Part shown: positions 1 through 63,531 of the stretch, one piece after another
How positions within the stretch are numbered: position 1 is the first letter of the stretch
Layout: each line of letters opens with the position of its first letter
Origin: Actinomycetota bacterium
GTDB lineage: Bacteria > Actinomycetota > Acidimicrobiia > Acidimicrobiales > Ilumatobacteraceae
Length of the DNA: 63,531 nucleotides
NCBI GenBank assembly: GCA_016870215.1
Contig: VGCD01000010.1
Location: 1 to 63,531 of the forward strand
Reading direction: 5' to 3'
Notes under the pieces: generated by a model
The model's database searches: none
The model's input: the letters and a program-made list of their open reading frames with translations, nothing else
Told to the model about the DNA's origin: nothing
Made by a program: the position numbers and the translations under genes

Positions 1-324
1 GTGCACGAGAGCAATCAAAGTGGCCCACACAGGCACACCGCGAACAAAGTTGCTCGTGCCATCGATGGGGTCGACAACCCATGTCCAACCGTCTCCTTCT
101 CCACTGCCGTGCTCTTCGCCGTACCAGCCATGGTGCGGTCGTTCACGACGGATGACGTCCATGATCAACGCTTCAGCACCTCGGTCAACTTCTGTCACTT
201 CGGTGAGATCTTCTTTCAAGGCCACCGAGAAAGAACGTTCGCGAAACCGAGGAAGTGTGAACGCATCGGCGGCGTCGGCGAGCGCAAGAGCCAACGTGAG
301 GTCGGTGGCAAATTCGTTCGACAT
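1..324 (-). CDS. Inositol monophosphatase / histidinol-phosphatase family protein (3' end outside window)
   Basis: The N-terminal 108 residues of a Mg-dependent IMPase-fold phosphatase; the gene runs off the left edge. The metal-site motifs are visible: GEEHG (about residue 70) and WVVDPIDGTSNF (about residues 85-96), matching the family E-E and WxVDPxDGTxNF motifs. The DP-DG aspartates bind the catalytic metals. The ATG at 322-324 lies 2 nt beyond the dxs stop, so the two genes are probably cotranscribed. The substrate cannot be decided here; histidinol phosphate and inositol phosphate are the usual options in Actinobacteria. Confidence 0.85.
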   Translation of the reverse strand, partial: MSNEFATDLTLALALADAADAFTLPRFRERSFSVALKEDLTEVTEVDRGAEALIMDVIRRERPHHGWYGEEHGSGEGDGWTWVVDPIDGTSNFVRGVPVWATLIALVH

Positions 325-326
325 GA

Positions 327-2273
327 TCAGCCGTGCAATGCGTGACGTATTGCGGTGGCAATGCCGTTTGCATCGAGACCGAATTGCGCAAGAATCGCGT
401 CGGGCTTTGCCTGCGGAATGAACTTCGTCGGCACACCATGAACGCGCACATTGACGTTTGAGTTGAGCGAAGTGATGCGGTCGGCAATGGTCATGCCTAT
501 TCCGCCATCCCGCAGACCGTCCTCGAAAGTCAACACATGAGCGTTCTGAGCAGCACTTGTCAGCATGGCTTCGTCGAGTGGTGCGCATGACCGCACATCC
601 CACACTTCGACTTTGATGCCGTCCGCTTCCAGTGTCGCGGCTGCTTTTTCTGCAGCAGCAACCAATTTGCCGATGGCGAGTACGCACACGCTTCTATCTC
701 CGTCGGTCAGTTGACGCGCACGAAGACCATCACCCAACGGTGCATCTGGTGTATTGCGGGCGAGCCCCTTGGGGTATCGAATGACAACAGGCCCCTCATT
801 CGCAAGCGTCATTGCGTCATGCAGCATGACTTCAAGTTCTTGTGTACTGCTCGGAGCGAGAACGCGCATACCAGGAACCTTTGAAAGGAGTGCCATGTCG
901 TAGATGCCGTGGTGACTCGGGCCATCGTCACCTGTGATGCCGGCACGGTCGAGGCAGAAGATGACGGGGAGGCGGTGCAATGCAACGTCGTACACCACTT
1001 GGTCCCACGCACGCGACAGGAATGTTGAATACAACGCAACGACAGGGCGAAGCCCTCCCATCGCCATTCCAGCGGCCATGGTGACCGCGTGTTGCTCGGC
1101 GATACCGACATCGAGAAAACGGTCGGGGAAGTGATCCTTGAATTTCAGCAAACCGGTTGGTCCGGGCATCGCGGCTGTGATTGCAACGATGCGCGAGTCG
1201 AGCTCTGCCTCTTTGACGATTGCGTCACCGAATGTGGCGGTGTAGCCAGATGGACCGCTTTGCGCTGGGCCATTGACGGGGTCGAATGTTGGAGTGTCAT
1301 GCAGGTGCTTCTCGTCGTCGTCTTCTGCCGGCGGGTAACCCTTGCCCTTGTGGGTGAGCACGTGCACGACGATCGGCCCTTCAGCTTCACGATCAATCGC
1401 AGAATGAAAAGCTGCCTCTAGTGCCTCAATGTCGTGACCGTCAACGGGGCCGACGTAGCGAACACCGAGGGCCTCAAAGAATGATGGCGGCTGCAAGAAC
1501 TCGCGAACTGCGGCCTTGAATGCTTCCATTCCTTGTTCTGCTTGACGACCAACGACAGGTAAGTCGCGAAGAAACTGTTCAATCTTGCGTTGTCGACGCA
1601 AATACACAGGGTTCAATCGAATGTTGACAAGCGTCTCGGACAACTTTCCGGTGATGCGCTCGGGAAGTCGAGGTAACTCGCCAGTCGCCTCAGCATTTTG
1701 TGGGCCACCAGTAGTGAGATTCGAAATTGTCGGTGCGTAGCTGCGGCCGTTGTCGTTCAGCACGATGATGACTTTGCGCTTGCTATGGCCAAGGTTGTTG
1801 AGCGCCTCGTAAGCCATGCCTCCGGTCATCGAACCGTCACCGATGATTGCGACGATGTGTCCGTGAGAGTTGGCACCCATGTCGCGGGCGACTGCAAGCC
1901 CGTGTGCGTAACTGAGAACCGTTGATGCATGGCTGTTTTCGATGAAGTCGTGCTTGCTCTCTTCGCGACTCGGATAACCCGAGATGCCGTTTGCTTGGCG
2001 CAGATGACTGAAGCCACCTTGGCGGCCGGTGACGATCTTGTGCACGTAGGCCTGGTGGCCGGTGTCCCAGAGCACTGCATCGACGGGACTGGAGAACACG
2101 CGGTGCAAGGCGAGCGTCAACTCAACGGCACCGAGATTGCTGCCGAGGTGACCGCCGGTCTCGCTGACGGCCTGAACAATGAAGTCGCGTATTTCGCCCG
2201 AAAGTTGCTCAAGCTCAGGCATTGTGAGGGCTCGTAAATCGGCCGGTTCACGAATGGAGTCGAGCAGTGACAT
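327..2273 (-). CDS. dxs: 1-deoxy-D-xylulose-5-phosphate synthase
   Basis: 648 residues, the normal length for DXS. It condenses pyruvate and glyceraldehyde 3-phosphate to DXP, the first step of the MEP isoprenoid pathway. Visible features are the N-terminal GGHLGSNLG motif (residues 40-48), the thiamine-diphosphate GDGSMTGG motif (145-152), a transketolase pyrimidine-binding domain in the middle (GIAEQHAVTMAAG) and a C-terminal transketolase domain containing VIRYPKG. It is cytoplasmic. The downstream phosphatase gene starts 2 nt after its stop. ispE, a later step of the same pathway, lies at 47.2-47.9 kb. Confidence 0.97.
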   Translation of the reverse strand: MSLLDSIREPADLRALTMPELEQLSGEIRDFIVQAVSETGGHLGSNLGAVELTLALHRVFSSPVDAVLWDTGHQAYVHKIVTGRQGGFSHLRQANGISGYPSREESKHDFIENSHASTVLSYAHGLAVARDMGANSHGHIVAIIGDGSMTGGMAYEALNNLGHSKRKVIIVLNDNGRSYAPTISNLTTGGPQNAEATGELPRLPERITGKLSETLVNIRLNPVYLRRQRKIEQFLRDLPVVGRQAEQGMEAFKAAVREFLQPPSFFEALGVRYVGPVDGHDIEALEAAFHSAIDREAEGPIVVHVLTHKGKGYPPAEDDDEKHLHDTPTFDPVNGPAQSGPSGYTATFGDAIVKEAELDSRIVAITAAMPGPTGLLKFKDHFPDRFLDVGIAEQHAVTMAAGMAMGGLRPVVALYSTFLSRAWDQVVYDVALHRLPVIFCLDRAGITGDDGPSHHGIYDMALLSKVPGMRVLAPSSTQELEVMLHDAMTLANEGPVVIRYPKGLARNTPDAPLGDGLRARQLTDGDRSVCVLAIGKLVAAAEKAAATLEADGIKVEVWDVRSCAPLDEAMLTSAAQNAHVLTFEDGLRDGGIGMTIADRITSLNSNVNVRVHGVPTKFIPQAKPDAILAQFGLDANGIATAIRHALHG

Positions 2274-2350
2274 GCATCGTTAGGCTACCTGTGGGTCAAC
2301 TGTGGGTCGCTTCGAGGTGCGGTTTGGGCCCAGCCCCTACTGGTCGGTTG

Positions 2351-3256
2351 TCACGCGCCAGATGCCGGATGCGCGGCGATGTGACCAGCAAATTTTCGAT
2401 CGAGCCGGCGTTGGTTCAAGGTATGGAGTCGTTCGCCAATGACGAAGCCGACCGCGAGGGCAAGCAAGCCACCGACTCCATCGAGCCAGAAGTGGTTCCC
2501 AGTGACGACGATGCAGAACAGAGTGAGTGCCGGATACAGCAGGACTGCTGCACGCACCCACTTCTTTCGCCACAGCGGCCACAAACCAAAAGCGCACCAC
2601 GAAGCCCATCCGATGTGAAGGCTTGGCATGGCTGCATATTGATTCGACAGTTTTGCGATGCCACCTGAATCAAAATCCCATGGACCGCCAAAATCTTTCA
2701 GCGTGTCGATGTAACCGAAACTGGTGGCGCCGTTGTAGTTGCGCATCTCATGTTCGATGCATGCAGCACCGAAGCCAGCAGGAGGGCATTGCACGTCGAG
2801 CAGTCGTGGGGGCATCAATGGAAACAATGCGAAACCAAAAATCGCAAGCGCAGTCGTGGCGGCAAGTGCATTACGAAACAACGGAAATACGTCTTTGCGT
2901 TTGCGATACAGAACGAAAAACACACCGATGGTGACAATGAAATGAGCAGTTCCGTAAAAAGTGTTCATCGCTTGAATGAGCGCGCGGTAGGGAAGAAAGA
3001 GATCTTGGATTGACTCTTCGTGGTACAGACCCAGTGCTCGTTCGATGCGGATGACACGTACAGCGTTGTTGAAAGCGTGAAGTGGTACGTCGGTGTCACC
3101 AACGCGCGCTGAGCCAAACCGGTTTCGTGTCGCCGTATAGATGGCATAGAACGTGGCCATCACGATGGCTTCCTTCCACCACCTGGTGACGTGTTCACGC
3201 TCGCGCGGAGCAATCACCACCGGAGGAACATCGACGCTCAAAGACTCACCAGACAT
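2351..3256 (-). CDS. PAP2-superfamily membrane protein (AUR1/inositol phosphotransferase-like)
   Basis: 301 residues from the ATG at 3254-3256. The frame is open further upstream but would then run into the divergent tldD, so this start is preferred. Several hydrophobic segments are visible. The PAP2 signature is present as AAMPSLHIGW and GNHFWLDGVGG, which carry the two catalytic histidines. Such proteins hydrolyse or transfer phosphate or phosphoinositol groups on lipids at the membrane. A second PAP2 gene at 31.0-31.9 kb has the same architecture. The substrate is unknown. Confidence 0.8.
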   Translation of the reverse strand: MSGESLSVDVPPVVIAPREREHVTRWWKEAIVMATFYAIYTATRNRFGSARVGDTDVPLHAFNNAVRVIRIERALGLYHEESIQDLFLPYRALIQAMNTFYGTAHFIVTIGVFFVLYRKRKDVFPLFRNALAATTALAIFGFALFPLMPPRLLDVQCPPAGFGAACIEHEMRNYNGATSFGYIDTLKDFGGPWDFDSGGIAKLSNQYAAMPSLHIGWASWCAFGLWPLWRKKWVRAAVLLYPALTLFCIVVTGNHFWLDGVGGLLALAVGFVIGERLHTLNQRRLDRKFAGHIAAHPASGA

Positions 3257-3326
3257 ACGTTCACAGGAGAGGATACGACGCGCCCGCTTGGGCACGGGCA
3301 GGTGAGGGCTCTGTAGGCTCGAATAC

Positions 3327-4742
3327 GTGACAATGGTTGACCTCACCAGCGAATTTGATTCCGACACTTTGGCGCGAGTTCTCGATGCCGGCCGGTCGAT
3401 GGGGGCAGATTTCTCCGAGGTGTTCATCGAAGACAAGCGGTCGGTCTCGGCCGGTCTCGATGACGGCAAGGTCGAGCAGGTCACGAGCGGGCGCAACCGC
3501 GGAGCCGGCATTCGAGTTGTCGCGGGTGACACCACAGGTTTTGCGCATACGGCCGATCTCTCCGAGCGCGGGCTCATCGAGGCCGCTCAGGCCGCCGCCG
3601 CCGCAGCGCGCTCAGGTGGTGGTGGCACCAAGAAAGTGGCCTTGTCGTCGCCTCGTCGACATCCGGTCAATGTGGTGCGCGTCTTGCCGGGCTCTGTACC
3701 GAAATCCGACAAAGTTGCTCTTCTCATGCGCGCAGACGACGCTGCACGAGGAGTGCATGGTTCCATCGTTCAGGTGTCGGCTGGCTACGCCGACAGTGTG
3801 CGACGCATTCTGGTTGCAAACAGCGATGGCGTGCTCGCATCAGATGAACAAGTGCGTTCATTGTTCCGTGTGAGTGTGGTTGCCGACGGCGACCTGGGCA
3901 TGCAAACCGGGTACGAATCAATGGGCCACACCATCGGATACGAAGTGTTCGAACACAACGATGTCGGCGACCTTGCGGTTGCGGCTGCGCGTCAGGCGGT
4001 CACAAAGCTGCGTGCGCGACCCGCACCCTCTGGTGCCATGCCAGTGGTTATCAAGTGTGGCTCTGGCGGGGTGCTCTTCCACGAAGCATGTGGGCACGGC
4101 TTGGAAGCAGATCTCGTGGCGAAGGGTGCGAGTGTGTACCGCAATCGTGTCGGTGAACTTGTCGCATCACCGCTTGTCACGCTTGTTGATGACGGCACCA
4201 TGACGGCCGAATGGGGCGCAATTGGTATCGACGATGAAGGTCACGACAGTCAGCGCAATGTGCTCATTCAAGATGGCATCCTCACTGACTACATGTGGGA
4301 CTACTTGCGCGCACGAAACGACAATCGTTCGCAAAGTGGAAATGGTCGCCGTCAGTCATATGCCGACTTGCCGATGGTGCGCATGACCAACACATTCGTG
4401 ATGAATGGCGACAGTGATCCCGATGACATCGTCAAGAACACCGACCGTGGCGTATATGTCGCCAAATTGGGTGGTGGAAGTGTCGACACGGCAACCGGAG
4501 ATTTCGTTTTCGGTATGACCGAGGCGTACCTCATCGAGAACGGCGAAATCACCGAACCAATTCGTGAGGGCAACCTCATCGGTAACGGACCGCAGGTGCT
4601 CGCGGACATCGACATGCTCGGCAACGACTTTGCCATGGGGAACCCTGGAACATGCGGCAAAGACGGACAAGGGGTGCCAGTTGGTGATGGCCAACCCACA
4701 CTTCGCGTGAAGAGTCTCACTGTCGGCGGAACGGCCGCCTGA
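3327..4742 (+). CDS. tldD: TldD/PmbA family metallopeptidase, TldD-type
   Basis: 471 residues. TldD is the metal-binding half of the TldD-TldE (PmbA) heteromeric peptidase, which trims unfolded or modified peptides. The zinc motif HEACGH lies at about residues 252-257 and matches the family HExxxH; the C-terminal GxDMxGND-like segment is also present. GTG 3327 and ATG 3333 are both usable starts. The pmbA partner begins 2 nt after the stop, so the pair forms one operon. No peptide-precursor gene is visible next to it, so general peptide turnover is the safest reading. Confidence 0.93.
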   Translation: MTMVDLTSEFDSDTLARVLDAGRSMGADFSEVFIEDKRSVSAGLDDGKVEQVTSGRNRGAGIRVVAGDTTGFAHTADLSERGLIEAAQAAAAAARSGGGGTKKVALSSPRRHPVNVVRVLPGSVPKSDKVALLMRADDAARGVHGSIVQVSAGYADSVRRILVANSDGVLASDEQVRSLFRVSVVADGDLGMQTGYESMGHTIGYEVFEHNDVGDLAVAAARQAVTKLRARPAPSGAMPVVIKCGSGGVLFHEACGHGLEADLVAKGASVYRNRVGELVASPLVTLVDDGTMTAEWGAIGIDDEGHDSQRNVLIQDGILTDYMWDYLRARNDNRSQSGNGRRQSYADLPMVRMTNTFVMNGDSDPDDIVKNTDRGVYVAKLGGGSVDTATGDFVFGMTEAYLIENGEITEPIREGNLIGNGPQVLADIDMLGNDFAMGNPGTCGKDGQGVPVGDGQPTLRVKSLTVGGTAA

Positions 4743-4744
4743 CC

Positions 4745-6127
4745 ATGTCGACTGCGTCACCAGCATCAGGGTCGACACCAGATTCTGTTCGTCAACTCCA
4801 AGACATCGCTGATCGAATCGTTGCCCAAGCCAAGCCCGGTGAGCAGATCGAGGCGTATGTGTCGCGTGCTCGTGAAACTGACATCCGTATTTACGAGGGC
4901 GAGATCGAACACTTCGTCAGTGCACAAAGTGAAGGTGTCGGTGTTCGCATCATCCGCAACGGTCGAACCGGCACGTCGTATGCCGGCACTCTCGATGTAA
5001 GCGCGTTGGAAGAAGTACTCGCTGAGGCACGTGAGAATGCAGAACTCGGATCAGTCGATGAGTGGGCAGGCCTTGCTGAGCCCGACGGGGTGCCGGTCGT
5101 TCCGCAACAACTATGGAATGAACAACTCGAGCATTTTCCTACCGAAGAGAAGATCGCAATTGCCAAGCGCCTCGAGAAAATCGCTCTGGCTGCCGATAAG
5201 CGCGTACGCGTGGAAGATGCGAGTTACAGCGATGTGTTCGCGGAAGAAGCATTTGCCACGACAACCGGAGTTCGATCTGGTGGGCGCGAGAACGGTTGTT
5301 ACGCATCCGTCGGAACATTGGCCGATGATGGTGACGAAACTCAGACTGGGTTCGGATTCTCTGTCGGTAAGTGGCCAGGCGAGTTCGACCTCGACAAGGC
5401 AGGTCGTGAAGCGGCTGAGCGCGCGACTCGACTATTGGGGGCGGTGAAACCTCCGAGCAAGCGCACCACTGTGGTGCTTGACCCGTATGTCACCGCACAG
5501 TTTTTGTCGATTATCGGCTCCACTTTGAACGGGGAGAGCGTCATCAAGGGACGCAGTCTCTTCAAAGACCGTTTAAACGAGACGGTTGCATCGTCAATGG
5601 TCACGCTTATTGATGATCCGACAGACTCTCGCGCATACACCGCCACGGATCTCGACGGAGAAGGCCTGGCCGCGCGCCGAAATGTGCTTATCGAACAGGG
5701 GCAATTGAAGAAGTTCGTGCACTCGTCGTACAGCGCGCGTCGTGCTGGCACAAAGAGCACTGGTAACGCCACACGGGGTGGTTTGGGCGGATCTCCCGGT
5801 GTTGGTTGTTTGGCTCTGCAACTGGTGCCTGGCACAGCGTCTCAGCAGCAACTCATCGCTGATATTGACGATGGCGTACTCATACAAATGGTGCAGGGGC
5901 TCCATAGTGGAGTGAACTCGATTTCGGGTGATTTCTCCACCGGTGCATCGGGTCTCCTGATTCGAAATGGTGCGACTGCTGAACCTGTGCGTGAGTTCAC
6001 GATTGCTTCAACGCTTCAGCGAATGCTGCAAGACATTGTTGCCATCGGTGGCGACATCGACTGGTTGCCGATGCGGGCATCGGGAGTCAGCCTCGTCATC
6101 CGTGATGTCACGATGAGTGGTGCCTGA
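4745..6127 (+). CDS. pmbA: TldD/PmbA family protein, PmbA (TldE)-type
   Basis: 460 residues, cotranscribed with tldD (2-nt gap, ATG at 4745). It shares the TldD fold, including a C-terminal half with GDFSTGASGLLIRNG, but lacks the HExxxH motif. This is the usual catalytically silent partner that assembles with TldD. The N-terminal half carries the EAYVSRARETDIRIYEGEIE-type strand region typical of PmbA. A 7-bp stem hairpin overlaps the stop codon. Confidence 0.92.
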   Translation: MSTASPASGSTPDSVRQLQDIADRIVAQAKPGEQIEAYVSRARETDIRIYEGEIEHFVSAQSEGVGVRIIRNGRTGTSYAGTLDVSALEEVLAEARENAELGSVDEWAGLAEPDGVPVVPQQLWNEQLEHFPTEEKIAIAKRLEKIALAADKRVRVEDASYSDVFAEEAFATTTGVRSGGRENGCYASVGTLADDGDETQTGFGFSVGKWPGEFDLDKAGREAAERATRLLGAVKPPSKRTTVVLDPYVTAQFLSIIGSTLNGESVIKGRSLFKDRLNETVASSMVTLIDDPTDSRAYTATDLDGEGLAARRNVLIEQGQLKKFVHSSYSARRAGTKSTGNATRGGLGGSPGVGCLALQLVPGTASQQQLIADIDDGVLIQMVQGLHSGVNSISGDFSTGASGLLIRNGATAEPVREFTIASTLQRMLQDIVAIGGDIDWLPMRASGVSLVIRDVTMSGA

Positions 6128-6141
6128 GCACGTTGCTCAGG
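6123..6141. terminator. Hairpin at the pmbA stop, between convergent genes
   Basis: CCTGAGC, a 5-nt loop, then GCTCAGG: a perfect 7-bp stem containing the pmbA stop codon and lying 12 nt before the end of the convergent SAF gene. There is no T-tract, so intrinsic termination is only inferred. Confidence 0.45.
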
Positions 6142-6153
6142 TGAGCTGCTGCT

Positions 6154-6750
6154 TCACGATGAACCAACAAGGGTGAGTGTTCCCTGCTGTGCTGCAATAG
6201 CGACAGCGGGTGCATGTTGCTCAGGCACGGCGATAGTCGCATTGTGGGTGTCAGTAGCAATGCCGACGAGAATGGCATTGTTGACCACGACGCGTGTCTC
6301 GACAACCACGTCGACCTTTGCACCGACAATCGACAGCGGCAGCATCACATCGTCGGGTAAGGCGACAGTTTTCCAACCTTCAGGTGTGAGCGTTGCGGTG
6401 GCACCGACATGAAGTTTGCTGATGACTTGGCCCGCGACAATGAGTGCGGAAGCGCTCTTGTCGGATGTGAGCAACACGAGTGCGTCACGAGGGGTGATTG
6501 CTTGAGGTACAGATGTGCGCATTGTGTTCTCAGGCGTGAGGGTCTCACCTGGTGAGATATCAGATGTTGCGACAAGCACTTCTTGAGTCGTTGCCCAGCG
6601 CTGCATCACTTTCTGCTGCGAGAGCACTTGCGACATCACGATGAGTGCGACAAAAACGGCGCAACATGCAGCTAACGCCCGTTGCCACTGCCGATTGAGT
6701 CGAAGTTGCTCGCTGACTTCAGCGACGCGACGTTTACTTAGTCCACGCAC
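6154..6750 (-). CDS. SAF-domain protein with one N-terminal membrane anchor
   Basis: 198 residues, GTG start. A cytoplasmic basic stretch is followed by one hydrophobic helix (about residues 24-42). An SAF domain (about 57-120) follows, with the typical VATSDISPGETLTPENT pattern seen in CpaB/FlgA-like proteins. No Tad pilus genes are nearby. It lies 50 nt downstream of the FmdB/Ruc-like gene on the same strand. In Mycobacterium the SAF protein Rv0990c lies directly downstream of Ruc (Rv0991c), so I infer the same two-gene operon. Function unknown. Confidence 0.75.
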   Translation of the reverse strand: MRGLSKRRVAEVSEQLRLNRQWQRALAACCAVFVALIVMSQVLSQQKVMQRWATTQEVLVATSDISPGETLTPENTMRTSVPQAITPRDALVLLTSDKSASALIVAGQVISKLHVGATATLTPEGWKTVALPDDVMLPLSIVGAKVDVVVETRVVVNNAILVGIATDTHNATIAVPEQHAPAVAIAAQQGTLTLVGSS

Positions 6751-6800
6751 CTTGCAGATGTGTGCCCAGTCGGTTCTTTGACGCTGACTTCAGTGCGCCG

Positions 6801-7148
6801 TCATTCAGAACTGGTGGATCCGCTGCTCGATGCCGATGATAAAGCCGACGTTGAGGCTGACGTGGAGGACGAGTCTGTCGAAGACGAACTCGACGACGAA
6901 CTCGAATCGCTCGAGGAACTCGCCGTGGTGCTCGAGGTGCTGGATGTTGAGCCACCGGACTTCGAATTATCCGTCTTGTAAAAGCCGCCACCTTTGAAGG
7001 TGATGCCGACAGGTGTGAACACCTTCTTCACCGGGCGCATTGTGCCGTCACTCGGGTGGGCAGCTTCGGTGAGAGCATCGTCAGTGAACGCTTGTTGCAC
7101 TTCGATGGTCTCGCCGGTGTCGATGAACTTGTACACGTAGGTAGGCAT
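6801..7148 (-). CDS. FmdB/Ruc-like small protein lacking zinc cysteines, with a Ser-rich disordered tail
   Basis: 115 residues from the ATG at 7146-7148, with a GAGG-type ribosome site. Residues 1-65 follow the FmdB/Ruc pattern (MPTYVYKF, VQQAFTDDAL, VKKVFTPVGITFKGGGFYKT). The four cysteines of the family zinc ribbon are all absent; the protein contains no Cys. The tail (about 66-115) is almost entirely Ser/Thr/Gly/Asp and surely disordered. In M. tuberculosis the equivalent Rv0991c (Ruc) is a redox-controlled chaperone using those cysteines. Here only a non-redox chaperone-like role could remain (inference). A CIRCE-like element lies 26 nt upstream. Confidence 0.85.
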   Translation of the reverse strand: MPTYVYKFIDTGETIEVQQAFTDDALTEAAHPSDGTMRPVKKVFTPVGITFKGGGFYKTDNSKSGGSTSSTSSTTASSSSDSSSSSSSSSTDSSSTSASTSALSSASSSGSTSSE

Positions 7149-7174
7149 GTCAACCTCTGGGAGCTGTTGTGCCC

Positions 7175-7201
7175 CTAGCAGTCGGGGGGTTCGAGTGCTA
7201 A
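7175..7201. promoter_or_regulatory. CIRCE-like HrcA operator
   Basis: The known consensus is TTAGCACTC-N9-GAGTGCTAA. Here the right half GAGTGCTAA (7193-7201) is exact. The left half CTAGCAGTC (7175-7183) matches 7 of 9 positions, and the spacer is exactly 9 nt. The element lies between the divergent starts of the Ruc-like gene (7148) and galU (7228), about 26 nt from each. HrcA control of Ruc-SAF is known in mycobacteria; control here is inferred. Confidence 0.7.
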
Positions 7202-7227
7202 ATGGTATCTGGCTAGGGTGCCGGTGA

Positions 7228-8097
7228 GTGAAAGCGCGCACCGCAGTTATCCCCGCCGCCGGACTCGGCACCCGTTTTTTGCCGGTCACCAAGGCAGTGC
7301 CCAAGGAACTGCTTCCCATCATTGACATGCCAGCACTTCAGTTGGTCATGGATGAGGCCGTCGAAGTGGGAGTTGATCACATCGTGCTGGTGTCGAGCGC
7401 GCAGAAGCCTGGCATCGAGGCCTACGTGCGACCGGCGCCTGATGTAGTCGAGCGGGTACGCGCAAGCGGACGGGCAGAGTTGGCGGAGCGGTTGACACGC
7501 ATCGGTACCGATGTACGTGTATCAGTGGTGTACCAAGATGCGCCGCTCGGCCTTGGTCATGCTGTCGGTTGCGCACGCGATGTTGTTGCCGACGAACCAT
7601 TCGTTGTGCTGTTGCCAGATGAATTGATGGGCGATTCACATCTGCTGCAGAGTTTGGTTGATTCAGTTGACGCCACAGGGGTCGGTGCAGTCGGTCTCAT
7701 GCGCGTCGCCCGCGATGAAGTCAGCTCGTACGGCGTCATCACTCCGGCAGAGGGGGCACCACACGATGGGCCGTTTTGCATCGTGGATGTGGTGGAGAAG
7801 CCGAAGATGGAGGACGCACCGAGCAACCTCATCATCATCGGCCGATACGTGTTGACCCCAGATGTGTTCGACAAGATCGCACGCCTAACTCCGCATGCGA
7901 ACGGCGAGTTGCAACTAACCGATGCATTGCGCGCACAGTCACTTGAGTCACCATTGGCCGGCCTCATCAACAAGAGCGCTCGCTACGACACAGGAACACC
8001 GATGGGATGGTTGACAGCAGTCATCGACATTGCGCTGAACCGTCCCGATACGTCCAATGCCTTGCAGGCGTGGCTGCGTGGTCGAGTCGGGTTCTAA
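7228..8097 (+). CDS. galU: UTP-glucose-1-phosphate uridylyltransferase
   Basis: 289 residues, GTG start. It makes UDP-glucose from UTP and glucose 1-phosphate for envelope polysaccharides and glycolipids. The nucleotidyltransferase motif AAGLGTRFLPVTKAVPKE is at residues 10-27, and VVLLPDELMGD and VVEKPKMEDAPSNLIIIGRY follow at typical spacing. The length is that of bacterial GalU. galU followed by moeA and glpR matches mycobacterial order (Rv0993-Rv0994-Rv0996). Confidence 0.96.
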   Translation: MKARTAVIPAAGLGTRFLPVTKAVPKELLPIIDMPALQLVMDEAVEVGVDHIVLVSSAQKPGIEAYVRPAPDVVERVRASGRAELAERLTRIGTDVRVSVVYQDAPLGLGHAVGCARDVVADEPFVVLLPDELMGDSHLLQSLVDSVDATGVGAVGLMRVARDEVSSYGVITPAEGAPHDGPFCIVDVVEKPKMEDAPSNLIIIGRYVLTPDVFDKIARLTPHANGELQLTDALRAQSLESPLAGLINKSARYDTGTPMGWLTAVIDIALNRPDTSNALQAWLRGRVGF

Positions 8098-8156
8098 CTG
8101 ACGTCATTTTTGGGTGGGCTGGTTCTTGAGTGAGCTGGTAACTGAGCCAACCTCAT

Positions 8157-8795
8157 TCACCGAACAGACGTTGATCGAAAAAATGATGGTGGCTCGTCAA
8201 TGACCAGGCCATGGTCATCGACGGACACTTCGACAGCGACACCTGCAGCAAGCGACGGGTAACGCCAAGTCGAAGCACCTGTACGGGTGTAGCGCTGCAA
8301 CATTCTTTCAACGGCGAGTGTCTTGACATCAATGGACATGATGAGAACATCTGCACTCTCGCCAATCTGCAGCTGCAGACGATGGATGGCGATGCTGTTC
8401 GTGAACGGTGTTCCTATCAAGTCGATGTCGACACATCCGTCGAGGTCGCGACGCTCTGACCCGTGCATCTCACCCCAACGCCCACGCCCATCGGTGGCGA
8501 GCCACAAGTCGGGGTCCTTCATGTCACGAAACAGCAAGAACTGCTGTACGGCCCAAGTGGCGGACAGTCGCAAGACGGCCGTCGCTCGATCTGGAACAAG
8601 ATCTATTTCGGCGGTCCATCCTTCATTTTCCCAACGCAGTCGCACCCTGCTCGAGTGGTCACCCGCCGATGAGTTCCAGTCGAGCGTCAAACCGCTCGAA
8701 GGCAGCGCGAGATAGTTGGCCACGGGCACAGCCTTGCATCTGAACTTGCCGGTACCTTCATTGATGTGACCCCACTTGAGGATGCCCGTCAACAT
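8157..8795 (-). CDS. Putative glycolipid-binding family protein (DUF1089-like)
   Basis: 212 residues, ATG at 8793-8795. The pattern of tryptophans and short beta-strand stretches (ILKWGHINEG at the N-terminus, LTLDWNSSAGDHSSRVRLRW, YTRTGASTWRYPSL) resembles the PF06475 putative glycolipid-binding family. No signal peptide or membrane helix is seen. Its first 30 nt overlap the divergent moeA start. A later start would remove the N-terminal ILKW segment, so the overlap is probably real. Function unproven. Confidence 0.6.
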   Translation of the reverse strand: MLTGILKWGHINEGTGKFRCKAVPVANYLALPSSGLTLDWNSSAGDHSSRVRLRWENEGWTAEIDLVPDRATAVLRLSATWAVQQFLLFRDMKDPDLWLATDGRGRWGEMHGSERRDLDGCVDIDLIGTPFTNSIAIHRLQLQIGESADVLIMSIDVKTLAVERMLQRYTRTGASTWRYPSLAAGVAVEVSVDDHGLVIDEPPSFFRSTSVR

Positions 8796-9992
8796 GTGCT
8801 GTCACGTTGCACACGACTGACCTCATCTCCGGTCGCTCTCGAAGACCTCTACGGCCTGGTGCTGGCCGATGCAGTGACGGCGCCAGAGAGTGTCCCTCCG
8901 TTCGAGAACACCGCTGTTGATGGGTATGCAGTACGAAGTAGTGATGTCGTGTCTCCTCCAGCGACATTGAAAGTCGTCGGTGAGTTGACCGCTGGCGCAG
9001 CGCCGGGTATCGCAGTTGAGCCAGGTACTGCTGTGCGCATCATGACTGGCGCACCGATACCAGAGGGTTGCGATGCAATTGTCATGGTCGAAGACACGGA
9101 GCGACTGGAAGATGTTGATGGCGTCGTGGTGAAGACATCGGTACCTGCCGGAGCAGGAATTCGTCTTGCTGGAAGCGACATCAAGCGGGGAGATGTGCTG
9201 TTCTCTGCCGGTGTCGAAGTCAATGCCGCAATGTTGGGAGTGCTGTCCAGTTGCAATGTACGCAGCGCATCAGCACATCCGCGTCCGCGTGTGGCGGTGT
9301 TGTCAACTGGCGACGAATTGGTGGATGACGGCAGTCCATTACATATAGGTCAGATTCGCGAGAGCAACCGAACGATGTTGCTTCGGCTCGTTGCCGACGC
9401 CGGGTGTGAATCCGTCGATTACGGAATCGTTCGCGATGATGAAGATGCGCTCGAGCGCGTCTTGCGTGAGGCCGCCGAAACCTGCGATGCAATTGTCACT
9501 AGCGGTGGAGTCAGCATGGGCGACTACGACGTGGTGAAGTTGGTGTTGTCACGAATTGCCGACATGCGCTGGATGCAGATTGCGATGAAGCCCGCGAAAC
9601 CATTCGCTTTCGGTGAGATCACTGCAGGTACAAGACACGTTCCGGTGTTCGGGTTGCCTGGTAACCCGGTGTCCTCGTTTGTCAGTTTCGAACTTCTCGC
9701 CAGACCAGCGCTTCGCTCAATGGCAGGGCACCCCGCAACAACAGCATTTCGTTCGTACGCGACCGTGATTCTTGATGACGACATTCAACGAAAGTCAGAT
9801 GGGAAAGTGCACTTCGACAGGGTGTTTGCCTACTGGCACCAAGATGGTCGACTTCACGTTCGACGAAGTGATGCGCAGGCAAGCCATCAGTTGTCTGCCT
9901 CAGCACAGACGAATGCACTGCTCGAAGTCCCCAACGGAAACGGAATGAAGGCAGGCGACACGGCTCGGGCGTTGTTGTTTCGCCCTGCATAG
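8766..9992 (+). CDS. moeA: Molybdopterin molybdotransferase MoeA / GLP-type gephyrin-like protein
   Basis: 408 residues, GTG start giving the usual N-terminus (TPLEDARQHVLSRC). MoeA inserts molybdate into adenylated molybdopterin. VPPFENTAVDGYAV, GAPIPEGCDAIVMVEDTE, the MPT-binding core VAVLSTGDELV and GGVSMGDYD, and the C-terminal barrel are all present. In Corynebacterium the MoeA homologue next to galU (GLP) also binds FtsZ and the membrane protein GlpR. A GlpR-like gene lies 2.6 kb downstream. moaA starts 9 nt after the stop. Confidence 0.95.
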   Translation: MTPLEDARQHVLSRCTRLTSSPVALEDLYGLVLADAVTAPESVPPFENTAVDGYAVRSSDVVSPPATLKVVGELTAGAAPGIAVEPGTAVRIMTGAPIPEGCDAIVMVEDTERLEDVDGVVVKTSVPAGAGIRLAGSDIKRGDVLFSAGVEVNAAMLGVLSSCNVRSASAHPRPRVAVLSTGDELVDDGSPLHIGQIRESNRTMLLRLVADAGCESVDYGIVRDDEDALERVLREAAETCDAIVTSGGVSMGDYDVVKLVLSRIADMRWMQIAMKPAKPFAFGEITAGTRHVPVFGLPGNPVSSFVSFELLARPALRSMAGHPATTAFRSYATVILDDDIQRKSDGKVHFDRVFAYWHQDGRLHVRRSDAQASHQLSASAQTNALLEVPNGNGMKAGDTARALLFRPA

Positions 9993-10001
9993 GCTGTCGC
10001 T

Positions 10002-11021
10002 GTGGAGTTGGTAGATCCCTTTGGGCGTACCGTGCGCGATTTGCGAATTTCGGTGACGGATCGCTGCAACTTTCGTTGTACGTACTGCATGCCCGAAGAG
10101 GGAATGGTGTGGCTCGACAAATCGCACATCCTGACGTTCGAAGAAATCGAGCGAGTGGCGCGCATCTGCGTCGAACACTTCCACGTCGACAGTCTCCGGC
10201 TGACTGGTGGTGAACCGACGGTGCGTGCCCACCTTCCAGTGCTGATTTCAAAGCTCGCCGCCTTGCGGGTGCCCTCAAATGCGAACACTCCTCGAGCTGG
10301 CATGGCGCCAGACCTTGCGCTCACCACCAATGGATCTACTTTGCGAAACAACGCCAGCGAACTTCGTAGCGCAGGTCTTGAGCGAATCAATGTCAGCCTT
10401 GACTCACTGCAACGCGAAAAGTTCGAACGCATGACACGTCGCGATGAATTGCACAACGTGCTCGCGGGCATTCACGCCGCTCAGGCAGCAGGATTTACGC
10501 CTGTGAAGGTCAATGCTGTTATTGAGCGCGAAGTCAACGATGACGAGATTGTCGCGCTCGCAGAGTTCGGCCGTGACAACGAGGTCGAAGTTCGATTTAT
10601 CGAATTCATGCCACTCGATGCCAGCGATGAGTGGGAACGGAACAAAGTAGTGAGCCAAGACGAAATCGTCGCTCGCATCGAAGCGGTGCATCCGCTTCGC
10701 CAACTTCCTGCGCGTGGCGCTGCTCCGGCAGACCGGTGGGAATACGTGGACGGACGCGGAACCGTGGGCGTCATTCCCTCGGTCACGAAGCCATTCTGCG
10801 GAGACTGCGATCGTGTTCGTCTCACGTCCGACGGTCAGTTTCGTACCTGTCTCTTTGCGACGAATGAGTTCGATGTGCGTGCCTTGTTACGAAACGGTGC
10901 GAGTGACAGTGAAGTTGCCGACCTCATTCGTCAGGCAGTTGGCATGAAATGGGCTGGCCACCAAATCGGTCAGGTGACTTTCGTGAAGCCACGTCGCACG
11001 ATGAGCCAAATCGGAGGTTGA
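10002..11021 (+). CDS. moaA: GTP 3',8-cyclase MoaA
   Basis: 339 residues, GTG start. A radical-SAM enzyme that begins molybdopterin synthesis by rearranging GTP. The N-terminal cluster cysteines are C22, C26 and C29 (RCNFRCTYC). The C-terminal 4Fe-4S cysteines are C266, C269 and C283 (FCGDCDRVRLTSDGQFRTC). The conserved C-terminal Gly-Gly is present (MSQIGG). It follows moeA by 9 nt and precedes an enoyl-CoA hydratase gene by 2 nt. It would work with MoaC at 11.9 kb. Confidence 0.97.
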   Translation: MELVDPFGRTVRDLRISVTDRCNFRCTYCMPEEGMVWLDKSHILTFEEIERVARICVEHFHVDSLRLTGGEPTVRAHLPVLISKLAALRVPSNANTPRAGMAPDLALTTNGSTLRNNASELRSAGLERINVSLDSLQREKFERMTRRDELHNVLAGIHAAQAAGFTPVKVNAVIEREVNDDEIVALAEFGRDNEVEVRFIEFMPLDASDEWERNKVVSQDEIVARIEAVHPLRQLPARGAAPADRWEYVDGRGTVGVIPSVTKPFCGDCDRVRLTSDGQFRTCLFATNEFDVRALLRNGASDSEVADLIRQAVGMKWAGHQIGQVTFVKPRRTMSQIGG

Positions 11022-11023
11022 CG

Positions 11024-11794
11024 ATGTCGACTGGGGTTGACATCGCCGTCAACGGTGATGTTGCGACGCTTACGCTGAACCGTCCGGAGAAACGGAACTC
11101 AGTAACGCACGACATGTGGCGTGCCATCGGTGACTCGGTTGAAGCCTTGGCGAAGAACTCGAATGTGCGGGTGCTCATCGTGCGAGGCGAAGGACATCAC
11201 TTCTGTGCTGGTGCGGACATTGGTGGGCTGAGTGACGGTGTTGAAGGTGACTATGCGCAGGACAATTGGCGCGCCGAAGAACAGTTGACCAATTTTCCTG
11301 CACCGACCATCGCGGTGGTACGCGGTAATTGCATCGGAGGAGGCGTCAGTATCGCCCTCACATGTGACATTCGCATCGCCGACACCACCGCAACATTTGG
11401 TATCACGCCTGCGAAGTTGGGCATTGTGTATCCGTCAAATTCGCTAGAGCGGGCTGTTCGCGAATTGGGTGCATCGAATGCGAAGAGACTGATCTTCACC
11501 GGCGACATTGTTGATGCCGAGGCAGCTTGCAATTCAGGTCTGGTCCATGAGGTCCATGCACCAGACGCTCTCGACAAGGCCGTCGATACGGTGGTTGCCA
11601 CTTTGTTGTCGCGCTCCTCGCTGACCCAAACAGCAACCAAAGCAATGATCTCGGAGATCACCGCAAGTGGTTCAGTGAGTGAGGCAACGCGCAGCAGGTG
11701 GGCTCCGGTACCAAAGTCATCAGGAGAGCTTGATGAGGGGATTGCCGCTTTTAAGGAAAAGCGGACCCCGACGTTTCCCTGGCGCCGACGCTGA
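11024..11794 (+). CDS. Enoyl-CoA hydratase/isomerase family protein
   Basis: 256 residues from the ATG at 11024, 2 nt after moaA. Crotonase-fold motifs are visible: NRPEKRNSV near the N-terminus, the oxyanion-hole loop HHFCAGADIGGL and the helix GNCIGGGVSIALTCDIRIA. The family hydrates or isomerises acyl-CoA thioesters. Its place inside a molybdopterin cluster is probably incidental operon sharing. Two more family members lie at 19.1-20.7 kb. The substrate is not predictable. Confidence 0.9.
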   Translation: MSTGVDIAVNGDVATLTLNRPEKRNSVTHDMWRAIGDSVEALAKNSNVRVLIVRGEGHHFCAGADIGGLSDGVEGDYAQDNWRAEEQLTNFPAPTIAVVRGNCIGGGVSIALTCDIRIADTTATFGITPAKLGIVYPSNSLERAVRELGASNAKRLIFTGDIVDAEAACNSGLVHEVHAPDALDKAVDTVVATLLSRSSLTQTATKAMISEITASGSVSEATRSRWAPVPKSSGELDEGIAAFKEKRTPTFPWRRR

Positions 11795-11853
11795 GCCACG
11801 GGTGTCTTTCGCTCGTTTAGGGGGTTCGGTCTGACCGGTACGCTCATCAAGCG

Positions 11854-12345
11854 ATGCCGGAATTGAACTTCACCCACCTCGACCCGTTGGGTCACGCCCG
11901 CATGGTCGACGTGACGCCCAAAGACGCGACTCATCGGCGGGCCATTGCCAAGTGCAAGGTGTTCATGCAACCCGACACTGCCGCGGCCGTCATCAACCGT
12001 GAAGTGAAAAAGGGAGATGTGTTGGCCGTTGCCAGAGTGGCTGGCATTCAGGCCGCCAAACGAACAAGTGACCTCATCCCGCTGTGTCACCCGTTGCTTG
12101 TCGGGGCGGTGGCCGTGAACTTCGAAATCGGCGATGACTTTGTTGAGATCGAAGTGTCTGTCGACACTGTGGAGCGCACCGGAGTCGAAATGGAAGCCCT
12201 GCACGCATGTTCAGTGGCCGCGCTCACGATCTACGACATGTGTAAGAGCGCGGACCGTGGAATGACTATCGGGGAACTTGCACTTTGGGAAAAGACTGGC
12301 GGTCGCTCGGGAACATTTCGTCGACAGTCGACGCCTGAAGCTTGA
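11854..12345 (+). CDS. moaC: Cyclic pyranopterin monophosphate synthase MoaC
   Basis: 163 residues, the standard length. It converts the MoaA product to cyclic pyranopterin monophosphate. Diagnostic strings are MVDVTPKDATHRRAIA, KRTSDLIPLCHPL and VERTGVEMEALHACSVAALT with KSADRGM near the end. Active-site Lys/His positions appear intact. MoaD, MoaE and MoaB/Mog are not in this window. The pathway product would serve the Cox-type hydroxylase at 31.9-35.5 kb. Confidence 0.96.
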   Translation: MPELNFTHLDPLGHARMVDVTPKDATHRRAIAKCKVFMQPDTAAAVINREVKKGDVLAVARVAGIQAAKRTSDLIPLCHPLLVGAVAVNFEIGDDFVEIEVSVDTVERTGVEMEALHACSVAALTIYDMCKSADRGMTIGELALWEKTGGRSGTFRRQSTPEA

Positions 12346-12363
12346 TAGCCGCCATCAGGGTTG

Positions 12364-12390
12364 GTGGCGCCCGGGGTGGTCAGGTGCCAC
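12364..12390 (+). terminator. Hairpin downstream of moaC
   Basis: GTGGCGCC, an 11-nt loop, then GGTGCCAC: an 8-bp stem with one G-T pair, beginning 19 nt after the moaC stop. No T-tract follows, so termination is only suggested. It opens the 230-bp gap before the GlpR-like gene (12346-12575), which otherwise holds a DnaA-box match and no gene that I can see. Confidence 0.4.
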
Positions 12391-12454
12391 AGTGCTGCCC
12401 CCTCGGGGTCGTAGAACCGCCATTTTTATGGGTTTGACGGAGATCTACGCTGAG

Positions 12455-12463
12455 TTATCCACA
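12455..12463 (+). promoter_or_regulatory. DnaA-box match (TTATCCACA)
   Basis: An exact match to the classical DnaA 9-mer, in the intergenic region upstream of the GlpR-like gene. Exact copies were also seen at 22163, 36256 (reverse) and 60792 (reverse). Confidence 0.45.
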
Positions 12464-12575
12464 GGGGATCGTCGTTGGTCGTCGCCTTGAGCGTTCATCC
12501 CCCGTACACTTCTCCTCACGCAACGGGCTCCGTCACGGGGCTGCGAAAGTTCTCACACACAGGGCCAGATTCCGC

Positions 12576-13157
12576 ATGAGCAAACTCATACTTCTCCTCG
12601 TGGGTGCCGCATGGATGGCGGTTCTCTTGCCGCCTCTGTTCCGTTCGCGTATCGATTCACGTCCGGTGTCGTCCATCACCGAATTCCGTCGCCAGTTGTA
12701 CTCGCTGCAACGCACCCAGGCGCCCTTGCGAGCTCAGGCTCCGATGCGCGCCATGGCCAGACCGTTGGCCCAGGCTCCGCGTGCACAGGCACCCCGCGTG
12801 ACGGAACGCACCAGCGCCCGCATGCGAGTGGTTCCGTCGTCAGCGCCCGATGAGTCGGCAGCCTCGGCTCGCCGTCGTCACCACAACGCAGATCACACTC
12901 GTTCACATCTCGCGCCCGAGAGCGCATTCATGTCAACGCGTGACATTGTTCGTCGCCGTCGCACGAATGCTCTCTATGCACTCATTGGGGCAAATCTCTT
13001 AACCCTGTTCCTCGCATTCACCACCGGTAGTGGTGCAATGATCTGGGCATTCGCCATCGCCGTTGCAGCGCTGGTCGGATATTGCTGGATGTTGGTGCAG
13101 ATTCGTACGCAAGAGCAGATGCGTCGCCATCGCCAGCGTTACTTCAGCGCTGCCTGA
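12576..13157 (+). CDS. GlpR/SepX-like divisome membrane protein
   Basis: 193 residues. Topology: one N-terminal helix (about residues 3-22), a long basic, Pro/Ala/Arg-rich cytoplasmic linker (about 23-125), two helices (about 129-148 and 150-172) and an Arg-rich tail. This topology, the RRRRTNALYALIGANL entry to helix 2, and the position after galU-moeA match actinobacterial GlpR/SepX (mycobacterial Rv0996). That protein recruits the MoeA-like GLP and supports FtsZ-dependent division. Sequence similarity is loose, so the assignment rests on topology and synteny. Confidence 0.65.
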   Translation: MSKLILLLVGAAWMAVLLPPLFRSRIDSRPVSSITEFRRQLYSLQRTQAPLRAQAPMRAMARPLAQAPRAQAPRVTERTSARMRVVPSSAPDESAASARRRHHNADHTRSHLAPESAFMSTRDIVRRRRTNALYALIGANLLTLFLAFTTGSGAMIWAFAIAVAALVGYCWMLVQIRTQEQMRRHRQRYFSAA

Positions 13158-13190
13158 GCGACCCATCCGCAGGTAGCCTTGGCTCTTCTT

Positions 13191-13266
13191 GGGGCTGTAG
13201 CTCAGTTGGTAGAGCGCTACGTTCGCAATGTAGAGGCCAGGGGTTCAATTCCCCTCAGCTCCACCA
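13191..13266 (+). tRNA. tRNA-Ala(CGC)
   Basis: A full cloverleaf: acceptor GGGGCTG/CAGCTCC, D arm GCTC..GAGC, anticodon stem CTACG/TGTAG with loop TTCGCAA (anticodon CGC, codon GCG), a GGTTCAATT T-loop, and an encoded CCA at 13264-13266. It lies 33 nt after the GlpR-like gene. Confidence 0.96.
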
Positions 13267-13346
13267 CCGCACTCGCGTGCGCGTGACCAGTTACAACAAC
13301 GCCATGTGCAACGGGGGTTGCAGCGTGGTCGTAAAGAGGGGGCATC

Positions 13347-15047
13347 GTGGGACTCAGTTTTGATGAGGCAGTCAAGGCGATTCTTTCTCCGGGGTCTGGT
13401 ACGCCGCTCGAACTAGTTGAAGCAGAGGTGCGCGGTGTTCGCATGCAGGTGTTCAAGAACGCTCCGCAGCACCTCGGGCAGTTCTTCGATCTTGCCCGCT
13501 TTCACGGCGACAAGACATTCCTCGTGTACGAAGGTGAGCGGTGGTCGTTCGCCAAGACCATGGAGCATGTCGATGCGCTCGCGTATCTATTGGTGAACAC
13601 GTACAACGTGAAGAAGGGTGATCGCGTCGCTGTCGCGATGCGCAACTATCCCGAGTGGGTGGTGTCATTTGCTGCCATCACTTCCATCGGGGCCATCTCG
13701 GTGTCAATGAACTCATGGTGGACCGAAGACGAGATGGACTTTGCACTTCGAGACTCGGGCGCGACGGTGCTCATCTGTGACGAACAGCGGTACGCCACCG
13801 GACGGGCGACGTGCGAGGAACTTTCGGTGAAGGCACTTGTCGTGCGTGCAGAGGCAAGCCTTCCTGCTGGCGTCGATCAGTGGGAGTCGGTGTTGCCGCA
13901 CGGTGCCAAGCACCCTGGTGCTTCCATCGACAGCGACGATGACGCAACGATTCTTTACACCTCCGGCACGACGGGTCGCCCGAAAGGGGCGGTGTCAACG
14001 CATCGGGCAGTCATCAGCGCACTCATGAGCTTTGTGGCCCGCACTGCAGTTGAGAATCTTCGTGAAGGGGTGACGCCGGGGTCCGACTCTGTTGACCCAG
14101 CATTCATCCTGATTGTTCCGTTGTTCCATGTCACCGGCTGTGTGCCGGTCATGCTCGGCTGTTTCGTGGGCGGAACCAAACTCGTCATCATGTACAAGTG
14201 GGATGCCGAGAAAGCTCTGCACATCATTCAAGACGAAAAGATCACCACCTTCATCGGTGTGCCGACGCAGAGTTGGGACCTTGTCAATCACCCACGATTC
14301 GGAGAATTCGACACGTCATCACTTCGCCAAGTTGGCGGAGGTGGCGCGCCAGCACCTGCGCCGCTCGTCGAGAAAGTTGCAGAGAGCGTTCCGCAGGGTG
14401 GACCACAGTTGGGCTACGGCATGACCGAGACAAACGCATACGGACCCGGAAACCGTGGTCACGACTACATAACCCATCCCACCAGCACTGGTCGATGGAT
14501 TCCGCCGATGCGCGTGGAAGTACGCGACGAAGACGGACGCACACTTCCTCGAGGCGAGCGGGGTGAAATTTGCATGTTCGGGCCGATGCTCATTCGTGGT
14601 TATTGGAACCGCCCCGACGCAACTGCCGAAACTATTCGTGACGGATGGTTGTACACAGGTGATGCCGGCTACATCGATGAAGAGGGTTTTGTGTACATCC
14701 AAGACCGCATCAAGGACATGATTCTTCGCGGTGGTGAGAATGTGTACAGCGCTGAAGTGGAGACAGCCATCTACGAGCATCCTGCGGTACACGAAGCAGC
14801 AGTCTTCGGAGTGCCGCACGAGCGGCTTGGGGAAGAAGTCGCAGTGGCGATCCTCGTCAACGAGGGTCACTCAATGACTGCACAGGACTTGTGGGCGCAT
14901 CTTGATGGAAAGATCGCATCATTCAAAGTGCCGAGTAAAGTTGTGTTCATGACAGAGCCACTTCCGCGCAATGCCGCTGGCAAGTTCCTGAAGCGCGAGC
15001 TTCGAGAGCGAGTTGCTAAAGGCGAGCTCAGCGCGACAAGTCGCTGA
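13347..15047 (+). CDS. Acyl-CoA ligase (AMP-binding, ANL superfamily)
   Basis: 566 residues, GTG start behind an AGAGGGGG ribosome site. It activates a carboxylic acid as acyl-AMP and then acyl-CoA. The P-loop ILYTSGTTGRPKGAVSTH is near residue 200; GYGMTETN, WLYTGDAGYIDEEGFVYIQD and the C-terminal lysine segment PLPRNAAGKFLKREL are all present. The closest general type is medium/long-chain fatty-acid or aryl-CoA ligase; the substrate is not deducible. Its last 20 nt overlap the convergent aminopeptidase gene. Confidence 0.93.
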   Translation: MGLSFDEAVKAILSPGSGTPLELVEAEVRGVRMQVFKNAPQHLGQFFDLARFHGDKTFLVYEGERWSFAKTMEHVDALAYLLVNTYNVKKGDRVAVAMRNYPEWVVSFAAITSIGAISVSMNSWWTEDEMDFALRDSGATVLICDEQRYATGRATCEELSVKALVVRAEASLPAGVDQWESVLPHGAKHPGASIDSDDDATILYTSGTTGRPKGAVSTHRAVISALMSFVARTAVENLREGVTPGSDSVDPAFILIVPLFHVTGCVPVMLGCFVGGTKLVIMYKWDAEKALHIIQDEKITTFIGVPTQSWDLVNHPRFGEFDTSSLRQVGGGGAPAPAPLVEKVAESVPQGGPQLGYGMTETNAYGPGNRGHDYITHPTSTGRWIPPMRVEVRDEDGRTLPRGERGEICMFGPMLIRGYWNRPDATAETIRDGWLYTGDAGYIDEEGFVYIQDRIKDMILRGGENVYSAEVETAIYEHPAVHEAAVFGVPHERLGEEVAVAILVNEGHSMTAQDLWAHLDGKIASFKVPSKVVFMTEPLPRNAAGKFLKRELRERVAKGELSATSR

Positions 15048-17568
15048 CAAGGCGGTTGGCCTCACGTCGGCGTAACGAGGAATTCACGCGTTGACGCTCA
15101 AGCACTTGCTTCAGAGTGAGTACTGCTTGGGGAATGTCGTGTTCACCAAAGAACGCCTGTACATCGGCTTCGGCAGCGTCGGACATCAATAGTCTCACGC
15201 TGTCAATCATGCGAATAATCGTGTTGACCGGGAACGTTTTATTGGCCGTGTCCCAATGTTGACGGACATGTTTCCACACAACTTCACCGTGATTCTTGTT
15301 CGCAATGCAGCGGTTCAATAGGAACGGTGCATTCTGAGACTTCACTTCACCACTGAACGCCAGCTCACAACTGCGCATCACCAGTTCCTCAGAGTCAAAA
15401 TCGGCGAGCGCGTACAGCATGCGAATTTGCTCTTGTGGAGTACTGGGCTCGCGGAACCGGGCAAGAAATGCCTCATAGTCCGTTGTGTCGCCAATGGCCG
15501 CGACCACACTGGTGGCGCTGGCGACCAGTTCAGGGTCGAGGTCTTCGTTGGCAGATCGGTTGAAGATGTCACGGCAACGACGTTGCGCGTCGGCATCGCG
15601 GCCAAGAACTGCGAGAGTCGACACGATGAGGCCCCGTAACTTTGCGTCGAGGTCACTTTCACCGGTGCGTGGTTCCCAACCGAGATCGTGAAGACATGGC
15701 GTCACGATGTCGACAACGTATCGGGCGAGAAATGAGTCGTCCTCAGTTGGTAAGAGGCGATTGACAAACTTCAAGCCGGCAATCATTGCCTGCCAAACAG
15801 CGAGGTCTCGTTCACCGCGCCATTGCTTGCACATCTCGACAAAGCGGGAGGCTGATAGGTGGCCCGCAACTACCGAGTTCCATGCATCATCGACCAAGTT
15901 GTAACGCTCGAGCACATCAAGTCGGCTGAAGGCGTCGCCAGTCAGTCGTTCCAGTAGGTCTTCTGAATAGGCGACTCGGAAGAACCCACTTCCTCCGGCG
16001 TTCACAATGATTGGTACAGAGGTATTCGGTACCGGTAGTCGTAGCGGCTCATCTTGCAAGAGCAACTTGTGCAGTGAGTCTCCGACCCGCACATGAACTG
16101 GCACCAGCCATGTGGTGGCATCAGGTTGATCATCAAAACTGAAGCGACGTTGATCAAGCACAAGGTGACCGTCGGTGAGGTGGGCGGTGACAAGTGGATA
16201 TCCCGCTTGCCAGATCCAGCTGTCCATGAGGCGTCGTACAGGAACGTTGTCGCCCCCGTCATCGACAGATGCTTCGATTGCATCCCACAGGTCTGAGGTC
16301 TCGGTGTTTCCGTAGGAATGTGTCGTGAGGTAACGATTCACGCCACGACGAAATCGTTCTTCACCGAGGTATTGCTCCAACATGCGCAAAACGGCGCCGC
16401 CCTTTTGGTACGTGAGCACGTCGAACATGCCTTCACTGTCGTCTGGTGAGAGCACTTCAAATTCAATGGGTCGAGTGCTGCGTAGGGAGTCGGTTTCAAA
16501 TGCGACACTTCGCTCGAGACCAAACGACACCCAGCGCTTCCATTGCGGAGCGAATGCATCGCATGCGGCCACCTCCATGAATGTCGCGAATGCCTCATTC
16601 AGCCAAATTCCGTTCCACCATTTCATCGTCACCAAGTCACCGAACCACATATGAGCAAGTTCATGTGCAACGACATCTGCCACCAATTCACGTTCAACTT
16701 GGGTCGATGTGGCCGGATCTACAAGCAACAACACTTCGCGGAAGGTGATGCAGCCCAGGTTTTCCATGGCACCGGCAGCAAAGTCGGGGAGTGCGATCAT
16801 GTCGACTTTGTCACTCGGGTAGGGAATGTCGTAGTAGCGCTCGAACCAATCGAGACAGTACGCACCGACCTTGAGTCCGAACTCGGTGAGATGAGCTTTG
16901 CCAGGTATGTGGATGGTGCGCAGGGGAATACCGTTCACCATGACTGGCTCTGTCGCTTCGAGCTTCCCCACGACGAAGGCAACCAAATATGTGCTCATCG
17001 CCATCGTGTCAGCAAAGTGAACAAGCGTCCGTCCACCGCCAAGGGACGTGCGCGAAATCTCCCTTCCATTGGAGATGGCTAGAAGTCCCTCGTCGACCTC
17101 GAGAGTGACGCGAAACACCGCTTTGAAGTCGGGCTCGTCGAAACACGGGAAGGCCCGTCGACAATCAGTCGACTGCATCTGCGTGGTGGCGATGACCTGT
17201 TCTTCACCCTTGTCGTCCACGTAGGTCGAGCGGTAGAAACCGCGAAGCTTGTCGTTCAACACGCCGGCAAAGTTGATGTCGATGGTGGTGTCGCCAGCAT
17301 CGCGAGCAACGTCGATAATCAAACGCTCGGTGGCCTCGTGCAGCGACCAACCCACCTCCGTGCCGTCAACATGAATAGAGGCGATAGTGAGCTCTTTTGC
17401 ATTCATCACGATGCACTCAACTGACGAATGAACAGTCATATCAATCGAGACTGTTCCGTTGAATGCGGCTGTATGGAGGTCGGGGGAGAGTCGAAGTGTG
17501 TACAACTGCGGCGTGACAGCCCGTGGCAATCGATGGGGATTGTTGAGGTGACTTGGCTGTGTGCTCAC
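15028..17568 (-). CDS. pepN: Aminopeptidase N, M1 family
   Basis: 846 residues from the GTG at 17566-17568; the frame is open to 17640, but homology-like sequence begins at HRLPRAVTPQLYTLRLSPDL. A cytoplasmic zinc aminopeptidase. The exopeptidase motif GAMENLG and the zinc site HELAHMWFGD, 18 residues and then NE (the HExxH-18-E rule) are intact. The C-terminal ERAP1-like helical domain is present. The length is normal. It overlaps the convergent acyl-CoA ligase by 20 nt. Confidence 0.94.
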   Translation of the reverse strand: MSTQPSHLNNPHRLPRAVTPQLYTLRLSPDLHTAAFNGTVSIDMTVHSSVECIVMNAKELTIASIHVDGTEVGWSLHEATERLIIDVARDAGDTTIDINFAGVLNDKLRGFYRSTYVDDKGEEQVIATTQMQSTDCRRAFPCFDEPDFKAVFRVTLEVDEGLLAISNGREISRTSLGGGRTLVHFADTMAMSTYLVAFVVGKLEATEPVMVNGIPLRTIHIPGKAHLTEFGLKVGAYCLDWFERYYDIPYPSDKVDMIALPDFAAGAMENLGCITFREVLLLVDPATSTQVERELVADVVAHELAHMWFGDLVTMKWWNGIWLNEAFATFMEVAACDAFAPQWKRWVSFGLERSVAFETDSLRSTRPIEFEVLSPDDSEGMFDVLTYQKGGAVLRMLEQYLGEERFRRGVNRYLTTHSYGNTETSDLWDAIEASVDDGGDNVPVRRLMDSWIWQAGYPLVTAHLTDGHLVLDQRRFSFDDQPDATTWLVPVHVRVGDSLHKLLLQDEPLRLPVPNTSVPIIVNAGGSGFFRVAYSEDLLERLTGDAFSRLDVLERYNLVDDAWNSVVAGHLSASRFVEMCKQWRGERDLAVWQAMIAGLKFVNRLLPTEDDSFLARYVVDIVTPCLHDLGWEPRTGESDLDAKLRGLIVSTLAVLGRDADAQRRCRDIFNRSANEDLDPELVASATSVVAAIGDTTDYEAFLARFREPSTPQEQIRMLYALADFDSEELVMRSCELAFSGEVKSQNAPFLLNRCIANKNHGEVVWKHVRQHWDTANKTFPVNTIIRMIDSVRLLMSDAAEADVQAFFGEHDIPQAVLTLKQVLERQRVNSSLRRREANRLVSDLSR

Positions 17569-17684
17569 ACTTTGAAGGCTACTTGTGCTGCTGAAGAGCA
17601 CTAAGTTGTCATTTCGTGCCAGACGACCAAATTCAGTCAAGTGTCTCCGATGTACTTCATCGTCGTGGAAGGTCCGCCGGTGTC

Positions 17685-18665
17685 ATGTATGACGTGGTTG
17701 GTATCGGCAATGCCTTGGTGGATGTCATTTCGCAGGTCGATGACAATTTCATCTCGGATTTCGGCCTCACGAAGGGTTCCATGCAGTTGATCGACACCGA
17801 ACGTGCAATTGAGTTGTACGGCGCACTCGGATCGGGACTCGAAACGAGTGGAGGTTCAGCTGCCAACACCATCGCGGGCATCGCCAGTCTTGGTGGAAAG
17901 GTTGCCTACATCGGAAAGGTCGCAGATGACATTCTCGGTCAAGTGTTCTCTCGCGATCTGCAATCGCTCGGCGTGGACTTCAGGTCGAACCCCATGCCAA
18001 GTGATGAGCCCACAGGTCGATGCATCATTGCCGTGACTCCTGATGCAGAACGCACGATGAACACATTTCTCGGAATCAGTACATTGCTCAATTTTGATGA
18101 CGTTGATGCAGGCACTGTCGAGGCAGGAGCAGTGTTGTACATGGAGGGTTATCTCTTCGACCGTGATGAAGCAAAAGAGGCGTTCCGCTTGGCCGCCGCA
18201 CGTGCTCATTCGGCGGGACGCGTGGTCTCACTGACGCTCTCTGACGCATTCTGCGTCGACCGCCACCGTGGCGATTTCCGCAAGTTGATCGAGGATGAGA
18301 TTGACTTGCTCTTTGGTAACGAACTTGAACTTCTGTCGCTGTATGAAACTGACGACTTCGATGATGCAGTCGCACAATTGCGGCGTGATTGCCATGTTGC
18401 TGTCATCACGCGAAGTGAGAAGGGATCAGTCGTCGTCACACGCGACGAGGTGCACGCTGTTCCAGCTGAGACAGTCGATGCAGTGGTCGACACCACAGGT
18501 GCAGGTGACCTGTTCGCAGCCGGATTCCTGCGCGGCTTCACCCGTGGAATGGACATGGTGGATTGCGCCCGCATTGGGGCAATCGCGGCAGCAGAAGTGA
18601 TTGCGCACGTGGGCCCGCGGCCACTCGTGCCGTTGCAGTCACTGTTGCCAGCCGATTTGCGCTGA
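17685..18665 (+). CDS. PfkB-family carbohydrate/adenosine kinase
   Basis: 326 residues from the ATG at 17685; upstream in-frame starts would overlap the divergent pepN leader. Ribokinase-fold signatures are present: GIGNALVDVISQVDD at the N-terminus, TSGGSAANTIAGIASLGG (substrate and lid region) and VDTTGAGDLFAAGFLRG with the catalytic Asp near the C-terminus. Such proteins are usually annotated adenosine kinase or sugar kinase. queF follows after 21 nt on the same strand. Confidence 0.88.
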   Translation: MYDVVGIGNALVDVISQVDDNFISDFGLTKGSMQLIDTERAIELYGALGSGLETSGGSAANTIAGIASLGGKVAYIGKVADDILGQVFSRDLQSLGVDFRSNPMPSDEPTGRCIIAVTPDAERTMNTFLGISTLLNFDDVDAGTVEAGAVLYMEGYLFDRDEAKEAFRLAAARAHSAGRVVSLTLSDAFCVDRHRGDFRKLIEDEIDLLFGNELELLSLYETDDFDDAVAQLRRDCHVAVITRSEKGSVVVTRDEVHAVPAETVDAVVDTTGAGDLFAAGFLRGFTRGMDMVDCARIGAIAAAEVIAHVGPRPLVPLQSLLPADLR

Positions 18666-18686
18666 GTCGCCCTACGCTTGAGCGCC

Positions 18687-19058
18687 ATGGAACTCACAGT
18701 TCTTGGCAACACAGTCCGACATCCCATCGACCACGTCGAGGTGTTTCCGGCACCCCGTCACGTGACAACGGTTCGGTTCACCACCGATGAACTTGCGTCA
18801 ATGTGTCCGGTCACTCAGCAACCTGATGTGTCGAACCTTGTCATTGAGTACCTGCCAGATCAGCACTGCATCGAATCAAAGTCGCTGAAGCTATACCTCT
18901 GGGGTTTTCGCGATCGTGCGGTGTTTGCAGAGGCTTTGGCGGCCGAGATCGCTGAGGAAGTCATGCACACTGCCAAACCACACTTGGTGACGGTGAAGCT
19001 CACCCAACGTCCTCGTGGCGGTATCGAGGTGTATGCCGAGGCAACACTTCGCAAGTAA
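18687..19058 (+). CDS. queF: 7-cyano-7-deazaguanine (preQ0) reductase QueF
   Basis: 123 residues from the ATG at 18687 (an in-frame TTG lies at 18678). The short unimodal QueF form reduces preQ0 to preQ1 with NADPH for queuosine tRNA modification. The catalytic Cys40 lies in SMCPVTQQPD with the partner Asp47. The QueF fingerprint ESKSLKLYLWGFRD follows, then TQRPRGGIEVY. No queC, queD, queE or tgt is in the window. A clear hairpin terminator follows. Confidence 0.93.
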   Translation: MELTVLGNTVRHPIDHVEVFPAPRHVTTVRFTTDELASMCPVTQQPDVSNLVIEYLPDQHCIESKSLKLYLWGFRDRAVFAEALAAEIAEEVMHTAKPHLVTVKLTQRPRGGIEVYAEATLRK

Positions 19059-19061
19059 CTG

Positions 19062-19085
19062 AAAGTTCGCAGTAACGCGAACTTT
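19062..19085. terminator. Bidirectional intrinsic terminator between queF and an enoyl-CoA hydratase gene
   Basis: AAAGTTCGC, loop AGTAAC, then GCGAACTTT: a perfect 9-bp stem flanked by A-rich and T-rich ends on the two strands, exactly filling the gap between two convergent stop codons. Confidence 0.8.
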
Positions 19086-19089
19086 TCAA

Positions 19090-19872
19090 TTACTGGTTGC
19101 GTCCTCGTTCAATGATTCGTGCCCGTCGCTCAGCGACGACAGATGGATCGAAATTTGTCTGACGCCATGCCCGTGCATCACGAGCCTCGATGTCCCATGC
19201 CTCAACATCGGCGTTGATGTCTGCATAGGTGTGACGCAAACTGCGCACTGCAGCTTGATCGTTGCCGATGATGTCTCGCGCAATCGATCGAGTGCGAGGA
19301 AGTAGTTCTTCGTGAGGAACGACGTGGTTCACGAGGCCCCATTGCAGCGCTTCGAATGCATCCATGAAGTTTCCGGTGAAACTCATTTCGCGGGCTCGAC
19401 GAATTCCAACTGCTTGAGGAAGAAGGACCGACATTCCCCATCCGGGCATCACTCCGACACGTGCGTGGGTGTCACCGAACTTCGCTCGTTCAGACGCAAT
19501 GACGAAATCAGCGTTCAACACCAATTCGAGGCCACCTGTCACTGCGGCACCGTTCACGGCGGCAATCAATGGTTTGTCCATCTTTGGGAATGGCCCACGT
19601 GCACCTGTGGGATTTGGGCTTCCGTCCGCACCAGTGCCGTCAAGATTGCGTCCGCTGTCGCCCAACTCGCGTAAGTCGAGACCGGCACAGAAAGCCGGAT
19701 CAACGCCTGTCAGAACCACAACGTCCACATCTTTTGAGTTCTCTGCATCCAGCAACAACTGCGGGAGAAGTCGAAGTATCGCGCTGTCGAGTGCATTGCG
19801 AGACTCAGGGCGGTTCAGGGTGACTGTTGCGATGCGCTCTGAGACGTCGTAGAGGACTGGTTGGCTACTCAC
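19090..19872 (-). CDS. Enoyl-CoA hydratase/isomerase family protein
   Basis: 260 residues from the GTG at 19870-19872; the frame is open upstream, but family-like sequence begins at QPVLYDVSERIATVTLNRPE. Crotonase motifs: NRPESRNALDSA, the oxyanion loop VDPAFCAGLDLRELG, and AVNGAAVTGGLELVLNADFV. The C-terminal Trp/Arg-rich helix is complete. It is divergent from another family member 46 nt away. The acyl-CoA substrate is unknown. Confidence 0.88.
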   Translation of the reverse strand: MSSQPVLYDVSERIATVTLNRPESRNALDSAILRLLPQLLLDAENSKDVDVVVLTGVDPAFCAGLDLRELGDSGRNLDGTGADGSPNPTGARGPFPKMDKPLIAAVNGAAVTGGLELVLNADFVIASERAKFGDTHARVGVMPGWGMSVLLPQAVGIRRAREMSFTGNFMDAFEALQWGLVNHVVPHEELLPRTRSIARDIIGNDQAAVRSLRHTYADINADVEAWDIEARDARAWRQTNFDPSVVAERRARIIERGRNQ

Positions 19873-19918
19873 AGTGCAACGGTAGGTGAAATCAATGATG
19901 CTGTGCGAGACTGATGAC

Positions 19919-20671
19919 ATGTCCCCAGTGACACTTTCCATCGACTCTGGCGTGGCAGTTCTCACTCTCAACAGGCCAGAGGAGCGCAACACCTTGACCG
20001 CCGACATGGTGGCGGGGATCGTGGCAGCAATGGACAAAGTCGAAGCTGACAGAACGGTCGGCGCCATCGTCGTCACCGGTGCCTCACCAGCCTTCTGTGC
20101 CGGAGCCAACTTGGGCAACCTGGCGGAGGCCACCGCCGACAGCCTTGGCGCGATCTATGAGGGTTTCTTGCGTATCGCGCGTAGCCCTCTGCCGACGATT
20201 GCCGCAGTGAACGGTGCAGCAGTGGGCGCGGGCATGAACATGGCACTCGCTTGCGATGTGCGTCTTGCGGGCGAGCGAGCGAAGTTCGACACTCGATTCC
20301 TGCAGATTGGTATTCACCCCGGTGGTGGACACACGTGGATGATGCGTCGCATCCTCGGCCCTCAGGCGACATTTGCCACTGTCATATTTGGTGATGTGGT
20401 GGATGGTCGCGAGGCCGAGAGAATCGGTCTTGTGTGGAAGTGTGTCGCAGACGATCAGTTGATGGATGAGGCCATGAAACTTGCATCGCGTGCAGCGGAA
20501 GCACCACGCGAGTTGTTGGAATCAGTGAAAAAGACCATCAAGGACATGGCCGATGTTCGCACGCATCCCGATGCGGTGAAGCGCGAACTTGACCCACAAG
20601 TGTGGAGTACTCGCCAACCCTGGTTCGCTGAACGAATCGCCGCACTTCAGAAGAAGATCACCAAGAAGTAG
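19919..20671 (+). CDS. Enoyl-CoA hydratase/isomerase family protein
   Basis: 250 residues from the ATG at 19919. Crotonase signatures: NRPEERNTLTADM, SPAFCAGANLGNLA, and AVNGAAVGAGMNMALACDVRLA. The acidic residue often used for hydratase chemistry in the second motif is replaced by a GGHTWMM-type loop, so a hydratase activity should not be assumed. It is head to head with the hydratase gene at 19.1-19.9 kb. The subtilisin gene begins 4 nt after its stop. Confidence 0.88.
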   Translation: MSPVTLSIDSGVAVLTLNRPEERNTLTADMVAGIVAAMDKVEADRTVGAIVVTGASPAFCAGANLGNLAEATADSLGAIYEGFLRIARSPLPTIAAVNGAAVGAGMNMALACDVRLAGERAKFDTRFLQIGIHPGGGHTWMMRRILGPQATFATVIFGDVVDGREAERIGLVWKCVADDQLMDEAMKLASRAAEAPRELLESVKKTIKDMADVRTHPDAVKRELDPQVWSTRQPWFAERIAALQKKITKK

Positions 20672-20675
20672 TTCA

Positions 20676-22157
20676 GTGCGACGTCTGCGAACTATGTGTG
20701 TGGCACTCGTGCCACTCGTTGTGCTTTCTGTGACCGCAACACAGGCGAGCGCGGACGTGAAGCCGATTCTTCCGTGGAATCTTGATCGAATCGATCAGCG
20801 AGCGTTGCCGCTTGATAGGTCGTATACGTCTCCGGCGCTGACGGGTGCGGGAGTCGACATTTACATTCTCGACACCGACGTTCGCGCAACTCACGAGCAG
20901 TTCGGCGGACGAGCAGTGAACTTGGCAGATTTCTCAGTGGGCGAGAAGGGTGAGAACACTGGTCCGACGTGTGACGGTCACGGCACTCACGTGTCGTCGA
21001 TTGCAGTGGGCGACACCGTCGGTGTCGCTCGTGGCTCGCGATTGTTGTCAGTGCAGGTGCTCGACTGTGATGGAAACGGTGAAGTGCCAAATGTGGTGAA
21101 GGGCATTGAACGTGTGATCGACCATCACACGTCTGGTCGATTGGCGGTGGCCAATTTGAGCCTCGGAGTGGACATCGGCGACGACGGTGATGCCATCAAT
21201 GCAGCGATTCGTCGCCTCATTGCAGACGGTGTCATCGTCATTGTCGCGGCCGGGAACGGCAATAGCGCAGGGCGTCCTGTCGATGCCTGCATGATCGCCC
21301 CAGCAAACGAACCACAGGCAATCACGGTTGCTGCGGTCGATTGGAACGACAAGCAGTCGTCGTATTCGAACTTCGGTTCTTGTATTGACATTTATGCCCC
21401 AGGTGGCGATTTCAACGCATGGGTCGATGCGGCCTGGAATGCAAACGATGCGGACTACTACGGCGATGCCGGCACATCGATGGCATCGCCTCACGTTGCA
21501 GGACTTGCCGCATTACTCGCTCAACAGCAACCAGGACTGTGCCCACAGAGTGTCGAGCGAGCAATTCTCGCGCGCGCGACACCCGATGTGTTGGTGGGCC
21601 TTGGGGCTGGTTCACCGAATCGTCTGTTGTACCTCGACACGTCGCCCATCACCGAGATCACTACTCCTGGTACTCCCACCAACATTGTTGCGGTGGCAGA
21701 CAACAACGCTCTGACAATCAGCTGGGACCATCCGTGCGATGGGGGCACTCAAATAGAAAAGTCGATTGTCTCGGTGTATTCAGGTACTCGCTTGGTGAAG
21801 AAGGTGTCAGTTGCTGGCGCACGACAGGTTGTGCGCGTCGGTGGGCTGCGAAACGGGACGACATACTCGGCCACCGTGCGCACACAATCGTTGGCCGGGC
21901 GCGGAGGTGTGTCGTCAAAGTCTGCACGGGTTGCATCGCGTCGCCTGACGGTCGGTTCATCTGTCCCAGTTGCACAACTCATGTCCAAACCGCAGGCCGG
22001 CTCGGCACGGTGGGTCGTGGCCCCCCGGAGCACTTCCATCTGCGCAATCAAGTCAGGTCCGCCACGCCTTGTCGCGCTGAAGCGGGGGAAATGCGTTGTG
22101 AACGTGACCACGAGTCACGCGGAGACCTCTCGAACATATGTGTTGACGATCGGCTAA
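20676..22157 (+). CDS. Secreted subtilisin-like serine protease (S8) with a fibronectin-III-like tail
   Basis: 493 residues from the GTG at 20676. Signal peptide: RRLR, a hydrophobic core, and a likely cut after ASA at residues 24-26. The S8 catalytic triad is complete: Asp66 (ILDTDVRATH), His102 (DGHGTHVSS) and Ser268 (GTSMASPHVAG). The oxyanion Asn region VAAGNGNSAG is present. There is no long inhibitory propeptide. Residues about 330-425 form a fibronectin-III-like domain (TPTNIVAVADNNALTISWDH). Expected to be extracellular; target proteins are unknown. Confidence 0.93.
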   Translation: MRRLRTMCVALVPLVVLSVTATQASADVKPILPWNLDRIDQRALPLDRSYTSPALTGAGVDIYILDTDVRATHEQFGGRAVNLADFSVGEKGENTGPTCDGHGTHVSSIAVGDTVGVARGSRLLSVQVLDCDGNGEVPNVVKGIERVIDHHTSGRLAVANLSLGVDIGDDGDAINAAIRRLIADGVIVIVAAGNGNSAGRPVDACMIAPANEPQAITVAAVDWNDKQSSYSNFGSCIDIYAPGGDFNAWVDAAWNANDADYYGDAGTSMASPHVAGLAALLAQQQPGLCPQSVERAILARATPDVLVGLGAGSPNRLLYLDTSPITEITTPGTPTNIVAVADNNALTISWDHPCDGGTQIEKSIVSVYSGTRLVKKVSVAGARQVVRVGGLRNGTTYSATVRTQSLAGRGGVSSKSARVASRRLTVGSSVPVAQLMSKPQAGSARWVVAPRSTSICAIKSGPPRLVALKRGKCVVNVTTSHAETSRTYVLTIG

Positions 22158-22162
22158 TCGCG

Positions 22163-22171
22163 TTATCCACA
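22163..22171 (+). promoter_or_regulatory. DnaA-box match (TTATCCACA)
   Basis: An exact 9-mer in the 85-bp gap between the subtilisin stop and the small basic protein start, 6 nt after the stop. Confidence 0.45.
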
Positions 22172-22212
22172 ACCTCTCATACGGTGTACGGTTTGCTCAG
22201 GGACTCACGAGA

Positions 22213-22228
22213 GGGGCCCAGCGGCCCC
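22213..22228 (+). promoter_or_regulatory. GC-rich leader hairpin before the small basic protein gene
   Basis: GGGGCC, loop CAGC, then GGCCCC: a perfect 6-bp, all-GC stem ending a few nt before the GGGAG ribosome site of the gene at 22243. It could be the subtilisin terminator or a translation-controlling leader. It lacks a T-tract. Confidence 0.4.
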
Positions 22229-22242
22229 AGAAGGGAGTTGCG

Positions 22243-22548
22243 ATGAGTAAGCGACATCGCAATGAGGAGGTTGCTCCGATTCCGCGCGCCGATGTGCGTG
22301 CACACGCACACAACGAGCGGCATCGCATTCACAGCGAGTTACACCACGTCGTCGAAGCAGTCGAACATGGCATTCAGCCAGACGACATCGATGAGCCAGG
22401 GCCGAATTGGAAATCGGTGCACCATCATGGTCAGAAGCGTGAAGAAAATCTGAGCGCACCGAAGCGATTTCGTCATTGGAAAACCAAGGACTGGAAGCGT
22501 CGGACCAACAACAGGAAGGCGCGTAACCGCGCGTATCGGCCGGCGTAA
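22243..22548 (+). CDS. Small highly basic protein of unknown function
   Basis: 101 residues with a good ribosome site (AAGGGAGTTGCG then ATG). Rich in His, Arg and Lys: an N-terminal stretch with several His, a middle acidic patch (QPDDIDEPGPNWKSV) and a C-terminal run of Arg/Lys/Trp (RHWKTKDWKRR). No signal peptide or membrane helix. It looks like a nucleic-acid-associated protein by composition only. I do not recognise a named family. Confidence 0.7.
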   Translation: MSKRHRNEEVAPIPRADVRAHAHNERHRIHSELHHVVEAVEHGIQPDDIDEPGPNWKSVHHHGQKREENLSAPKRFRHWKTKDWKRRTNNRKARNRAYRPA

Positions 22549-22563
22549 TTCGCCACGTATCGA

Positions 22564-23199
22564 TTAGTGCGCTGCACCTAGCCACGTAGTGGTGAGGTCG
22601 GCTGCTCGTGCGTGCCATTCCTCAACCGTTATTGCGTAGCGAACGTGGTCTTCCCAGACTCCGTTGATTTCAAGAAATCGAAGAGCCACGCCTTCATTGC
22701 GTAATCCGATCTTGTCGACGACGCGATGGCTGTTGCGGTTATGCGGAATGATGCATACCTCGATGCGGTGCAAGTGAAGTTCATCGAATGCATAACGCAT
22801 AAGAGAGACCACAGCCTCTGACATGTAGGCGTGCCCGGCATGGGCTTGATCTACCCAATAGCCAATGGTGCCCGCTTGAAGTGACCCGCGCACGACGTTG
22901 TTCAGGTTGATCTCACCGATGAATTTGCCATCAAGAAAGATGCCGAACGCATACTGGGTTCCAGATTGGCGCTCGCGCTCGCGCAGTGAGCACCGGGCCA
23001 CGAACACATCGCGGTCTCGTTCGGGGTCTGGGTGAAAGGGCTGCCGAAGGGGCTCCCACTTGGTGAGCCATTCGACATTTCGGAGGCGCACTGAACTCCA
23101 TTGGTCAAAATCCTGAGCAACAAGCGGCCTCAACATGAGTCGACGCGAATACAAACGCAAACCAGTTCGTGATGTGCGTGCGGGATGTTCAAGAGTCAT
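22564..23199 (-). CDS. GNAT N-acetyltransferase, RimJ/RimL-like
   Basis: 211 residues. The pattern of RimJ-type ribosomal-protein or small-molecule acetyltransferases is clear: LMLRPLVAQDFDQWSSVR near the N-terminus, FIGEINLNNV, TIGYWVDQAHAGHAYMSEAV (acetyl-CoA binding strand-helix) and HRIEVCIIPHNRNSHRVVDKIGL at the end. Its ATG overlaps the ppx stop by 4 nt. In Corynebacteria a rimJ gene sits beside moeA-glpR; here it is 10 kb away. The acceptor is unknown. Confidence 0.88.
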   Translation of the reverse strand: MTLEHPARTSRTGLRLYSRRLMLRPLVAQDFDQWSSVRLRNVEWLTKWEPLRQPFHPDPERDRDVFVARCSLRERERQSGTQYAFGIFLDGKFIGEINLNNVVRGSLQAGTIGYWVDQAHAGHAYMSEAVVSLMRYAFDELHLHRIEVCIIPHNRNSHRVVDKIGLRNEGVALRFLEINGVWEDHVRYAITVEEWHARAADLTTTWLGAAH

Positions 23200-24152
23200 T
23201 GTTGCTCCAGCATCTCTGCGGCTGCACCATCAAGAAGATTGCGTGTCGACACGACGAGTGAATCTAGGCGCAACCGACGCATGATGCCGACAAGTACGCA
23301 ACACCCACCGACAATGATGTCGGCTCGGTCGCGAGGTAGCCCGGGGTTGAACAGACGGTCTGCAAGTCGCTCAGTTGCCAACGTGCGGAACACGTCCTCG
23401 GCAGCATCTTTTGAAAGCACAAATCCATGAAGTGCAGCATCTTCAAAAGAGGTCAGCCCAATTTCGACGGCAGCCACCGTGACAATCGTGCCGGCAACCC
23501 CGACGACGAGTGGATCAGAAATGAGGGCGGGATGTGCACGGGCCAGTTCCTCGAGGTCGTCTTCGACAGCACCGATGGCGTTGGTGAGTTCCTCTGGACG
23601 GGGTGGGTCATGGGCAAGTTCGGTTTCAGTAGTGACGACGGCACCGTATGGAAGACTGAACGTGACCTCGGGTTCGCGTACGCCAATGGTGAATTCAGTG
23701 CTGCCTCCACCGATGTCGACCACAACAATCGGACGTTCGGCACCATGAGTGCTGTTGAATGAGAGTCCGGTGAGGGCTCCGCGAAACGACAACTTTGCTT
23801 CAGTGTGTTCATCCACGACGTCAAGATCAACGTTTGTCACTTCACGAACCATGGCCGCAAACTGATCGATGTTTGTGGCACGACGACAGGCTGAAGTACC
23901 GATGATGCGCACTTGGCTCACATCGGCTTCCGCGATGTCTTTCGTGTACTCCTGCAGCACATCGATTGCTCGAGCTTGTGCCTCAGATGCCAAGAGGCGA
24001 GTGCGAGCAACACCTTCTCCAAGACGTGGTGTCGCAAAACGACGCAGAATGTCACCTTGACGATCGCGCACCAACATGTTGACCGAGTTCGTGCCGACAT
24101 CGATGACCGCCACGCGCCGCTCTGCAGTACTTGCGGAAGCACCGGAAGTCAC
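23196..24152 (-). CDS. ppx: Exopolyphosphatase / GppA-family phosphatase
   Basis: 318 residues from the GTG at 24150-24152, overlapping the DUF501 stop as GTGA. ASKHA-fold motifs: VAVIDVGTNSVNMLV (phosphate 1), IVVVDIGGGSTEFTIG (phosphate 2) and VGVAGTIVTVAAVEIGL. It hydrolyses polyphosphate or pppGpp. This is the shorter two-domain form usual in Actinobacteria. DUF501 followed by ppx is the order next to ftsB and eno in Mycobacterium; here that block is interrupted by about 11 kb. Confidence 0.93.
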   Translation of the reverse strand: MTSGASASTAERRVAVIDVGTNSVNMLVRDRQGDILRRFATPRLGEGVARTRLLASEAQARAIDVLQEYTKDIAEADVSQVRIIGTSACRRATNIDQFAAMVREVTNVDLDVVDEHTEAKLSFRGALTGLSFNSTHGAERPIVVVDIGGGSTEFTIGVREPEVTFSLPYGAVVTTETELAHDPPRPEELTNAIGAVEDDLEELARAHPALISDPLVVGVAGTIVTVAAVEIGLTSFEDAALHGFVLSKDAAEDVFRTLATERLADRLFNPGLPRDRADIIVGGCCVLVGIMRRLRLDSLVVSTRNLLDGAAAEMLEQQ

Positions 24153-24649
24153 GACGTGACTCTCTCTGCCAATGTGGCACCACGTAATCGACACTGCTCG
24201 TCCACCCACGCGCCGACGGGATCATCGCCACCTGCGAGCCACCAGGCAAAGTGAGCATGCAAACATTTCACGCCGCGCCGAGTTCCACCCACACCACCGC
24301 TTGGCCGTGGGCCGGTGTGTTGTTCAGGGATGTCGATGTCGCGGATGCGCTCATACTCGCGGTGCACACGGTCGATGTCGTCAAGACCGAAGAGCTCCTC
24401 AACAAGATCAACACCTCCGTCTGCTTCTACGGCTCCGACCTCTCTGATTTCATCAGGTCCGATGAGCCAATACAGCGTGGGCATCGGCGTTCCGTCGTCG
24501 AGCAGCGGGGCATTGCGCAACACGACAGGATCACCATTTCGTGAGCGCACGACGATGCGATAGGCACCTTGTGGTCGACGACCAAGTAGGCGCTCGACAG
24601 TGATGCGTTCGTCAGGCGTCGGCACGGTTCCCAAGGCCGGACGCGACAT
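24149..24649 (-). CDS. DUF501 domain-containing protein
   Basis: 166 residues. The DUF501 family pattern is visible: LGRRPQGAYRIVVRSRNGDPVVLRNAPLL cut across two strands, PTLYWLIGPDEIREV, and the late GVKCLHAHFAWWLAGGDDPVGAWV with one Cys and two His. The family is actinobacterial and almost always next to ppx and ftsB; its function is unknown. Seven nt separate it from the upstream coxG. Confidence 0.88.
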   Translation of the reverse strand: MSRPALGTVPTPDERITVERLLGRRPQGAYRIVVRSRNGDPVVLRNAPLLDDGTPMPTLYWLIGPDEIREVGAVEADGGVDLVEELFGLDDIDRVHREYERIRDIDIPEQHTGPRPSGGVGGTRRGVKCLHAHFAWWLAGGDDPVGAWVDEQCRLRGATLAERVTS

Positions 24650-24655
24650 TGTCGC

Positions 24656-25300
24656 CTATCGAGCAATCAGCCAGATGACGACAGCAGCGATGACAACGAC
24701 GACTGGCAGAGCTCGCTTCAGAATTGGAGCACCAGCAGCGTCGAGCAAGTCAATTGGCTTTGCTTCCGGGCCGTCGATCTTGCGCACACCATCACTTGAA
24801 ACCGGCGCAGCAGCAGGCGCCACTGTTTCTGTGGCGGCAGTCGTACTTGCTGGTTGCGCAGCAATCAGTTCATTTAGGTTGACAACAAATTGCGCGAGGA
24901 TCTTCTCGGAGATGTCTGCCATCGCGCCACGTCCGAATTGTGCAACCTTGCCGGTGATCGACAAGTCAGTGTGCACTTTGCACTCGGTGTTCGTTGGCGA
25001 CAATGCAGACAGTTGCGCCGTGATGACCGCAGAAGCATTTCCCTTGCCGCCGGTGTCGCGACCTTCGCCCTTCAACACCGCCTTGTGTGCGGTGTCGTCG
25101 CGTTCAACGAAACTTGCCTGACCCTTGAACTGCGCCTGAATGGGTCCGACTTTTACCTTCACGACACCGCGATAGGTGTCGCCTTCGACTTCTTGTAACT
25201 CGGCACCAGGTAGGCACGGCGCAATTCGTTCGACATCGGTGAGGATTTTCCATGCCTCTTCAACAGGTACGGGTACTTCGAATTGATGATTCAGGTCCAT
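24656..25300 (-). CDS. coxG: CoxG-like SRPBCC protein with a C-terminal membrane anchor
   Basis: 214 residues. Residues 1-145 form the CoxG lipid-binding SRPBCC domain (FEVPVPVEEAWKILTDVERI, CLPGAEL, FGRGAMADISEKILAQF). A proline/alanine linker and one C-terminal helix (about 193-211) follow. CoxG is thought to recruit CO-dehydrogenase-type hydroxylases to the membrane, passing electrons to menaquinone. The gene overlaps mocA by 10 nt and fits the accessory set of the Cox-type hydroxylase nearby. Confidence 0.9.
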   Translation of the reverse strand: MDLNHQFEVPVPVEEAWKILTDVERIAPCLPGAELQEVEGDTYRGVVKVKVGPIQAQFKGQASFVERDDTAHKAVLKGEGRDTGGKGNASAVITAQLSALSPTNTECKVHTDLSITGKVAQFGRGAMADISEKILAQFVVNLNELIAAQPASTTAATETVAPAAAPVSSDGVRKIDGPEAKPIDLLDAAGAPILKRALPVVVVIAAVVIWLIAR

Positions 25301-25872
25301 TGGGAGAGATCCTCCATGGTGTCGATGTCTGCGGGGGAGCCTTCGCAGGCTATCCGTCGCACCAATTCAGGGTGAAGGCGCACGAGACTTCTCAGGCCTT
25401 CGTCGGGATCGCCGGCTAGTTCCTCGAAGGTATGCCACAACTCTCGCGCGAATCGCACAGGTGGAGACGGCTGGCCGTCGAACGCAGCCATCGCAAGTGG
25501 TGCATCTGATAACCCGACGCGACGCCAGGCGTCACTTCCAATGAATGGCTGATCGGCAAGTCCGATGACGACGGCATCGACACCGCGGCGTTCGCCTTCG
25601 GCAAGTGCAGCGAGCACTGAAGATCGTTGACCACTTTGCCATTGCTCGTTGTGGACGACTTCGACACCTGGTGGCACATCGGTGATGTCGACAGCACCAG
25701 TGATGACAACGACGGGTCCAATGTCGGCTGTGACGGCCGCTGAGAGAGCGTGGTGAACAATCTGTGCGCCACGGAGACTGGCGAGAAGTTTGTGTCTATT
25801 TCCAACGAATCGGCGTCCTTCTCCGGCCGCGAGCACAGCAATCAGGAGATGGGGTCTCGGGGTCGAAGCCAT
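25291..25872 (-). CDS. mocA: Molybdenum cofactor cytidylyltransferase (MocA-like)
   Basis: 193 residues from the ATG at 25870-25872. The MobA/MocA nucleotidyltransferase motif AVLAAGEGRRFVGNRHKLL is at residues about 12-30; the VVIGLADQPFI metal-site strand is present. MocA adds CMP to molybdopterin, giving the dinucleotide cofactor used by xanthine-oxidase-family enzymes such as CoxL. It forms a two-gene unit with coxG. Its start codon overlaps the divergent NlpC/P60 gene start. Confidence 0.85.
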   Translation of the reverse strand: MASTPRPHLLIAVLAAGEGRRFVGNRHKLLASLRGAQIVHHALSAAVTADIGPVVVITGAVDITDVPPGVEVVHNEQWQSGQRSSVLAALAEGERRGVDAVVIGLADQPFIGSDAWRRVGLSDAPLAMAAFDGQPSPPVRFARELWHTFEELAGDPDEGLRSLVRLHPELVRRIACEGSPADIDTMEDLSQWT

Positions 25873-26680
25873 GTCTAATAGCCTGCCTGATGTGGGGCGA
25901 AAGTGGCGATGTGTCGAGCAACGTGGGCTCAATTCGCTCAAAGCGTCGTGTGCCACCGCATTTGCTGTCGTTTTGTCACTCTCCGCAGTGGCCTCACCTG
26001 TGGTGGCCAGCGACGCAGTTTCTGCCGAAGTGCCCAAGGCCAAAGAACGTCCTCAGGGTCTCAAGCCTTCACCGCGCACATCTGACCCCATCGCTGCGCT
26101 GGCCGCTCGGGCTTTGACGCCACTCATGCGTACAGATGGCGAGACGTCAGTCGCGTACTCGGTGATGCGAACGATGGTTGCCGATGCAATCGAGAAGCGA
26201 ACCGGAGTGTCAGCTGTGAAGCTTGAAGGGGCGTGGTCGAAGACGACACGTCGTCATCAAGTGGCACTGATGACTGCCCTCACACAACTCGGCGTGAAAT
26301 ATCGACACGGTTCCGAAAGCCCTGGTAACGCAATCGACTGTTCTGGTTTGTTGTGGTACGCGTGGCGAGCAGCAGGCATCAAGATGCCGCGATACTCGAA
26401 ATCACAACTCGACAAACGCAATCAGATTGAGCAAGAAGAAGCAAAAGCTGGTGACATCGTGGGACGTCGGGTGCATGTTCGCATGTATCTCGGTACAGAT
26501 CTCCTCACGCTCGAAGCACCATACGGTGGCGAGAAGGTTCGATTACGTGTCATGGGGCTCAATTTGCTTCCGACCATGTTCTGGGCAGACCCCACGAAGC
26601 TTGAAGAGTGGCGTGTGTGGGACTGGGAAGCACTGGCCGAGCAGAAGGCGCGAGAGGAAGCTGCCGACTTCAGTGAATAG
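25871..26680 (+). CDS. Secreted NlpC/P60 family peptidoglycan hydrolase
   Basis: 269 residues from the ATG at 25871; the GTG at 25892 is an equally good start and would not clash with mocA. A signal peptide is visible (hydrophobic CATAFAVVLSLSAVASPVVA). The NlpC/P60 catalytic Cys157 is in AIDCSGLLWYAW and the histidine in RRVHVRMYLGTD. It would cleave the peptide stem of peptidoglycan outside the cell. The 3' end overlaps the convergent xdhC by 11 nt. Unrelated to the cox genes around it. Confidence 0.87.
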   Translation: MSNSLPDVGRKWRCVEQRGLNSLKASCATAFAVVLSLSAVASPVVASDAVSAEVPKAKERPQGLKPSPRTSDPIAALAARALTPLMRTDGETSVAYSVMRTMVADAIEKRTGVSAVKLEGAWSKTTRRHQVALMTALTQLGVKYRHGSESPGNAIDCSGLLWYAWRAAGIKMPRYSKSQLDKRNQIEQEEAKAGDIVGRRVHVRMYLGTDLLTLEAPYGGEKVRLRVMGLNLLPTMFWADPTKLEEWRVWDWEALAEQKAREEAADFSE

Positions 26681-27488
26681 GGCCGCTTGTTGCGCGAAGA
26701 CTTTGTGCGACTCGCCCCGTGCGTCGAGCAATGATCTCGGCACAAATACTGATGGCGGTTTCCTCGGGAGTGCGCGAACCAAGATCGAGGCCAATTGGTG
26801 ACATCAAACGCTCAAGATCAGCAGCGTCGGTGACCCCGGCTTCTGCGAGGCGCTCAAGGCGTTTTGCGTGCGTCTTGCGACTTCCCATGACACCGATATA
26901 GCCAACTGGTGTATTCAGTGCACCGATGATTGCTGGCACATCGAACTTCGGATCATGGGTGAGGATGCACACCGCATCGCGTGGTCCGAGTTGAGCACCG
27001 TGTTCGGTGAACATCGGTGTTGGCCAAGTGACAATGACGTCGTCAGCCATGGGGAAGCGACGTCGTGTCGCAAATATCTCACGTGCATCGCACACCGTGA
27101 CGTGGTAGCCGAGCACCTTTGCCACTCGCGCGAGAGCCGCGGTGAAGTCCACAGCGCCAAAGATCCACATACGCGGTGGTGGCGAAAAACTCTCGATGAA
27201 CACTTTCACCGTTGCGGTGTCGACGAGGTCTTCAGGAGTCGATTGTCCTTCGGGGCCGTAATGACGAACTCCGTTGCGACCCGCCTCTAGTTCCCCGCCA
27301 GCGTCGCGCGCAACAACGCGGTCAAGCTCTGAGTGACCGAGTGTTCCTTCAATGATGAAGGGGTTGGTCGCATCGGTAGTGGGGCGGACAATCATGTTTG
27401 CTCCGCAGTGCGGGCCTTCGATGACCGTTGCCAATGCCACTGGAACATTGCGACGAATGTTCGTGGCAAGACTTGAGAACACGCTCAT
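26670..27488 (-). CDS. XdhC/CoxF-like protein, mainly the Rossmann domain
   Basis: 272 residues from the ATG at 27486-27488. An N-terminal part with a weak XdhC-like strand pattern is followed by the XdhC Rossmann domain (MWIFGAVDFTAALARVAKVLGYHVTVCDAR), then PAIIGALNTPVGYIGVMGSR and GLDLGSRTPEETAISICAEI. XdhC proteins bind Moco, promote sulfuration and hand it to xanthine-oxidase-family apoenzymes. Together with the small upstream gene it makes a split XdhC. Confidence 0.88.
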   Translation of the reverse strand: MSVFSSLATNIRRNVPVALATVIEGPHCGANMIVRPTTDATNPFIIEGTLGHSELDRVVARDAGGELEAGRNGVRHYGPEGQSTPEDLVDTATVKVFIESFSPPPRMWIFGAVDFTAALARVAKVLGYHVTVCDAREIFATRRRFPMADDVIVTWPTPMFTEHGAQLGPRDAVCILTHDPKFDVPAIIGALNTPVGYIGVMGSRKTHAKRLERLAEAGVTDAADLERLMSPIGLDLGSRTPEETAISICAEIIARRTGRVAQSLRATSGPIH

Positions 27489-27495
27489 GGTGTGG

Positions 27496-27813
27496 TCACC
27501 ACTCGAGGGGCTGGATGAAAAGATGGATGATGCCCCCGCAGGTGAGACCCACAGCAAATGCCTCGTCATCGGAATAACCAAAGGTGACGACTCGAGACTC
27601 GGTATCGCCGTTCAAGATGGCTAGTGCTTCCGAAACAACCGCACCCTCGACGCAACCACCTGAAACAGACCCGACGACTTCACCGTCTTCGTTCACAGCC
27701 ATGGCCGCACCAGCCTCGCGCGGGCCCGAACCTTCGATGTCGACGACGCGAGCAAGAGCGACACGCTTGCCGGCATCGCGCCAGCGGTCAAGTTCGTTGA
27801 GGATGTCACGCAT
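27496..27813 (-). CDS. XdhC/CoxI family protein, N-terminal domain only
   Basis: 105 residues from the ATG at 27811-27813. The XdhC/CoxI domain motif GSGPREAGAAMAVNEDGEVV, then GSVSGGCVEGAVV and LTCGGIIHLFIQP, is complete. The Rossmann domain is in the next gene, 7 nt away. The conserved Cys of GGCVEG and GLTCGG are candidate Moco-sulfur ligands. Split xdhC genes are common in actinobacterial cox clusters. It overlaps the upstream coxE by 8 nt. Confidence 0.88.
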   Translation of the reverse strand: MRDILNELDRWRDAGKRVALARVVDIEGSGPREAGAAMAVNEDGEVVGSVSGGCVEGAVVSEALAILNGDTESRVVTFGYSDDEAFAVGLTCGGIIHLFIQPLEW

Positions 27814-28954
27814 TACTGATGACTTTCGTGAGGTGTTGAAGCGCATCGAGTGAATGTCCCTCGATGAAATCTTCAACATAGGGCAGAGCAGCAGCCATTC
27901 CACGTGCGAGTGGCGCATAACCAGGTGTCACCTTTAGTGGGTTCACCCACACGATGCGATGGGCAACACGACCAAGACGTTGCATTTGCTCTGCCAACAC
28001 GTCGGGGCTGCCACGGTCCCAACCATCAGAAAGCACCACAACCACGGCCCCGCGTGCCATTCCACGGGTTCCCCAACGGTCGTTGAAATGCCGCAAGGTC
28101 TCGCCGAGCCGGGTGCCACCGCTCCAGTCTGCAACGGAGTCCGAAGCTCTGCGAAGTGCAATGTCGGGGTCACGCGAGTTCAACTCTCGTGTGATTCGTG
28201 TCAATCGAGTGCCGAGTGTGAAAGCTTCCACCCGTTGACGGCCCACCACAGCTGCGTGCACGAAACGAACCAGCGCTCGTGCATATGGTTCCATCGACCC
28301 GCTCACGTCGAGCAGCAGCACGATGCGTCGAGGGCGTTCGTCGGGTGCGGTGAAGCGACGTCTGATGAGCTCGCCGTCTGATGCAAATGACGCTCGCAGA
28401 GTGCGTCGAACATCGGTGCTCTGTGCGCGACGCCGAGTTGGTGCGCGGCGAAGCGAACGTCGGTACGGACCAATCAGCTTCAGACGTCCCATGAGTTGCC
28501 GCGCGATGTCGAGCTCATCGTCGGAATACGACGCAAAGTCTTTGTGCTGCAGTGTCTCGACACGAGAAAATCGCACTGTGATGGTGGGATCATCTGACGG
28601 ATTGGCGACACCTTCACTTGCTGCATCTTCATCATCAAGGACAATGCTCACCTTCAGTTGTTCGTCATCGTCAAAGTATTCGGGTGTCTCGCGATGTTCC
28701 CAGAACACAGCAAAGGCGCGGTCGTAGAGAGAGATGTCTTCAGGTCGACCTATAAGTGATGCGCGACCAGCCCAATACACGTTGTCGCGACTATCGATGC
28801 CGAGTTGTTCGAGAGCAGCGATGAACGTGAGCACCGAGTCGAGCGGTGCAGTGAGACCGGCCTGACGAAGGACGCGGGCGAAGACGACGGCGATTCGTTC
28901 GGGCCCCGAACGCAACTCGAAGAAGGAAGTGCTTCCGGTCGTTGTTGTCGACAT
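27806..28954 (-). CDS. coxE: CoxE-like VWA-domain protein
   Basis: 382 residues. The C-terminal von Willebrand A domain carries the metal-ion site RIVLLLDVSGSMEPYAR, SDSVADWSGGTRLGETL and VVVLSDGWDRGSP. The N-terminal half is helical, as in CoxE (PF05762). CoxE partners the MoxR-type ATPase CoxD to mature the hydroxylase active site. coxD lies 5 nt upstream, xdhC downstream. Confidence 0.92.
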   Translation of the reverse strand: MSTTTTGSTSFFELRSGPERIAVVFARVLRQAGLTAPLDSVLTFIAALEQLGIDSRDNVYWAGRASLIGRPEDISLYDRAFAVFWEHRETPEYFDDDEQLKVSIVLDDEDAASEGVANPSDDPTITVRFSRVETLQHKDFASYSDDELDIARQLMGRLKLIGPYRRSLRRAPTRRRAQSTDVRRTLRASFASDGELIRRRFTAPDERPRRIVLLLDVSGSMEPYARALVRFVHAAVVGRQRVEAFTLGTRLTRITRELNSRDPDIALRRASDSVADWSGGTRLGETLRHFNDRWGTRGMARGAVVVVLSDGWDRGSPDVLAEQMQRLGRVAHRIVWVNPLKVTPGYAPLARGMAAALPYVEDFIEGHSLDALQHLTKVISNA

Positions 28955-28959
28955 GGTTG

Positions 28960-29877
28960 TCAGCCGTGGAGTAGTCCGCGGTCGAGCGCCTGCTTCACCA
29001 TCGCAGCTATTCCGAGTTCACGTACGCGATCGTGATCTTCTTTGTACTTGAGCACCGTTCCAAGGGTTGCTTCGACGACTGACTCATCGAGCACTGATGT
29101 GCCGAGTCGACCGAGCGCAGTGGCCCAGTCAATCGTTTCTGCGATTCCTGGTGGTTTGTACAAGTTCATCGCGCGCAACGATCCAACGGCTGCTGCCACT
29201 TGTGCTGCGAGAGAAACGTCGACAGACGGAACTTTGGCTCGGACGATACTGACTTCACGTTCGAAGTCAGGGTGTTCGACCCAGTGGTACAGGCAACGAC
29301 GCTTCAGTGCGTCGTGGACGTCGCGAGTGCGGTTCGATGTCAGCACAACCACCGGTGGCTGCTTGGCAACGTATGTTCCGATCTCCGGAATTGTGACTTG
29401 GAAATCTGACAGCACTTCGAGCAAGTACGCCTCGAATTCGTCGTCGGCACGGTCGATCTCGTCGATGAGCAACACCGGCGGTGTGTTCGATTCATCGGTG
29501 ATGGCGCGCAAGATGGCACGCTTCACGAGAAACCGTTCGCTGTACAGCTGGTTCTCGAGCGCGGTGGTTCCGGCCTCCTTGGCCTCGCCACTTGCTTCTG
29601 CAGCTCGCAGATGAAGCAGTTGTCGCGAGTAGTCCCAGTCGTACACCGCCTGTGAGATGTCAATGCCTTCATAACACTGCAGTCGGATGAGTGGTGCACC
29701 GCGCCAGCGGGCGATGGTCTTGGCGAGTTCGGTCTTTCCGACGCCTGCTTCACCTTCCAAAAACAGTGGTCGCCCAAGCGAGAGTGACAGATACACCGCT
29801 GTGGTGACGCCGTCATCTGGCAGATATCCGTTGGCCTGAAGACCAGCGCGCACGTCGGTCACTGATGACACCGTCAC
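28960..29877 (-). CDS. coxD: CoxD-like MoxR-family AAA+ ATPase
   Basis: 305 residues from the GTG at 29875-29877 (another GTG at 29871); the frame is open much further upstream but is antisense to the SDR gene there. Walker A FLEGEAGVGKTELAKTIA, Walker B PVLLIDEIDRADDEFE, sensor-1 VVLTSNRTRDVHDALKRRC. In Oligotropha, CoxD is a chaperone-like ATPase needed to assemble the Cu-S-Mo site. Here the client is a form II enzyme, so the exact role is open. Confidence 0.92.
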   Translation of the reverse strand: MTVSSVTDVRAGLQANGYLPDDGVTTAVYLSLSLGRPLFLEGEAGVGKTELAKTIARWRGAPLIRLQCYEGIDISQAVYDWDYSRQLLHLRAAEASGEAKEAGTTALENQLYSERFLVKRAILRAITDESNTPPVLLIDEIDRADDEFEAYLLEVLSDFQVTIPEIGTYVAKQPPVVVLTSNRTRDVHDALKRRCLYHWVEHPDFEREVSIVRAKVPSVDVSLAAQVAAAVGSLRAMNLYKPPGIAETIDWATALGRLGTSVLDESVVEATLGTVLKYKEDHDRVRELGIAAMVKQALDRGLLHG

Positions 29878-29920
29878 GCCCCACAGCGTAGGGGTGCGAC
29901 GCGATGGATACATTTGCGGA

Positions 29921-30667
29921 GTGGACCTTGGTATTCGTGGACGAACTGCCGCGGTAGCCGCCGCCTCCGCAGGCTTGGGACTGGCTTCAGCACGAGCATT
30001 GGTCGAAGCAGGGGTCACCGTGGCCATATGTGGACGTGATGAGGGTCGCATCACTGCGGCAGCGCGACAACTTGGTGATTCTGCTGTCGCCCTTGTTTGT
30101 GATGTTGACACCGAATCTGGCGGTCGAATGTTCGTAGAGCAGGCCATCGACAAGCTTGGTCGTCTCGACATCTTGGTCACAAACGGTGGCGGACCACCTG
30201 CTGGCACGTTTGGAACCACCCCGCAAGCCGAATATGCCAAGGCGCTTGAGAAGAGCTTGTTATCGGTGGTTGGCATGTGCAGCGCGGCTATTCCTGGCAT
30301 GCAGGAACGAGGGTGGGGTCGAGTAGTGGCAATCACATCGAGTGCAGTGCGTCAGCCGATACCGAATCTCATCTTGTCGAATACTGCACGAGCCGGAGTC
30401 ACTGGTTTTTTGAAGACTGTCGCCCGTGAAACTGCAGGCGAGGGTGTCACCGTCAACACGGTTCAGCCCGGAATACATGCAACCGATCGCATCTTGCAGC
30501 TGTACGGAGCAAACGCAGACCCAGTGACACTCGGTATTCCGACAGGAAGACTGGGTGACCCAACGGACTTCGGTCAGGTGGTCGCCTTCTTGTGCAGCGA
30601 ACAAGCCAAGTTCATCACCGGTGCCAACGTGCAAGTTGATGGCGGCGCATACGCAGGTCTGATCTGA
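29921..30667 (+). CDS. Atypical short-chain dehydrogenase/reductase lacking the Tyr-Lys pair
   Basis: 248 residues from the GTG at 29921. Rossmann N-terminus with AAASAGLGLASARAL in place of TGxxxGxG; LVTNGGGPP and VAITSSAVRQP follow. Where YxxxK should be, the sequence reads SNTAR (in LILSNTARAG), so both catalytic Tyr and Lys are replaced. The C-terminal VQVDGGAYAGLI is normal. Such SDR-like proteins occur as a subfamily in many bacteria; activity is uncertain. Confidence 0.85.
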   Translation: MDLGIRGRTAAVAAASAGLGLASARALVEAGVTVAICGRDEGRITAAARQLGDSAVALVCDVDTESGGRMFVEQAIDKLGRLDILVTNGGGPPAGTFGTTPQAEYAKALEKSLLSVVGMCSAAIPGMQERGWGRVVAITSSAVRQPIPNLILSNTARAGVTGFLKTVARETAGEGVTVNTVQPGIHATDRILQLYGANADPVTLGIPTGRLGDPTDFGQVVAFLCSEQAKFITGANVQVDGGAYAGLI

Positions 30668-30731
30668 CATAGACCCGTCGGGACAACAGTGCTCTGTCGT
30701 TCTCACACCACGTGTCACCTAGTGTGGCGTC

Positions 30732-31028
30732 ATGATTCATCACGTGGTCTTATTTTCCTGGAAGTCACCTATGTCGGCAGAAGATGTGGCGGCAGTCGGT
30801 CGCGCACTTGATGGCATGGTTGCAGGAATGCCGTATGTGCGCTCTTATCACCACGGAATCGACGCAGGGTTGAAGGAAAGCGGCAATGCTGACTACGGCA
30901 TTGTCGCGACATTTGACAATGCTGACGATTGGCGCAAATACGACACGGACGAGGTACACAACAAGGTGCGCGCCGAGGTAATTGCACCAATTGTCGGTGC
31001 GCGCACCGTCATTCAGTTCAGCTCGTAA
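30732..31028 (+). CDS. Dabb (stress-responsive alpha/beta barrel) domain protein
   Basis: 98 residues, ATG start. The whole protein is one ferredoxin-like Dabb domain: IHHVVLFSWKSP, YGIVATFDNADDWRKYDTD, and the final AEVIAPIVGARTVIQF. Members are usually dimers; some act as small cyclases or detoxification proteins, many are unknown. It follows the SDR gene by 64 nt. Its last 11 nt overlap the convergent PAP2 gene. Confidence 0.85.
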   Translation: MIHHVVLFSWKSPMSAEDVAAVGRALDGMVAGMPYVRSYHHGIDAGLKESGNADYGIVATFDNADDWRKYDTDEVHNKVRAEVIAPIVGARTVIQFSS

Positions 31029-31926
31029 CGAGCGAGCGTCGCTCCCACCAGTCAGCGCCACGCCACGCCGCGAACACGAGCACAAATCCGGCAAGAGCAT
31101 CGACCACGTAGTGCTCGCCGAAATACACGAGGGTGACTGTCATGCCGATTGGATGCAACAGCAGTGCAGATCTTGTCCACCATGAACGGTTGGGAAAGAA
31201 CCACAGCACGACGAGTAGTGCCGTGGCTGCGTGAAGAGACGGCATTGCGGCCACCGGGTTGAGAACAGCTACTCCACGATCAAAGGTTTTTGAGACCGTG
31301 TCGAGATTCAACTCTGACCATCCACGACCCGTGATGCGGTCAATCTTTTCGATGTAGCCATTCTTTGCCGCCATCCAAGGTGGCGCGGCGGGATAGGCGA
31401 TGTAGCCAACCACTCCGCCCACAAGCATGAGACCAAGTCGACGCACGTACAACACCCAGCGCTCACGCCCTCGCCAGTGAAGAAACACTGCGAGCGCTAC
31501 GGGGAATACAAAGTGGGTCATGTAAATGATTGATCCGAGCACGTCGTACCACTTGATGTCGCCACGCAAGTAGAAGCGCTCTTGCATCCACACGTTCGGG
31601 TCGACACCGAAGAACAGAAAACGATCAACATTTCGTGGACCGGAAAAGTTCACCGGAATGCCCAGTTGATCGGCAATTCCTCTGCTGTAGTCATAGAACA
31701 TGTAGATGCCGAACACAATTGCCCAGTCGCGAAATGACTGTTTGACTTCGTCACGCGGACGACCAACGGCCCCGCACATGAATGCTGCAAAGATCCATGC
31801 CAAAACGGCAAGTCGATCAATGGGTATACCGAACTGTTTGGCACTCCCGACAAAGACCAAGCAATAGGCGACAAGCACCGCTCTTCGATGGCGAATCCAG
31901 CGGTCGCCGCTCGTCGCCATCGTCAC
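31018..31926 (-). CDS. PAP2-superfamily membrane protein (second copy)
   Basis: 302 residues; ATG at 31924-31926 or the Met 2 codons later. Multiple hydrophobic helices. The PAP2 core is AAMPSLHAATALL and FGEHYVVDALAGF, the same layout as the protein at 2.4-3.3 kb, with which it shares the AUR1-like arrangement of N-terminal helices before the catalytic histidines. It lies 14 nt downstream of coxM but is not a known cox-cluster component. Substrate unknown. Confidence 0.78.
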   Translation of the reverse strand: MTMATSGDRWIRHRRAVLVAYCLVFVGSAKQFGIPIDRLAVLAWIFAAFMCGAVGRPRDEVKQSFRDWAIVFGIYMFYDYSRGIADQLGIPVNFSGPRNVDRFLFFGVDPNVWMQERFYLRGDIKWYDVLGSIIYMTHFVFPVALAVFLHWRGRERWVLYVRRLGLMLVGGVVGYIAYPAAPPWMAAKNGYIEKIDRITGRGWSELNLDTVSKTFDRGVAVLNPVAAMPSLHAATALLVVLWFFPNRSWWTRSALLLHPIGMTVTLVYFGEHYVVDALAGFVLVFAAWRGADWWERRSLVTS

Positions 31927-31940
31927 GGCGTCAGGTGGCG

Positions 31941-32765
31941 TCAGCAGGAGGATTGTTCGAGTGCGCGCCGCACCAACACTGACGCCAAATGACGTCGGTA
32001 ATCAGCAGACGCATTCATGTCGTCTTGTGGCTCCGCCTCGTTCGATGCGAGGCGTGCGGCATCTTCCACTGAAGAGCCTTGCGAAATTGCATTGTTCACC
32101 GAAGTCGCAAGAACGGGAGTTGATCCCATGTTCACCAGTGCCACGCCGGCATTGGAGCCTTTGCGCCACGCAGCAACACCAACGATGGCCCAATCTTGGG
32201 CGCGTCGGTTGAACTTCTGAAAGGACCATCCGGCACCGTCCATCTTTGGCACGCGAACTTCAGTAAGCATCTCGTCAGCTGCGAGAGCCGACTCGAGAAA
32301 ACCTTTGTAAAAGTCGGTCGCAGCAATCTCTCTGGTGCCGTTTGGACCCTGGGCAACATACGTCGCACCAAGCGCGAGTGTGGTGGCAGGCAGGTCTGAT
32401 GCGGGGTCAGCGTGAGCGATTGACCCGCCGAGCGTTCCGCGGTGGCGCACTTGCGGGTCACCGACGTGGCTCGCAGCGTGTGACAACAACGGCACGTGCT
32501 GCTGCAACAACGAAGAATGCTCAAGCTCGGTGTGTCGAGTGAGTGCGCCGATGGCGATGTGGTCACCCGCATCGCGAATGTACGACAGGTCGTTCACGCG
32601 GGCGATGTCGACCAACACAGCTGGCTGTGCAAGACGCAACTTCATCAGCGGAAGAAGCGAGTGACCGCCAGCAAGAAACTTAGCGTCATCTCCATATTGG
32701 CTGACGATTGAAATCGCCTCAGCAGCAGAGCCGGCACGTTTGTAATCGAATGGTGCAGGAATCAT
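31941..32765 (-). CDS. coxM: FAD-binding medium subunit of a Mo-hydroxylase (CoxM-like)
   Basis: 274 residues from the ATG at 32763-32765. FAD motifs FLAGGHSLLPLMKLRLAQP (AGGHS) and HRGTLGGSIAHADPASDLP (TIGG-type) are intact, followed by the CO-dehydrogenase flavoprotein C-terminal domain. It takes electrons from the 2Fe-2S subunit. Gene order along transcription is L, S, M, with gaps of 7 and 10 nt. Closest to CoxM of form II clusters. Confidence 0.94.
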   Translation of the reverse strand: MIPAPFDYKRAGSAAEAISIVSQYGDDAKFLAGGHSLLPLMKLRLAQPAVLVDIARVNDLSYIRDAGDHIAIGALTRHTELEHSSLLQQHVPLLSHAASHVGDPQVRHRGTLGGSIAHADPASDLPATTLALGATYVAQGPNGTREIAATDFYKGFLESALAADEMLTEVRVPKMDGAGWSFQKFNRRAQDWAIVGVAAWRKGSNAGVALVNMGSTPVLATSVNNAISQGSSVEDAARLASNEAEPQDDMNASADYRRHLASVLVRRALEQSSC

Positions 32766-32775
32766 GATTGACCCT

Positions 32776-33231
32776 TCAGCTCTTGGCCGCGGCGAGCACG
32801 GACTTGACGATGTTGTGGTAGCCGGTGCAACGACAGAGGTTGCCTTCGAGGCCGATACGCACGTCTTCTTCGGTGGGGGACGGGTTTTCCTTGAGCAGGC
32901 CAATCGCCGCCATCACCATGCCTGGTGTGCAGTATCCACACTGCAGGCCGTGGTTTTCCATGAATGCCTTCTGCATCGGGTGCATTTCATCACCCTTTGC
33001 AAGACCTTCAATAGTGAGAACCTCACAACCGTCGGCTTGCACCGCGAGCATCGTGCAACTCTTCACCGATTCGCCGTTCATGTGCACGGTGCATGCACCA
33101 CAGCTTGAGGTGTCACAGCCGATGTTTGTGCCAGTGAGACCGAGGTGTTCTCGGATGTACTGAACCAGCAGTGTGCGTGGCTCGACGTCACCGTCACGGC
33201 TCACGCCGTTCACTTTGATGGAGAGTTTCAT
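32776..33231 (-). CDS. coxS: 2Fe-2S small subunit of a Mo-hydroxylase (CoxS-like)
   Basis: 151 residues from the ATG at 33229-33231. The plant-ferredoxin-type cluster is bound by C39, C44, C47 and C59, and the second by C98, C101, C133 and C135 (CGYC and CRC motifs). Both clusters are complete. It carries electrons from the molybdenum centre of CoxL to FAD in CoxM. It lies 7 nt from coxL and 10 nt from coxM. Confidence 0.96.
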
Positions 33232-33238
33232 GGTCTTC

Positions 33239-35545
33239 TCACTTCCTTCCGTGCAGTGCTTCCCACACACGCATGGGCGTGCACGGCATGTCGATGTGTC
33301 GAACTCCGAGATGGGAGAGCGCGTCAATCACCGCTGATTGAACGGCCGGGGTGGATCCGATGGTTCCGGATTCACCAATGCCCTTCACTCCGAGTGGGTT
33401 GACGAATGTCGGTGTTTCCATGTGCACGACTTGGATGTCAGGCATTTCGGCCGCCGAGATGAATGCATAGTCTGCAAGATTCGACGTGACGGGGTTTCCG
33501 TCAGCGTCGTAACGCACTTCTTCGAGCAACGCTTGGGCAGCACCTTGAGCCACGCCACCGTGAATCTGGCCGTCGAGCAACAGGGGGTTCAACACCTTGC
33601 CTGCGTCGTCGCAAGCGATTTGCTTGATCAATGACACTTTGCCGGTCTCGGTGTCGACTTCGACGACCGACACGTGCGCACCGAACGGGAATGTCGCGCT
33701 TGCAACGCTGTGCATTTCCTCGTGTTTCAAGCCACCGTCTGCCTTGGCTGCAACTGCAAGCTCGGCCCAAGTCTTTGCAACTGCCGGTGTACCTGCCACG
33801 TGGAAAGCCCCGCGATCGCGGTCGAGCACGATGTCTTCCTCGTTTGCTTCGAGCAATCGGGCAGCGATTGCTTTTGCTTTGTCGACCACTTGACCAGCGA
33901 CCTTGAACACTGCCACGCCGCCTTGCTGCAGCGAACGGGAACCCATGGTTCCGCCACCAGATGGCACGAGGTCAGTGTCGCCCCACACTAGTTCGACATT
34001 TTCCATGGGGATGCCGGTCTGTTCGCTGGTGAGCATTGACCAAGCGGTCGCATGACCCTGTCCGTGTGGCGACGTTCCGGTGTAGACAATCGCGCGACCA
34101 TCATCGGTGATTTCGATCTTTGCGGTTTCGCCCATGGGCGGCACGCCACCGGTGATTTCGACATACACCGACACGCCAATTCCGAGTTGCTTGACGTCAC
34201 CTGAAGAACGGCGACGAGCTTGCTCAGCGCGAAGTTCTTCGTAGTTCGCGGCATTCAGTGCCTTGTCAAGGGCCACTTCATAGTCACCGACGTCGTAGGT
34301 CTGGCCAATAACCGTTGTGTGTGGTTCATCGAACTTCGGGATGAGGTTCTTGCGACGAACTTCAGCAGCGTCCATGCCAATTTCAGCTGCGAAGAGATCC
34401 ATTGCCCGTTCAATTGCCGCTGTCGCTTCCGGGCGACCTGCTCCGCGATAAGCAACCACGGGTGTGGTGTTCGTGATCACTGATGTCGTACGACATTCGA
34501 TCTTTGGAATTGCATACACACCCGACGACATCGGGCGAGTCATGAACGGCGCGAGAATCGCGCCCATATCAAACCATGCCCCGCAGTCCTGCAGGACGTG
34601 CATTTGGTACGCAGTCACGTGACCATCACGCGTTCCACCGATAGTGAGGTACTGCACCTGTGCACGACCATGTCCGAGCGCCATCATCGACTCACTGCGT
34701 GTCTCGCGCCAACGCAATGGCATGCCGACTTCTTTCGAGAGGCGACCAAGAAGTTGCTCTTCGGGATACGAACCAATCTTCGCACCGAATCCGCCACCAA
34801 CATCAGGAGTGATCACACGAACTTGCGATGCGTCAAGTCCGTTTGCAGCGGCAATCGAATCGCGCGCACCTTGTGCGTGCTGGGTGGACAGCCACTGGTA
34901 CAGACGACCATCAACCCAGGCAACTGCCGCACCGCGAACTTCGAGCGGGCACGGTGCAACACGTTGGTTGAGAACACGTTGCTTCACGACGACCTCGCAG
35001 CCTTCGAAGAACGCATCGCCGGTGTTGTCGGGCATGCCGAGAGCAGTGGTGTCGAACACTGCGTTGCTACCGCAGGACTCGTAGATGTGGGTCGAGCTGG
35101 TGAGTGCCTGCTCGAGATCGGTGAGCGCCTCGAGAATGTCGTAGTCGACAATCACCATCTCGGCAGCGTCCTCGCCTTGTTCACGTGTCTCGCTGATGAT
35201 GGCGACAATGGGTTCACCGACGTAGCGCACTTTGTCCATAGCAAGCGCCGATCGTGCAACCATCGGGTTGAATGTCGCTGGTTGCGGGGTCAGTCCGAGG
35301 TTTGCGCCTGTGAACACTGCAACGATTCCGGGCATGGAAGCCGCATCGCTGGTGTCGATTGAGAGGATCTTTCCGTGGGCGACAGTGCTGCGTGCGTAGG
35401 TCACATGTAATGCACCAGTGAGCAATGATTCATCGAGGAGGTCATCGACGTATTTGCCTCCGACAGTGAGAAACTTCGGGTCTTCTTTACGAAGAACCCG
35501 GTTTCCAAGAATGCTTCCACCCACGAGGACCTCCGATCGAGACAC
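33239..35545 (-). CDS. coxL: Xanthine-oxidase-family Mo-binding subunit, form II CoxL-like
   Basis: 768 residues, GTG start. The N-terminal a/b hammerhead and two Mo-binding domains are present. The active-site loop reads AYRGAGR (residues 365-371). That is the form II signature; bona fide CO dehydrogenase (form I) has AYxCSFR. The Cys that carries the Cu-S-Mo bridge is therefore absent. [12 protein letters not shown] and the late [10 protein letters not shown] (with the catalytic Glu) are intact. CO oxidation should not be assumed; an organic hydroxylase is likelier. Confidence 0.94.
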
Positions 35546-35678
35546 AGTCGTCGCCTAGGTGCGACTGTGTGTACCGCGAGACTAGCGAGGCTGTGACGGA
35601 GGTGGTTAAGTCGAGGTGGTCATGACGATGACGTGATTGGCAAGTTCTGTCTGTATCCCTTGGTGGGCGCGACAATTG

Positions 35679-36233
35679 TCAGGGTTGCAGGCCGCCAAGT
35701 GGCCCACCCGGTCGAGCTGTTTCGACAATGCGAACCGACATGATGTTGCTCACCATTGAGTAGGGCCATGTGGCCGGCAATGTGGTGGGCAGGTTGGGCA
35801 TCTGTAGAAGGTTCACGCGACGCTCTCCGGGGTACACGTAGCCCAACTCTGATCGCGCGGCACCAACTACTCCGGCTGGGGTCTGAAGTGCATCGATCTC
35901 GTCTTGAAGCTGTTCATTTGCGTCGGCAAGTGCTTCAAATTCGGCACTGCGTTGTGCGATGGCTTCATGCTGGTCGAAGTAGTCGCGCATGGGAAACACG
36001 AAGAACGCGGCGGCTACTGCGAGCCCAACGATTCCGGCAGAAGCCCAGGCGAGTATGCGAAGGGGCCGGCTCTTGATGAGCCTGTTTTCGGCCGGGGTTC
36101 GCCTGGCTACACCCTCAGTGAGTGCACGGGTGATGTCACGCGTCGCGTCCCGCACATCACGACGGACGCGCGCTGACTTGTCGCGCGGCGCGCCACGGCG
36201 CGAACTAGAAGTGGTTGGGCGACGGGCGGTCAC
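35679..36233 (-). CDS. ftsB: Septum formation initiator FtsB/DivIC family protein
   Basis: 184 residues. A basic N-terminal cytoplasmic tail (1-55), one helix (about 58-80) and a coiled-coil (about 85-117, HEAIAQRSAEFEALADANEQ) are followed by the family end motif ARSELGYVYPGERRV. It acts with FtsL/FtsQ at the division site. It lies 85 bp downstream of eno on the same strand, the common actinobacterial eno-ftsB arrangement. The next gene should be DUF501, but the cox island intervenes. Confidence 0.9.
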   Translation of the reverse strand: MTARRPTTSSSRRGAPRDKSARVRRDVRDATRDITRALTEGVARRTPAENRLIKSRPLRILAWASAGIVGLAVAAAFFVFPMRDYFDQHEAIAQRSAEFEALADANEQLQDEIDALQTPAGVVGAARSELGYVYPGERRVNLLQMPNLPTTLPATWPYSMVSNIMSVRIVETARPGGPLGGLQP

Positions 36234-36255
36234 ACCTCAATTGTGGCGTAGTCGC

Positions 36256-36264
36256 TGTGGATAA
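36256..36264 (-). promoter_or_regulatory. DnaA-box match (TTATCCACA, reverse)
   Basis: An exact 9-mer on the minus strand in the 85-bp gap between eno and ftsB, 23 nt upstream of the ftsB start. Confidence 0.45.
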
Positions 36265-36318
36265 ACACGTACGCGAACATCTGTTCGTGTGAAATGTGTG
36301 TGCCGTGAGGTGGATTGT

Positions 36319-37608
<1,290 letters not shown>

Positions 37609-37624
37609 CTAGTGACAACTGGCC

Positions 37625-39070
37625 TCAGTCGCTCTGTTTGGCAAGCTCCCACAAGCGGTCCAGTTCTTCGAGGGTCATCGCACCGATGGAGGCACCCTCA
37701 TTACGTGCCAATTGTTCAACCCGTTCGACGCGCCGACGGAACTTCTGTACTGCTCCGCGCAGGGCGGCCTCCGGATCGATGTCCAAGTGGCGTGCAATGT
37801 TCACCACTGCGAAGAACAGATCACCGATTTCCGTAAAGGTGGCCTCGGGGTCCTCGTCGCGTGCGGCGGCAACTTCGCGGGCTTCCTCGGCAACTTTGTC
37901 GAGAGCACCGTCCACATTCGGCCAGTCAAACCCAGCGCGCGAAGCGCGTTGCTGCACTTTCAAGGCGAAAGAGAGAGATGGTGCAGCCTCAACGACGCCA
38001 TCGAACAGTCCGGTGCGATGAGGTTTCTCCTCGGCTTTCAACTGCTCCCAGTTCTTCAATACTTCAGTCGTGTCATTCACGGTGGTGTCAGCAAATACAT
38101 GCGGATGGCGTCTGACGAGTTTGTCGTGCACGCGCCGTGCCACGTCGGCCATGGAAAAGCGACCTTCTTGTTCAGCAATCACCGCGTGAAACTCGATTTG
38201 ATACAAGAGATCGCCCAGTTCCTCGACGAGTTCGTCGTCACCGTCAGTGTCACCTTCGCGTAAAGAGTTGATGGCGTCGACTACTTCGTAGGTCTCTTCG
38301 AGCAGGTATGTGACAAGCGACTTGTGTGTCTGCTCTTTGTCCCACGGGCATTGCTCGCGCAACGTTCGCGCGAGTTGATGAAAACGAACAAGTTCATGCC
38401 CGGCAGATGATGCAAGTCCGGGAATCCAAAGACATGTCAAGTGGTCAGCGTCGACTGCTCGGTCGATGTCGGACCACGTCGTGTGCACCACGCATTCGTC
38501 ATCTAGGCCCAGATGATGCAGCAGCGTCACTGGTGTGTCGTCGACATCATCCACCGACAACTTGATGTCAGAGAGCACCCAGTTCGCGTGTGTGTGAGCA
38601 ACCAACATTGGGCCGGTGTAACCAGCGCTAGCTGCTGCAAAGTCATGCCCGTCAATGAGACGAACTCCGATTTCTACTGGGTCGATCGCGAGTGCGCGCC
38701 ATGCGTCGTCAAGGAACGAAATTGCCGGCTCAACGTGGACATCAATATCGGTGAGTGCGAGCAAGTTGCGAACAGTCTTCTCAAGGACGAGTGGTGAACC
38801 AGGAACCGCGTAGAGCACCTCACCGAATTGTCGTGCTGCCGACACGAGGCGTTCGGTGATGGCGGAATACACCTCGTCAAATGTGTTCGATGAGTCATAA
38901 AGATGATCGAACGACTCTGCGCCATCTTCAGCGTGGAGAACTAGATGTGCAGACGGATGTCGAATTGTGCGAATGAACCGTTTCGTTGTGCGTGAGATGT
39001 GGTCAAGCGTGCCGGTTGTGACGCGTGCCGGATCACCAGGTCCGAGTCCGACGACGACGATGCGAGCCAC
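37625..39070 (-). CDS. mazG: MazG nucleotide pyrophosphohydrolase fused to a tetrapyrrole-methylase-type domain
   Basis: 481 residues. Residues 1-220 are a SAM-dependent tetrapyrrole-methylase-like domain (IVVVGLGPGDPARVTTGT, VLYAVPGSPLVLEKTV), as in Bacillus YabN. Residues about 235-470 hold two tandem MazG domains: the first with CPWDKEQTHKSLVTYLLEET and EELGDLLYQIEFHAVI, the second with EEAREVAAARDEDPEATFTE and IGDLFFAVVNIARHL. It removes non-canonical or excess NTPs. The mycobacterial MazG lacks the methylase domain. Confidence 0.93.
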   Translation of the reverse strand: MARIVVVGLGPGDPARVTTGTLDHISRTTKRFIRTIRHPSAHLVLHAEDGAESFDHLYDSSNTFDEVYSAITERLVSAARQFGEVLYAVPGSPLVLEKTVRNLLALTDIDVHVEPAISFLDDAWRALAIDPVEIGVRLIDGHDFAAASAGYTGPMLVAHTHANWVLSDIKLSVDDVDDTPVTLLHHLGLDDECVVHTTWSDIDRAVDADHLTCLWIPGLASSAGHELVRFHQLARTLREQCPWDKEQTHKSLVTYLLEETYEVVDAINSLREGDTDGDDELVEELGDLLYQIEFHAVIAEQEGRFSMADVARRVHDKLVRRHPHVFADTTVNDTTEVLKNWEQLKAEEKPHRTGLFDGVVEAAPSLSFALKVQQRASRAGFDWPNVDGALDKVAEEAREVAAARDEDPEATFTEIGDLFFAVVNIARHLDIDPEAALRGAVQKFRRRVERVEQLARNEGASIGAMTLEELDRLWELAKQSD

Positions 39071-39088
39071 GCGCTGCTGTGCTCCGCG

Positions 39089-40006
39089 TTACTGGACGGC
39101 AGATTTCGCCGTGTTCCATTCGCCGAATTGGGAGTTAACCCACACGTCTGCGCTGGCGAGATAACCAATGGCGAGCAGGCTTGCCGAGTTGTCGGTGAGT
39201 CGTTTCATGACGGCATCACCAACCTCGTCCCATGGGCGATGCACGATGACGTGATATCCAAATTGAGAGCGAACGGGCCCGATAACCATGGTCGGTCGGC
39301 CGGGAATGGCTGCGCTCATGAAGTCCGCGTCGAATTGTTCCTGAAGAGTGGGCAAGTTGAAACAGGCGTTCTCACCTTCATCCAACTTTCCACCGGATTC
39401 TTTGGCTGCTGGCTCGGTCGAGGTCTCTTTCGCAATTTTGGTGAAGTCGCCACCATCTTCCAATTCAGCGATGACCTTGTTGGCTGTATCAAGCGACTCC
39501 ACGAGGATGTGGCTCAGGCACAACACACCCGTGAGCGCTGGTTGTTTCTCATACCACGACTTCACGGCATCCTTGCTGGGCACGGTGACACGCTCGAATG
39601 CGTACTGAAGTGCATTGAGCTCGAGCGATGTGCTCTTCAACAGATCCGACCATCCGTCGATGGCGCCATCAGGCACAGACGCGAGCGCCTTTTGGCGATC
39701 TTCATCGGTGACTGAATCATCGATGGTGGTGAGAAACTGCGCTGCTGCGCGGCCTCGGATGAGTGAGTTGAGCACGCTACGTGCTTCATCGCCCGACAGC
39801 AGACCATTGGTATCAGGAGTGAGCTGACCAGCCGAAGTGAGATCTTCTGTGAGTTGTTCGAAATCGTCGAGCGGAAAAGACACGCCGTTCACTCGGAATG
39901 CATCGTTCGACTTCTCAACCGTGGAACATGCGGCAAGAGAGGTGGTTGCTGCGATCGCGAGTGCCGCTAGGGACAGTCGACGGGGGAGTTTCTTCAGTTC
40001 GGTCAC
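39089..40006 (-). CDS. SurA-like peptidyl-prolyl isomerase lipoprotein
   Basis: 305 residues from the GTG at 40004-40006, 11 nt after the mfd stop. Signal peptide with lipobox LAAC (about residues 24-27). A SurA-N-like helical segment and a parvulin-type rotamase core (VLCLSHILVESLDTANKVI, GGDFTKIAKETST, ESGGKLDEGE and FGYHVIVHRP) follow. It would be anchored outside the membrane and help fold exported proteins. A similar lipoprotein sits between mfd and mazG in Streptomyces. Confidence 0.85.
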   Translation of the reverse strand: MTELKKLPRRLSLAALAIAATTSLAACSTVEKSNDAFRVNGVSFPLDDFEQLTEDLTSAGQLTPDTNGLLSGDEARSVLNSLIRGRAAAQFLTTIDDSVTDEDRQKALASVPDGAIDGWSDLLKSTSLELNALQYAFERVTVPSKDAVKSWYEKQPALTGVLCLSHILVESLDTANKVIAELEDGGDFTKIAKETSTEPAAKESGGKLDEGENACFNLPTLQEQFDADFMSAAIPGRPTMVIGPVRSQFGYHVIVHRPWDEVGDAVMKRLTDNSASLLAIGYLASADVWVNSQFGEWNTAKSAVQ

Positions 40007-40017
40007 AAAGAACGACC

Positions 40018-43000
40018 CTACTCGTCGTCGGGCTCGAACAACTCGCTGATGACGGTGCGAAGGTGTTCGATGAGCGTCGTTTTCTTCGGGATCTGCAACA
40101 CCAATTGTCGTGCTGACTCTCGATACACAGCCCCCGGTGCGACGCGACGGAGCACCAACGACTGAGAAGCACGCAATGTGACGGGTGCGATCCGAATCTC
40201 GCGACGAGTTGCGGACACTTCTCGCAAGCCGAGGCGGTGACATGCGGCGCGCAGGTCTGCAACGCCGAGGAGGTTCTCGGCCGCAGCAGGTAGAGGTCCG
40301 AAACGGTCGAGCCACTCGGTACGAATGTCATTGACTTGTTCCAGTGTCGTTACTTCGGCGAGGCGTCGATATGCCTCTAGACGAAGTTCTTCGCTCGGTG
40401 CGTAGTCGTCTGGCAAGAACGCATCGATTGGCAAGTCGACAACGACATCGACAGGTTCGGCAACTGGTTCACCTTTCATTTCCGCGACGGCCTCGGTCAC
40501 CAATTGGCAATAGAGGTCATATCCAACTGCGGCGATGTGTCCACTTTGTGCTTCACCCAACAAGTTGCCAGCGCCGCGAATTTCCAAGTCGCGCATGGCG
40601 ATACGGAATCCGCTACCAAGTTCCGTGGACTCACCAATGGTGCGAAGTCGTTCGTACGCTTCTTCACTGAGCCGCTTGTCGCGTGGGTGGAACAGATAGG
40701 CATAGGCGCGCTGTCCGCCGCGACCGACGCGTCCGCGCAATTGGTGAAGCTGCCCAAGACCAAGAAGATCGGCACGCTCAACAACCAGAGTGTTCACCGT
40801 CGGCATGTCGATACCACTTTCGATGATGGTCGTGCAGACGAGCACGTCGTGCTTGCCCTCCCAGAAGTCCACGACAACTTTTTCGAGCTGTGACTCATCC
40901 ATCTGGCCGTGCGCCACGACAATGCGTGCCTCCGGAACCAACTCTCGCAATTGTTGTGCGTGTTCTTCGATTGACTGCACTCTGTTGTGCACCCAGAACA
41001 CCTGACCCTGACGAAGTAACTCTCGTCGAATCGCCTCTGTTGCTACTGCTTCACTGTCTTCGCCGACATACGTGAGGATCGGTTGGCGATCTGCCGGTGG
41101 GGTCTGAAGCAGCGACAAGTCGCGAATGCCAACGAGACTCATCTCGAGCGTGCGTGGAATCGGCGTTGCTGACATGGTGAGGACGTCGACATTCGTACGA
41201 AGTCGCTTCATCGCTTCTTTGTGTTGCACGCCGAAGCGTTGTTCCTCGTCGACCACCAAGAGTCCGAGATTCTTGAAGATGACACCTTCCTGAAGAAGGC
41301 GGTGCGTGCCGATGACGCAGTCCACTTCACCGGTCTTCAGTCCCTCCAGAACTTTGCGTGCTTCGGCATTAGTGAGAAATCTCGACAGCATCTCGACGCG
41401 AATCGGATATCCAGCAAAGCGCTCGGAGAACGTGTTTGCATGTTGCGAGGCGAGAAGCGTTGTTGGTACCAACACCGCCACTTGGCGGCCACCCTGGATT
41501 GCTTTAAAGGCCGCACGTACTGCAACTTCGGTTTTGCCAAAACCGACATCGCCGCAAATGAGGCGATCCATCGGCACGGTGCGCTCCATGTCACCCTTGA
41601 CCTCTTCAATTGCACGCATCTGATCGGGAGTCTCGACAAAGGGAAACGCAGACTCCATCTCGCTTTGCCACGGAGTGTCCTCGGCGAAAGCGTGACCCTC
41701 TGCCGTCACACGGCGTTGGTACAAAACGACGAGTTCTTGAGCCACCTCACGCACCGCGCTACGTACGCGCGACTTCGCTCGAGCAAAGTCACTTCCGCCC
41801 ATGCGATTCAGCGTCGGTGTCTCGCCACCCACATACTGACGAAGTGATCCGATGTGGTCGGTGGGCACGTACAACTTGTCGCCACCTTTGTAGGCGAGCA
41901 GTAGATAGTCGCGCTCGACACCACCGATGGAGCGTTTCACCATGCCCTCGTACTGGGCGACACCGTGATGTTGGTGCACCACATACCCACCAGGTTGTAG
42001 ATCTTCGAACACCGATACTGCGTTGGCTCGCGACGTGCGTGAGGCGCAACGTCTGCGTCGTCGACCACTGAGGTCTGATTCGGCTATCACCGCGATACGG
42101 GACTCTTGCAAGATGAAGCCGCGTGAGAGCGGGGCGACAACGACATTTCCAGCGCCACTTCGTACCGGCCCGTCGACACGAAGATCGAAGTGCAATCCGT
42201 TCTCGGCCAACAAGTCAGTGAATCGAGTGGCAGACACGTCGGTCTCGGCGGCCACGACGAGGGTCCACTTCTGCGACAGCAGTTCTTTGGCGCGAGTGAA
42301 AACGGGTGTCGGGTCGTGAATGATCGGGCCCCAACCACCCGAGGCCACCGTGGGTGTCTCGGGTGAATCTGCAGTATTGAGAACCGTCAATGACGCACTC
42401 TGTGATTCGAGTGACAACAACCGTTCCGCGCTGGTGTGTAAACGAGGGAATGAAACGGTTGCATCTCGTGCCCACGAGGTGGCAAGTGCGCGGGCGAGGT
42501 CGTCTTCTTCGGCAAGAAGATCACGAGCGCGGTCTCCCATGTTCTTTGGGTCGACCATCACGATGAGTGCATCGTCTCCGACCAGGTCAGTAATCAGTTG
42601 CTCTGTGGTAGTGAGCCACGGCAACCAACTCTCCATGCCGTCAAAAATCTGGCCTTCAGAAAGTCGTTCCCATTGCTCGCGTCCCCACGGTTCGGTCGCT
42701 ACAAGTTCGCTCGCACGAGAGCGAAGTTCGTCGTCAAGCATCAACTCGCGTGCTGGAAACACCACGATGTCGTCGACGTCGCCGACCGAACGTTGGTCAT
42801 TCACGTCAAAAGTTGTCAGGCGATCGACTTCATCACCCCACGTGTCGATGCGCACGGGTGCGTCTGAGGTGCTCGGAAAGATGTCGACGATTGCGCCGCG
42901 TCGTGCGAATTCGCCTCGGTGTTCCACCAAGGTCTCGCGACGGTAACCAAAGTGCACGAGAGTGGCGCACAACTCGTCGATGTCGATACGACCCTTCACG

Positions 43001-43422
43001 GCGACGCGAATTGGTTGTGTGCTCGTGGCATTCGGAGCCAGCTTTTGAAGCAGCGAACGCACGCTCGCCACCACGATGCGAGGTGTGTTGTCGCTACTTC
43101 CGAGGCGCCACACGACTTCCATCCGTCGGCCCATGGTCTCGACCGCCGGGCTGACTCGCTCGAACGGCAAGGTCTCCCAAGCAGGGAAGTGGCACACGGC
43201 GTCACTTGGTACATAAGCACGCAAGTCGTCGATGAGCTGTTCGGCCACCTGACCCGTTGGTACTGCCACGATGATCGGTGATCGACGAGTGGAAGCAGCG
43301 AGAGCGGCAATCACCAGTGGTCGTGCAGATTCCGCGACGGCGATGCGCGCATTTTTCTTGCCCGCAACCTGGGCGAGTGCTGGCTCATTGAGTGCAAAAT
43401 GGACGAGGTCGAGCAGGTTCAT
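40018..43422 (-). CDS. mfd: Transcription-repair coupling factor Mfd
   Basis: 1134 residues. A UvrB-like N-terminal module, a CarD-type RNA-polymerase-interacting domain ([18 protein letters not shown]) and a RecG-like motor are followed by the TRCF C-terminal domain. Walker A is [18 protein letters not shown] and the DEEQ box is [24 protein letters not shown] is also present. It removes stalled RNA polymerase and recruits UvrA. Its stop overlaps the pth ATG region by 4 nt. Confidence 0.97.
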
Positions 43423-44006
43423 GCGGGCTTGGCATTGAAGGCCGTCATGGCCGCCAAAGCTCCGTCACGAAGTATCGCCTCGACTGCGTCAGCAGCGCGT
43501 ACGACACACTCGTCGAGCAACGTTCGTTCAGTAGCGGGAATACGAGACAGCACATGATCGGCGCCAGCTTCTTTTGAATGTGGCTTGCCGACTCCGATGC
43601 GCACACGTATGTAGTTGTCAGTCTTCAGATGCGCAGAGATGGACCGCAACCCGTTGTGCCCCGCCAGGCCGCCACCAACCTTCACACGAAGCACTCCCGG
43701 TTCAAGATCAAGTTCGTCATGCACCACGATCAAACGAGTGAGATCGTCCACCCTGTACTTCTTGCACAGGGGGCCAACAGCTTCACCTGAGTCATTCATG
43801 TACGTCGTCGGTACGGCGAGAACGACAGCGTTGCCGACAAGGGAAGTCTCGGCAACGAGTGCGTGTTGCTTGCCGACCTTGAGTCGTGCATTGCAACGCT
43901 CGGCAAGTAGTTCGACAGCATCTTGACCGACATTGTGGCGAGTACGCGCATAGCGCTTTCCGGGATTTCCCAGTCCGACGATGAGAGTTCGTTGGTTGTC
44001 AGCCAT
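43419..44006 (-). CDS. pth: Peptidyl-tRNA hydrolase
   Basis: 195 residues from the ATG at 44004-44006 (an upstream GTG/ATG would add about 10 non-conserved residues). It frees tRNA from stalled peptidyl-tRNA. TLIVGLGNPGKRYARTRHNVG with catalytic His24, TTYMNDSGEAV, VVHDELDLEPGVLRVK, and GGGLAGHNGLRSI are all intact. It overlaps mfd by 4 nt and follows rplY after 60 nt, as in other Actinobacteria. Confidence 0.97.
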   Translation of the reverse strand: MADNQRTLIVGLGNPGKRYARTRHNVGQDAVELLAERCNARLKVGKQHALVAETSLVGNAVVLAVPTTYMNDSGEAVGPLCKKYRVDDLTRLIVVHDELDLEPGVLRVKVGGGLAGHNGLRSISAHLKTDNYIRVRIGVGKPHSKEAGADHVLSRIPATERTLLDECVVRAADAVEAILRDGALAAMTAFNAKPA

Positions 44007-44066
44007 GTGCGGGACTTCTTGGGATTCGAATCCCACCTGGAGTGGGAAGTGTCACGACGATTGAAA

Positions 44067-44711
44067 CTACGAAGAAGCGCCGCTGGCTTCGACCGGTGCG
44101 GCTGCTGCAACAGCTTCGCCTTCGGCAGGCGTCGCAGTGGCAGCAGTGTCCTGGCGCAGCGTGAGCACGGTGACGACTGGCATGTCTGGGTCGCCGATAG
44201 CGACAACACCACTTGGCAACGCGACATCAGCAAGACGGATGACGTCGTTTGTCTGCATGTTGGTGATGTCGATGACGATTTCGTTCGGCAGGTTTGTCGG
44301 AGTGGTACGCAAGTCGATGGTGTCGACGGCAGCGTCGACGAGTCCACCGTCGCCGATGACAGCCTTCGCGGTACCTGTGAGACGAACGGGAACGGACACG
44401 GTGATTTCTTCGCTCATGTCGATTTGCAAGAAGTCGATGTGCGCTACTGTGCGACGCACGGGGTGACGCTGCAATTCTTTCACGATTGCCGGATACACAG
44501 TTCCGTCGACGTTCAATTCGAGAATGGTGTTCACGCCAGCGGGGCCGCTGAGTGCGACACGCAAGTCACGACGGGCAACTGACACCGACAGCGGTGACAT
44601 GCCGTGGCCGTAGAGGACGCCGGGAATCTGTTCTTGTGCGCGCAGACGACGAGCATTAGCGCTGCCAGTGGTACGACCGGCCTTGGCGAGGAGAGAAGCT
44701 GTACTGGACAC
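44067..44711 (-). CDS. rplY: Ribosomal protein bL25, CTC form
   Basis: 214 residues from the GTG at 44709-44711; the frame is open upstream but is not conserved. An N-terminal bL25 domain (ARRLRAQEQIPGVLYGHG; FLQIDMSEEITVSVPVRLTG) that binds 5S rRNA, a TL5/CTC beta domain, and an Ala/Glu-rich tail (about 190-214) typical of the actinobacterial CTC form. It lies 74 nt downstream of prs. Confidence 0.94.
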   Translation of the reverse strand: MSSTASLLAKAGRTTGSANARRLRAQEQIPGVLYGHGMSPLSVSVARRDLRVALSGPAGVNTILELNVDGTVYPAIVKELQRHPVRRTVAHIDFLQIDMSEEITVSVPVRLTGTAKAVIGDGGLVDAAVDTIDLRTTPTNLPNEIVIDITNMQTNDVIRLADVALPSGVVAIGDPDMPVVTVLTLRQDTAATATPAEGEAVAAAAPVEASGASS

Positions 44712-44785
44712 GGCTAGCGAGTGTACCCAAGGACCCGAAAGACCCCACCGTGGGCAATTGTGCGCAGATGAGCCTGCGACTGGCG

Positions 44786-45793
44786 TCAGGCCTGGTTTTC
44801 GCCGCCGAACAGCTCGCTGACGCTGGTCTCGTCGAACACCGCAGCGAGGGCATCGGCGATGATTTTGGCGACCGAGAGCACTTCCAACTTGTCGAACAAC
44901 TTGCCGTTCTCGATGGGCAAGGTGTTGGTGAGGACCACTCGCTCGATGGGCGAGGCCTTCATGCGATCGAGGGCAGGGCCGGACAGTACGCCGTGGGTGG
45001 CCATGGCCCACACTTCCTTGGCGCCACGCTCGAGAAGTAGTTCAGCTGCCGACACGATGGTTCCACCCGTGTCGATCATGTCGTCGGTGAGAATGCAGTG
45101 GCGTCCATCAACATCACCGATGACTTCCTTCGCAATTGCAACATTCGCGCTGCTCTTCGGACGGCGCTTGTTGATGAAGGCAACATCGGCGTTGCGGTCA
45201 GAAAGATGTTGCGCGAAGCGTTCCGCAACTTTCACACGACCTGCATCTGGAGACACGATGACAACATCGTTGTCGGCATGCTTGCGCACGTACTCCTCGA
45301 GAACGGGCATCGCGGTGAGGTGGTCGACAGGGCCAGAGAAGAAACCTTGAATCTGTCCGCTGTGAAGGTCGATCGACACCATTCGTGTGGCGCCAGCTGC
45401 TTTGAACATGTCAGAGAGCATGCGCGCAGTGATTGGTTCGCGACCTTCTGCTTTGCGATCTTGTCGGGCGTATCCGTAAAACGGACAAACAGCAGTGATG
45501 CGCTTGGCACTTGCGCGTTGTGCAGCATCGATCATGATGAGTTGCTCCATGATCGAGTCGTTGATGGAGTGGCCGTTCGTCGTGTAGTGACTCTGCATCA
45601 CGAACACATCACCACCACGAATGCTGTCTGAGAAACGCGGACGAATTTCTCCGTTGGCAAATTCGACGATGTTTGCGTCGCCTACTTCGATGCCAAGGTG
45701 AGCAGCGACTTCGTTGGCGAGTGCAGGGTGAGTGCGACCCGAGAAGAGTGACAGTCGCTTGGTGGTGACTCTTTCAAGCGGCTTCGACGTCAT
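44786..45793 (-). CDS. prs: Ribose-phosphate pyrophosphokinase
   Basis: 335 residues. It makes PRPP for nucleotides, His and NAD. RPRFSDSIRGGDVFVMQSH, the flexible loop VCPFYGYARQDRK, VSIDLHSGQIQGFF and the PRPP-binding motif HCILTDDMIDTGGTI are all present. The ATG overlaps the glmU stop by 4 nt, so translational coupling is likely. glmU-prs-rplY-pth is a conserved actinobacterial unit. Confidence 0.97.
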   Translation of the reverse strand: MTSKPLERVTTKRLSLFSGRTHPALANEVAAHLGIEVGDANIVEFANGEIRPRFSDSIRGGDVFVMQSHYTTNGHSINDSIMEQLIMIDAAQRASAKRITAVCPFYGYARQDRKAEGREPITARMLSDMFKAAGATRMVSIDLHSGQIQGFFSGPVDHLTAMPVLEEYVRKHADNDVVIVSPDAGRVKVAERFAQHLSDRNADVAFINKRRPKSSANVAIAKEVIGDVDGRHCILTDDMIDTGGTIVSAAELLLERGAKEVWAMATHGVLSGPALDRMKASPIERVVLTNTLPIENGKLFDKLEVLSVAKIIADALAAVFDETSVSELFGGENQA

Positions 45794-46890
45794 GCAATTC
45801 CAGTGTAGAACGCGCCGGTCCGTGCGCCCGCAGCGACACTGCTGCCAGCCTCGAGCGAGGCAAATGGTCCGACGATTGCGTCGGCTCCGATTTCAGAATC
45901 TCGTGCGACGGTGTTTTCAACAACGGCTCGGGGGCCCACCACACAGTCGAGGAGTCGAGTCTGTGGTCCGATTTCGCAGCCGTCGCCGATCGTGGTGTCG
46001 CCATGCAACAAAACGCCGGGAAACAAAGTGACGTCGCGACCGATGGAGACGGTCACATCGATGAATGTCTGGCGGGGGTCGAGCATGGTGACGCCACTCA
46101 GCAACCACATCTTGTTCGTACGAGCGCGCAACTCGCGCTCGGCGAGGGCCAATTGCCACCTGTCATTGACGCCAGCGGTTTCCGCGGCAGGGGCCTCGAC
46201 GCCTGCGACCCGGTGGCCCATTGATGCCAGCACTTCGACGGCATCGGTGAGGTAGTACTCGGCCTGAGAATTGTTGTTCGAGATACGACGAAGGGCGGGT
46301 CCGAGAAGGTCGCGTCGGAAGGCGTAGATGCCGGTGTTGATCTCGTTGATCGCAACTTCTTCTTCGTTGGCATCGCGCTGTTCGACAATGCGCATGACAC
46401 GACCGTCCTTGGCGCGCACGATGCGTCCGTATCCGGAAGGGTCATCCATGCGTGCCGTCAGAACCGTCGCAGCGCTGCCAGTGGACTCGTGAGTTTCGAC
46501 GAGTCGTGCAATCGTGTGTCGTTCGAGAAGTGGCGTGTCGCCTGGAAGCACAATGACCGTGGATGTGTCGTCCATGTCGGCGCTGTCACCATCGAACGAC
46601 GACAGCCCAACCACTGTGGCATCGCCGGTTCCACGCTGCACCGCTTGCTCGACGAACGAGACGCTTGCCCACGTCGGTGCTTGCTCTTGGACTTTCTTCG
46701 TCACGCGCTCGGCGTTGTGACCAACGACAATCACCGTGCGTGCGATCGGAAGGCCCTCGAGAGAGTGAATGACATGCATCACCATCGGTCGACCGCAGAT
46801 GAGGTGGAGCGGCTTTGGTCTCTCCGACCTCATGCGTGTGCCCTCGCCGGCCGCAAGAACGATCGCTGAAATCGCCGCAGAACTGGTCAT
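45790..46890 (-). CDS. glmU: GlmU-like UDP-GlcNAc pyrophosphorylase with a truncated left-handed beta-helix
   Basis: 366 residues versus about 455-490 for bifunctional GlmU. The uridyltransferase half is complete (IVLAAGEGTRMRSERPKPLH at 11-30, VIVLPGDTPLL, MRIVEQRDANEEE). The hexapeptide helix begins at GVTMLDPRQTFIDVTV but stops at GARTGAFYTGIA. It lacks the part with the acetyltransferase Lys, His, Tyr and Asn, and the R333-equivalent reads VGPFASLE. Only UDP-GlcNAc formation from GlcNAc-1-P is expected; GlcN-1-P acetylation must come from elsewhere. Confidence 0.93.
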   Translation of the reverse strand: MTSSAAISAIVLAAGEGTRMRSERPKPLHLICGRPMVMHVIHSLEGLPIARTVIVVGHNAERVTKKVQEQAPTWASVSFVEQAVQRGTGDATVVGLSSFDGDSADMDDTSTVIVLPGDTPLLERHTIARLVETHESTGSAATVLTARMDDPSGYGRIVRAKDGRVMRIVEQRDANEEEVAINEINTGIYAFRRDLLGPALRRISNNNSQAEYYLTDAVEVLASMGHRVAGVEAPAAETAGVNDRWQLALAERELRARTNKMWLLSGVTMLDPRQTFIDVTVSIGRDVTLFPGVLLHGDTTIGDGCEIGPQTRLLDCVVGPRAVVENTVARDSEIGADAIVGPFASLEAGSSVAAGARTGAFYTGIA

Positions 46891-46914
46891 GCAAAGGTTC
46901 TAGCAAGAAACCAC

Positions 46915-46989
46915 TGGTTCCGGGGAGAGGACTCGAACCCCTATCAACGGGACCAAAACCCGCTGTCCTGCCATTTGAACGACCCCGGA
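46915..46989 (-). tRNA. tRNA-Gln(TTG)
   Basis: Minus-strand cloverleaf: acceptor TCCGGGG/CCCCGGA, anticodon loop TTTTGGT (anticodon TTG), GGTTCGAGTC T-arm, and an encoded CCA at 46915-46917. It lies upstream of glmU, the same place as a tRNA-Gln in Mycobacterium. Confidence 0.95.
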
Positions 46990-47076
46990 AGGGAAAGGCG
47001 CGCATGCACGCCTTCGTCACTAGACGGTATCTGATTTTCGCAAAACTGCGTCTACGCCTGTAGGTTCGTCGCCGGT

Positions 47077-47169
47077 ATGGGATCGCTGGTCAAGAAACGC
47101 CGGAAGCGGATGCGCAAGAAGAAGCACAAGAAGATGCTTCGACGCACCCGCCATCAACGGCGCAAGTAA
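47077..47169 (+). CDS. Small ribosomal protein bS22 (AURKAIP1/COX24-like)
   Basis: A 30-residue protein beginning MGSLVKKRRKRMRKKKHKKM and ending RTRHQRRK. This is the short, extremely basic bS22 pattern known from mycobacterial ribosomes (about 33 residues), which shares the AURKAIP1/COX24 domain. Easily missed because of size. ATG 47077; the convergent ispE stop is 10 nt past its own stop. Confidence 0.85.
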   Translation: MGSLVKKRRKRMRKKKHKKMLRRTRHQRRK

Positions 47170-47178
47170 TTCGTCGCC

Positions 47179-47901
47179 TCACAAGGCGCGAGTAAACACC
47201 ACGCGACAATCCGGTAGTGCCGAGAGAAGTTCGCGATGGTGTCCTTCAACGAACCATGTAGAGCCTGAACCGGCCAGCATCGGTGGTGTTTTCACGACTT
47301 CGTTTATGCGTCGTTTGATGTCATACAAGCCCGACACAACGTGCAACGCCGCTGGTTCGAGGTCGTTGCCCGATTCATGATGCGGGCCGCCCATGGCGTC
47401 CCAGGCTGCGTACACCTGCGGGGTCGACGCGTGCAGCGGCGGTATGACGAGCGAGATGTCGACTTCGCGACGTGGAAGCGGTTCTACGATCTCGCCAATT
47501 CCGCGCACACGAGCGCGACCACCGACCATGCAGAACGGAATGTCAGCGCCAAGGCGCGATGCGGCGACCATGTCGGTGAATTCGGCCCAACGCAACACTG
47601 CAGCAGCGTCAGTTGAGCCGCCACCAAGACCGCCTCCGTGAGGGATGTTCTTGGTGATGCGCACATGGGCACTGGCACCAGCGAGCAACAGCGCTTTTGA
47701 CACCAAGTTGGTGTCGTCGGTCGGCACGCCATCTGCAAATTCGCCGTCAACATCGATACCTGAATGGTCCGGAGTCACGACAATGTCATCTGCAAGGTCG
47801 AGAGAAACCATCTCGGCGTCGATGAGGTGATAACCATCGTCGCGCACGCCGGTGATGCGCAGCGACAACGTCAACTTGGCATGTGCTGCGAGTGAATTCA
47901 T
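47179..47901 (-). CDS. ispE: 4-diphosphocytidyl-2-C-methyl-D-erythritol kinase
   Basis: 240 residues, 40-60 shorter than most IspE. A GHMP kinase of the MEP pathway, the same pathway as dxs at 0.3 kb. AHAKLTLSLRITGVRDDGYH (substrate Lys), the ATP loop NIPHGGGLGGGSTDAAAV, the catalytic Asp in LGADIPFCMVGG and the late MLAGSGSTWF are present, so the shortening is spread between motifs and the enzyme is probably active. ATG/TGA overlap with rsmA of 4 nt. Confidence 0.93.
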   Translation of the reverse strand: MNSLAAHAKLTLSLRITGVRDDGYHLIDAEMVSLDLADDIVVTPDHSGIDVDGEFADGVPTDDTNLVSKALLLAGASAHVRITKNIPHGGGLGGGSTDAAAVLRWAEFTDMVAASRLGADIPFCMVGGRARVRGIGEIVEPLPRREVDISLVIPPLHASTPQVYAAWDAMGGPHHESGNDLEPAALHVVSGLYDIKRRINEVVKTPPMLAGSGSTWFVEGHHRELLSALPDCRVVFTRAL

Positions 47902-48734
47902 GAGCGTTCACCTTCGTTGTTGACCACCTTGCACAGTCGAATCCAGTCGTGCACCGACAGATTCTCTGCCCGTGCGGTGGGTTCGATTCCGGCTGCTTCG
48001 AATTGTTGTGGGTTCACTACGCCGGCAAGAGCCCCGCGCAACATCTTCCGCCTCTTGGCAAAGCCTTGGCGCACGAGCGCGAATAACGAAGCGGCATTGA
48101 CATCGTGGTCGAGTGGTTCGTCTCGTCGGACGATGTCGACGAGTGCAGAGTCAACTTTGGGTCGTGGCAGAAACACTGTTGGCGGCACGATGCCAGCGAT
48201 TGAGCCAGAGGCCCAGAAAGCAACCTTCACACTGAGTGCGCCGTATGCATCGGTGTCTGGTCTTGCAACGAGGCGATCACCGACTTCTTTCTGCACCATC
48301 ACAAACACGTGCTTCACGGCGGGAACCATGTCGAGAACGTCGGCGACGAGTGGAGTTGCGACGTTGTAGGGAAGATTGGCGACCAGATGCCAATCGGTGT
48401 GATCGCCGAGAAGAGACGGCCAATCAAGTTTCATTGCGTCGGCGTGGACGACGCGCACATTGTCATAAGCGGCGACATTGTGAGTGAGAAGCGGCACGAG
48501 TGCCTCGTCAACTTCGACGGCGGTGATGTTGGCACCAGTCTCTGCAAGTGCAAGCGTCAGTGATCCGAGGCCGGCTCCAATTTCGATGACGTTGTCTCCT
48601 GGTCCGACGCTAGACAACTTCGCGATGCGCCTGACAGTGTTGGCATCAACGACGAAGTTTTGCCCGAGTGCCCGACGTGGCGACAAACCAGCATCACGGA
48701 GCTGGTCGGATGCATGCGCACGAGTGAGGGTCAC
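47898..48734 (-). CDS. rsmA: 16S rRNA A1518/A1519 dimethyltransferase
   Basis: 278 residues. It dimethylates two adenosines of the 16S 3' hairpin. Motif I VIEIGAGLGSLTLAL, the LGQNFVVDANTVRRI start region, and the catalytic NLPYNVATPLVADV are intact; the C-terminal helical domain is present. It overlaps ispE downstream and the DPBB-like gene upstream by 4 nt each. Position tatD-x-ksgA-ispE is conserved. Confidence 0.96.
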   Translation of the reverse strand: MTLTRAHASDQLRDAGLSPRRALGQNFVVDANTVRRIAKLSSVGPGDNVIEIGAGLGSLTLALAETGANITAVEVDEALVPLLTHNVAAYDNVRVVHADAMKLDWPSLLGDHTDWHLVANLPYNVATPLVADVLDMVPAVKHVFVMVQKEVGDRLVARPDTDAYGALSVKVAFWASGSIAGIVPPTVFLPRPKVDSALVDIVRRDEPLDHDVNAASLFALVRQGFAKRRKMLRGALAGVVNPQQFEAAGIEPTARAENLSVHDWIRLCKVVNNEGERS

Positions 48735-49237
48735 CAGGTCATCTCGACTGGTAACGGTGCATCGATGAGCTCAGCAATCTTTTCGAACACCGCCATGTTC
48801 AGCACAATGTCGGATCCGCCTGGCAGATATCCGATGTTAATGTTCGTGCACTCAGTCTTCAGTCCATTGTTCACGTTTCTTACCGTGATGATGGCGCCAA
48901 GCGGTGCGGCGTTCGTGGCGCAACCAGTTTGAGCCGAATCAGGAAAACGTTTGAAGGTGGCATCGCCTTTGGCGCTCGATGCGGACTCATCGGCCGGATA
49001 TGCGATGCGGTTCTTGTCGGTGACGCCCACGCTTTGGGGTCCTTCGAGGTTCGCTGGCGCATCGGCCGTGGCGTCGGCACCAATGCCAACTGCAATCGTC
49101 GTGGTCGTGGCGTCAATGGTGGTGGTCGTCGCTGCGGTATCGGAGCGGCCTTGAGCCATCCACATGAGAGGCAACACGAGAGCAGTGATGACGCCGACGA
49201 ACGTGAGGCGGTTGCGATCGATACGAGACAGGTTCAC
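48731..49237 (-). CDS. Membrane-anchored DPBB-like protein in the rpfB/yabE position
   Basis: 168 residues from the GTG at 49235-49237. One hydrophobic N-terminal helix (about 10-28) and a Thr/Ala-rich extracellular linker are followed by a C-terminal domain (about 100-168) whose pattern LGAIITVRNVNNGLKTEC then VLNMAVFEKIAEL resembles an RlpA/3D-type double-psi beta-barrel, with two Cys that could pair. It lies between tatD and rsmA, where Mycobacterium has rpfB and Bacillus has yabE. The G5 and lysozyme-like domains are missing. The fold call is by pattern only. Confidence 0.6.
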   Translation of the reverse strand: MNLSRIDRNRLTFVGVITALVLPLMWMAQGRSDTAATTTTIDATTTTIAVGIGADATADAPANLEGPQSVGVTDKNRIAYPADESASSAKGDATFKRFPDSAQTGCATNAAPLGAIITVRNVNNGLKTECTNINIGYLPGGSDIVLNMAVFEKIAELIDAPLPVEMTW

Positions 49238-49250
49238 GGTGTCAATGACG

Positions 49251-50039
49251 CTAGGAAGCCATACGCGGAAACGCAAGGAGGGTGGCGTGCCGGCTGCTCT
49301 CAGACAGCGTTTGCGCGCTGACACCGCGTAGATCTGCGATTGCCTGACCCACAACGGCAACAAATGCCGGCTCGTTGGTGCGACCTCGGTGAGGTACCGG
49401 TGCCAGGTACGGAGCATCGGTCTCGACGATCAAACGATCGGCAGGGCAGAGCAATGCAGCATCGCGAGTTGGTTGTGCATTCTTGAACGTGACGACACCA
49501 CTGAACGAGAGAAACGCGCCACGATCGAGGCACTTGCGTGCTTCCTCTGGTCCGCCAGTGAAGCAATGAATGACTGTGTGCGACGGAGTTCCTTCGGCAT
49601 CAAGCACATCGAACGTGTCATCCCATGCTTCGCGCGTGTGAATCACCAATGTGAGATCATTCGCTTTTGCCAACGCAATCTGCTGCGCAAACGCATCACG
49701 CTGCGTGTCGCGCGGTGAATTGTCATAGTGAAAATCGAGTCCGCATTCACCGATTGCAATCACTCGTGGTGAAGTGACGAGATCTTCGATGGTGTCGACA
49801 CCAAGGTGCGCGTCGTGTGGGTGAAGACCCACGGTTGCCCAGGTGTCAGCACGTCGTGCTGCCAACTCGATGGCCTGCACACTGGTTTCGCGATCCGTTC
49901 CGATGACCACAAAGCCCGTCACTCCGGCATCGCGGGCTGCATCGAGTGCTGCATCTGCGCCATGCTTCATGCGCTCGTCGAACACATGGCAATGCGAGTC
50001 GATCCATTCGGCTGTCGTCATTGTCTGTCTCGTGTTCAC
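49251..50039 (-). CDS. tatD: TatD-family metal-dependent hydrolase
   Basis: 262 residues. A TIM-barrel nuclease. Metal-ligand motif WIDSHCHVFD near the N-terminus, IGECGLDFHYDNS, VIHTREAWDD, VIHCFTGG and IVETDAPYLAPVPHRGRTNEP at the end. The GTG start overlaps the metG stop as GTGA. The conserved order metG-tatD-x-rsmA holds. Confidence 0.95.
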   Translation of the reverse strand: MNTRQTMTTAEWIDSHCHVFDERMKHGADAALDAARDAGVTGFVVIGTDRETSVQAIELAARRADTWATVGLHPHDAHLGVDTIEDLVTSPRVIAIGECGLDFHYDNSPRDTQRDAFAQQIALAKANDLTLVIHTREAWDDTFDVLDAEGTPSHTVIHCFTGGPEEARKCLDRGAFLSFSGVVTFKNAQPTRDAALLCPADRLIVETDAPYLAPVPHRGRTNEPAFVAVVGQAIADLRGVSAQTLSESSRHATLLAFPRMAS

Positions 50040-51541
50040 ACTGTCCGGCGGGGAAAGAGTGGGTCACCCTTGGTGACAGTTGCACCTGCGGTGTAGCCAC
50101 CCCACTGCAGAGCATCTGGCACGCGAACGTCTGCGATGTCGCCGGTCATGCCGATTCGTGACCAGATCTCGCGCGCGGTGTCGGGCATGGCTGGGTACAC
50201 GAGAATGGTGATGATGCGAAGTGCTTCGAGAGCATCGCCCATGACTGCATCGACTCCTGCGCCTGGTTCGGCTTTCCAAGGCTCGTGTTGCTCAAGATGT
50301 GCATTCGTCGCACGAATGAGTTGCCAGGTGGCCTCAAGTGCGCGACTTGGTTGCACACGCTGCCACTGTTCAACTGCATCTGCGACTGTTTGCGACGAAA
50401 TTGGTGCGAGTGCGCTACTGGGCGATGGAGCAGTTCCTCGGCCATCGCACTTCTTCCCGACCACGGTTGCAACTCGTGCGGCAAGGTTGCCTAGGTTGTT
50501 CGCCAGGTCTGAGTTGTAACGCGCAATCAGACCTTCGTAGGTGAAGTCACCGTCGTTGCCATACGCAGTGTCTGCGAGCACGTAGTACCGAAAGCCGTCG
50601 AGGCCAATTTCGTCGATGAGATCGAGAGGGTTGACGACGTTGCCAGATGTCTTGCTCATCTTTTCGCCTCCGACCAGCAACCAGCCGCCCACCGCGTAGC
50701 CACTTGGTGGCTCGATGCCTGCCGACATGAGCATTGCGGGCCAGTAGATGCAATGGAATCTGATGATGTCTTTGCCAATGAGATGTCGATTGACTGGCCA
50801 CCACTTGTTGAAGGTCGTGTCGTTGGCTCCGTAGCCAATTGCAGTGATGTAGTTGGCAAGAGCATCGAACCACACGTATGCGACATGACTTTCGTCGAAC
50901 GGAAGTGGAATACCCCAGGTCAAGGTTTTGCGGCTGACAGAGAAGTCGTGCAGGCCTTGTTTGATGAAGGAGGTGACTTCATTCAATCGATGCTCGGGCA
51001 CGATTGCATCAGGATGATTGGCATACCAATCAAGGAGACGGTCGCCGAAGCGTGACAAGCGGAAGAAGTAGTTCTCCTCTTCCACGTGTTCAACAGGACG
51101 CTTATGAATGGGGCAGTTGTCGCCGTCGAGATCGTCAGCTGTGTAGTACGCCTCACACGCCACGCAATACATGCCGCGATACACGTCGAGTTCGATGTCT
51201 CCGGCATCGAAACATGCCTGCAGTAATTTCTGCACGCCAATGCGATGGCGCTGCTCGGTGGTGCGGATGAAGTCGGTGTTGGTGATGTCGAGACGTTCCC
51301 AGGCCTTCACGAAGAGCGGAGCGATGTTGTCAGCAAACTGCTGCGGAGGAATGCCGGCGGCATCGGCCGCTTGTTGAATTTTGAGACCATGCTCGTCGGT
51401 GCCTGTGAGGAAGTGAACTTCTTCGCCGAGGAGTCGATGCCACCGAGCAAGTGCGTCGCCGACGATTGTTGTGTACGCATGCCCGAGGTGGGGTTGCGCG
51501 TTCACGTAATAGATCGGTGTCGTCAGATAAAAGCGACTCAC
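50036..51541 (-). CDS. metG: Methionyl-tRNA synthetase
   Basis: 501 residues from the GTG at 51539-51541; earlier in-frame codons are not conserved. Class I HIGH-type motif is PHLGHAYT (residues about 15-22) and the KMSKS motif is GGEKMSKTSGN. The zinc knuckle is seen as CVACEAYY and CPIHKRPVEHVEEENYFF. The C-terminal anticodon domain is present but no EMAP-like extension. It is divergent from the thioesterase gene with 60 nt between. Confidence 0.97.
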   Translation of the reverse strand: MSRFYLTTPIYYVNAQPHLGHAYTTIVGDALARWHRLLGEEVHFLTGTDEHGLKIQQAADAAGIPPQQFADNIAPLFVKAWERLDITNTDFIRTTEQRHRIGVQKLLQACFDAGDIELDVYRGMYCVACEAYYTADDLDGDNCPIHKRPVEHVEEENYFFRLSRFGDRLLDWYANHPDAIVPEHRLNEVTSFIKQGLHDFSVSRKTLTWGIPLPFDESHVAYVWFDALANYITAIGYGANDTTFNKWWPVNRHLIGKDIIRFHCIYWPAMLMSAGIEPPSGYAVGGWLLVGGEKMSKTSGNVVNPLDLIDEIGLDGFRYYVLADTAYGNDGDFTYEGLIARYNSDLANNLGNLAARVATVVGKKCDGRGTAPSPSSALAPISSQTVADAVEQWQRVQPSRALEATWQLIRATNAHLEQHEPWKAEPGAGVDAVMGDALEALRIITILVYPAMPDTAREIWSRIGMTGDIADVRVPDALQWGGYTAGATVTKGDPLFPRRTV

Positions 51542-51601
51542 GCACTTCAGGCTATTGGCACTGACACATGAAAATCGGGCGCATTTTCCTATGCTGAGCG
51601 C

Positions 51602-52405
51602 GTGCCGTCGGAATTCAATGAGGCGATCTCGGTGACTCAACTCACTGAAGGGTCGTATTCGACCCCAGTTCCAGACGGCTGGGACATCATGGGTAATGCA
51701 AATGGTGGTTTCTTGCTTGCGCGAGTAGCTCACGCGATGTGTGTCGAGTCGCACCGCAACGACCCAGTCAGTATCACCATGCATTACCTTGCACCGGCAC
51801 CTGCGTCAGATGACTACGTCACTGATGTCGAGGTGGTGAAAGCTGGCCGAACTTTGTCGACTGTCACCGCATCACTGCGGCTCAGCGACACACAGATTGC
51901 ACGAGCAATCGGGTCATTCGGTGATGTCGATGCGCGCCGCGAACCGATTCATGTGACAATGTCACCGCCCGATATTCCACCCATCGACAGGTGCGCACCA
52001 CGTGGGGAAAAGTCGGCGATGGTGCCGGCGTTGCAAAGCAGGCTCAACACCTATTTGCATCCGGATGACATTGGTTTTGCGACGGGCAATCCGCCAGGAG
52101 TCGCCCGTATGCGAGGTTGGCTCGAGTTCGCCGACGGAACACCGATGCCGACGGTCGGTTTGCTGCTCGCTGCCGATGCATTTCCACCGACGTTGTTCAA
52201 TCTGATGGGCATGCAAGGTTGGGTGCCCACTGTCGAATTGACAGTGCACGTGCGCGCGCAGCCAGCACCCGGACCTGTGCAGTGTGAGTTCACCACTCAT
52301 CTTGTGCAAGGTGGCATGTTGGAAGAAGACGGTCAGATATGGGACTCGGCAGGAACCTGTGTCGCACTGAGCCGACAAATTGCGTTGGCACCGCGCATCA
52401 ACTGA
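51602..52405 (+). CDS. Acyl-CoA thioesterase-like hotdog protein
   Basis: 267 residues, GTG start. Two hotdog-like halves of the TesB / thioesterase-like superfamily: DGWDIMGNANGGFLLARVAHA with SITMHYLAPAPASDDY, then the second repeat containing ADAFPPTLFNLM and VELTVHVRAQPAPGPVQCEF. It would hydrolyse acyl-CoA thioesters; the substrate is unknown. A tandem repeat covers the stop codon. Confidence 0.85.
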   Translation: MPSEFNEAISVTQLTEGSYSTPVPDGWDIMGNANGGFLLARVAHAMCVESHRNDPVSITMHYLAPAPASDDYVTDVEVVKAGRTLSTVTASLRLSDTQIARAIGSFGDVDARREPIHVTMSPPDIPPIDRCAPRGEKSAMVPALQSRLNTYLHPDDIGFATGNPPGVARMRGWLEFADGTPMPTVGLLLAADAFPPTLFNLMGMQGWVPTVELTVHVRAQPAPGPVQCEFTTHLVQGGMLEEDGQIWDSAGTCVALSRQIALAPRIN

Positions 52406-52462
52406 CAGGCATCAACTGACAGGCATCAATGAACCGGTGTCGATTGACCGGTGTCAGTTGAT
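52396..52462. repeat. Tandem 14-bp repeat and hairpin between two convergent genes, likely bidirectional terminator
   Basis: CATCAACTGACAGG occurs twice in tandem (52396-52409, 52410-52423). TGTCAGTTGAT at 52452-52462 is an 11-bp inverted copy. An inner CCGGT/ACCGG stem sits between. The stop codon TGA of both genes lies inside the arms. No T-tract is present. Confidence 0.6.
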
Positions 52463-53227
52463 TGAGCGACCGCGACGCACGCCAAGCGAATAAGCGAGCA
52501 GGGCGATAGCAATGGCGCCACTTGCAGCTGTGCTTCGGCGCACAACCGTCTTTGTGCGCTGCGAGAACACGACCACCGGCCAACCGCGTTCGCGTGCAAC
52601 GCGTGACAGATTCGTGTCAGGGTTGACTGCCACCGGATGGCCCACAATTTCGAGCATCGGCAAGTCACTCGATGAATCGGAATATCCCCACGACTTTTCA
52701 AGGTCGATGCCTTCGCGTTTGGCGAGATCACTGATGGCAATCGCCTTGCCATCTCCGTAACAGAGGGGGCCCGCGAGTCGACCGGTGTACACGCCGTCGA
52801 CTACTTCGCTGACTGTTCCGATGCCGCCAGTCATGTCAAGTGCACGTGCAAGCGGCTCGACAAGTTCAATTGGTGATGCAGACACGATGTATGTATCGCG
52901 TCCCGCAGCGTGATGTTGGTCGATGAGGTTGCGCGCCTCAGGACGAATCATTCCAAGTAGTTCAGGAAGCACGGCTTCGTTGAGGGACACCAGGTCGGAT
53001 TGTTGGCGTCCGCCGACTGCTGAGAGCATTTGGTCGCGCACTGCATCGGTCATCTCGTCGGTTGAACCCGACAAACGGAATTGAACTGCTTTCGCAGCAT
53101 CGCGCATGAAATCTTTCGTGGTGAGATAGCCGGCTTCGCGGGCGGCGCGAGCAAACACGAACGCTGACGCACCCGCAATGAGCGTTCGATCAAGGTCGAA
53201 GAATGCCGCGCGGCGAGTGGCTTCCAT
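52454..53227 (-). CDS. HAD-superfamily phosphatase, subfamily IB
   Basis: 257 residues. HAD motif I AAFFDLDRTLIAG with nucleophile Asp11, motif II VSASPIELVEPLA, motif III/IV WGYSDSSSDLPMLE. A SerB-like cap domain lies between. A hydrophobic C-terminal stretch (SGAIAIALLAYSLG) may tether it to the membrane. HAD-IB proteins of this type act on phospholipid or sugar phosphates. Gene rsmI is 3 nt upstream. Confidence 0.88.
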   Translation of the reverse strand: MEATRRAAFFDLDRTLIAGASAFVFARAAREAGYLTTKDFMRDAAKAVQFRLSGSTDEMTDAVRDQMLSAVGGRQQSDLVSLNEAVLPELLGMIRPEARNLIDQHHAAGRDTYIVSASPIELVEPLARALDMTGGIGTVSEVVDGVYTGRLAGPLCYGDGKAIAISDLAKREGIDLEKSWGYSDSSSDLPMLEIVGHPVAVNPDTNLSRVARERGWPVVVFSQRTKTVVRRSTAASGAIAIALLAYSLGVRRGRSIN

Positions 53228-53230
53228 GGG

Positions 53231-54154
53231 TCAAGTCTTGCGCTTCTTAGGCCCTTTTGCACCTGGCACGGCACTACTTGTCGCCAAGTCATAGACGCGT
53301 TTGCGAGACACGTTCAGCACGGTTGACACCTCGTCGACGCTGTCGCGGGTGGACAGCCCGAGGCTGCGTCGTTCGCTGAGCGCCTTCACAATGTCGGCAT
53401 CGCTGGCATCAGCAGAGATGACAACTGCGCCTTCAAGCACCAGTACGAATTCGCCTCGTGGTTCGGTGGTGCGTGTGTGCTCAATTGCTTCGGCCAACGT
53501 CCCTCTCCACAGTTCCTCATGCATCTTGGTGAGCTCGCGACTGAGACACACACGACGGTTCGGGCCGCAGGCCTCTGCAAGGTCTGTGAGCGTGCGCTCG
53601 ATGCGATGGGGCGCTTCGTACAGCACACACGTACGTCGCTCGCGCGCGATCTCAGCCAGTCGCTCACGTCGTTCTGCTCCGTCACGCGGCAGAAATCCTT
53701 CGAAGACGAAGCGATTCGTGGGGAAACCACTCACGATGACTGCCGCAATGAGAGCAGCGGGTCCTGGCGCACTCCAGACGGGGAGAGATCGCTCGACCAA
53801 CGCGCGCACCAAGCGTTCACCCGGATCACTGATTGCTGGTGTTCCGGCATCGGAGATGAGTGCAACGACATGACCATTCGCAACCAAGTCGGCGACAGCA
53901 TCGATTGCATCGTGTTCGGTGTGTTCGTTCACCACCATCAGCCGTTCGGGAGTCGCCGCAATTGCTGCAAGAAGCCGGCCACTTCGACGCGTGTCTTCGC
54001 AGCACACCACTTTTGCTGCACGAAGAACTTCGCGCGCTCGAATTGTCATGTCACCCATGTTCCCGATGGGTGTGGCGACAAGCCACAAACCAGGGCTCAC
54101 TGCGGTGGCGGCATGCGGTTCGTGGAAATCGTTTTCGTCGTCAGTTGTTGCCAT
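53231..54154 (-). CDS. rsmI: 16S rRNA (cytidine-1402-2'-O)-methyltransferase RsmI
   Basis: 307 residues from the ATG at 54152-54154. SAM tetrapyrrole-methylase fold with LWLVATPIGNMGDMTIRA, VALISDAGTPAISDPGERLV, FPTNRFVFEGFLP, APHRIERTLTDL and KMHEELWRGTL. It modifies C1402 in the 16S decoding region. The start overlaps the DUF192 gene end by 14 nt. Near metG, as in Mycobacterium (Rv1003). Confidence 0.95.
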   Translation of the reverse strand: MATTDDENDFHEPHAATAVSPGLWLVATPIGNMGDMTIRAREVLRAAKVVCCEDTRRSGRLLAAIAATPERLMVVNEHTEHDAIDAVADLVANGHVVALISDAGTPAISDPGERLVRALVERSLPVWSAPGPAALIAAVIVSGFPTNRFVFEGFLPRDGAERRERLAEIARERRTCVLYEAPHRIERTLTDLAEACGPNRRVCLSRELTKMHEELWRGTLAEAIEHTRTTEPRGEFVLVLEGAVVISADASDADIVKALSERRSLGLSTRDSVDEVSTVLNVSRKRVYDLATSSAVPGAKGPKKRKT

Positions 54155-54485
54155 GGCGTACTTCCACGACGTCGCCAACATTCAGATTCCAACGTTCGAA
54201 AGAACCAACCGAAGCCTCGATCACGATCCGAGCATTCCACACTGGTGCGGCCACACGCCACGGACGAAGTCGTTCAATGAACACCACTTGCCCCTCAACA
54301 TCGAGATATGCGACTTCGATTGTCACTCGCATTCCAAGAGAGTGAATCCAGCGACACGGCTGTAACACGAGTGGCTCGAACTCATCTTGACCAATGAGTC
54401 CACGACGACGTTGCGCCCGAGTGTTCGGACGTTGTGCGGCGGCGAGCACGCGACCCGCACTCACCAGCCACACCGGCTCAGACAT
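54141..54485 (-). CDS. DUF192 domain-containing protein
   Basis: 114 residues from the ATG at 54483-54485. DUF192 pattern: an N-terminal strand AGRVLAAAQRPNTRAQRRRGLIGQ, LQPCRWIHSLGMRVTIEVAYLD cut by a short turn, and VIEASVGSFERWNLNVGDVVEV. No signal peptide, unlike many DUF192 proteins. Function unknown. It overlaps rsmI (14 nt) and ychF (8 nt), so all three are probably one transcript. Confidence 0.85.
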   Translation of the reverse strand: MSEPVWLVSAGRVLAAAQRPNTRAQRRRGLIGQDEFEPLVLQPCRWIHSLGMRVTIEVAYLDVEGQVVFIERLRPWRVAAPVWNARIVIEASVGSFERWNLNVGDVVEVRHGNN

Positions 54486-55575
54486 TGAATCGGATCTCCA
54501 GAACGTCGCCGTCTTGCACTTCGTAGTCCTTGCCTTCAGCGCGTATTTTTCCGACATCTTTCGCTTTGTTCCAACTGCCAATCTCAAGCAACTCATCCCA
54601 GTGAATCACTTCGGCGCGGATGAAACCACGCTGTAGGTCGCTGTGGATCTTTCCGGCACACTCCGGCGCTTTCGAACCAGCGCGGAATGTCCATGCACGC
54701 GATTCTTTGTCGCCTGTTGTGAAGTAGGTGCGAAGTCCGAGCAAGTGATATGCGCTACGCACCATCTTGTAGAGCGCACCTTCGCCAAGACCCAGGGCTT
54801 CCAACATGTCGGCGCGGTCTGCGTCGTCGAGCTGTGCCGCTTCTGCTTCGATCTGCACACTCATACCGAGCACTTCAACATCGTGCTCGTGTGCAGAACC
54901 GGGCGGTGCCAGTTCAGCGCGCACCCGCTCTTCAACGGCAGGTATCGATGCCAGGTCATTCTCTCCGACATTGACGACCGCGAGCACTCTGCGATTGGTG
55001 AGCAAGAAGTGGGGCGCCAACATCTCGCGATCATCAGCAGACAGCCCGGCGCGGTACAAGGGGAGTCCCTCGGCGAGTGCAGCATGCGCGCGCTCGAGTG
55101 CGCCGACTTCTTCGGCTGCAGATTTGTCGACGCGTGCTTGTTTCTGCACACGAGTAAGTCGAGCTTCGACTGTCTCCAAGTCGGCGAGTGCCAGTTCCAA
55201 TTCGACAATGCGCAGGTGTTCGAGTGGATCGTCGGGGCCGGGTACGTCGGTGTCGACGAATGCGCGCAACACGAACACGATTGCGTCAACCTCGCGGATG
55301 TTCGCAAGGAATTTGTTGCCGAGGCCTTCACCTTTGCTTGCGCCTTCGACGAGTCCGCCAATGTCCACCACTTGCACCGCGGCGTGCACTGTTTTTTGTG
55401 ATGCCGACATTGCAGCGAGCGCCTCGAGTCGACTGTCCGGAACCTTGGCGACGCCGATGTTTGGATCCTTCGTGGCGAAGGCATACGGGGCGGCCAGGGC
55501 CCCACCCCCGGTCAAGGCGTTGTAGAGAGAGGACTTGCCCGCGTTGGGGAGGCCGACGAGGCCGAAGCGTTCCAT
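54478..55575 (-). CDS. ychF: Redox-responsive P-loop ATPase YchF
   Basis: 365 residues. Obg-family NTPase: G1 GLVGLPNAGKSSLYNAL at residues 5-21, G3 VVDIGGLVEGASKGEGLG, G4 VVNVGENDL replaces NKxD as usual in YchF (ATP specificity), and the C-terminal TGS domain ends VQDGDVLEIRFNV. It binds ribosomes and takes part in stress responses. It is head to head with sufB (100 nt). Confidence 0.96.
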   Translation of the reverse strand: MERFGLVGLPNAGKSSLYNALTGGGALAAPYAFATKDPNIGVAKVPDSRLEALAAMSASQKTVHAAVQVVDIGGLVEGASKGEGLGNKFLANIREVDAIVFVLRAFVDTDVPGPDDPLEHLRIVELELALADLETVEARLTRVQKQARVDKSAAEEVGALERAHAALAEGLPLYRAGLSADDREMLAPHFLLTNRRVLAVVNVGENDLASIPAVEERVRAELAPPGSAHEHDVEVLGMSVQIEAEAAQLDDADRADMLEALGLGEGALYKMVRSAYHLLGLRTYFTTGDKESRAWTFRAGSKAPECAGKIHSDLQRGFIRAEVIHWDELLEIGSWNKAKDVGKIRAEGKDYEVQDGDVLEIRFNV

Positions 55576-55618
55576 GCGAAAAGTGACGCTACCTGTGGGC
55601 TTCCGAAGGGCGAATTGT

Positions 55619-55633
55619 TACTATGTCCGTAGT
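55619..55633 (+). promoter_or_regulatory. Possible suf promoter -10 with overlapping palindrome
   Basis: TACTAT (55619-55624) fits a -10 box, and the inverted repeat ACTA-N6-TAGT (55620-55633) overlaps it, 42 nt before sufB. The position suits a repressor operator such as an Rrf2- or SufR-type site. No regulator gene is adjacent. Inference only. Confidence 0.4.
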
Positions 55634-55675
55634 GCAAATTCCCCCCGCCCGGCACGGGGCAGAAACGGAGCGACG

Positions 55676-57076
55676 ATGAGCACCTTCGATCTCGACCTCT
55701 CCAAGTACGACCTTGGCTGGAGCGACGATGTGGAATACGCATTCACGCCCAAGAAGGGTCTGAATGACGGCGTTGTCGAACAGATTTCGTGGTGGAAGGG
55801 CGAGCCGAAGTGGATGACCGACTTCCGTTTGCGCAGTCTTCGCATGTTCGACCGCAAGCCGATGGCACCGTGGTTCGCCGTCAACATGCCCGACATCGAC
55901 TTCCAGGACATCTACTACTACCTCAAGCCGGCAACTGATCAAGTTGATGAATGGGATGACTTGCCCGAGCAGATGAAGGCAACGTACGAGAAACTCGGCA
56001 TTCCTGAAGCGGAACGGAAATATCTTGCCGGCGTCACGGCGCAGTACGAATCGGAAGTCGTGTTCCACCGCAACCGTGAAGACCTCGAGAAGCAGGGAAT
56101 CCTGTTCTGCGACATGGACACTGCTCTGCGCGAGTACCCAGACCTCGTCAAGCAGTACTTCGGCACTGTCATTCCACCCGGTGACAACAAGTTCTCTGCG
56201 CTCAACACGTCAGTGTGGTCGGGCGGCTCGTTTATTTATGTGCCACCGGGAGTGGAAGTAGAGATGCCGTTGCAGGCGTACTTCCGCATCAACAGCGAAA
56301 ATGCCGGTCAGTTCGAACGCACACTCATTATCGCTGATGAAGGCTCGAAGGTGCATTACATCGAAGGTTGTTCGGCGCCGGTGTACACCAGCGACTCACT
56401 GCACAGCGCTGTCGTTGAAATTGTCGTGAAGCCAAGCGCTCGTGTCACCTACACAACCATTCAGAACTGGTCGCCAAACGTGTACAACTTGGTGACAAAG
56501 CGTGCTCGTGTTGAAGCTGAAGGCCACATGGAGTGGATCGACGGCAACATCGGATCAAAGCTCACCATGAAATACCCGAGCGTGTACTTGGTTGGCCCGA
56601 AAGCAACTGGTGAAGTGTTGTCGGTGGCATACGCAGGTGCTGGCCAGCACCAAGACGCCGGCGCGAAGATGGTGCATGCAGCACCCGAGACCACCTCAAA
56701 GATCGTGTCAAAGTCCATCAGCAAAGACGGCGGAATCACCACGTATCGCGGACTTGTGCGAGTCGATGAAGGTGCATATGGCTGCAAGAGCCACGTGCAG
56801 TGTGACGCGCTCATTCTCGACGAAGGCAGCGAAAGTCGCACACTTCCGTACATGGAAGTGGGCGAGCGTGATGCTGAAATCGGGCACGAGGCGACAGTGT
56901 CGAAAATCGCCGACGAACAGCTCTTCTATCTCATGAGTCGCGGGCTGTCTCAGGAGCAGGCGATGAGCATGGTGGTCAACGGCTTCATCGAACCAGTGAC
57001 GCGAACACTTCCCATGGAATATGCAGTGGAATGGAGTCGCCTCATCGAGCTTCAGATGGAGGGCTCCGTCGGCTGA
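55676..57076 (+). CDS. sufB: Fe-S cluster scaffold subunit SufB
   Basis: 466 residues from the ATG at 55676 behind GGAG. The SufBCD complex builds Fe-S clusters. SufB hallmarks: ALNTSVWSGGSFIYVPPGV, ADEGSKVHYIEGCSAP (Cys ligand region), CKSHVQCDALIL and EVGERDAEIGHEATVSKIAD with the ERDAE/His set, then YLMSRGLSQEQAMSMVVNGF. First gene of the suf operon; divergent from ychF. Confidence 0.97.
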   Translation: MSTFDLDLSKYDLGWSDDVEYAFTPKKGLNDGVVEQISWWKGEPKWMTDFRLRSLRMFDRKPMAPWFAVNMPDIDFQDIYYYLKPATDQVDEWDDLPEQMKATYEKLGIPEAERKYLAGVTAQYESEVVFHRNREDLEKQGILFCDMDTALREYPDLVKQYFGTVIPPGDNKFSALNTSVWSGGSFIYVPPGVEVEMPLQAYFRINSENAGQFERTLIIADEGSKVHYIEGCSAPVYTSDSLHSAVVEIVVKPSARVTYTTIQNWSPNVYNLVTKRARVEAEGHMEWIDGNIGSKLTMKYPSVYLVGPKATGEVLSVAYAGAGQHQDAGAKMVHAAPETTSKIVSKSISKDGGITTYRGLVRVDEGAYGCKSHVQCDALILDEGSESRTLPYMEVGERDAEIGHEATVSKIADEQLFYLMSRGLSQEQAMSMVVNGFIEPVTRTLPMEYAVEWSRLIELQMEGSVG

Positions 57077-57093
57077 GCCGCGGATGCAACGAC

Positions 57094-57423
57094 ATGCCGA
57101 TGCGCGCAGAGTGCAAGCATTATGAAAGTCGCACGTATCCGAATGGTGATGCCGTGCGAAAGTGCAATCTCGACGTGGCTCCCGATGCTCCTTGGCGTTG
57201 TCCGGAACCTTGTAAGAAATTCGAGCGCCGTCTCGCCGATGTCGCGTGGGTGCATGGAACAACCATCGCTCCACCCACTCCGGCAGAAGTGCCAGGGCTT
57301 GATGATGGAAGTGCAGCAGCGGTGCTCGATGCAGCTGAGGACATCGTCAATGCAATCGGAAGACGAGTGCTCGACGAATTCGAAAAACCGACGAAGCGTC
57401 GCTGGTGGCGACGCAAGAAATAG
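57094..57423 (+). CDS. Small Cys-rich protein inside the suf operon
   Basis: 109 residues from the ATG at 57094, 17 nt after sufB and 12 nt before sufD. Four cysteines in the first 35 residues (AECKHYES, RKCNLDVAP, WRCPEPCKKFERR) look like a metal or Fe-S site. A middle helix-rich segment and a very basic C-terminal end (PTKRRWWRRKK) follow. No named family is recognised. The operon position suggests a role tied to Fe-S assembly. Confidence 0.8.
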   Translation: MPMRAECKHYESRTYPNGDAVRKCNLDVAPDAPWRCPEPCKKFERRLADVAWVHGTTIAPPTPAEVPGLDDGSAAAVLDAAEDIVNAIGRRVLDEFEKPTKRRWWRRKK

Positions 57424-57435
57424 GTAGACACCAAC

Positions 57436-58500
57436 ATGACCCCCACCCCCGTACTCCCCAGCGCAGAAGAAGAAATCTGGCGCTACAGCCGCATCGGTGA
57501 GCTCGATCTCTCCAGCTACGCAGTTGGCTCGTTGCGTACCGAAACAATCGGTGTCGACGCTTTGCAAGGGGATGATCGCTCAGGTCTAGTCATGGTTGAC
57601 GATGCCGATGTCTTCGCACGTCTCAACCGCGAAAGTACATCGACCCCTGTCACGATCGTCATTCCACGTGGACAAGTGGTCGGTGACGTCGTCGAGATCG
57701 TGCATCATGTTGACCAGTCGGGCATCGTGGCGTATCCACGATTGGTCATTGATGCTGGCGAGAACAGCGAAGTCACAGTCGTTGAGAAGTTCGTGTCTGC
57801 AGACGGCATCGCGTCCCTTGTGTGTCCGGTGGTGGAAGTACGTGCCGCGCAGGCGGCGCGCGTCACCTATGTCGCTATCAACGCGCTCGGTCGCGATACG
57901 TGGAAGATCGCGCACCAACAATCGCTCGGTATGCGTGACTCCACCACACGACTTTTCACCATCGCGCTCGGCGGGGACTATGCACGCGTGCAGACCACCT
58001 CGACGCTCGCGGAACAAGGTGCCAATTCTCAGCAAGTGGCGCTGTACTTCGCCGATGGTTCGCAGATGAACGACTTCCGTACCACTCAAGTGCACGCTGC
58101 TCCGCGTACGCATTCCGACCTGTTGTTCAAGGGTGCTGTTCGCGACGATGCGCGCAGTGTCTACACGGGCCTCATTCACATCAAGGAAAACGCCAAGGGG
58201 TCAGAGGCGTTCCAGACCAATCGCAACCTCACGCTGAGCGAAGGTGCATGGGCTGAGAGCGTGCCGAACCTGAACATCGAGACCAATGATGTGAAGTGCA
58301 GTCATGCCTCGACTGTCGGCCCGATCGATGAGGATCAGCGTTTCTATTTGGAAAGCCGTGGTATTCAGCCCTCGATTGCCGAACGGCTCGTGGTGCTCGG
58401 CTTTTTCAATGAAGTCATCGATCGTTTGCCTTCCGCCGCTGGCGTGTCTGACTTGCGCGATGCCGTGTCGCGCAAGCTTCTCGGAAATGGAGCCAAGTGA
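57436..58500 (+). CDS. sufD: Fe-S cluster assembly protein SufD
   Basis: 354 residues. SufB/SufD-family beta-helix: VEIVHHVDQSGIVAYPRLVI, QVHAAPRTHSDLLFKGAVRD, and the C-terminal CSHASTVGPIDEDQRFYLES with RGIQPSIAERLVVLGFFNEV. SufD pairs with SufB in the SufB-C2-D complex. Its TGA overlaps the ATG of the Rieske gene (TGATG). Confidence 0.95.
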   Translation: MTPTPVLPSAEEEIWRYSRIGELDLSSYAVGSLRTETIGVDALQGDDRSGLVMVDDADVFARLNRESTSTPVTIVIPRGQVVGDVVEIVHHVDQSGIVAYPRLVIDAGENSEVTVVEKFVSADGIASLVCPVVEVRAAQAARVTYVAINALGRDTWKIAHQQSLGMRDSTTRLFTIALGGDYARVQTTSTLAEQGANSQQVALYFADGSQMNDFRTTQVHAAPRTHSDLLFKGAVRDDARSVYTGLIHIKENAKGSEAFQTNRNLTLSEGAWAESVPNLNIETNDVKCSHASTVGPIDEDQRFYLESRGIQPSIAERLVVLGFFNEVIDRLPSAAGVSDLRDAVSRKLLGNGAK

Positions 58501-58838
58501 TGGCTGCAGGGACTGTGTGTGAATTGTCCGACATTGCTCCTGGTGGATCAAAGCGAGTGATGCTCGACTCGACACCTGTCGTCATCGTGCGTATCGACGA
58601 CGCGGTGTACGCGCTGCACGACAAGTGCAGTCATGCCGATGTGGCGCTGTCCGATGGGGAAGTTGACTGCGACCTGAAGACAATCGAGTGCATTCGCCAC
58701 GGAAGCCGATTCGAGTTAGAGACAGGTCGACCAGACACGTTGCCGGCCACGCAACCAGTGCGTGTGTACACCGCAACGGTCATCGACGGGCACGTCGTCA
58801 TTCATGATTCAGAGAATGGAACAAAGGAAGCACGATGA
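58500..58838 (+). CDS. Rieske [2Fe-2S] ferredoxin in the suf operon
   Basis: 112 residues from the ATG at 58500. Rieske ligands C43 and H45 (DKCSHADV) and C64 and H67 (ECIRHGS) are intact, giving a dioxygenase-ferredoxin-like fold. Many actinobacterial suf operons carry such a gene between sufD and sufC, where it may supply electrons to the scaffold. The stop overlaps sufC by 4 nt. Confidence 0.94.
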   Translation: MAAGTVCELSDIAPGGSKRVMLDSTPVVIVRIDDAVYALHDKCSHADVALSDGEVDCDLKTIECIRHGSRFELETGRPDTLPATQPVRVYTATVIDGHVVIHDSENGTKEAR

Positions 58839-59572
58839 GCACACTTGACATTCGTGGTCTGCACGCAGAAGTCGCAGGTAAGGAAATTCTTCGAGGAGTA
58901 GATCTCACCGTGTCATCCGGAGAGGTGCATGCGGTCATGGGGCCAAATGGTGCGGGAAAATCGACGCTGTCGGCTGTCATCATGGGCAAACCCGGATACA
59001 AGGTGACAGCGGGGTCGGTGACTCTCGACGGACGTGACGTGTTGGCTTTGTCGACGTGGGAGCGTGCAGTGGCTGGCCTTCACCTAGTCATGCAGTATCC
59101 GACAGAGGTGCCCGGCGTGCAGGTGGCCGACGTGTTGTCCGAGGCGCTTGCAAGTCGTGGTCGTGATACGAGTGACATGGGCGCTCTCATTGCTCGAGAA
59201 GCTGCTCGCATCAACTTCGATGAAGACCTTGTCCGGCGTGCAGTGAATGTCGATTTGTCGGGTGGCGAAAAGAAGCGAAATGAAACGATGCAGCTCGCAG
59301 TGTTGAAGCCGAAGATTGCGATTCTCGACGAGCTCGACTCTGGTCTCGACATTGATGCACTTCGTGATTGTGCTCGTCGAGTGGAAGATGCCACCACTGA
59401 AGATGGCCTCGGAGCATTAGTCATCACGCACTATGTGCGGCTGCTTGAAGAACTGAAGCCAGACCATGTGCACATCCTTGCCAAGGGTCGCATCGTGAAG
59501 TCTGGCGGGCCTGAGTTGGCAGACGTCCTCGAGCGCGACGGTTATGCCGCCTTTGCGCCTGTCGAGGCATGA
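58835..59572 (+). CDS. sufC: Fe-S cluster assembly ATPase SufC
   Basis: 245 residues. ABC-type ATPase of the SufBCD complex. Walker A GPNGAGKST at residues 36-44, signature LSGGEKKRNETMQ, Walker B IAILDELDSGLDIDAL, H-loop VITHYVRLLEEL. No sufS or sufU follows; the next gene is phhB, overlapping by 4 nt. Confidence 0.97.
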   Translation: MSTLDIRGLHAEVAGKEILRGVDLTVSSGEVHAVMGPNGAGKSTLSAVIMGKPGYKVTAGSVTLDGRDVLALSTWERAVAGLHLVMQYPTEVPGVQVADVLSEALASRGRDTSDMGALIAREAARINFDEDLVRRAVNVDLSGGEKKRNETMQLAVLKPKIAILDELDSGLDIDALRDCARRVEDATTEDGLGALVITHYVRLLEELKPDHVHILAKGRIVKSGGPELADVLERDGYAAFAPVEA

Positions 59573-59826
59573 ACATTCCTGATCAGTGGGAACTCCGCAG
59601 TGATGCGCTGTTTCGGTCCTTCACATTCAAGAACTTCACCGAAGCTTTTGCCTTTATGAAAAAAGTTGCGGTGTTGGCTGATGAAGCGGATCACCACCCT
59701 GACTGGAGCAACAGTTGGAACGTGGTCAACATCTCGTTGACAACACACTCCGCACATTCAACTGTGACTGATCGCGACATTGCCCTCGCGGTCGCAATCA
59801 ACCTAATTGTCGAGTTGCCCAGTTAG
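59569..59826 (+). CDS. phhB: Pterin-4a-carbinolamine dehydratase
   Basis: 85 residues. Family motif EADHHPDWSNSWNVVNISL with the three active-site histidines (HH and the THS further on) and the C-terminal LTxxD-like TVTDRDIALA. It recycles pterin cofactor and also occurs near molybdopterin or other pterin genes. Fused into the suf operon by a 4-nt overlap. Its last 24 nt overlap the convergent CobW gene. Confidence 0.93.
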   Translation: MNIPDQWELRSDALFRSFTFKNFTEAFAFMKKVAVLADEADHHPDWSNSWNVVNISLTTHSAHSTVTDRDIALAVAINLIVELPS

Positions 59827-60639
59827 CCATCTCTGCGTCTCGGTGGCCGATAACAAGGCTGAAATGAAAATGACGGTCACGGAAGTCGGTTCATGGTCGC
59901 TTGGAGACACGTCGAGACGTCCGCTCGCGTAATGGAGTAACCATGACCCTCCATCCGTGCGGGCCACGAGACCCTTTGCTCGTACGACGCCGCTCGGGCA
60001 ATTGTTGAATATCTCAGTCAGATCGTCAAGGGACTGTGATGGCATGGCGATATCGATGGCGGCATGGGGGTCTTCGTGGTCTTCGCCAACCACCGGTATC
60101 TCACCGCGTAAGGAATTGATGATGTCGTTTGCTCGACTCGCTTGTTCGGGTGACGCAAGGTCGCTCTTCGTGATGATGATGGCATCAGCGCGCTGTATCT
60201 GGCGCTTGACAATGGACGACACGTATTTGTCAGACGAGAGTCGACCGATATCGGTGGCATCGACCAACACCACGGTTCCTTCATCGTGCAGCCCAGGCAG
60301 GCTGCATAGTGGGCGCATTCGATCGGGAAGTGCCACACCCGATGCTTCAATGACGACGAGATCAAACGGGGGGATTGTGGCGGCCACTTGTTGCAGTGCA
60401 GTTGCTAGGTCATCGCCCACCTCGCAACACGCACAGCCATTCGCGAGACTCCACGTAGAACCGTTGGTATTCGCTATCAGTGAAGCGTCGATGGAGAGTG
60501 ATCCGAAATCGTTGACCATGACTGCGATACGCAAGCCGCTGTTGTTTGCGAGTAGAGCATTCACGTACGTGGTCTTTCCGGCACCCAAGTAACCACCGAC
60601 AATCATCGTCGGGGTCGAATGTTGGGTGCTGGGGTTCAT
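59803..60639 (-). CDS. CobW/G3E-family GTPase (COG0523)
   Basis: 278 residues from the ATG at 60637-60639; the frame stays open upstream only because it runs through pseudogene remains. Walker A GGYLGAGKTT (residues 15-24), metal-binding CxCC as GCACC (C69, C71, C72), ITKSDLASP (G4), VVIEASGVALPD. It is a metal-chaperone GTPase; the metal (Zn, Co or other) is unknown. The C-terminal CobW_C domain is short. Confidence 0.9.
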   Translation of the reverse strand: MNPSTQHSTPTMIVGGYLGAGKTTYVNALLANNSGLRIAVMVNDFGSLSIDASLIANTNGSTWSLANGCACCEVGDDLATALQQVAATIPPFDLVVIEASGVALPDRMRPLCSLPGLHDEGTVVLVDATDIGRLSSDKYVSSIVKRQIQRADAIIITKSDLASPEQASRANDIINSLRGEIPVVGEDHEDPHAAIDIAMPSQSLDDLTEIFNNCPSGVVRAKGLVARTDGGSWLLHYASGRLDVSPSDHEPTSVTVIFISALLSATETQRWLTGQLDN

Positions 60640-60670
60640 GCTCTTCGACCATACCGATGGCGACCACGTG

Positions 60671-61931
60671 CTACCGCTCGGCAGGGCCGGAGAGCACCAT
60701 CTGGATGCTTCCTTCGTCACTTCGGTTCCTGTGATGCCCATCGCAACACTCATGTCCGCCTTCTTCAGTCTCGGTGGGGTCTCCGACTGGATGTGGATAA
60801 CCCTCATCGCTGACGCCGACAACCGCATCACTGCACGACGCCGTAGCATTGAATGCGCTCGTGAAGGTGAATGATTCGTCATGTTCATGACGTTCGACGC
60901 GACCCTCAAACGAATACTCCTCACCGGAAACAGCATGCTTTCTGTTTTGGATAACCAGCGAGCGTGCAGTCATCTGGTTGAGTGTGAGAGTTCCTGTCTT
61001 GTCCGAACAAACAACACTGGAGTAACCGAGCGTCTCGACGCTGGTGAGTTGCTTGACGATTGCGTTCTTCTTCGCCATGCGAGCAACGCCGAGTGCGAGT
61101 GTCACAACGGTGACAGCCGGTAGGCCTTCGGGGAGCGCTGCCACCGTAAGAGCGACCGCGGTGAGAAACAGTTGTCCGAACGAATCGCCGGAGATGAGTC
61201 CGATGATGAAGACCAGAGCAACGATGACGCCAGCGAGAATCGCCAAGTGATGAGCCAAGTCGTCGAGTTGTTTCTGAAGGGGAGTGCGCTCGACATTTGT
61301 CGCTCGTAACAACCCAGCAATGCGACCGATCTCGGTGTTCATGCCAGTAGCCGTGACGATGTACTCGCCTCGACCACGGGTAACATTTATGTTCTTGTAT
61401 GCCATGTTCGATCGGTCACCAAGAGGTGCATCGACTCGCGTGACGACTTAGGTGTTCTTCTCTGAAGGGTGGCTCTCCCCGGTGAGTGCAGACTCTTCAA
61501 TCTCGAGATTTGCTGCGAGGAGAAGTCTTCCGTTGGCTGGCACGCGATCACCAGCTTCAATGAGAACGATGTCGTCAGGGACAAGTTCGGAGGTTGTTAC
61601 TTCAACAACATTGCTGCCTCGCCGTACCTTCGCATTTGTCGTAAGCATCTTTCGAAGGGCTTCGATTGATGCTTTAGCTCTGTTCTCTTGATTGTCCGAT
61701 CGTCGCGTTGGCGACGACCACAATCAGCACGACTATTGGTGTCTTCAACTCGCCAGAAACCACAAAACTGATAAGTGTCGCTGCAAGCAAGATGATGATC
61801 AGCAAATCTTTGAACTGCGCGACGCACCGCTTCCAAGCTGGAACGCGCGGAGCTTCGGCAAGTTTGTTCTCTCCGTGAGCGACACGGCGCTCAACCACTT
61901 GGCTATCGCTTAGTCCGGTCGGTGGTGACAC
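60671..61931 (-). pseudogene. P-type cation ATPase (Ca2+/PMCA-type) pseudogene
   Basis: Coding remains of one P2-type ATPase. The N-terminus and first helices are in one frame (61931 down to about 61690, LSDSQVVERRVAHGENKLAE). A frameshift leads to the A domain with ALTGESHPSEKNT. An in-frame TAA at 61448-61450 follows, then the same frame resumes with DAPLGDRSNMAYKNINVTRG and the phosphorylation motif VCSDKTGTLTLNQMTA. After VGDPTE most of the N and P domains is lost. KKADMSVAMGITGTEVTKEA appears in another frame near 60720, directly before cobW. TM5-10 is missing. Confidence 0.9.
60792..60800 (-). promoter_or_regulatory. DnaA-box match (TTATCCACA, reverse)
   Basis: An exact 9-mer on the minus strand, inside the P-type ATPase pseudogene near its internal deletion point. 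Confidence 0.3.
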
Positions 61932-62199
61932 GTCTAGGTTGTGTACGACATCATCCGCAACCGAACAATGAGGTAGCGAAACTGCTCGATCTTTCAGTGC
62001 AGGTGCATTTATTAAGGGTTTCCTTCGGGCTATGTGCTCCGAAGGCCTCTCCCGGCCACGTGGCCCGCATCGCCGGACGATGTGTCATATTGAAGACGAT
62101 GCGCTGGGTGGGATACTCCCCTTCGCTCTCGGCTTGAGGGTGGGGTAGCGCTATCAATCAACGTTTGCCTCGGAAAAGTGACTCCTATGCTAAGTTGCC
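61932..62199. other. Intergenic stretch with a 12-bp palindrome
   Basis: No gene recognised. It contains the perfect palindrome GGCCACGTGGCC (62054-62065). Short open frames here have no family features. It may hold more decayed sequence or the promoter of the YbaK-type gene. Confidence 0.4.
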
Positions 62200-62715
62200 A
62201 TGCCCTCAGAAGACGAAAATCTCGGAAATCAGACCGGCGGAAGGCACCCCAACGTTGAACGAGTCGTTGCGTTTGCGCAGTCGTCTGGCCTGACCCTTGA
62301 GGTTCGGCGATTTCCCGAGGGTACAAAGACCGCGCAAGATGCGGCAAATGCGATCGGTGTGTCCGTCGGACAAATCGTCAAGAGCTTGCTGTTCGGTGTT
62401 GATGACGAAATCGTGATGGCGCTTGTCAGCGGGTCGAATCAGTTGGATGAGAAGAAACTTGCTGCATCTGCAGGTGGCAAGAAATGCTCACGCGTCGATG
62501 CAGATGCGGTTCGAGCAGCTACCGGATTTCCAATTGGTGGCGTGCCGCCTCTGGGTTTGGCAACCCATCTCAGAATCTTCGTAGATCCGGACCTTCTCCA
62601 GTATGACGAGGTGTGGGCTGCTGCCGGCACATGGCACGATGTTTTTCCGATTGATCCTCGGGTGCTTCAGCGTGTTACCAATGGAGTTGTGGTTGAACTT
62701 CGGAGGGACAGGTGA
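62200..62715 (+). CDS. YbaK/EbsC-type aminoacyl-tRNA deacylase
   Basis: 171 residues, ATG at 62200. Stand-alone YbaK/ProX editing domain: a Lys in GQIVKSLLF, VMALVSGSNQLDEKKLAA, ATGFPIGGVPPLGL (the GG-P loop) and RIFVDPDLLQYDEVWAAAG. It clears mischarged tRNA (Cys-tRNAPro or Ala-tRNAPro types). It is the only intact gene in the decayed 60.7-63.2 kb stretch. A 41-codon frame follows at 62715-62840 without recognisable features. Confidence 0.9.
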   Translation: MPSEDENLGNQTGGRHPNVERVVAFAQSSGLTLEVRRFPEGTKTAQDAANAIGVSVGQIVKSLLFGVDDEIVMALVSGSNQLDEKKLAASAGGKKCSRVDADAVRAATGFPIGGVPPLGLATHLRIFVDPDLLQYDEVWAAAGTWHDVFPIDPRVLQRVTNGVVVELRRDR

Positions 62716-62800
62716 TGGCGCGCCGAAGTGGAAAACTGCCACCTCTACCAAAGTTTCTTGATCGAAAGTTGTGTAGGCCGAGGCGAGAGAGCGTCGGTGG

Positions 62801-62992
62801 TCAAAGAGTGATGAACTGCGCAAGGGAGATCGGGCGCGCGTAGCACGCGCGGCTCACGCTTCCGTGCCCTGGGCCCTTTGTGCGCGGCTGGACGTAAGTG
62901 CCCATCGCACGGGTCAGAGCCTCGAAACCTCGCCGCGGGTCTCGGATGCACGCGCGCACGGTCTCGTAGTCCTCGCGGACGATGTCGTACAC
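62801..62992 (-). pseudogene. C-terminal fragment resembling an MvaI/BcnI-type restriction endonuclease
   Basis: 63 residues: IVREDYETVRACIRDP, MGTYVQPRTKGPGHGS then VSRACYARPISL. The run of QPRTKGPGHGS, SRA and YAR resembles the end of MvaI/BcnI/MutH-like nucleases as I remember them. No N-terminal nuclease part lies upstream in frame (TGA codon 8 codons before). Probably a decayed gene; the family call is tentative. Confidence 0.45.
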
Positions 62993-62998
62993 ATCTCC

Positions 62999-63235
62999 TT
63001 AAAGATCGAGTGGATTCACTGAGTGAACGATGGAAGTTTGATCAACGTCTTCACCGACCTCGCGAGCGCTCCTTCGCTGTGCCACCGGCGGCGAGTTCTC
63101 GATTACCCATGTTTGGAGATCTTTGTCCCAGCCTGCGATCACTGCAATGCCGACGAAGATGAACAACATCCCGACGCCGCGTCGAAACCAGCCGTGTGAA
63201 TTGGCGGAGGAGATTGGGTGGCGCCGTCTAGCCAT
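62999..63235 (-). CDS. Small membrane protein, possibly a CcdA/DsbD-like C-terminal fragment
   Basis: 78 residues with a good GAGGAGG ribosome site before the ATG at 63233-63235. A basic start (MARRRHP), one hydrophobic helix (RGVGMLFIFVGIAVIAGW, about residues 19-36) and a polar tail. The helix ending GWDKDLQTWVIE recalls the last helix of CcdA/DsbD-type proteins, but that is weak. It could be a gene remnant. Confidence 0.4.
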   Translation of the reverse strand: MARRRHPISSANSHGWFRRGVGMLFIFVGIAVIAGWDKDLQTWVIENSPPVAQRRSAREVGEDVDQTSIVHSVNPLDL

Positions 63236-63282
63236 AGCCTCCTCACATCGCTACAATCCGAGGCGCTACTCGAGCGGGGGTC

Positions 63283-63531
63283 GTGGTGCCGGTGCAATCT
63301 CTACGCATAGTCAGGTTCGCTGTCGCGATGGTGATGTCAATCCATGTCGTCACCAATGTCGACTCGAACTCGGTGGCTCACGCGTCGGTCGCCCAGTACT
63401 GGCGGTACCCGACAAAAGGTCCCGGTCCAACATTTGAAAATCGAGCGTTCTTGAGATCGATCCCCGCGCTCCTCACCGACGGCTCCACTCTCATATTCTC
63501 CCAGGGCGACCTCGGTGGTGGTATCAACACC
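63283..63531 (+). CDS. Unknown protein, cut by the window end
   Basis: An open frame from GTG 63283 (or GTG 63286/63292) to the last base, 83 codons so far. The N-terminal part has a basic then hydrophobic run (SLRIVRFAVAMVMSIHVV) that could be a signal or anchor helix. It then reads YWRYPTKGPGPTFENR and ends PALLTDGSTLIFSQGDLGGG. No family recognised. Confidence 0.5.
   Translation, partial: MVPVQSLRIVRFAVAMVMSIHVVTNVDSNSVAHASVAQYWRYPTKGPGPTFENRAFLRSIPALLTDGSTLIFSQGDLGGGINT

Follow-up and report, generated by a model that had tools for sequence, protein, structure and literature searches.

The ruc/fmdB-like gene studied here encodes a protein in which every zinc-binding cysteine has been replaced, and the same state was found in nearly all the genomes of its family in which the gene was read. 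The gene lies in a stretch of 63,531 nucleotides (the window), from a genome whose family, referred to as f1 hereafter, we take to be Ilumatobacteraceae. The sequences establish that this protein cannot be under cysteine-based redox control and that it is kept by selection. The f1 protein is probably a redox-blind Ruc that is controlled transcriptionally, and whose chaperone activity we infer. A more specific reading is offered tentatively: a redox- and zinc-switched chaperone may have been converted once, in the f1 ancestor, to a zinc-free and permanently competent form, for which transcription is the remaining known gate. Ruc itself is known. The cysteine-less form is a variant for which we found no earlier report among the matches listed on Rv0991c, FmdB, Ilumatobacter chaperones and redox-regulated chaperones, in a search mostly confined to papers available without subscription. 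The features of the region are collected in Table 1.

Table 1. Positions of ruc, its parts and its neighbours in the window
Feature	Position	Strand	Remarks
SAF/CpaB-like gene	6154..6750	-	Downstream of ruc; SAF 17.9 bits (cut-off 21), CpaB 30.6 bits (cut-off 71)
ruc/fmdB-like gene	6801..7148	-	115 codons and stop; translation of 115 aa with 0 Cys
C-terminal tail (Ser-rich, low complexity) with stop codon	6801..6968	-	From translation and tail composition
Residues 1-60: zinc-ribbon-like N-terminal domain with the linker box FKGGGFYKTD	6969..7148	-	Zinc ligands replaced
CIRCE-like inverted repeat (putative HrcA operator)	7175..7201	.	Between the divergent ruc and galU genes, 26 nt from the start codon of ruc
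GalU-like nucleotidyltransferase gene	7228..8097	+	Divergent from ruc; conserved neighbour

A sequence-only reading of the window had proposed that the protein is a Ruc/FmdB orthologue lacking all of the zinc-binding cysteines, with the Ser-rich tail kept. These three points were confirmed. Orthology is indicated by the similarity over the whole domain, the FKGxGFYxxD box, the grouping in one clade with the four-cysteine proteins of the nearest family, and the CIRCE/HrcA operator. Residues 1-60 align over their full length with FmdB/Ruc proteins, and neither CxxC pair survives in the 115 residues, none of which is a cysteine: compared with cysteine-containing orthologues, the alignment gives C8F and C11T for the first pair, and the second pair (CPxC) reads A-HPSDG. 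The second loop is also longer (62 residues in the window protein, 58 in most of the four-cysteine rows). In two profile libraries, at the thresholds used, the sole matches were TIGR02605 (CxxC_CxxC_SSSS), whose positions 1-52 are covered, and PF09723 (Zn_ribbon_8). The likeness to the FmdB zinc ribbon is weak and stays below the curated cut-offs (17.8 bits against 31.3, and 13.9 bits against 34.4, respectively), the CxxC pairs being absent; annotation by CxxC-based models misses genuine Ruc orthologues of this kind. The FKGxGFYxxD box is present in all of the 123 f1 ruc loci. The f1 tails have a median length of 53 aa, 46% Ser and a median hydrophobic fraction of 0, a composition that suggests disorder; Ser, Thr, Ala, Pro and Gly together account for 89% in f1, 76% in the rest of the order and 91% in the named outgroup (medians).

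The spread of the cysteine loss was examined in 140 distinct f1 genomes (25 and 121, with 6 shared). A ruc match was obtained in 125 of them; the 15 genomes without a match include a few that are more than 90% complete, and the gene therefore may not be indispensable. When two fragments (G100 and G154) were dropped, 123 loci could be read, and the domain is cysteine-less in 122 of them. Intact CxxC pairs, which in close relatives would have marked the window gene as a degenerate copy, were found in none of the 123. In the sole exception (L018), a single cysteine takes the place of Gly35, a residue that is conserved elsewhere in f1 and is not a ligand position. Among the named f1-like contigs, 17 of 17 domains likewise lack cysteine; some of these contigs represent organisms already in the f1 set. 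Outside f1, 131 loci of the order were read, from 124 of the 177 non-f1 genomes with a match: 119 loci have four cysteines in the domain, nine have three, three have two, and none has zero; two of the three two-cysteine loci (L190 and L191) are not complete on their N side. Among 50 named loci (L083-L132), mostly of Actinomycetota, 49 have four cysteines and one has a single one. The latter, L131 (CALSQR010000001.1, uncultured bacterium), is FmdB-like and keeps a GSGFY box and a Ser-rich tail. Finally, a search of 296 genomes of the phylum gave matches in 248, with scores of 127-143 bits for the 10 f1 genomes and of 72.5 bits for the best of the others. Complete loss was not seen among the 48 non-f1 Ruc-type loci read from this search, each of which has 3 or 4 cysteines; these loci overlap partly with those read earlier, and most of the phylum matches, the low-scoring ones above all, lie outside this set. 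Unrelated cysteine-less copies may occur elsewhere in the phylum.

Partial changes of the zinc site were found in two other families. In f17 (L240, L242, L243, L246 and L168), the first CxxC is intact, one or both cysteines of the second pair are lost, and the site of the second pair is a D/H-rich loop (DHEH in two loci); by sequence, the zinc site has here been altered separately, and in part. In f34 (L163, L167, L170 and L177), the second cysteine of the first pair is replaced by Thr (CQRTGE or CERTGE) and three cysteines remain, which is, by sequence, another partial loss.

The sequence-only reading had also suggested that the loss be scored on a tree. Four cysteines are present in all of the four loci read from f40, the family nearest to f1. 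In a tree of 69 domains (62 columns, including the cysteine columns), for which the bootstrap had not settled, f1 forms one clade (100/97), f1 and the four-cysteine f40 together form another (98/93), and, of the four f40 loci, L233 is placed closest to f1 (85/87). L233 has four cysteines, and its loop is already as long as that of f1. The simplest reading of these sequences is a single loss on the f1 stem.

The cysteine-less domain is under purifying selection: the median dN/dS of the 121 f1 domains was 0.17 (IQR 0.13-0.23), as obtained from the 3,299 of 7,260 pairs whose dS was 0.2-1.5. The residues at and around the former ligand positions have become nearly invariant: Phe8, Thr/Ser11 and Pro32 are found in 121 of 121 domains, His31 in 120, Gly35 in 119, and Asp or Glu at position 10 in 118. 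In 48 aligned rows, Glu16 is invariant and Glu13 reaches at least 90%. The replacement residues are thus, as far as sequence conservation tells, new conserved features of f1 Ruc. A degenerate pseudogene is ruled out by this dN/dS value and by the near-invariance of the replacements.

The gene neighbourhood and the operator are retained to different extents. The GalU-like gene is divergent from ruc in 107 of 120 f1 loci, 77 of 131 loci of the rest of the order and 8 of 48 named outgroup loci; for the SAF-like gene downstream of ruc, which is probably co-transcribed with it, the values are 80 of 115, 62 of 124 and 6 of 47. The sequence-only reading had stated that the downstream SAF gene is kept; a SAF-like gene is indeed kept in most f1 loci; the one in the window scores below the SAF and CpaB cut-offs. 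Positions 3327-6127 hold two adjoining genes for TldD/PmbA-type proteases, on the strand opposite to the SAF/CpaB-like gene and ending just before its stop.

The inverted repeat before ruc has no mismatch to a relaxed CIRCE pattern (minus strand), for which 0.07 matches are expected in the window. When the whole genome was scanned with up to two mismatches, four places were found: two precede groES-groEL (contig C8), one precedes a second groEL (C33), and one precedes ruc; the chaperonin genes were identified by Pfam Cpn10 and Cpn60. Paired CIRCE-like sites were seen in this genome (G000) at C8:34200-34275, before groES-groEL, and at C33:2892-2941, before the second groEL. Up to three mismatches added four places, and the pattern when reversed, as a control, matched 3 times on each strand, so only the best sites were used. 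In M. tuberculosis, HrcA represses groES, groEL1, groEL2 and ruc (PMC13091356, PMC7448276). The set found in the window genome matches this regulon, which supports orthology to the mycobacterial Ruc. A CIRCE site with at least 14 of 18 positions was present within 150 nt upstream of ruc in 39 of 122 f1 loci and 60 of 124 loci of the rest of the order (shuffled controls, 0.0003 or less), and CIRCE also lies upstream of most Streptomyces ruc loci. However, no site with at least 13 of 18 positions was recognised in 82 of the 122 f1 upstream regions, although HrcA was found in the window genome and in 43 of the 46 genomes scanned for it. Thus, on this evidence, HrcA control is not family-wide; turnover, a more distant site or another kind of control may account for the missing sites.

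What the loss may mean can be considered against the characterised Ruc of M. tuberculosis (Rv0991c). Ruc is described as redox-regulated, and conservation of the four cysteines is listed among the features of the family. The reduced, zinc-bound form is inactive, while oxidation removes zinc and gives chaperone activity (PMC7448276). The same work reports that the C8S/C11S and C29S/C32S proteins carry no zinc and, in the reduced state, protect against aggregation, that the disordered tail is required for holdase activity, that Ruc binds DnaK without added oxidant, and that a ruc mutant has weak phenotypes (PMC7448276); the last point suggests that the ancestral role may itself be modest. The f1 protein shares with M. 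tuberculosis Ruc its plan, in which a hydrophilic, disordered tail comes after some 50 aa of N-terminal domain (PMC7448276), and an HrcA regulon in common with groES and groEL genes. It differs in having no cysteine, in the replacement of the four zinc ligands and in the longer second loop. The residues after position 49, which are missing from an inactive Ruc truncation, would, judging from the alignment, include the GFYxxD box. With the engineered Cys-to-Ser proteins it shares the lack of a usable zinc site, and oxidant independence is expected by this analogy. In contrast to them, the f1 form is natural and fixed in a family, its replacements are newly conserved, and four ligands are gone rather than two.

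These comparisons suggest the following course of events. The redox-sensing zinc site would have been lost, most simply once, in the f1 ancestor, and rebuilt as a metal-free core made of Phe8, Thr/Ser11 and His31-Pro32, while the linker box and the Ser-rich tail would have been retained, and the HrcA operator retained in part of f1 (about a third of the upstream regions). By analogy, the loss of the site would leave the protein competent without oxidant: f1 Ruc most likely still holds unfolded proteins, passes them to DnaK, or both, without an oxidation gate. In the window genome, ruc would be repressed by HrcA along with groES and the groEL genes, until heat or proteotoxic stress released it. 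The proposal of the sequence-only reading, a chaperone-like factor freed from redox control, thus survives in the part concerning control, as a Ruc orthologue with no cysteine can have no Cys-zinc switch; as to the chaperone part, the protein is probably a chaperone and may be constitutively active. With Ruc, its neighbours and, in part, the chaperonin operator kept without the switch, f1 is a case of Ruc retained without redox control, in which the role of the zinc site can be separated from those of the tail and the linker. If the proposal is true, f1 Ruc is what the Cys-to-Ser mutant made in the laboratory looks like in nature, its zinc being replaced by a core without metal.

The structure predictions bear on a difficulty of this proposal. 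AlphaFold2 places the strands of the cysteine-less domain at residues 3-8, 14-18, 28-30 and 37-44, and those of a four-cysteine f40 domain nearly identically. The mean pLDDT was 76.8 for the former (89-91 over residues 1-40) and 75.2 for the latter, and 22 residues against 3 reached at least 90; neither pLDDT nor strand prediction is a measure of stability. The models are consistent with the same fold being kept without metal. In Foldseek searches of the PDB, neither model had a match at E 0.001 or better; both gave weak matches, with no E better than 0.08, to MCM N-terminal domains and to RbpA. The RbpA core was matched by both models through 2m6o and 6vvt and by the cysteine-less one also through 2m4v, a resemblance in fold without sequence homology shown. 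Zinc binding differs among RbpA lineages. A sequence search of the PDB gave no credible relative (best E 0.48) and found no solved Ruc structure.

Opening of the domain is the probable reason why the engineered Cys-to-Ser Ruc is active, whereas the natural domain, with its rebuilt core and the same predicted strands as the four-cysteine form, may stay closed. The protein would then be a stable zinc-free fold without holdase function, in which hydrophobic and loop changes replace zinc and which serves another constant role, e.g., in partnership with the SAF/CpaB-like neighbour or as an adaptor for DnaK. The shared strands with the larger number of high-pLDDT residues, the new conservation at positions 8, 11, 31, 32 and 35, the weak RbpA and MCM matches of both models, the binding of DnaK by Ruc without added oxidant (PMC7448276) and the SAF-like neighbour in 80 of 115 f1 loci all fit this explanation. 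However, the linker box and the low-complexity tail are conserved, the tail being needed for the holdase activity of Ruc (PMC7448276), and ruc still has a chaperonin operator in the window genome. We regard the explanation as somewhat unlikely.

It is improbable that the redox-blind Ruc proposed above instead senses metal or redox state through other residues, such as His31 and acidic ones, or is activated in another way, e.g., by heat. The conservation of His31, of Asp/Glu10 and of Glu13 and Glu16, together with the D/H-rich loop that replaces the second pair in the related family f17, speaks for such sensing, but the window protein has no cysteine for thiol redox sensing, and a single conserved His would make an unusual structural zinc site.

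The sequence-only reading had further raised the possibility of a second, cysteine-containing Ruc elsewhere in the genome. One FmdB protein above the PF09723 cut-off does exist in the window genome (C1:108751-108975). It has a CxxC pair, CxxxH and a CCGGSC tail but neither an FKGxGFY box nor a Ser tail, and belongs, by its sequence, to a subfamily other than Ruc. Searches for this subfamily succeeded in 18 of 27 genomes of f1 and in 5 of 5 of f40; among other families 9 of 18 genomes matched, with G026 and G040 matching weakly, at ruc itself. In the nine f1 genomes without it, including the one-contig G052, no protein exceeded the PF09723 cut-off. Judging from this distribution, the subfamily most likely predates the cysteine loss and is dispensable. 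As a different subfamily that occurs in f40 alongside the four-cysteine Ruc and was not found in 9 of 27 f1 genomes, it is neither the source nor the replacement of the cysteine-less Ruc. It is very unlikely that the window gene is a degenerate paralogue on its way to loss and covered by this protein, even though the two share a genome: the cysteine-less form is found in 122 of 123 loci with a dN/dS of 0.17 and conserved synteny, the other protein is of a subfamily of its own that went undetected in nine of the 27 f1 genomes, and some genomes have the cysteine-less copy as the only one found.

Other forms of compensation were also considered. A cysteine-containing FmdB as a general replacement was rejected on the absence of the subfamily from those nine genomes. 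Hsp33 (PF01430), an alternative redox holdase, was rejected as well, as it was found in none of 45 f1 and order genomes, including the window genome, while the control search succeeded in 8 of 14. A general purge of cysteines or zinc ribbons is not supported, on few data: the FmdB paralogue retains its cysteines, MoaA at 10002-11021 retains CxxxCxxC, and f1 genomes of 4-6 Mb likewise carry the cysteine-less form.
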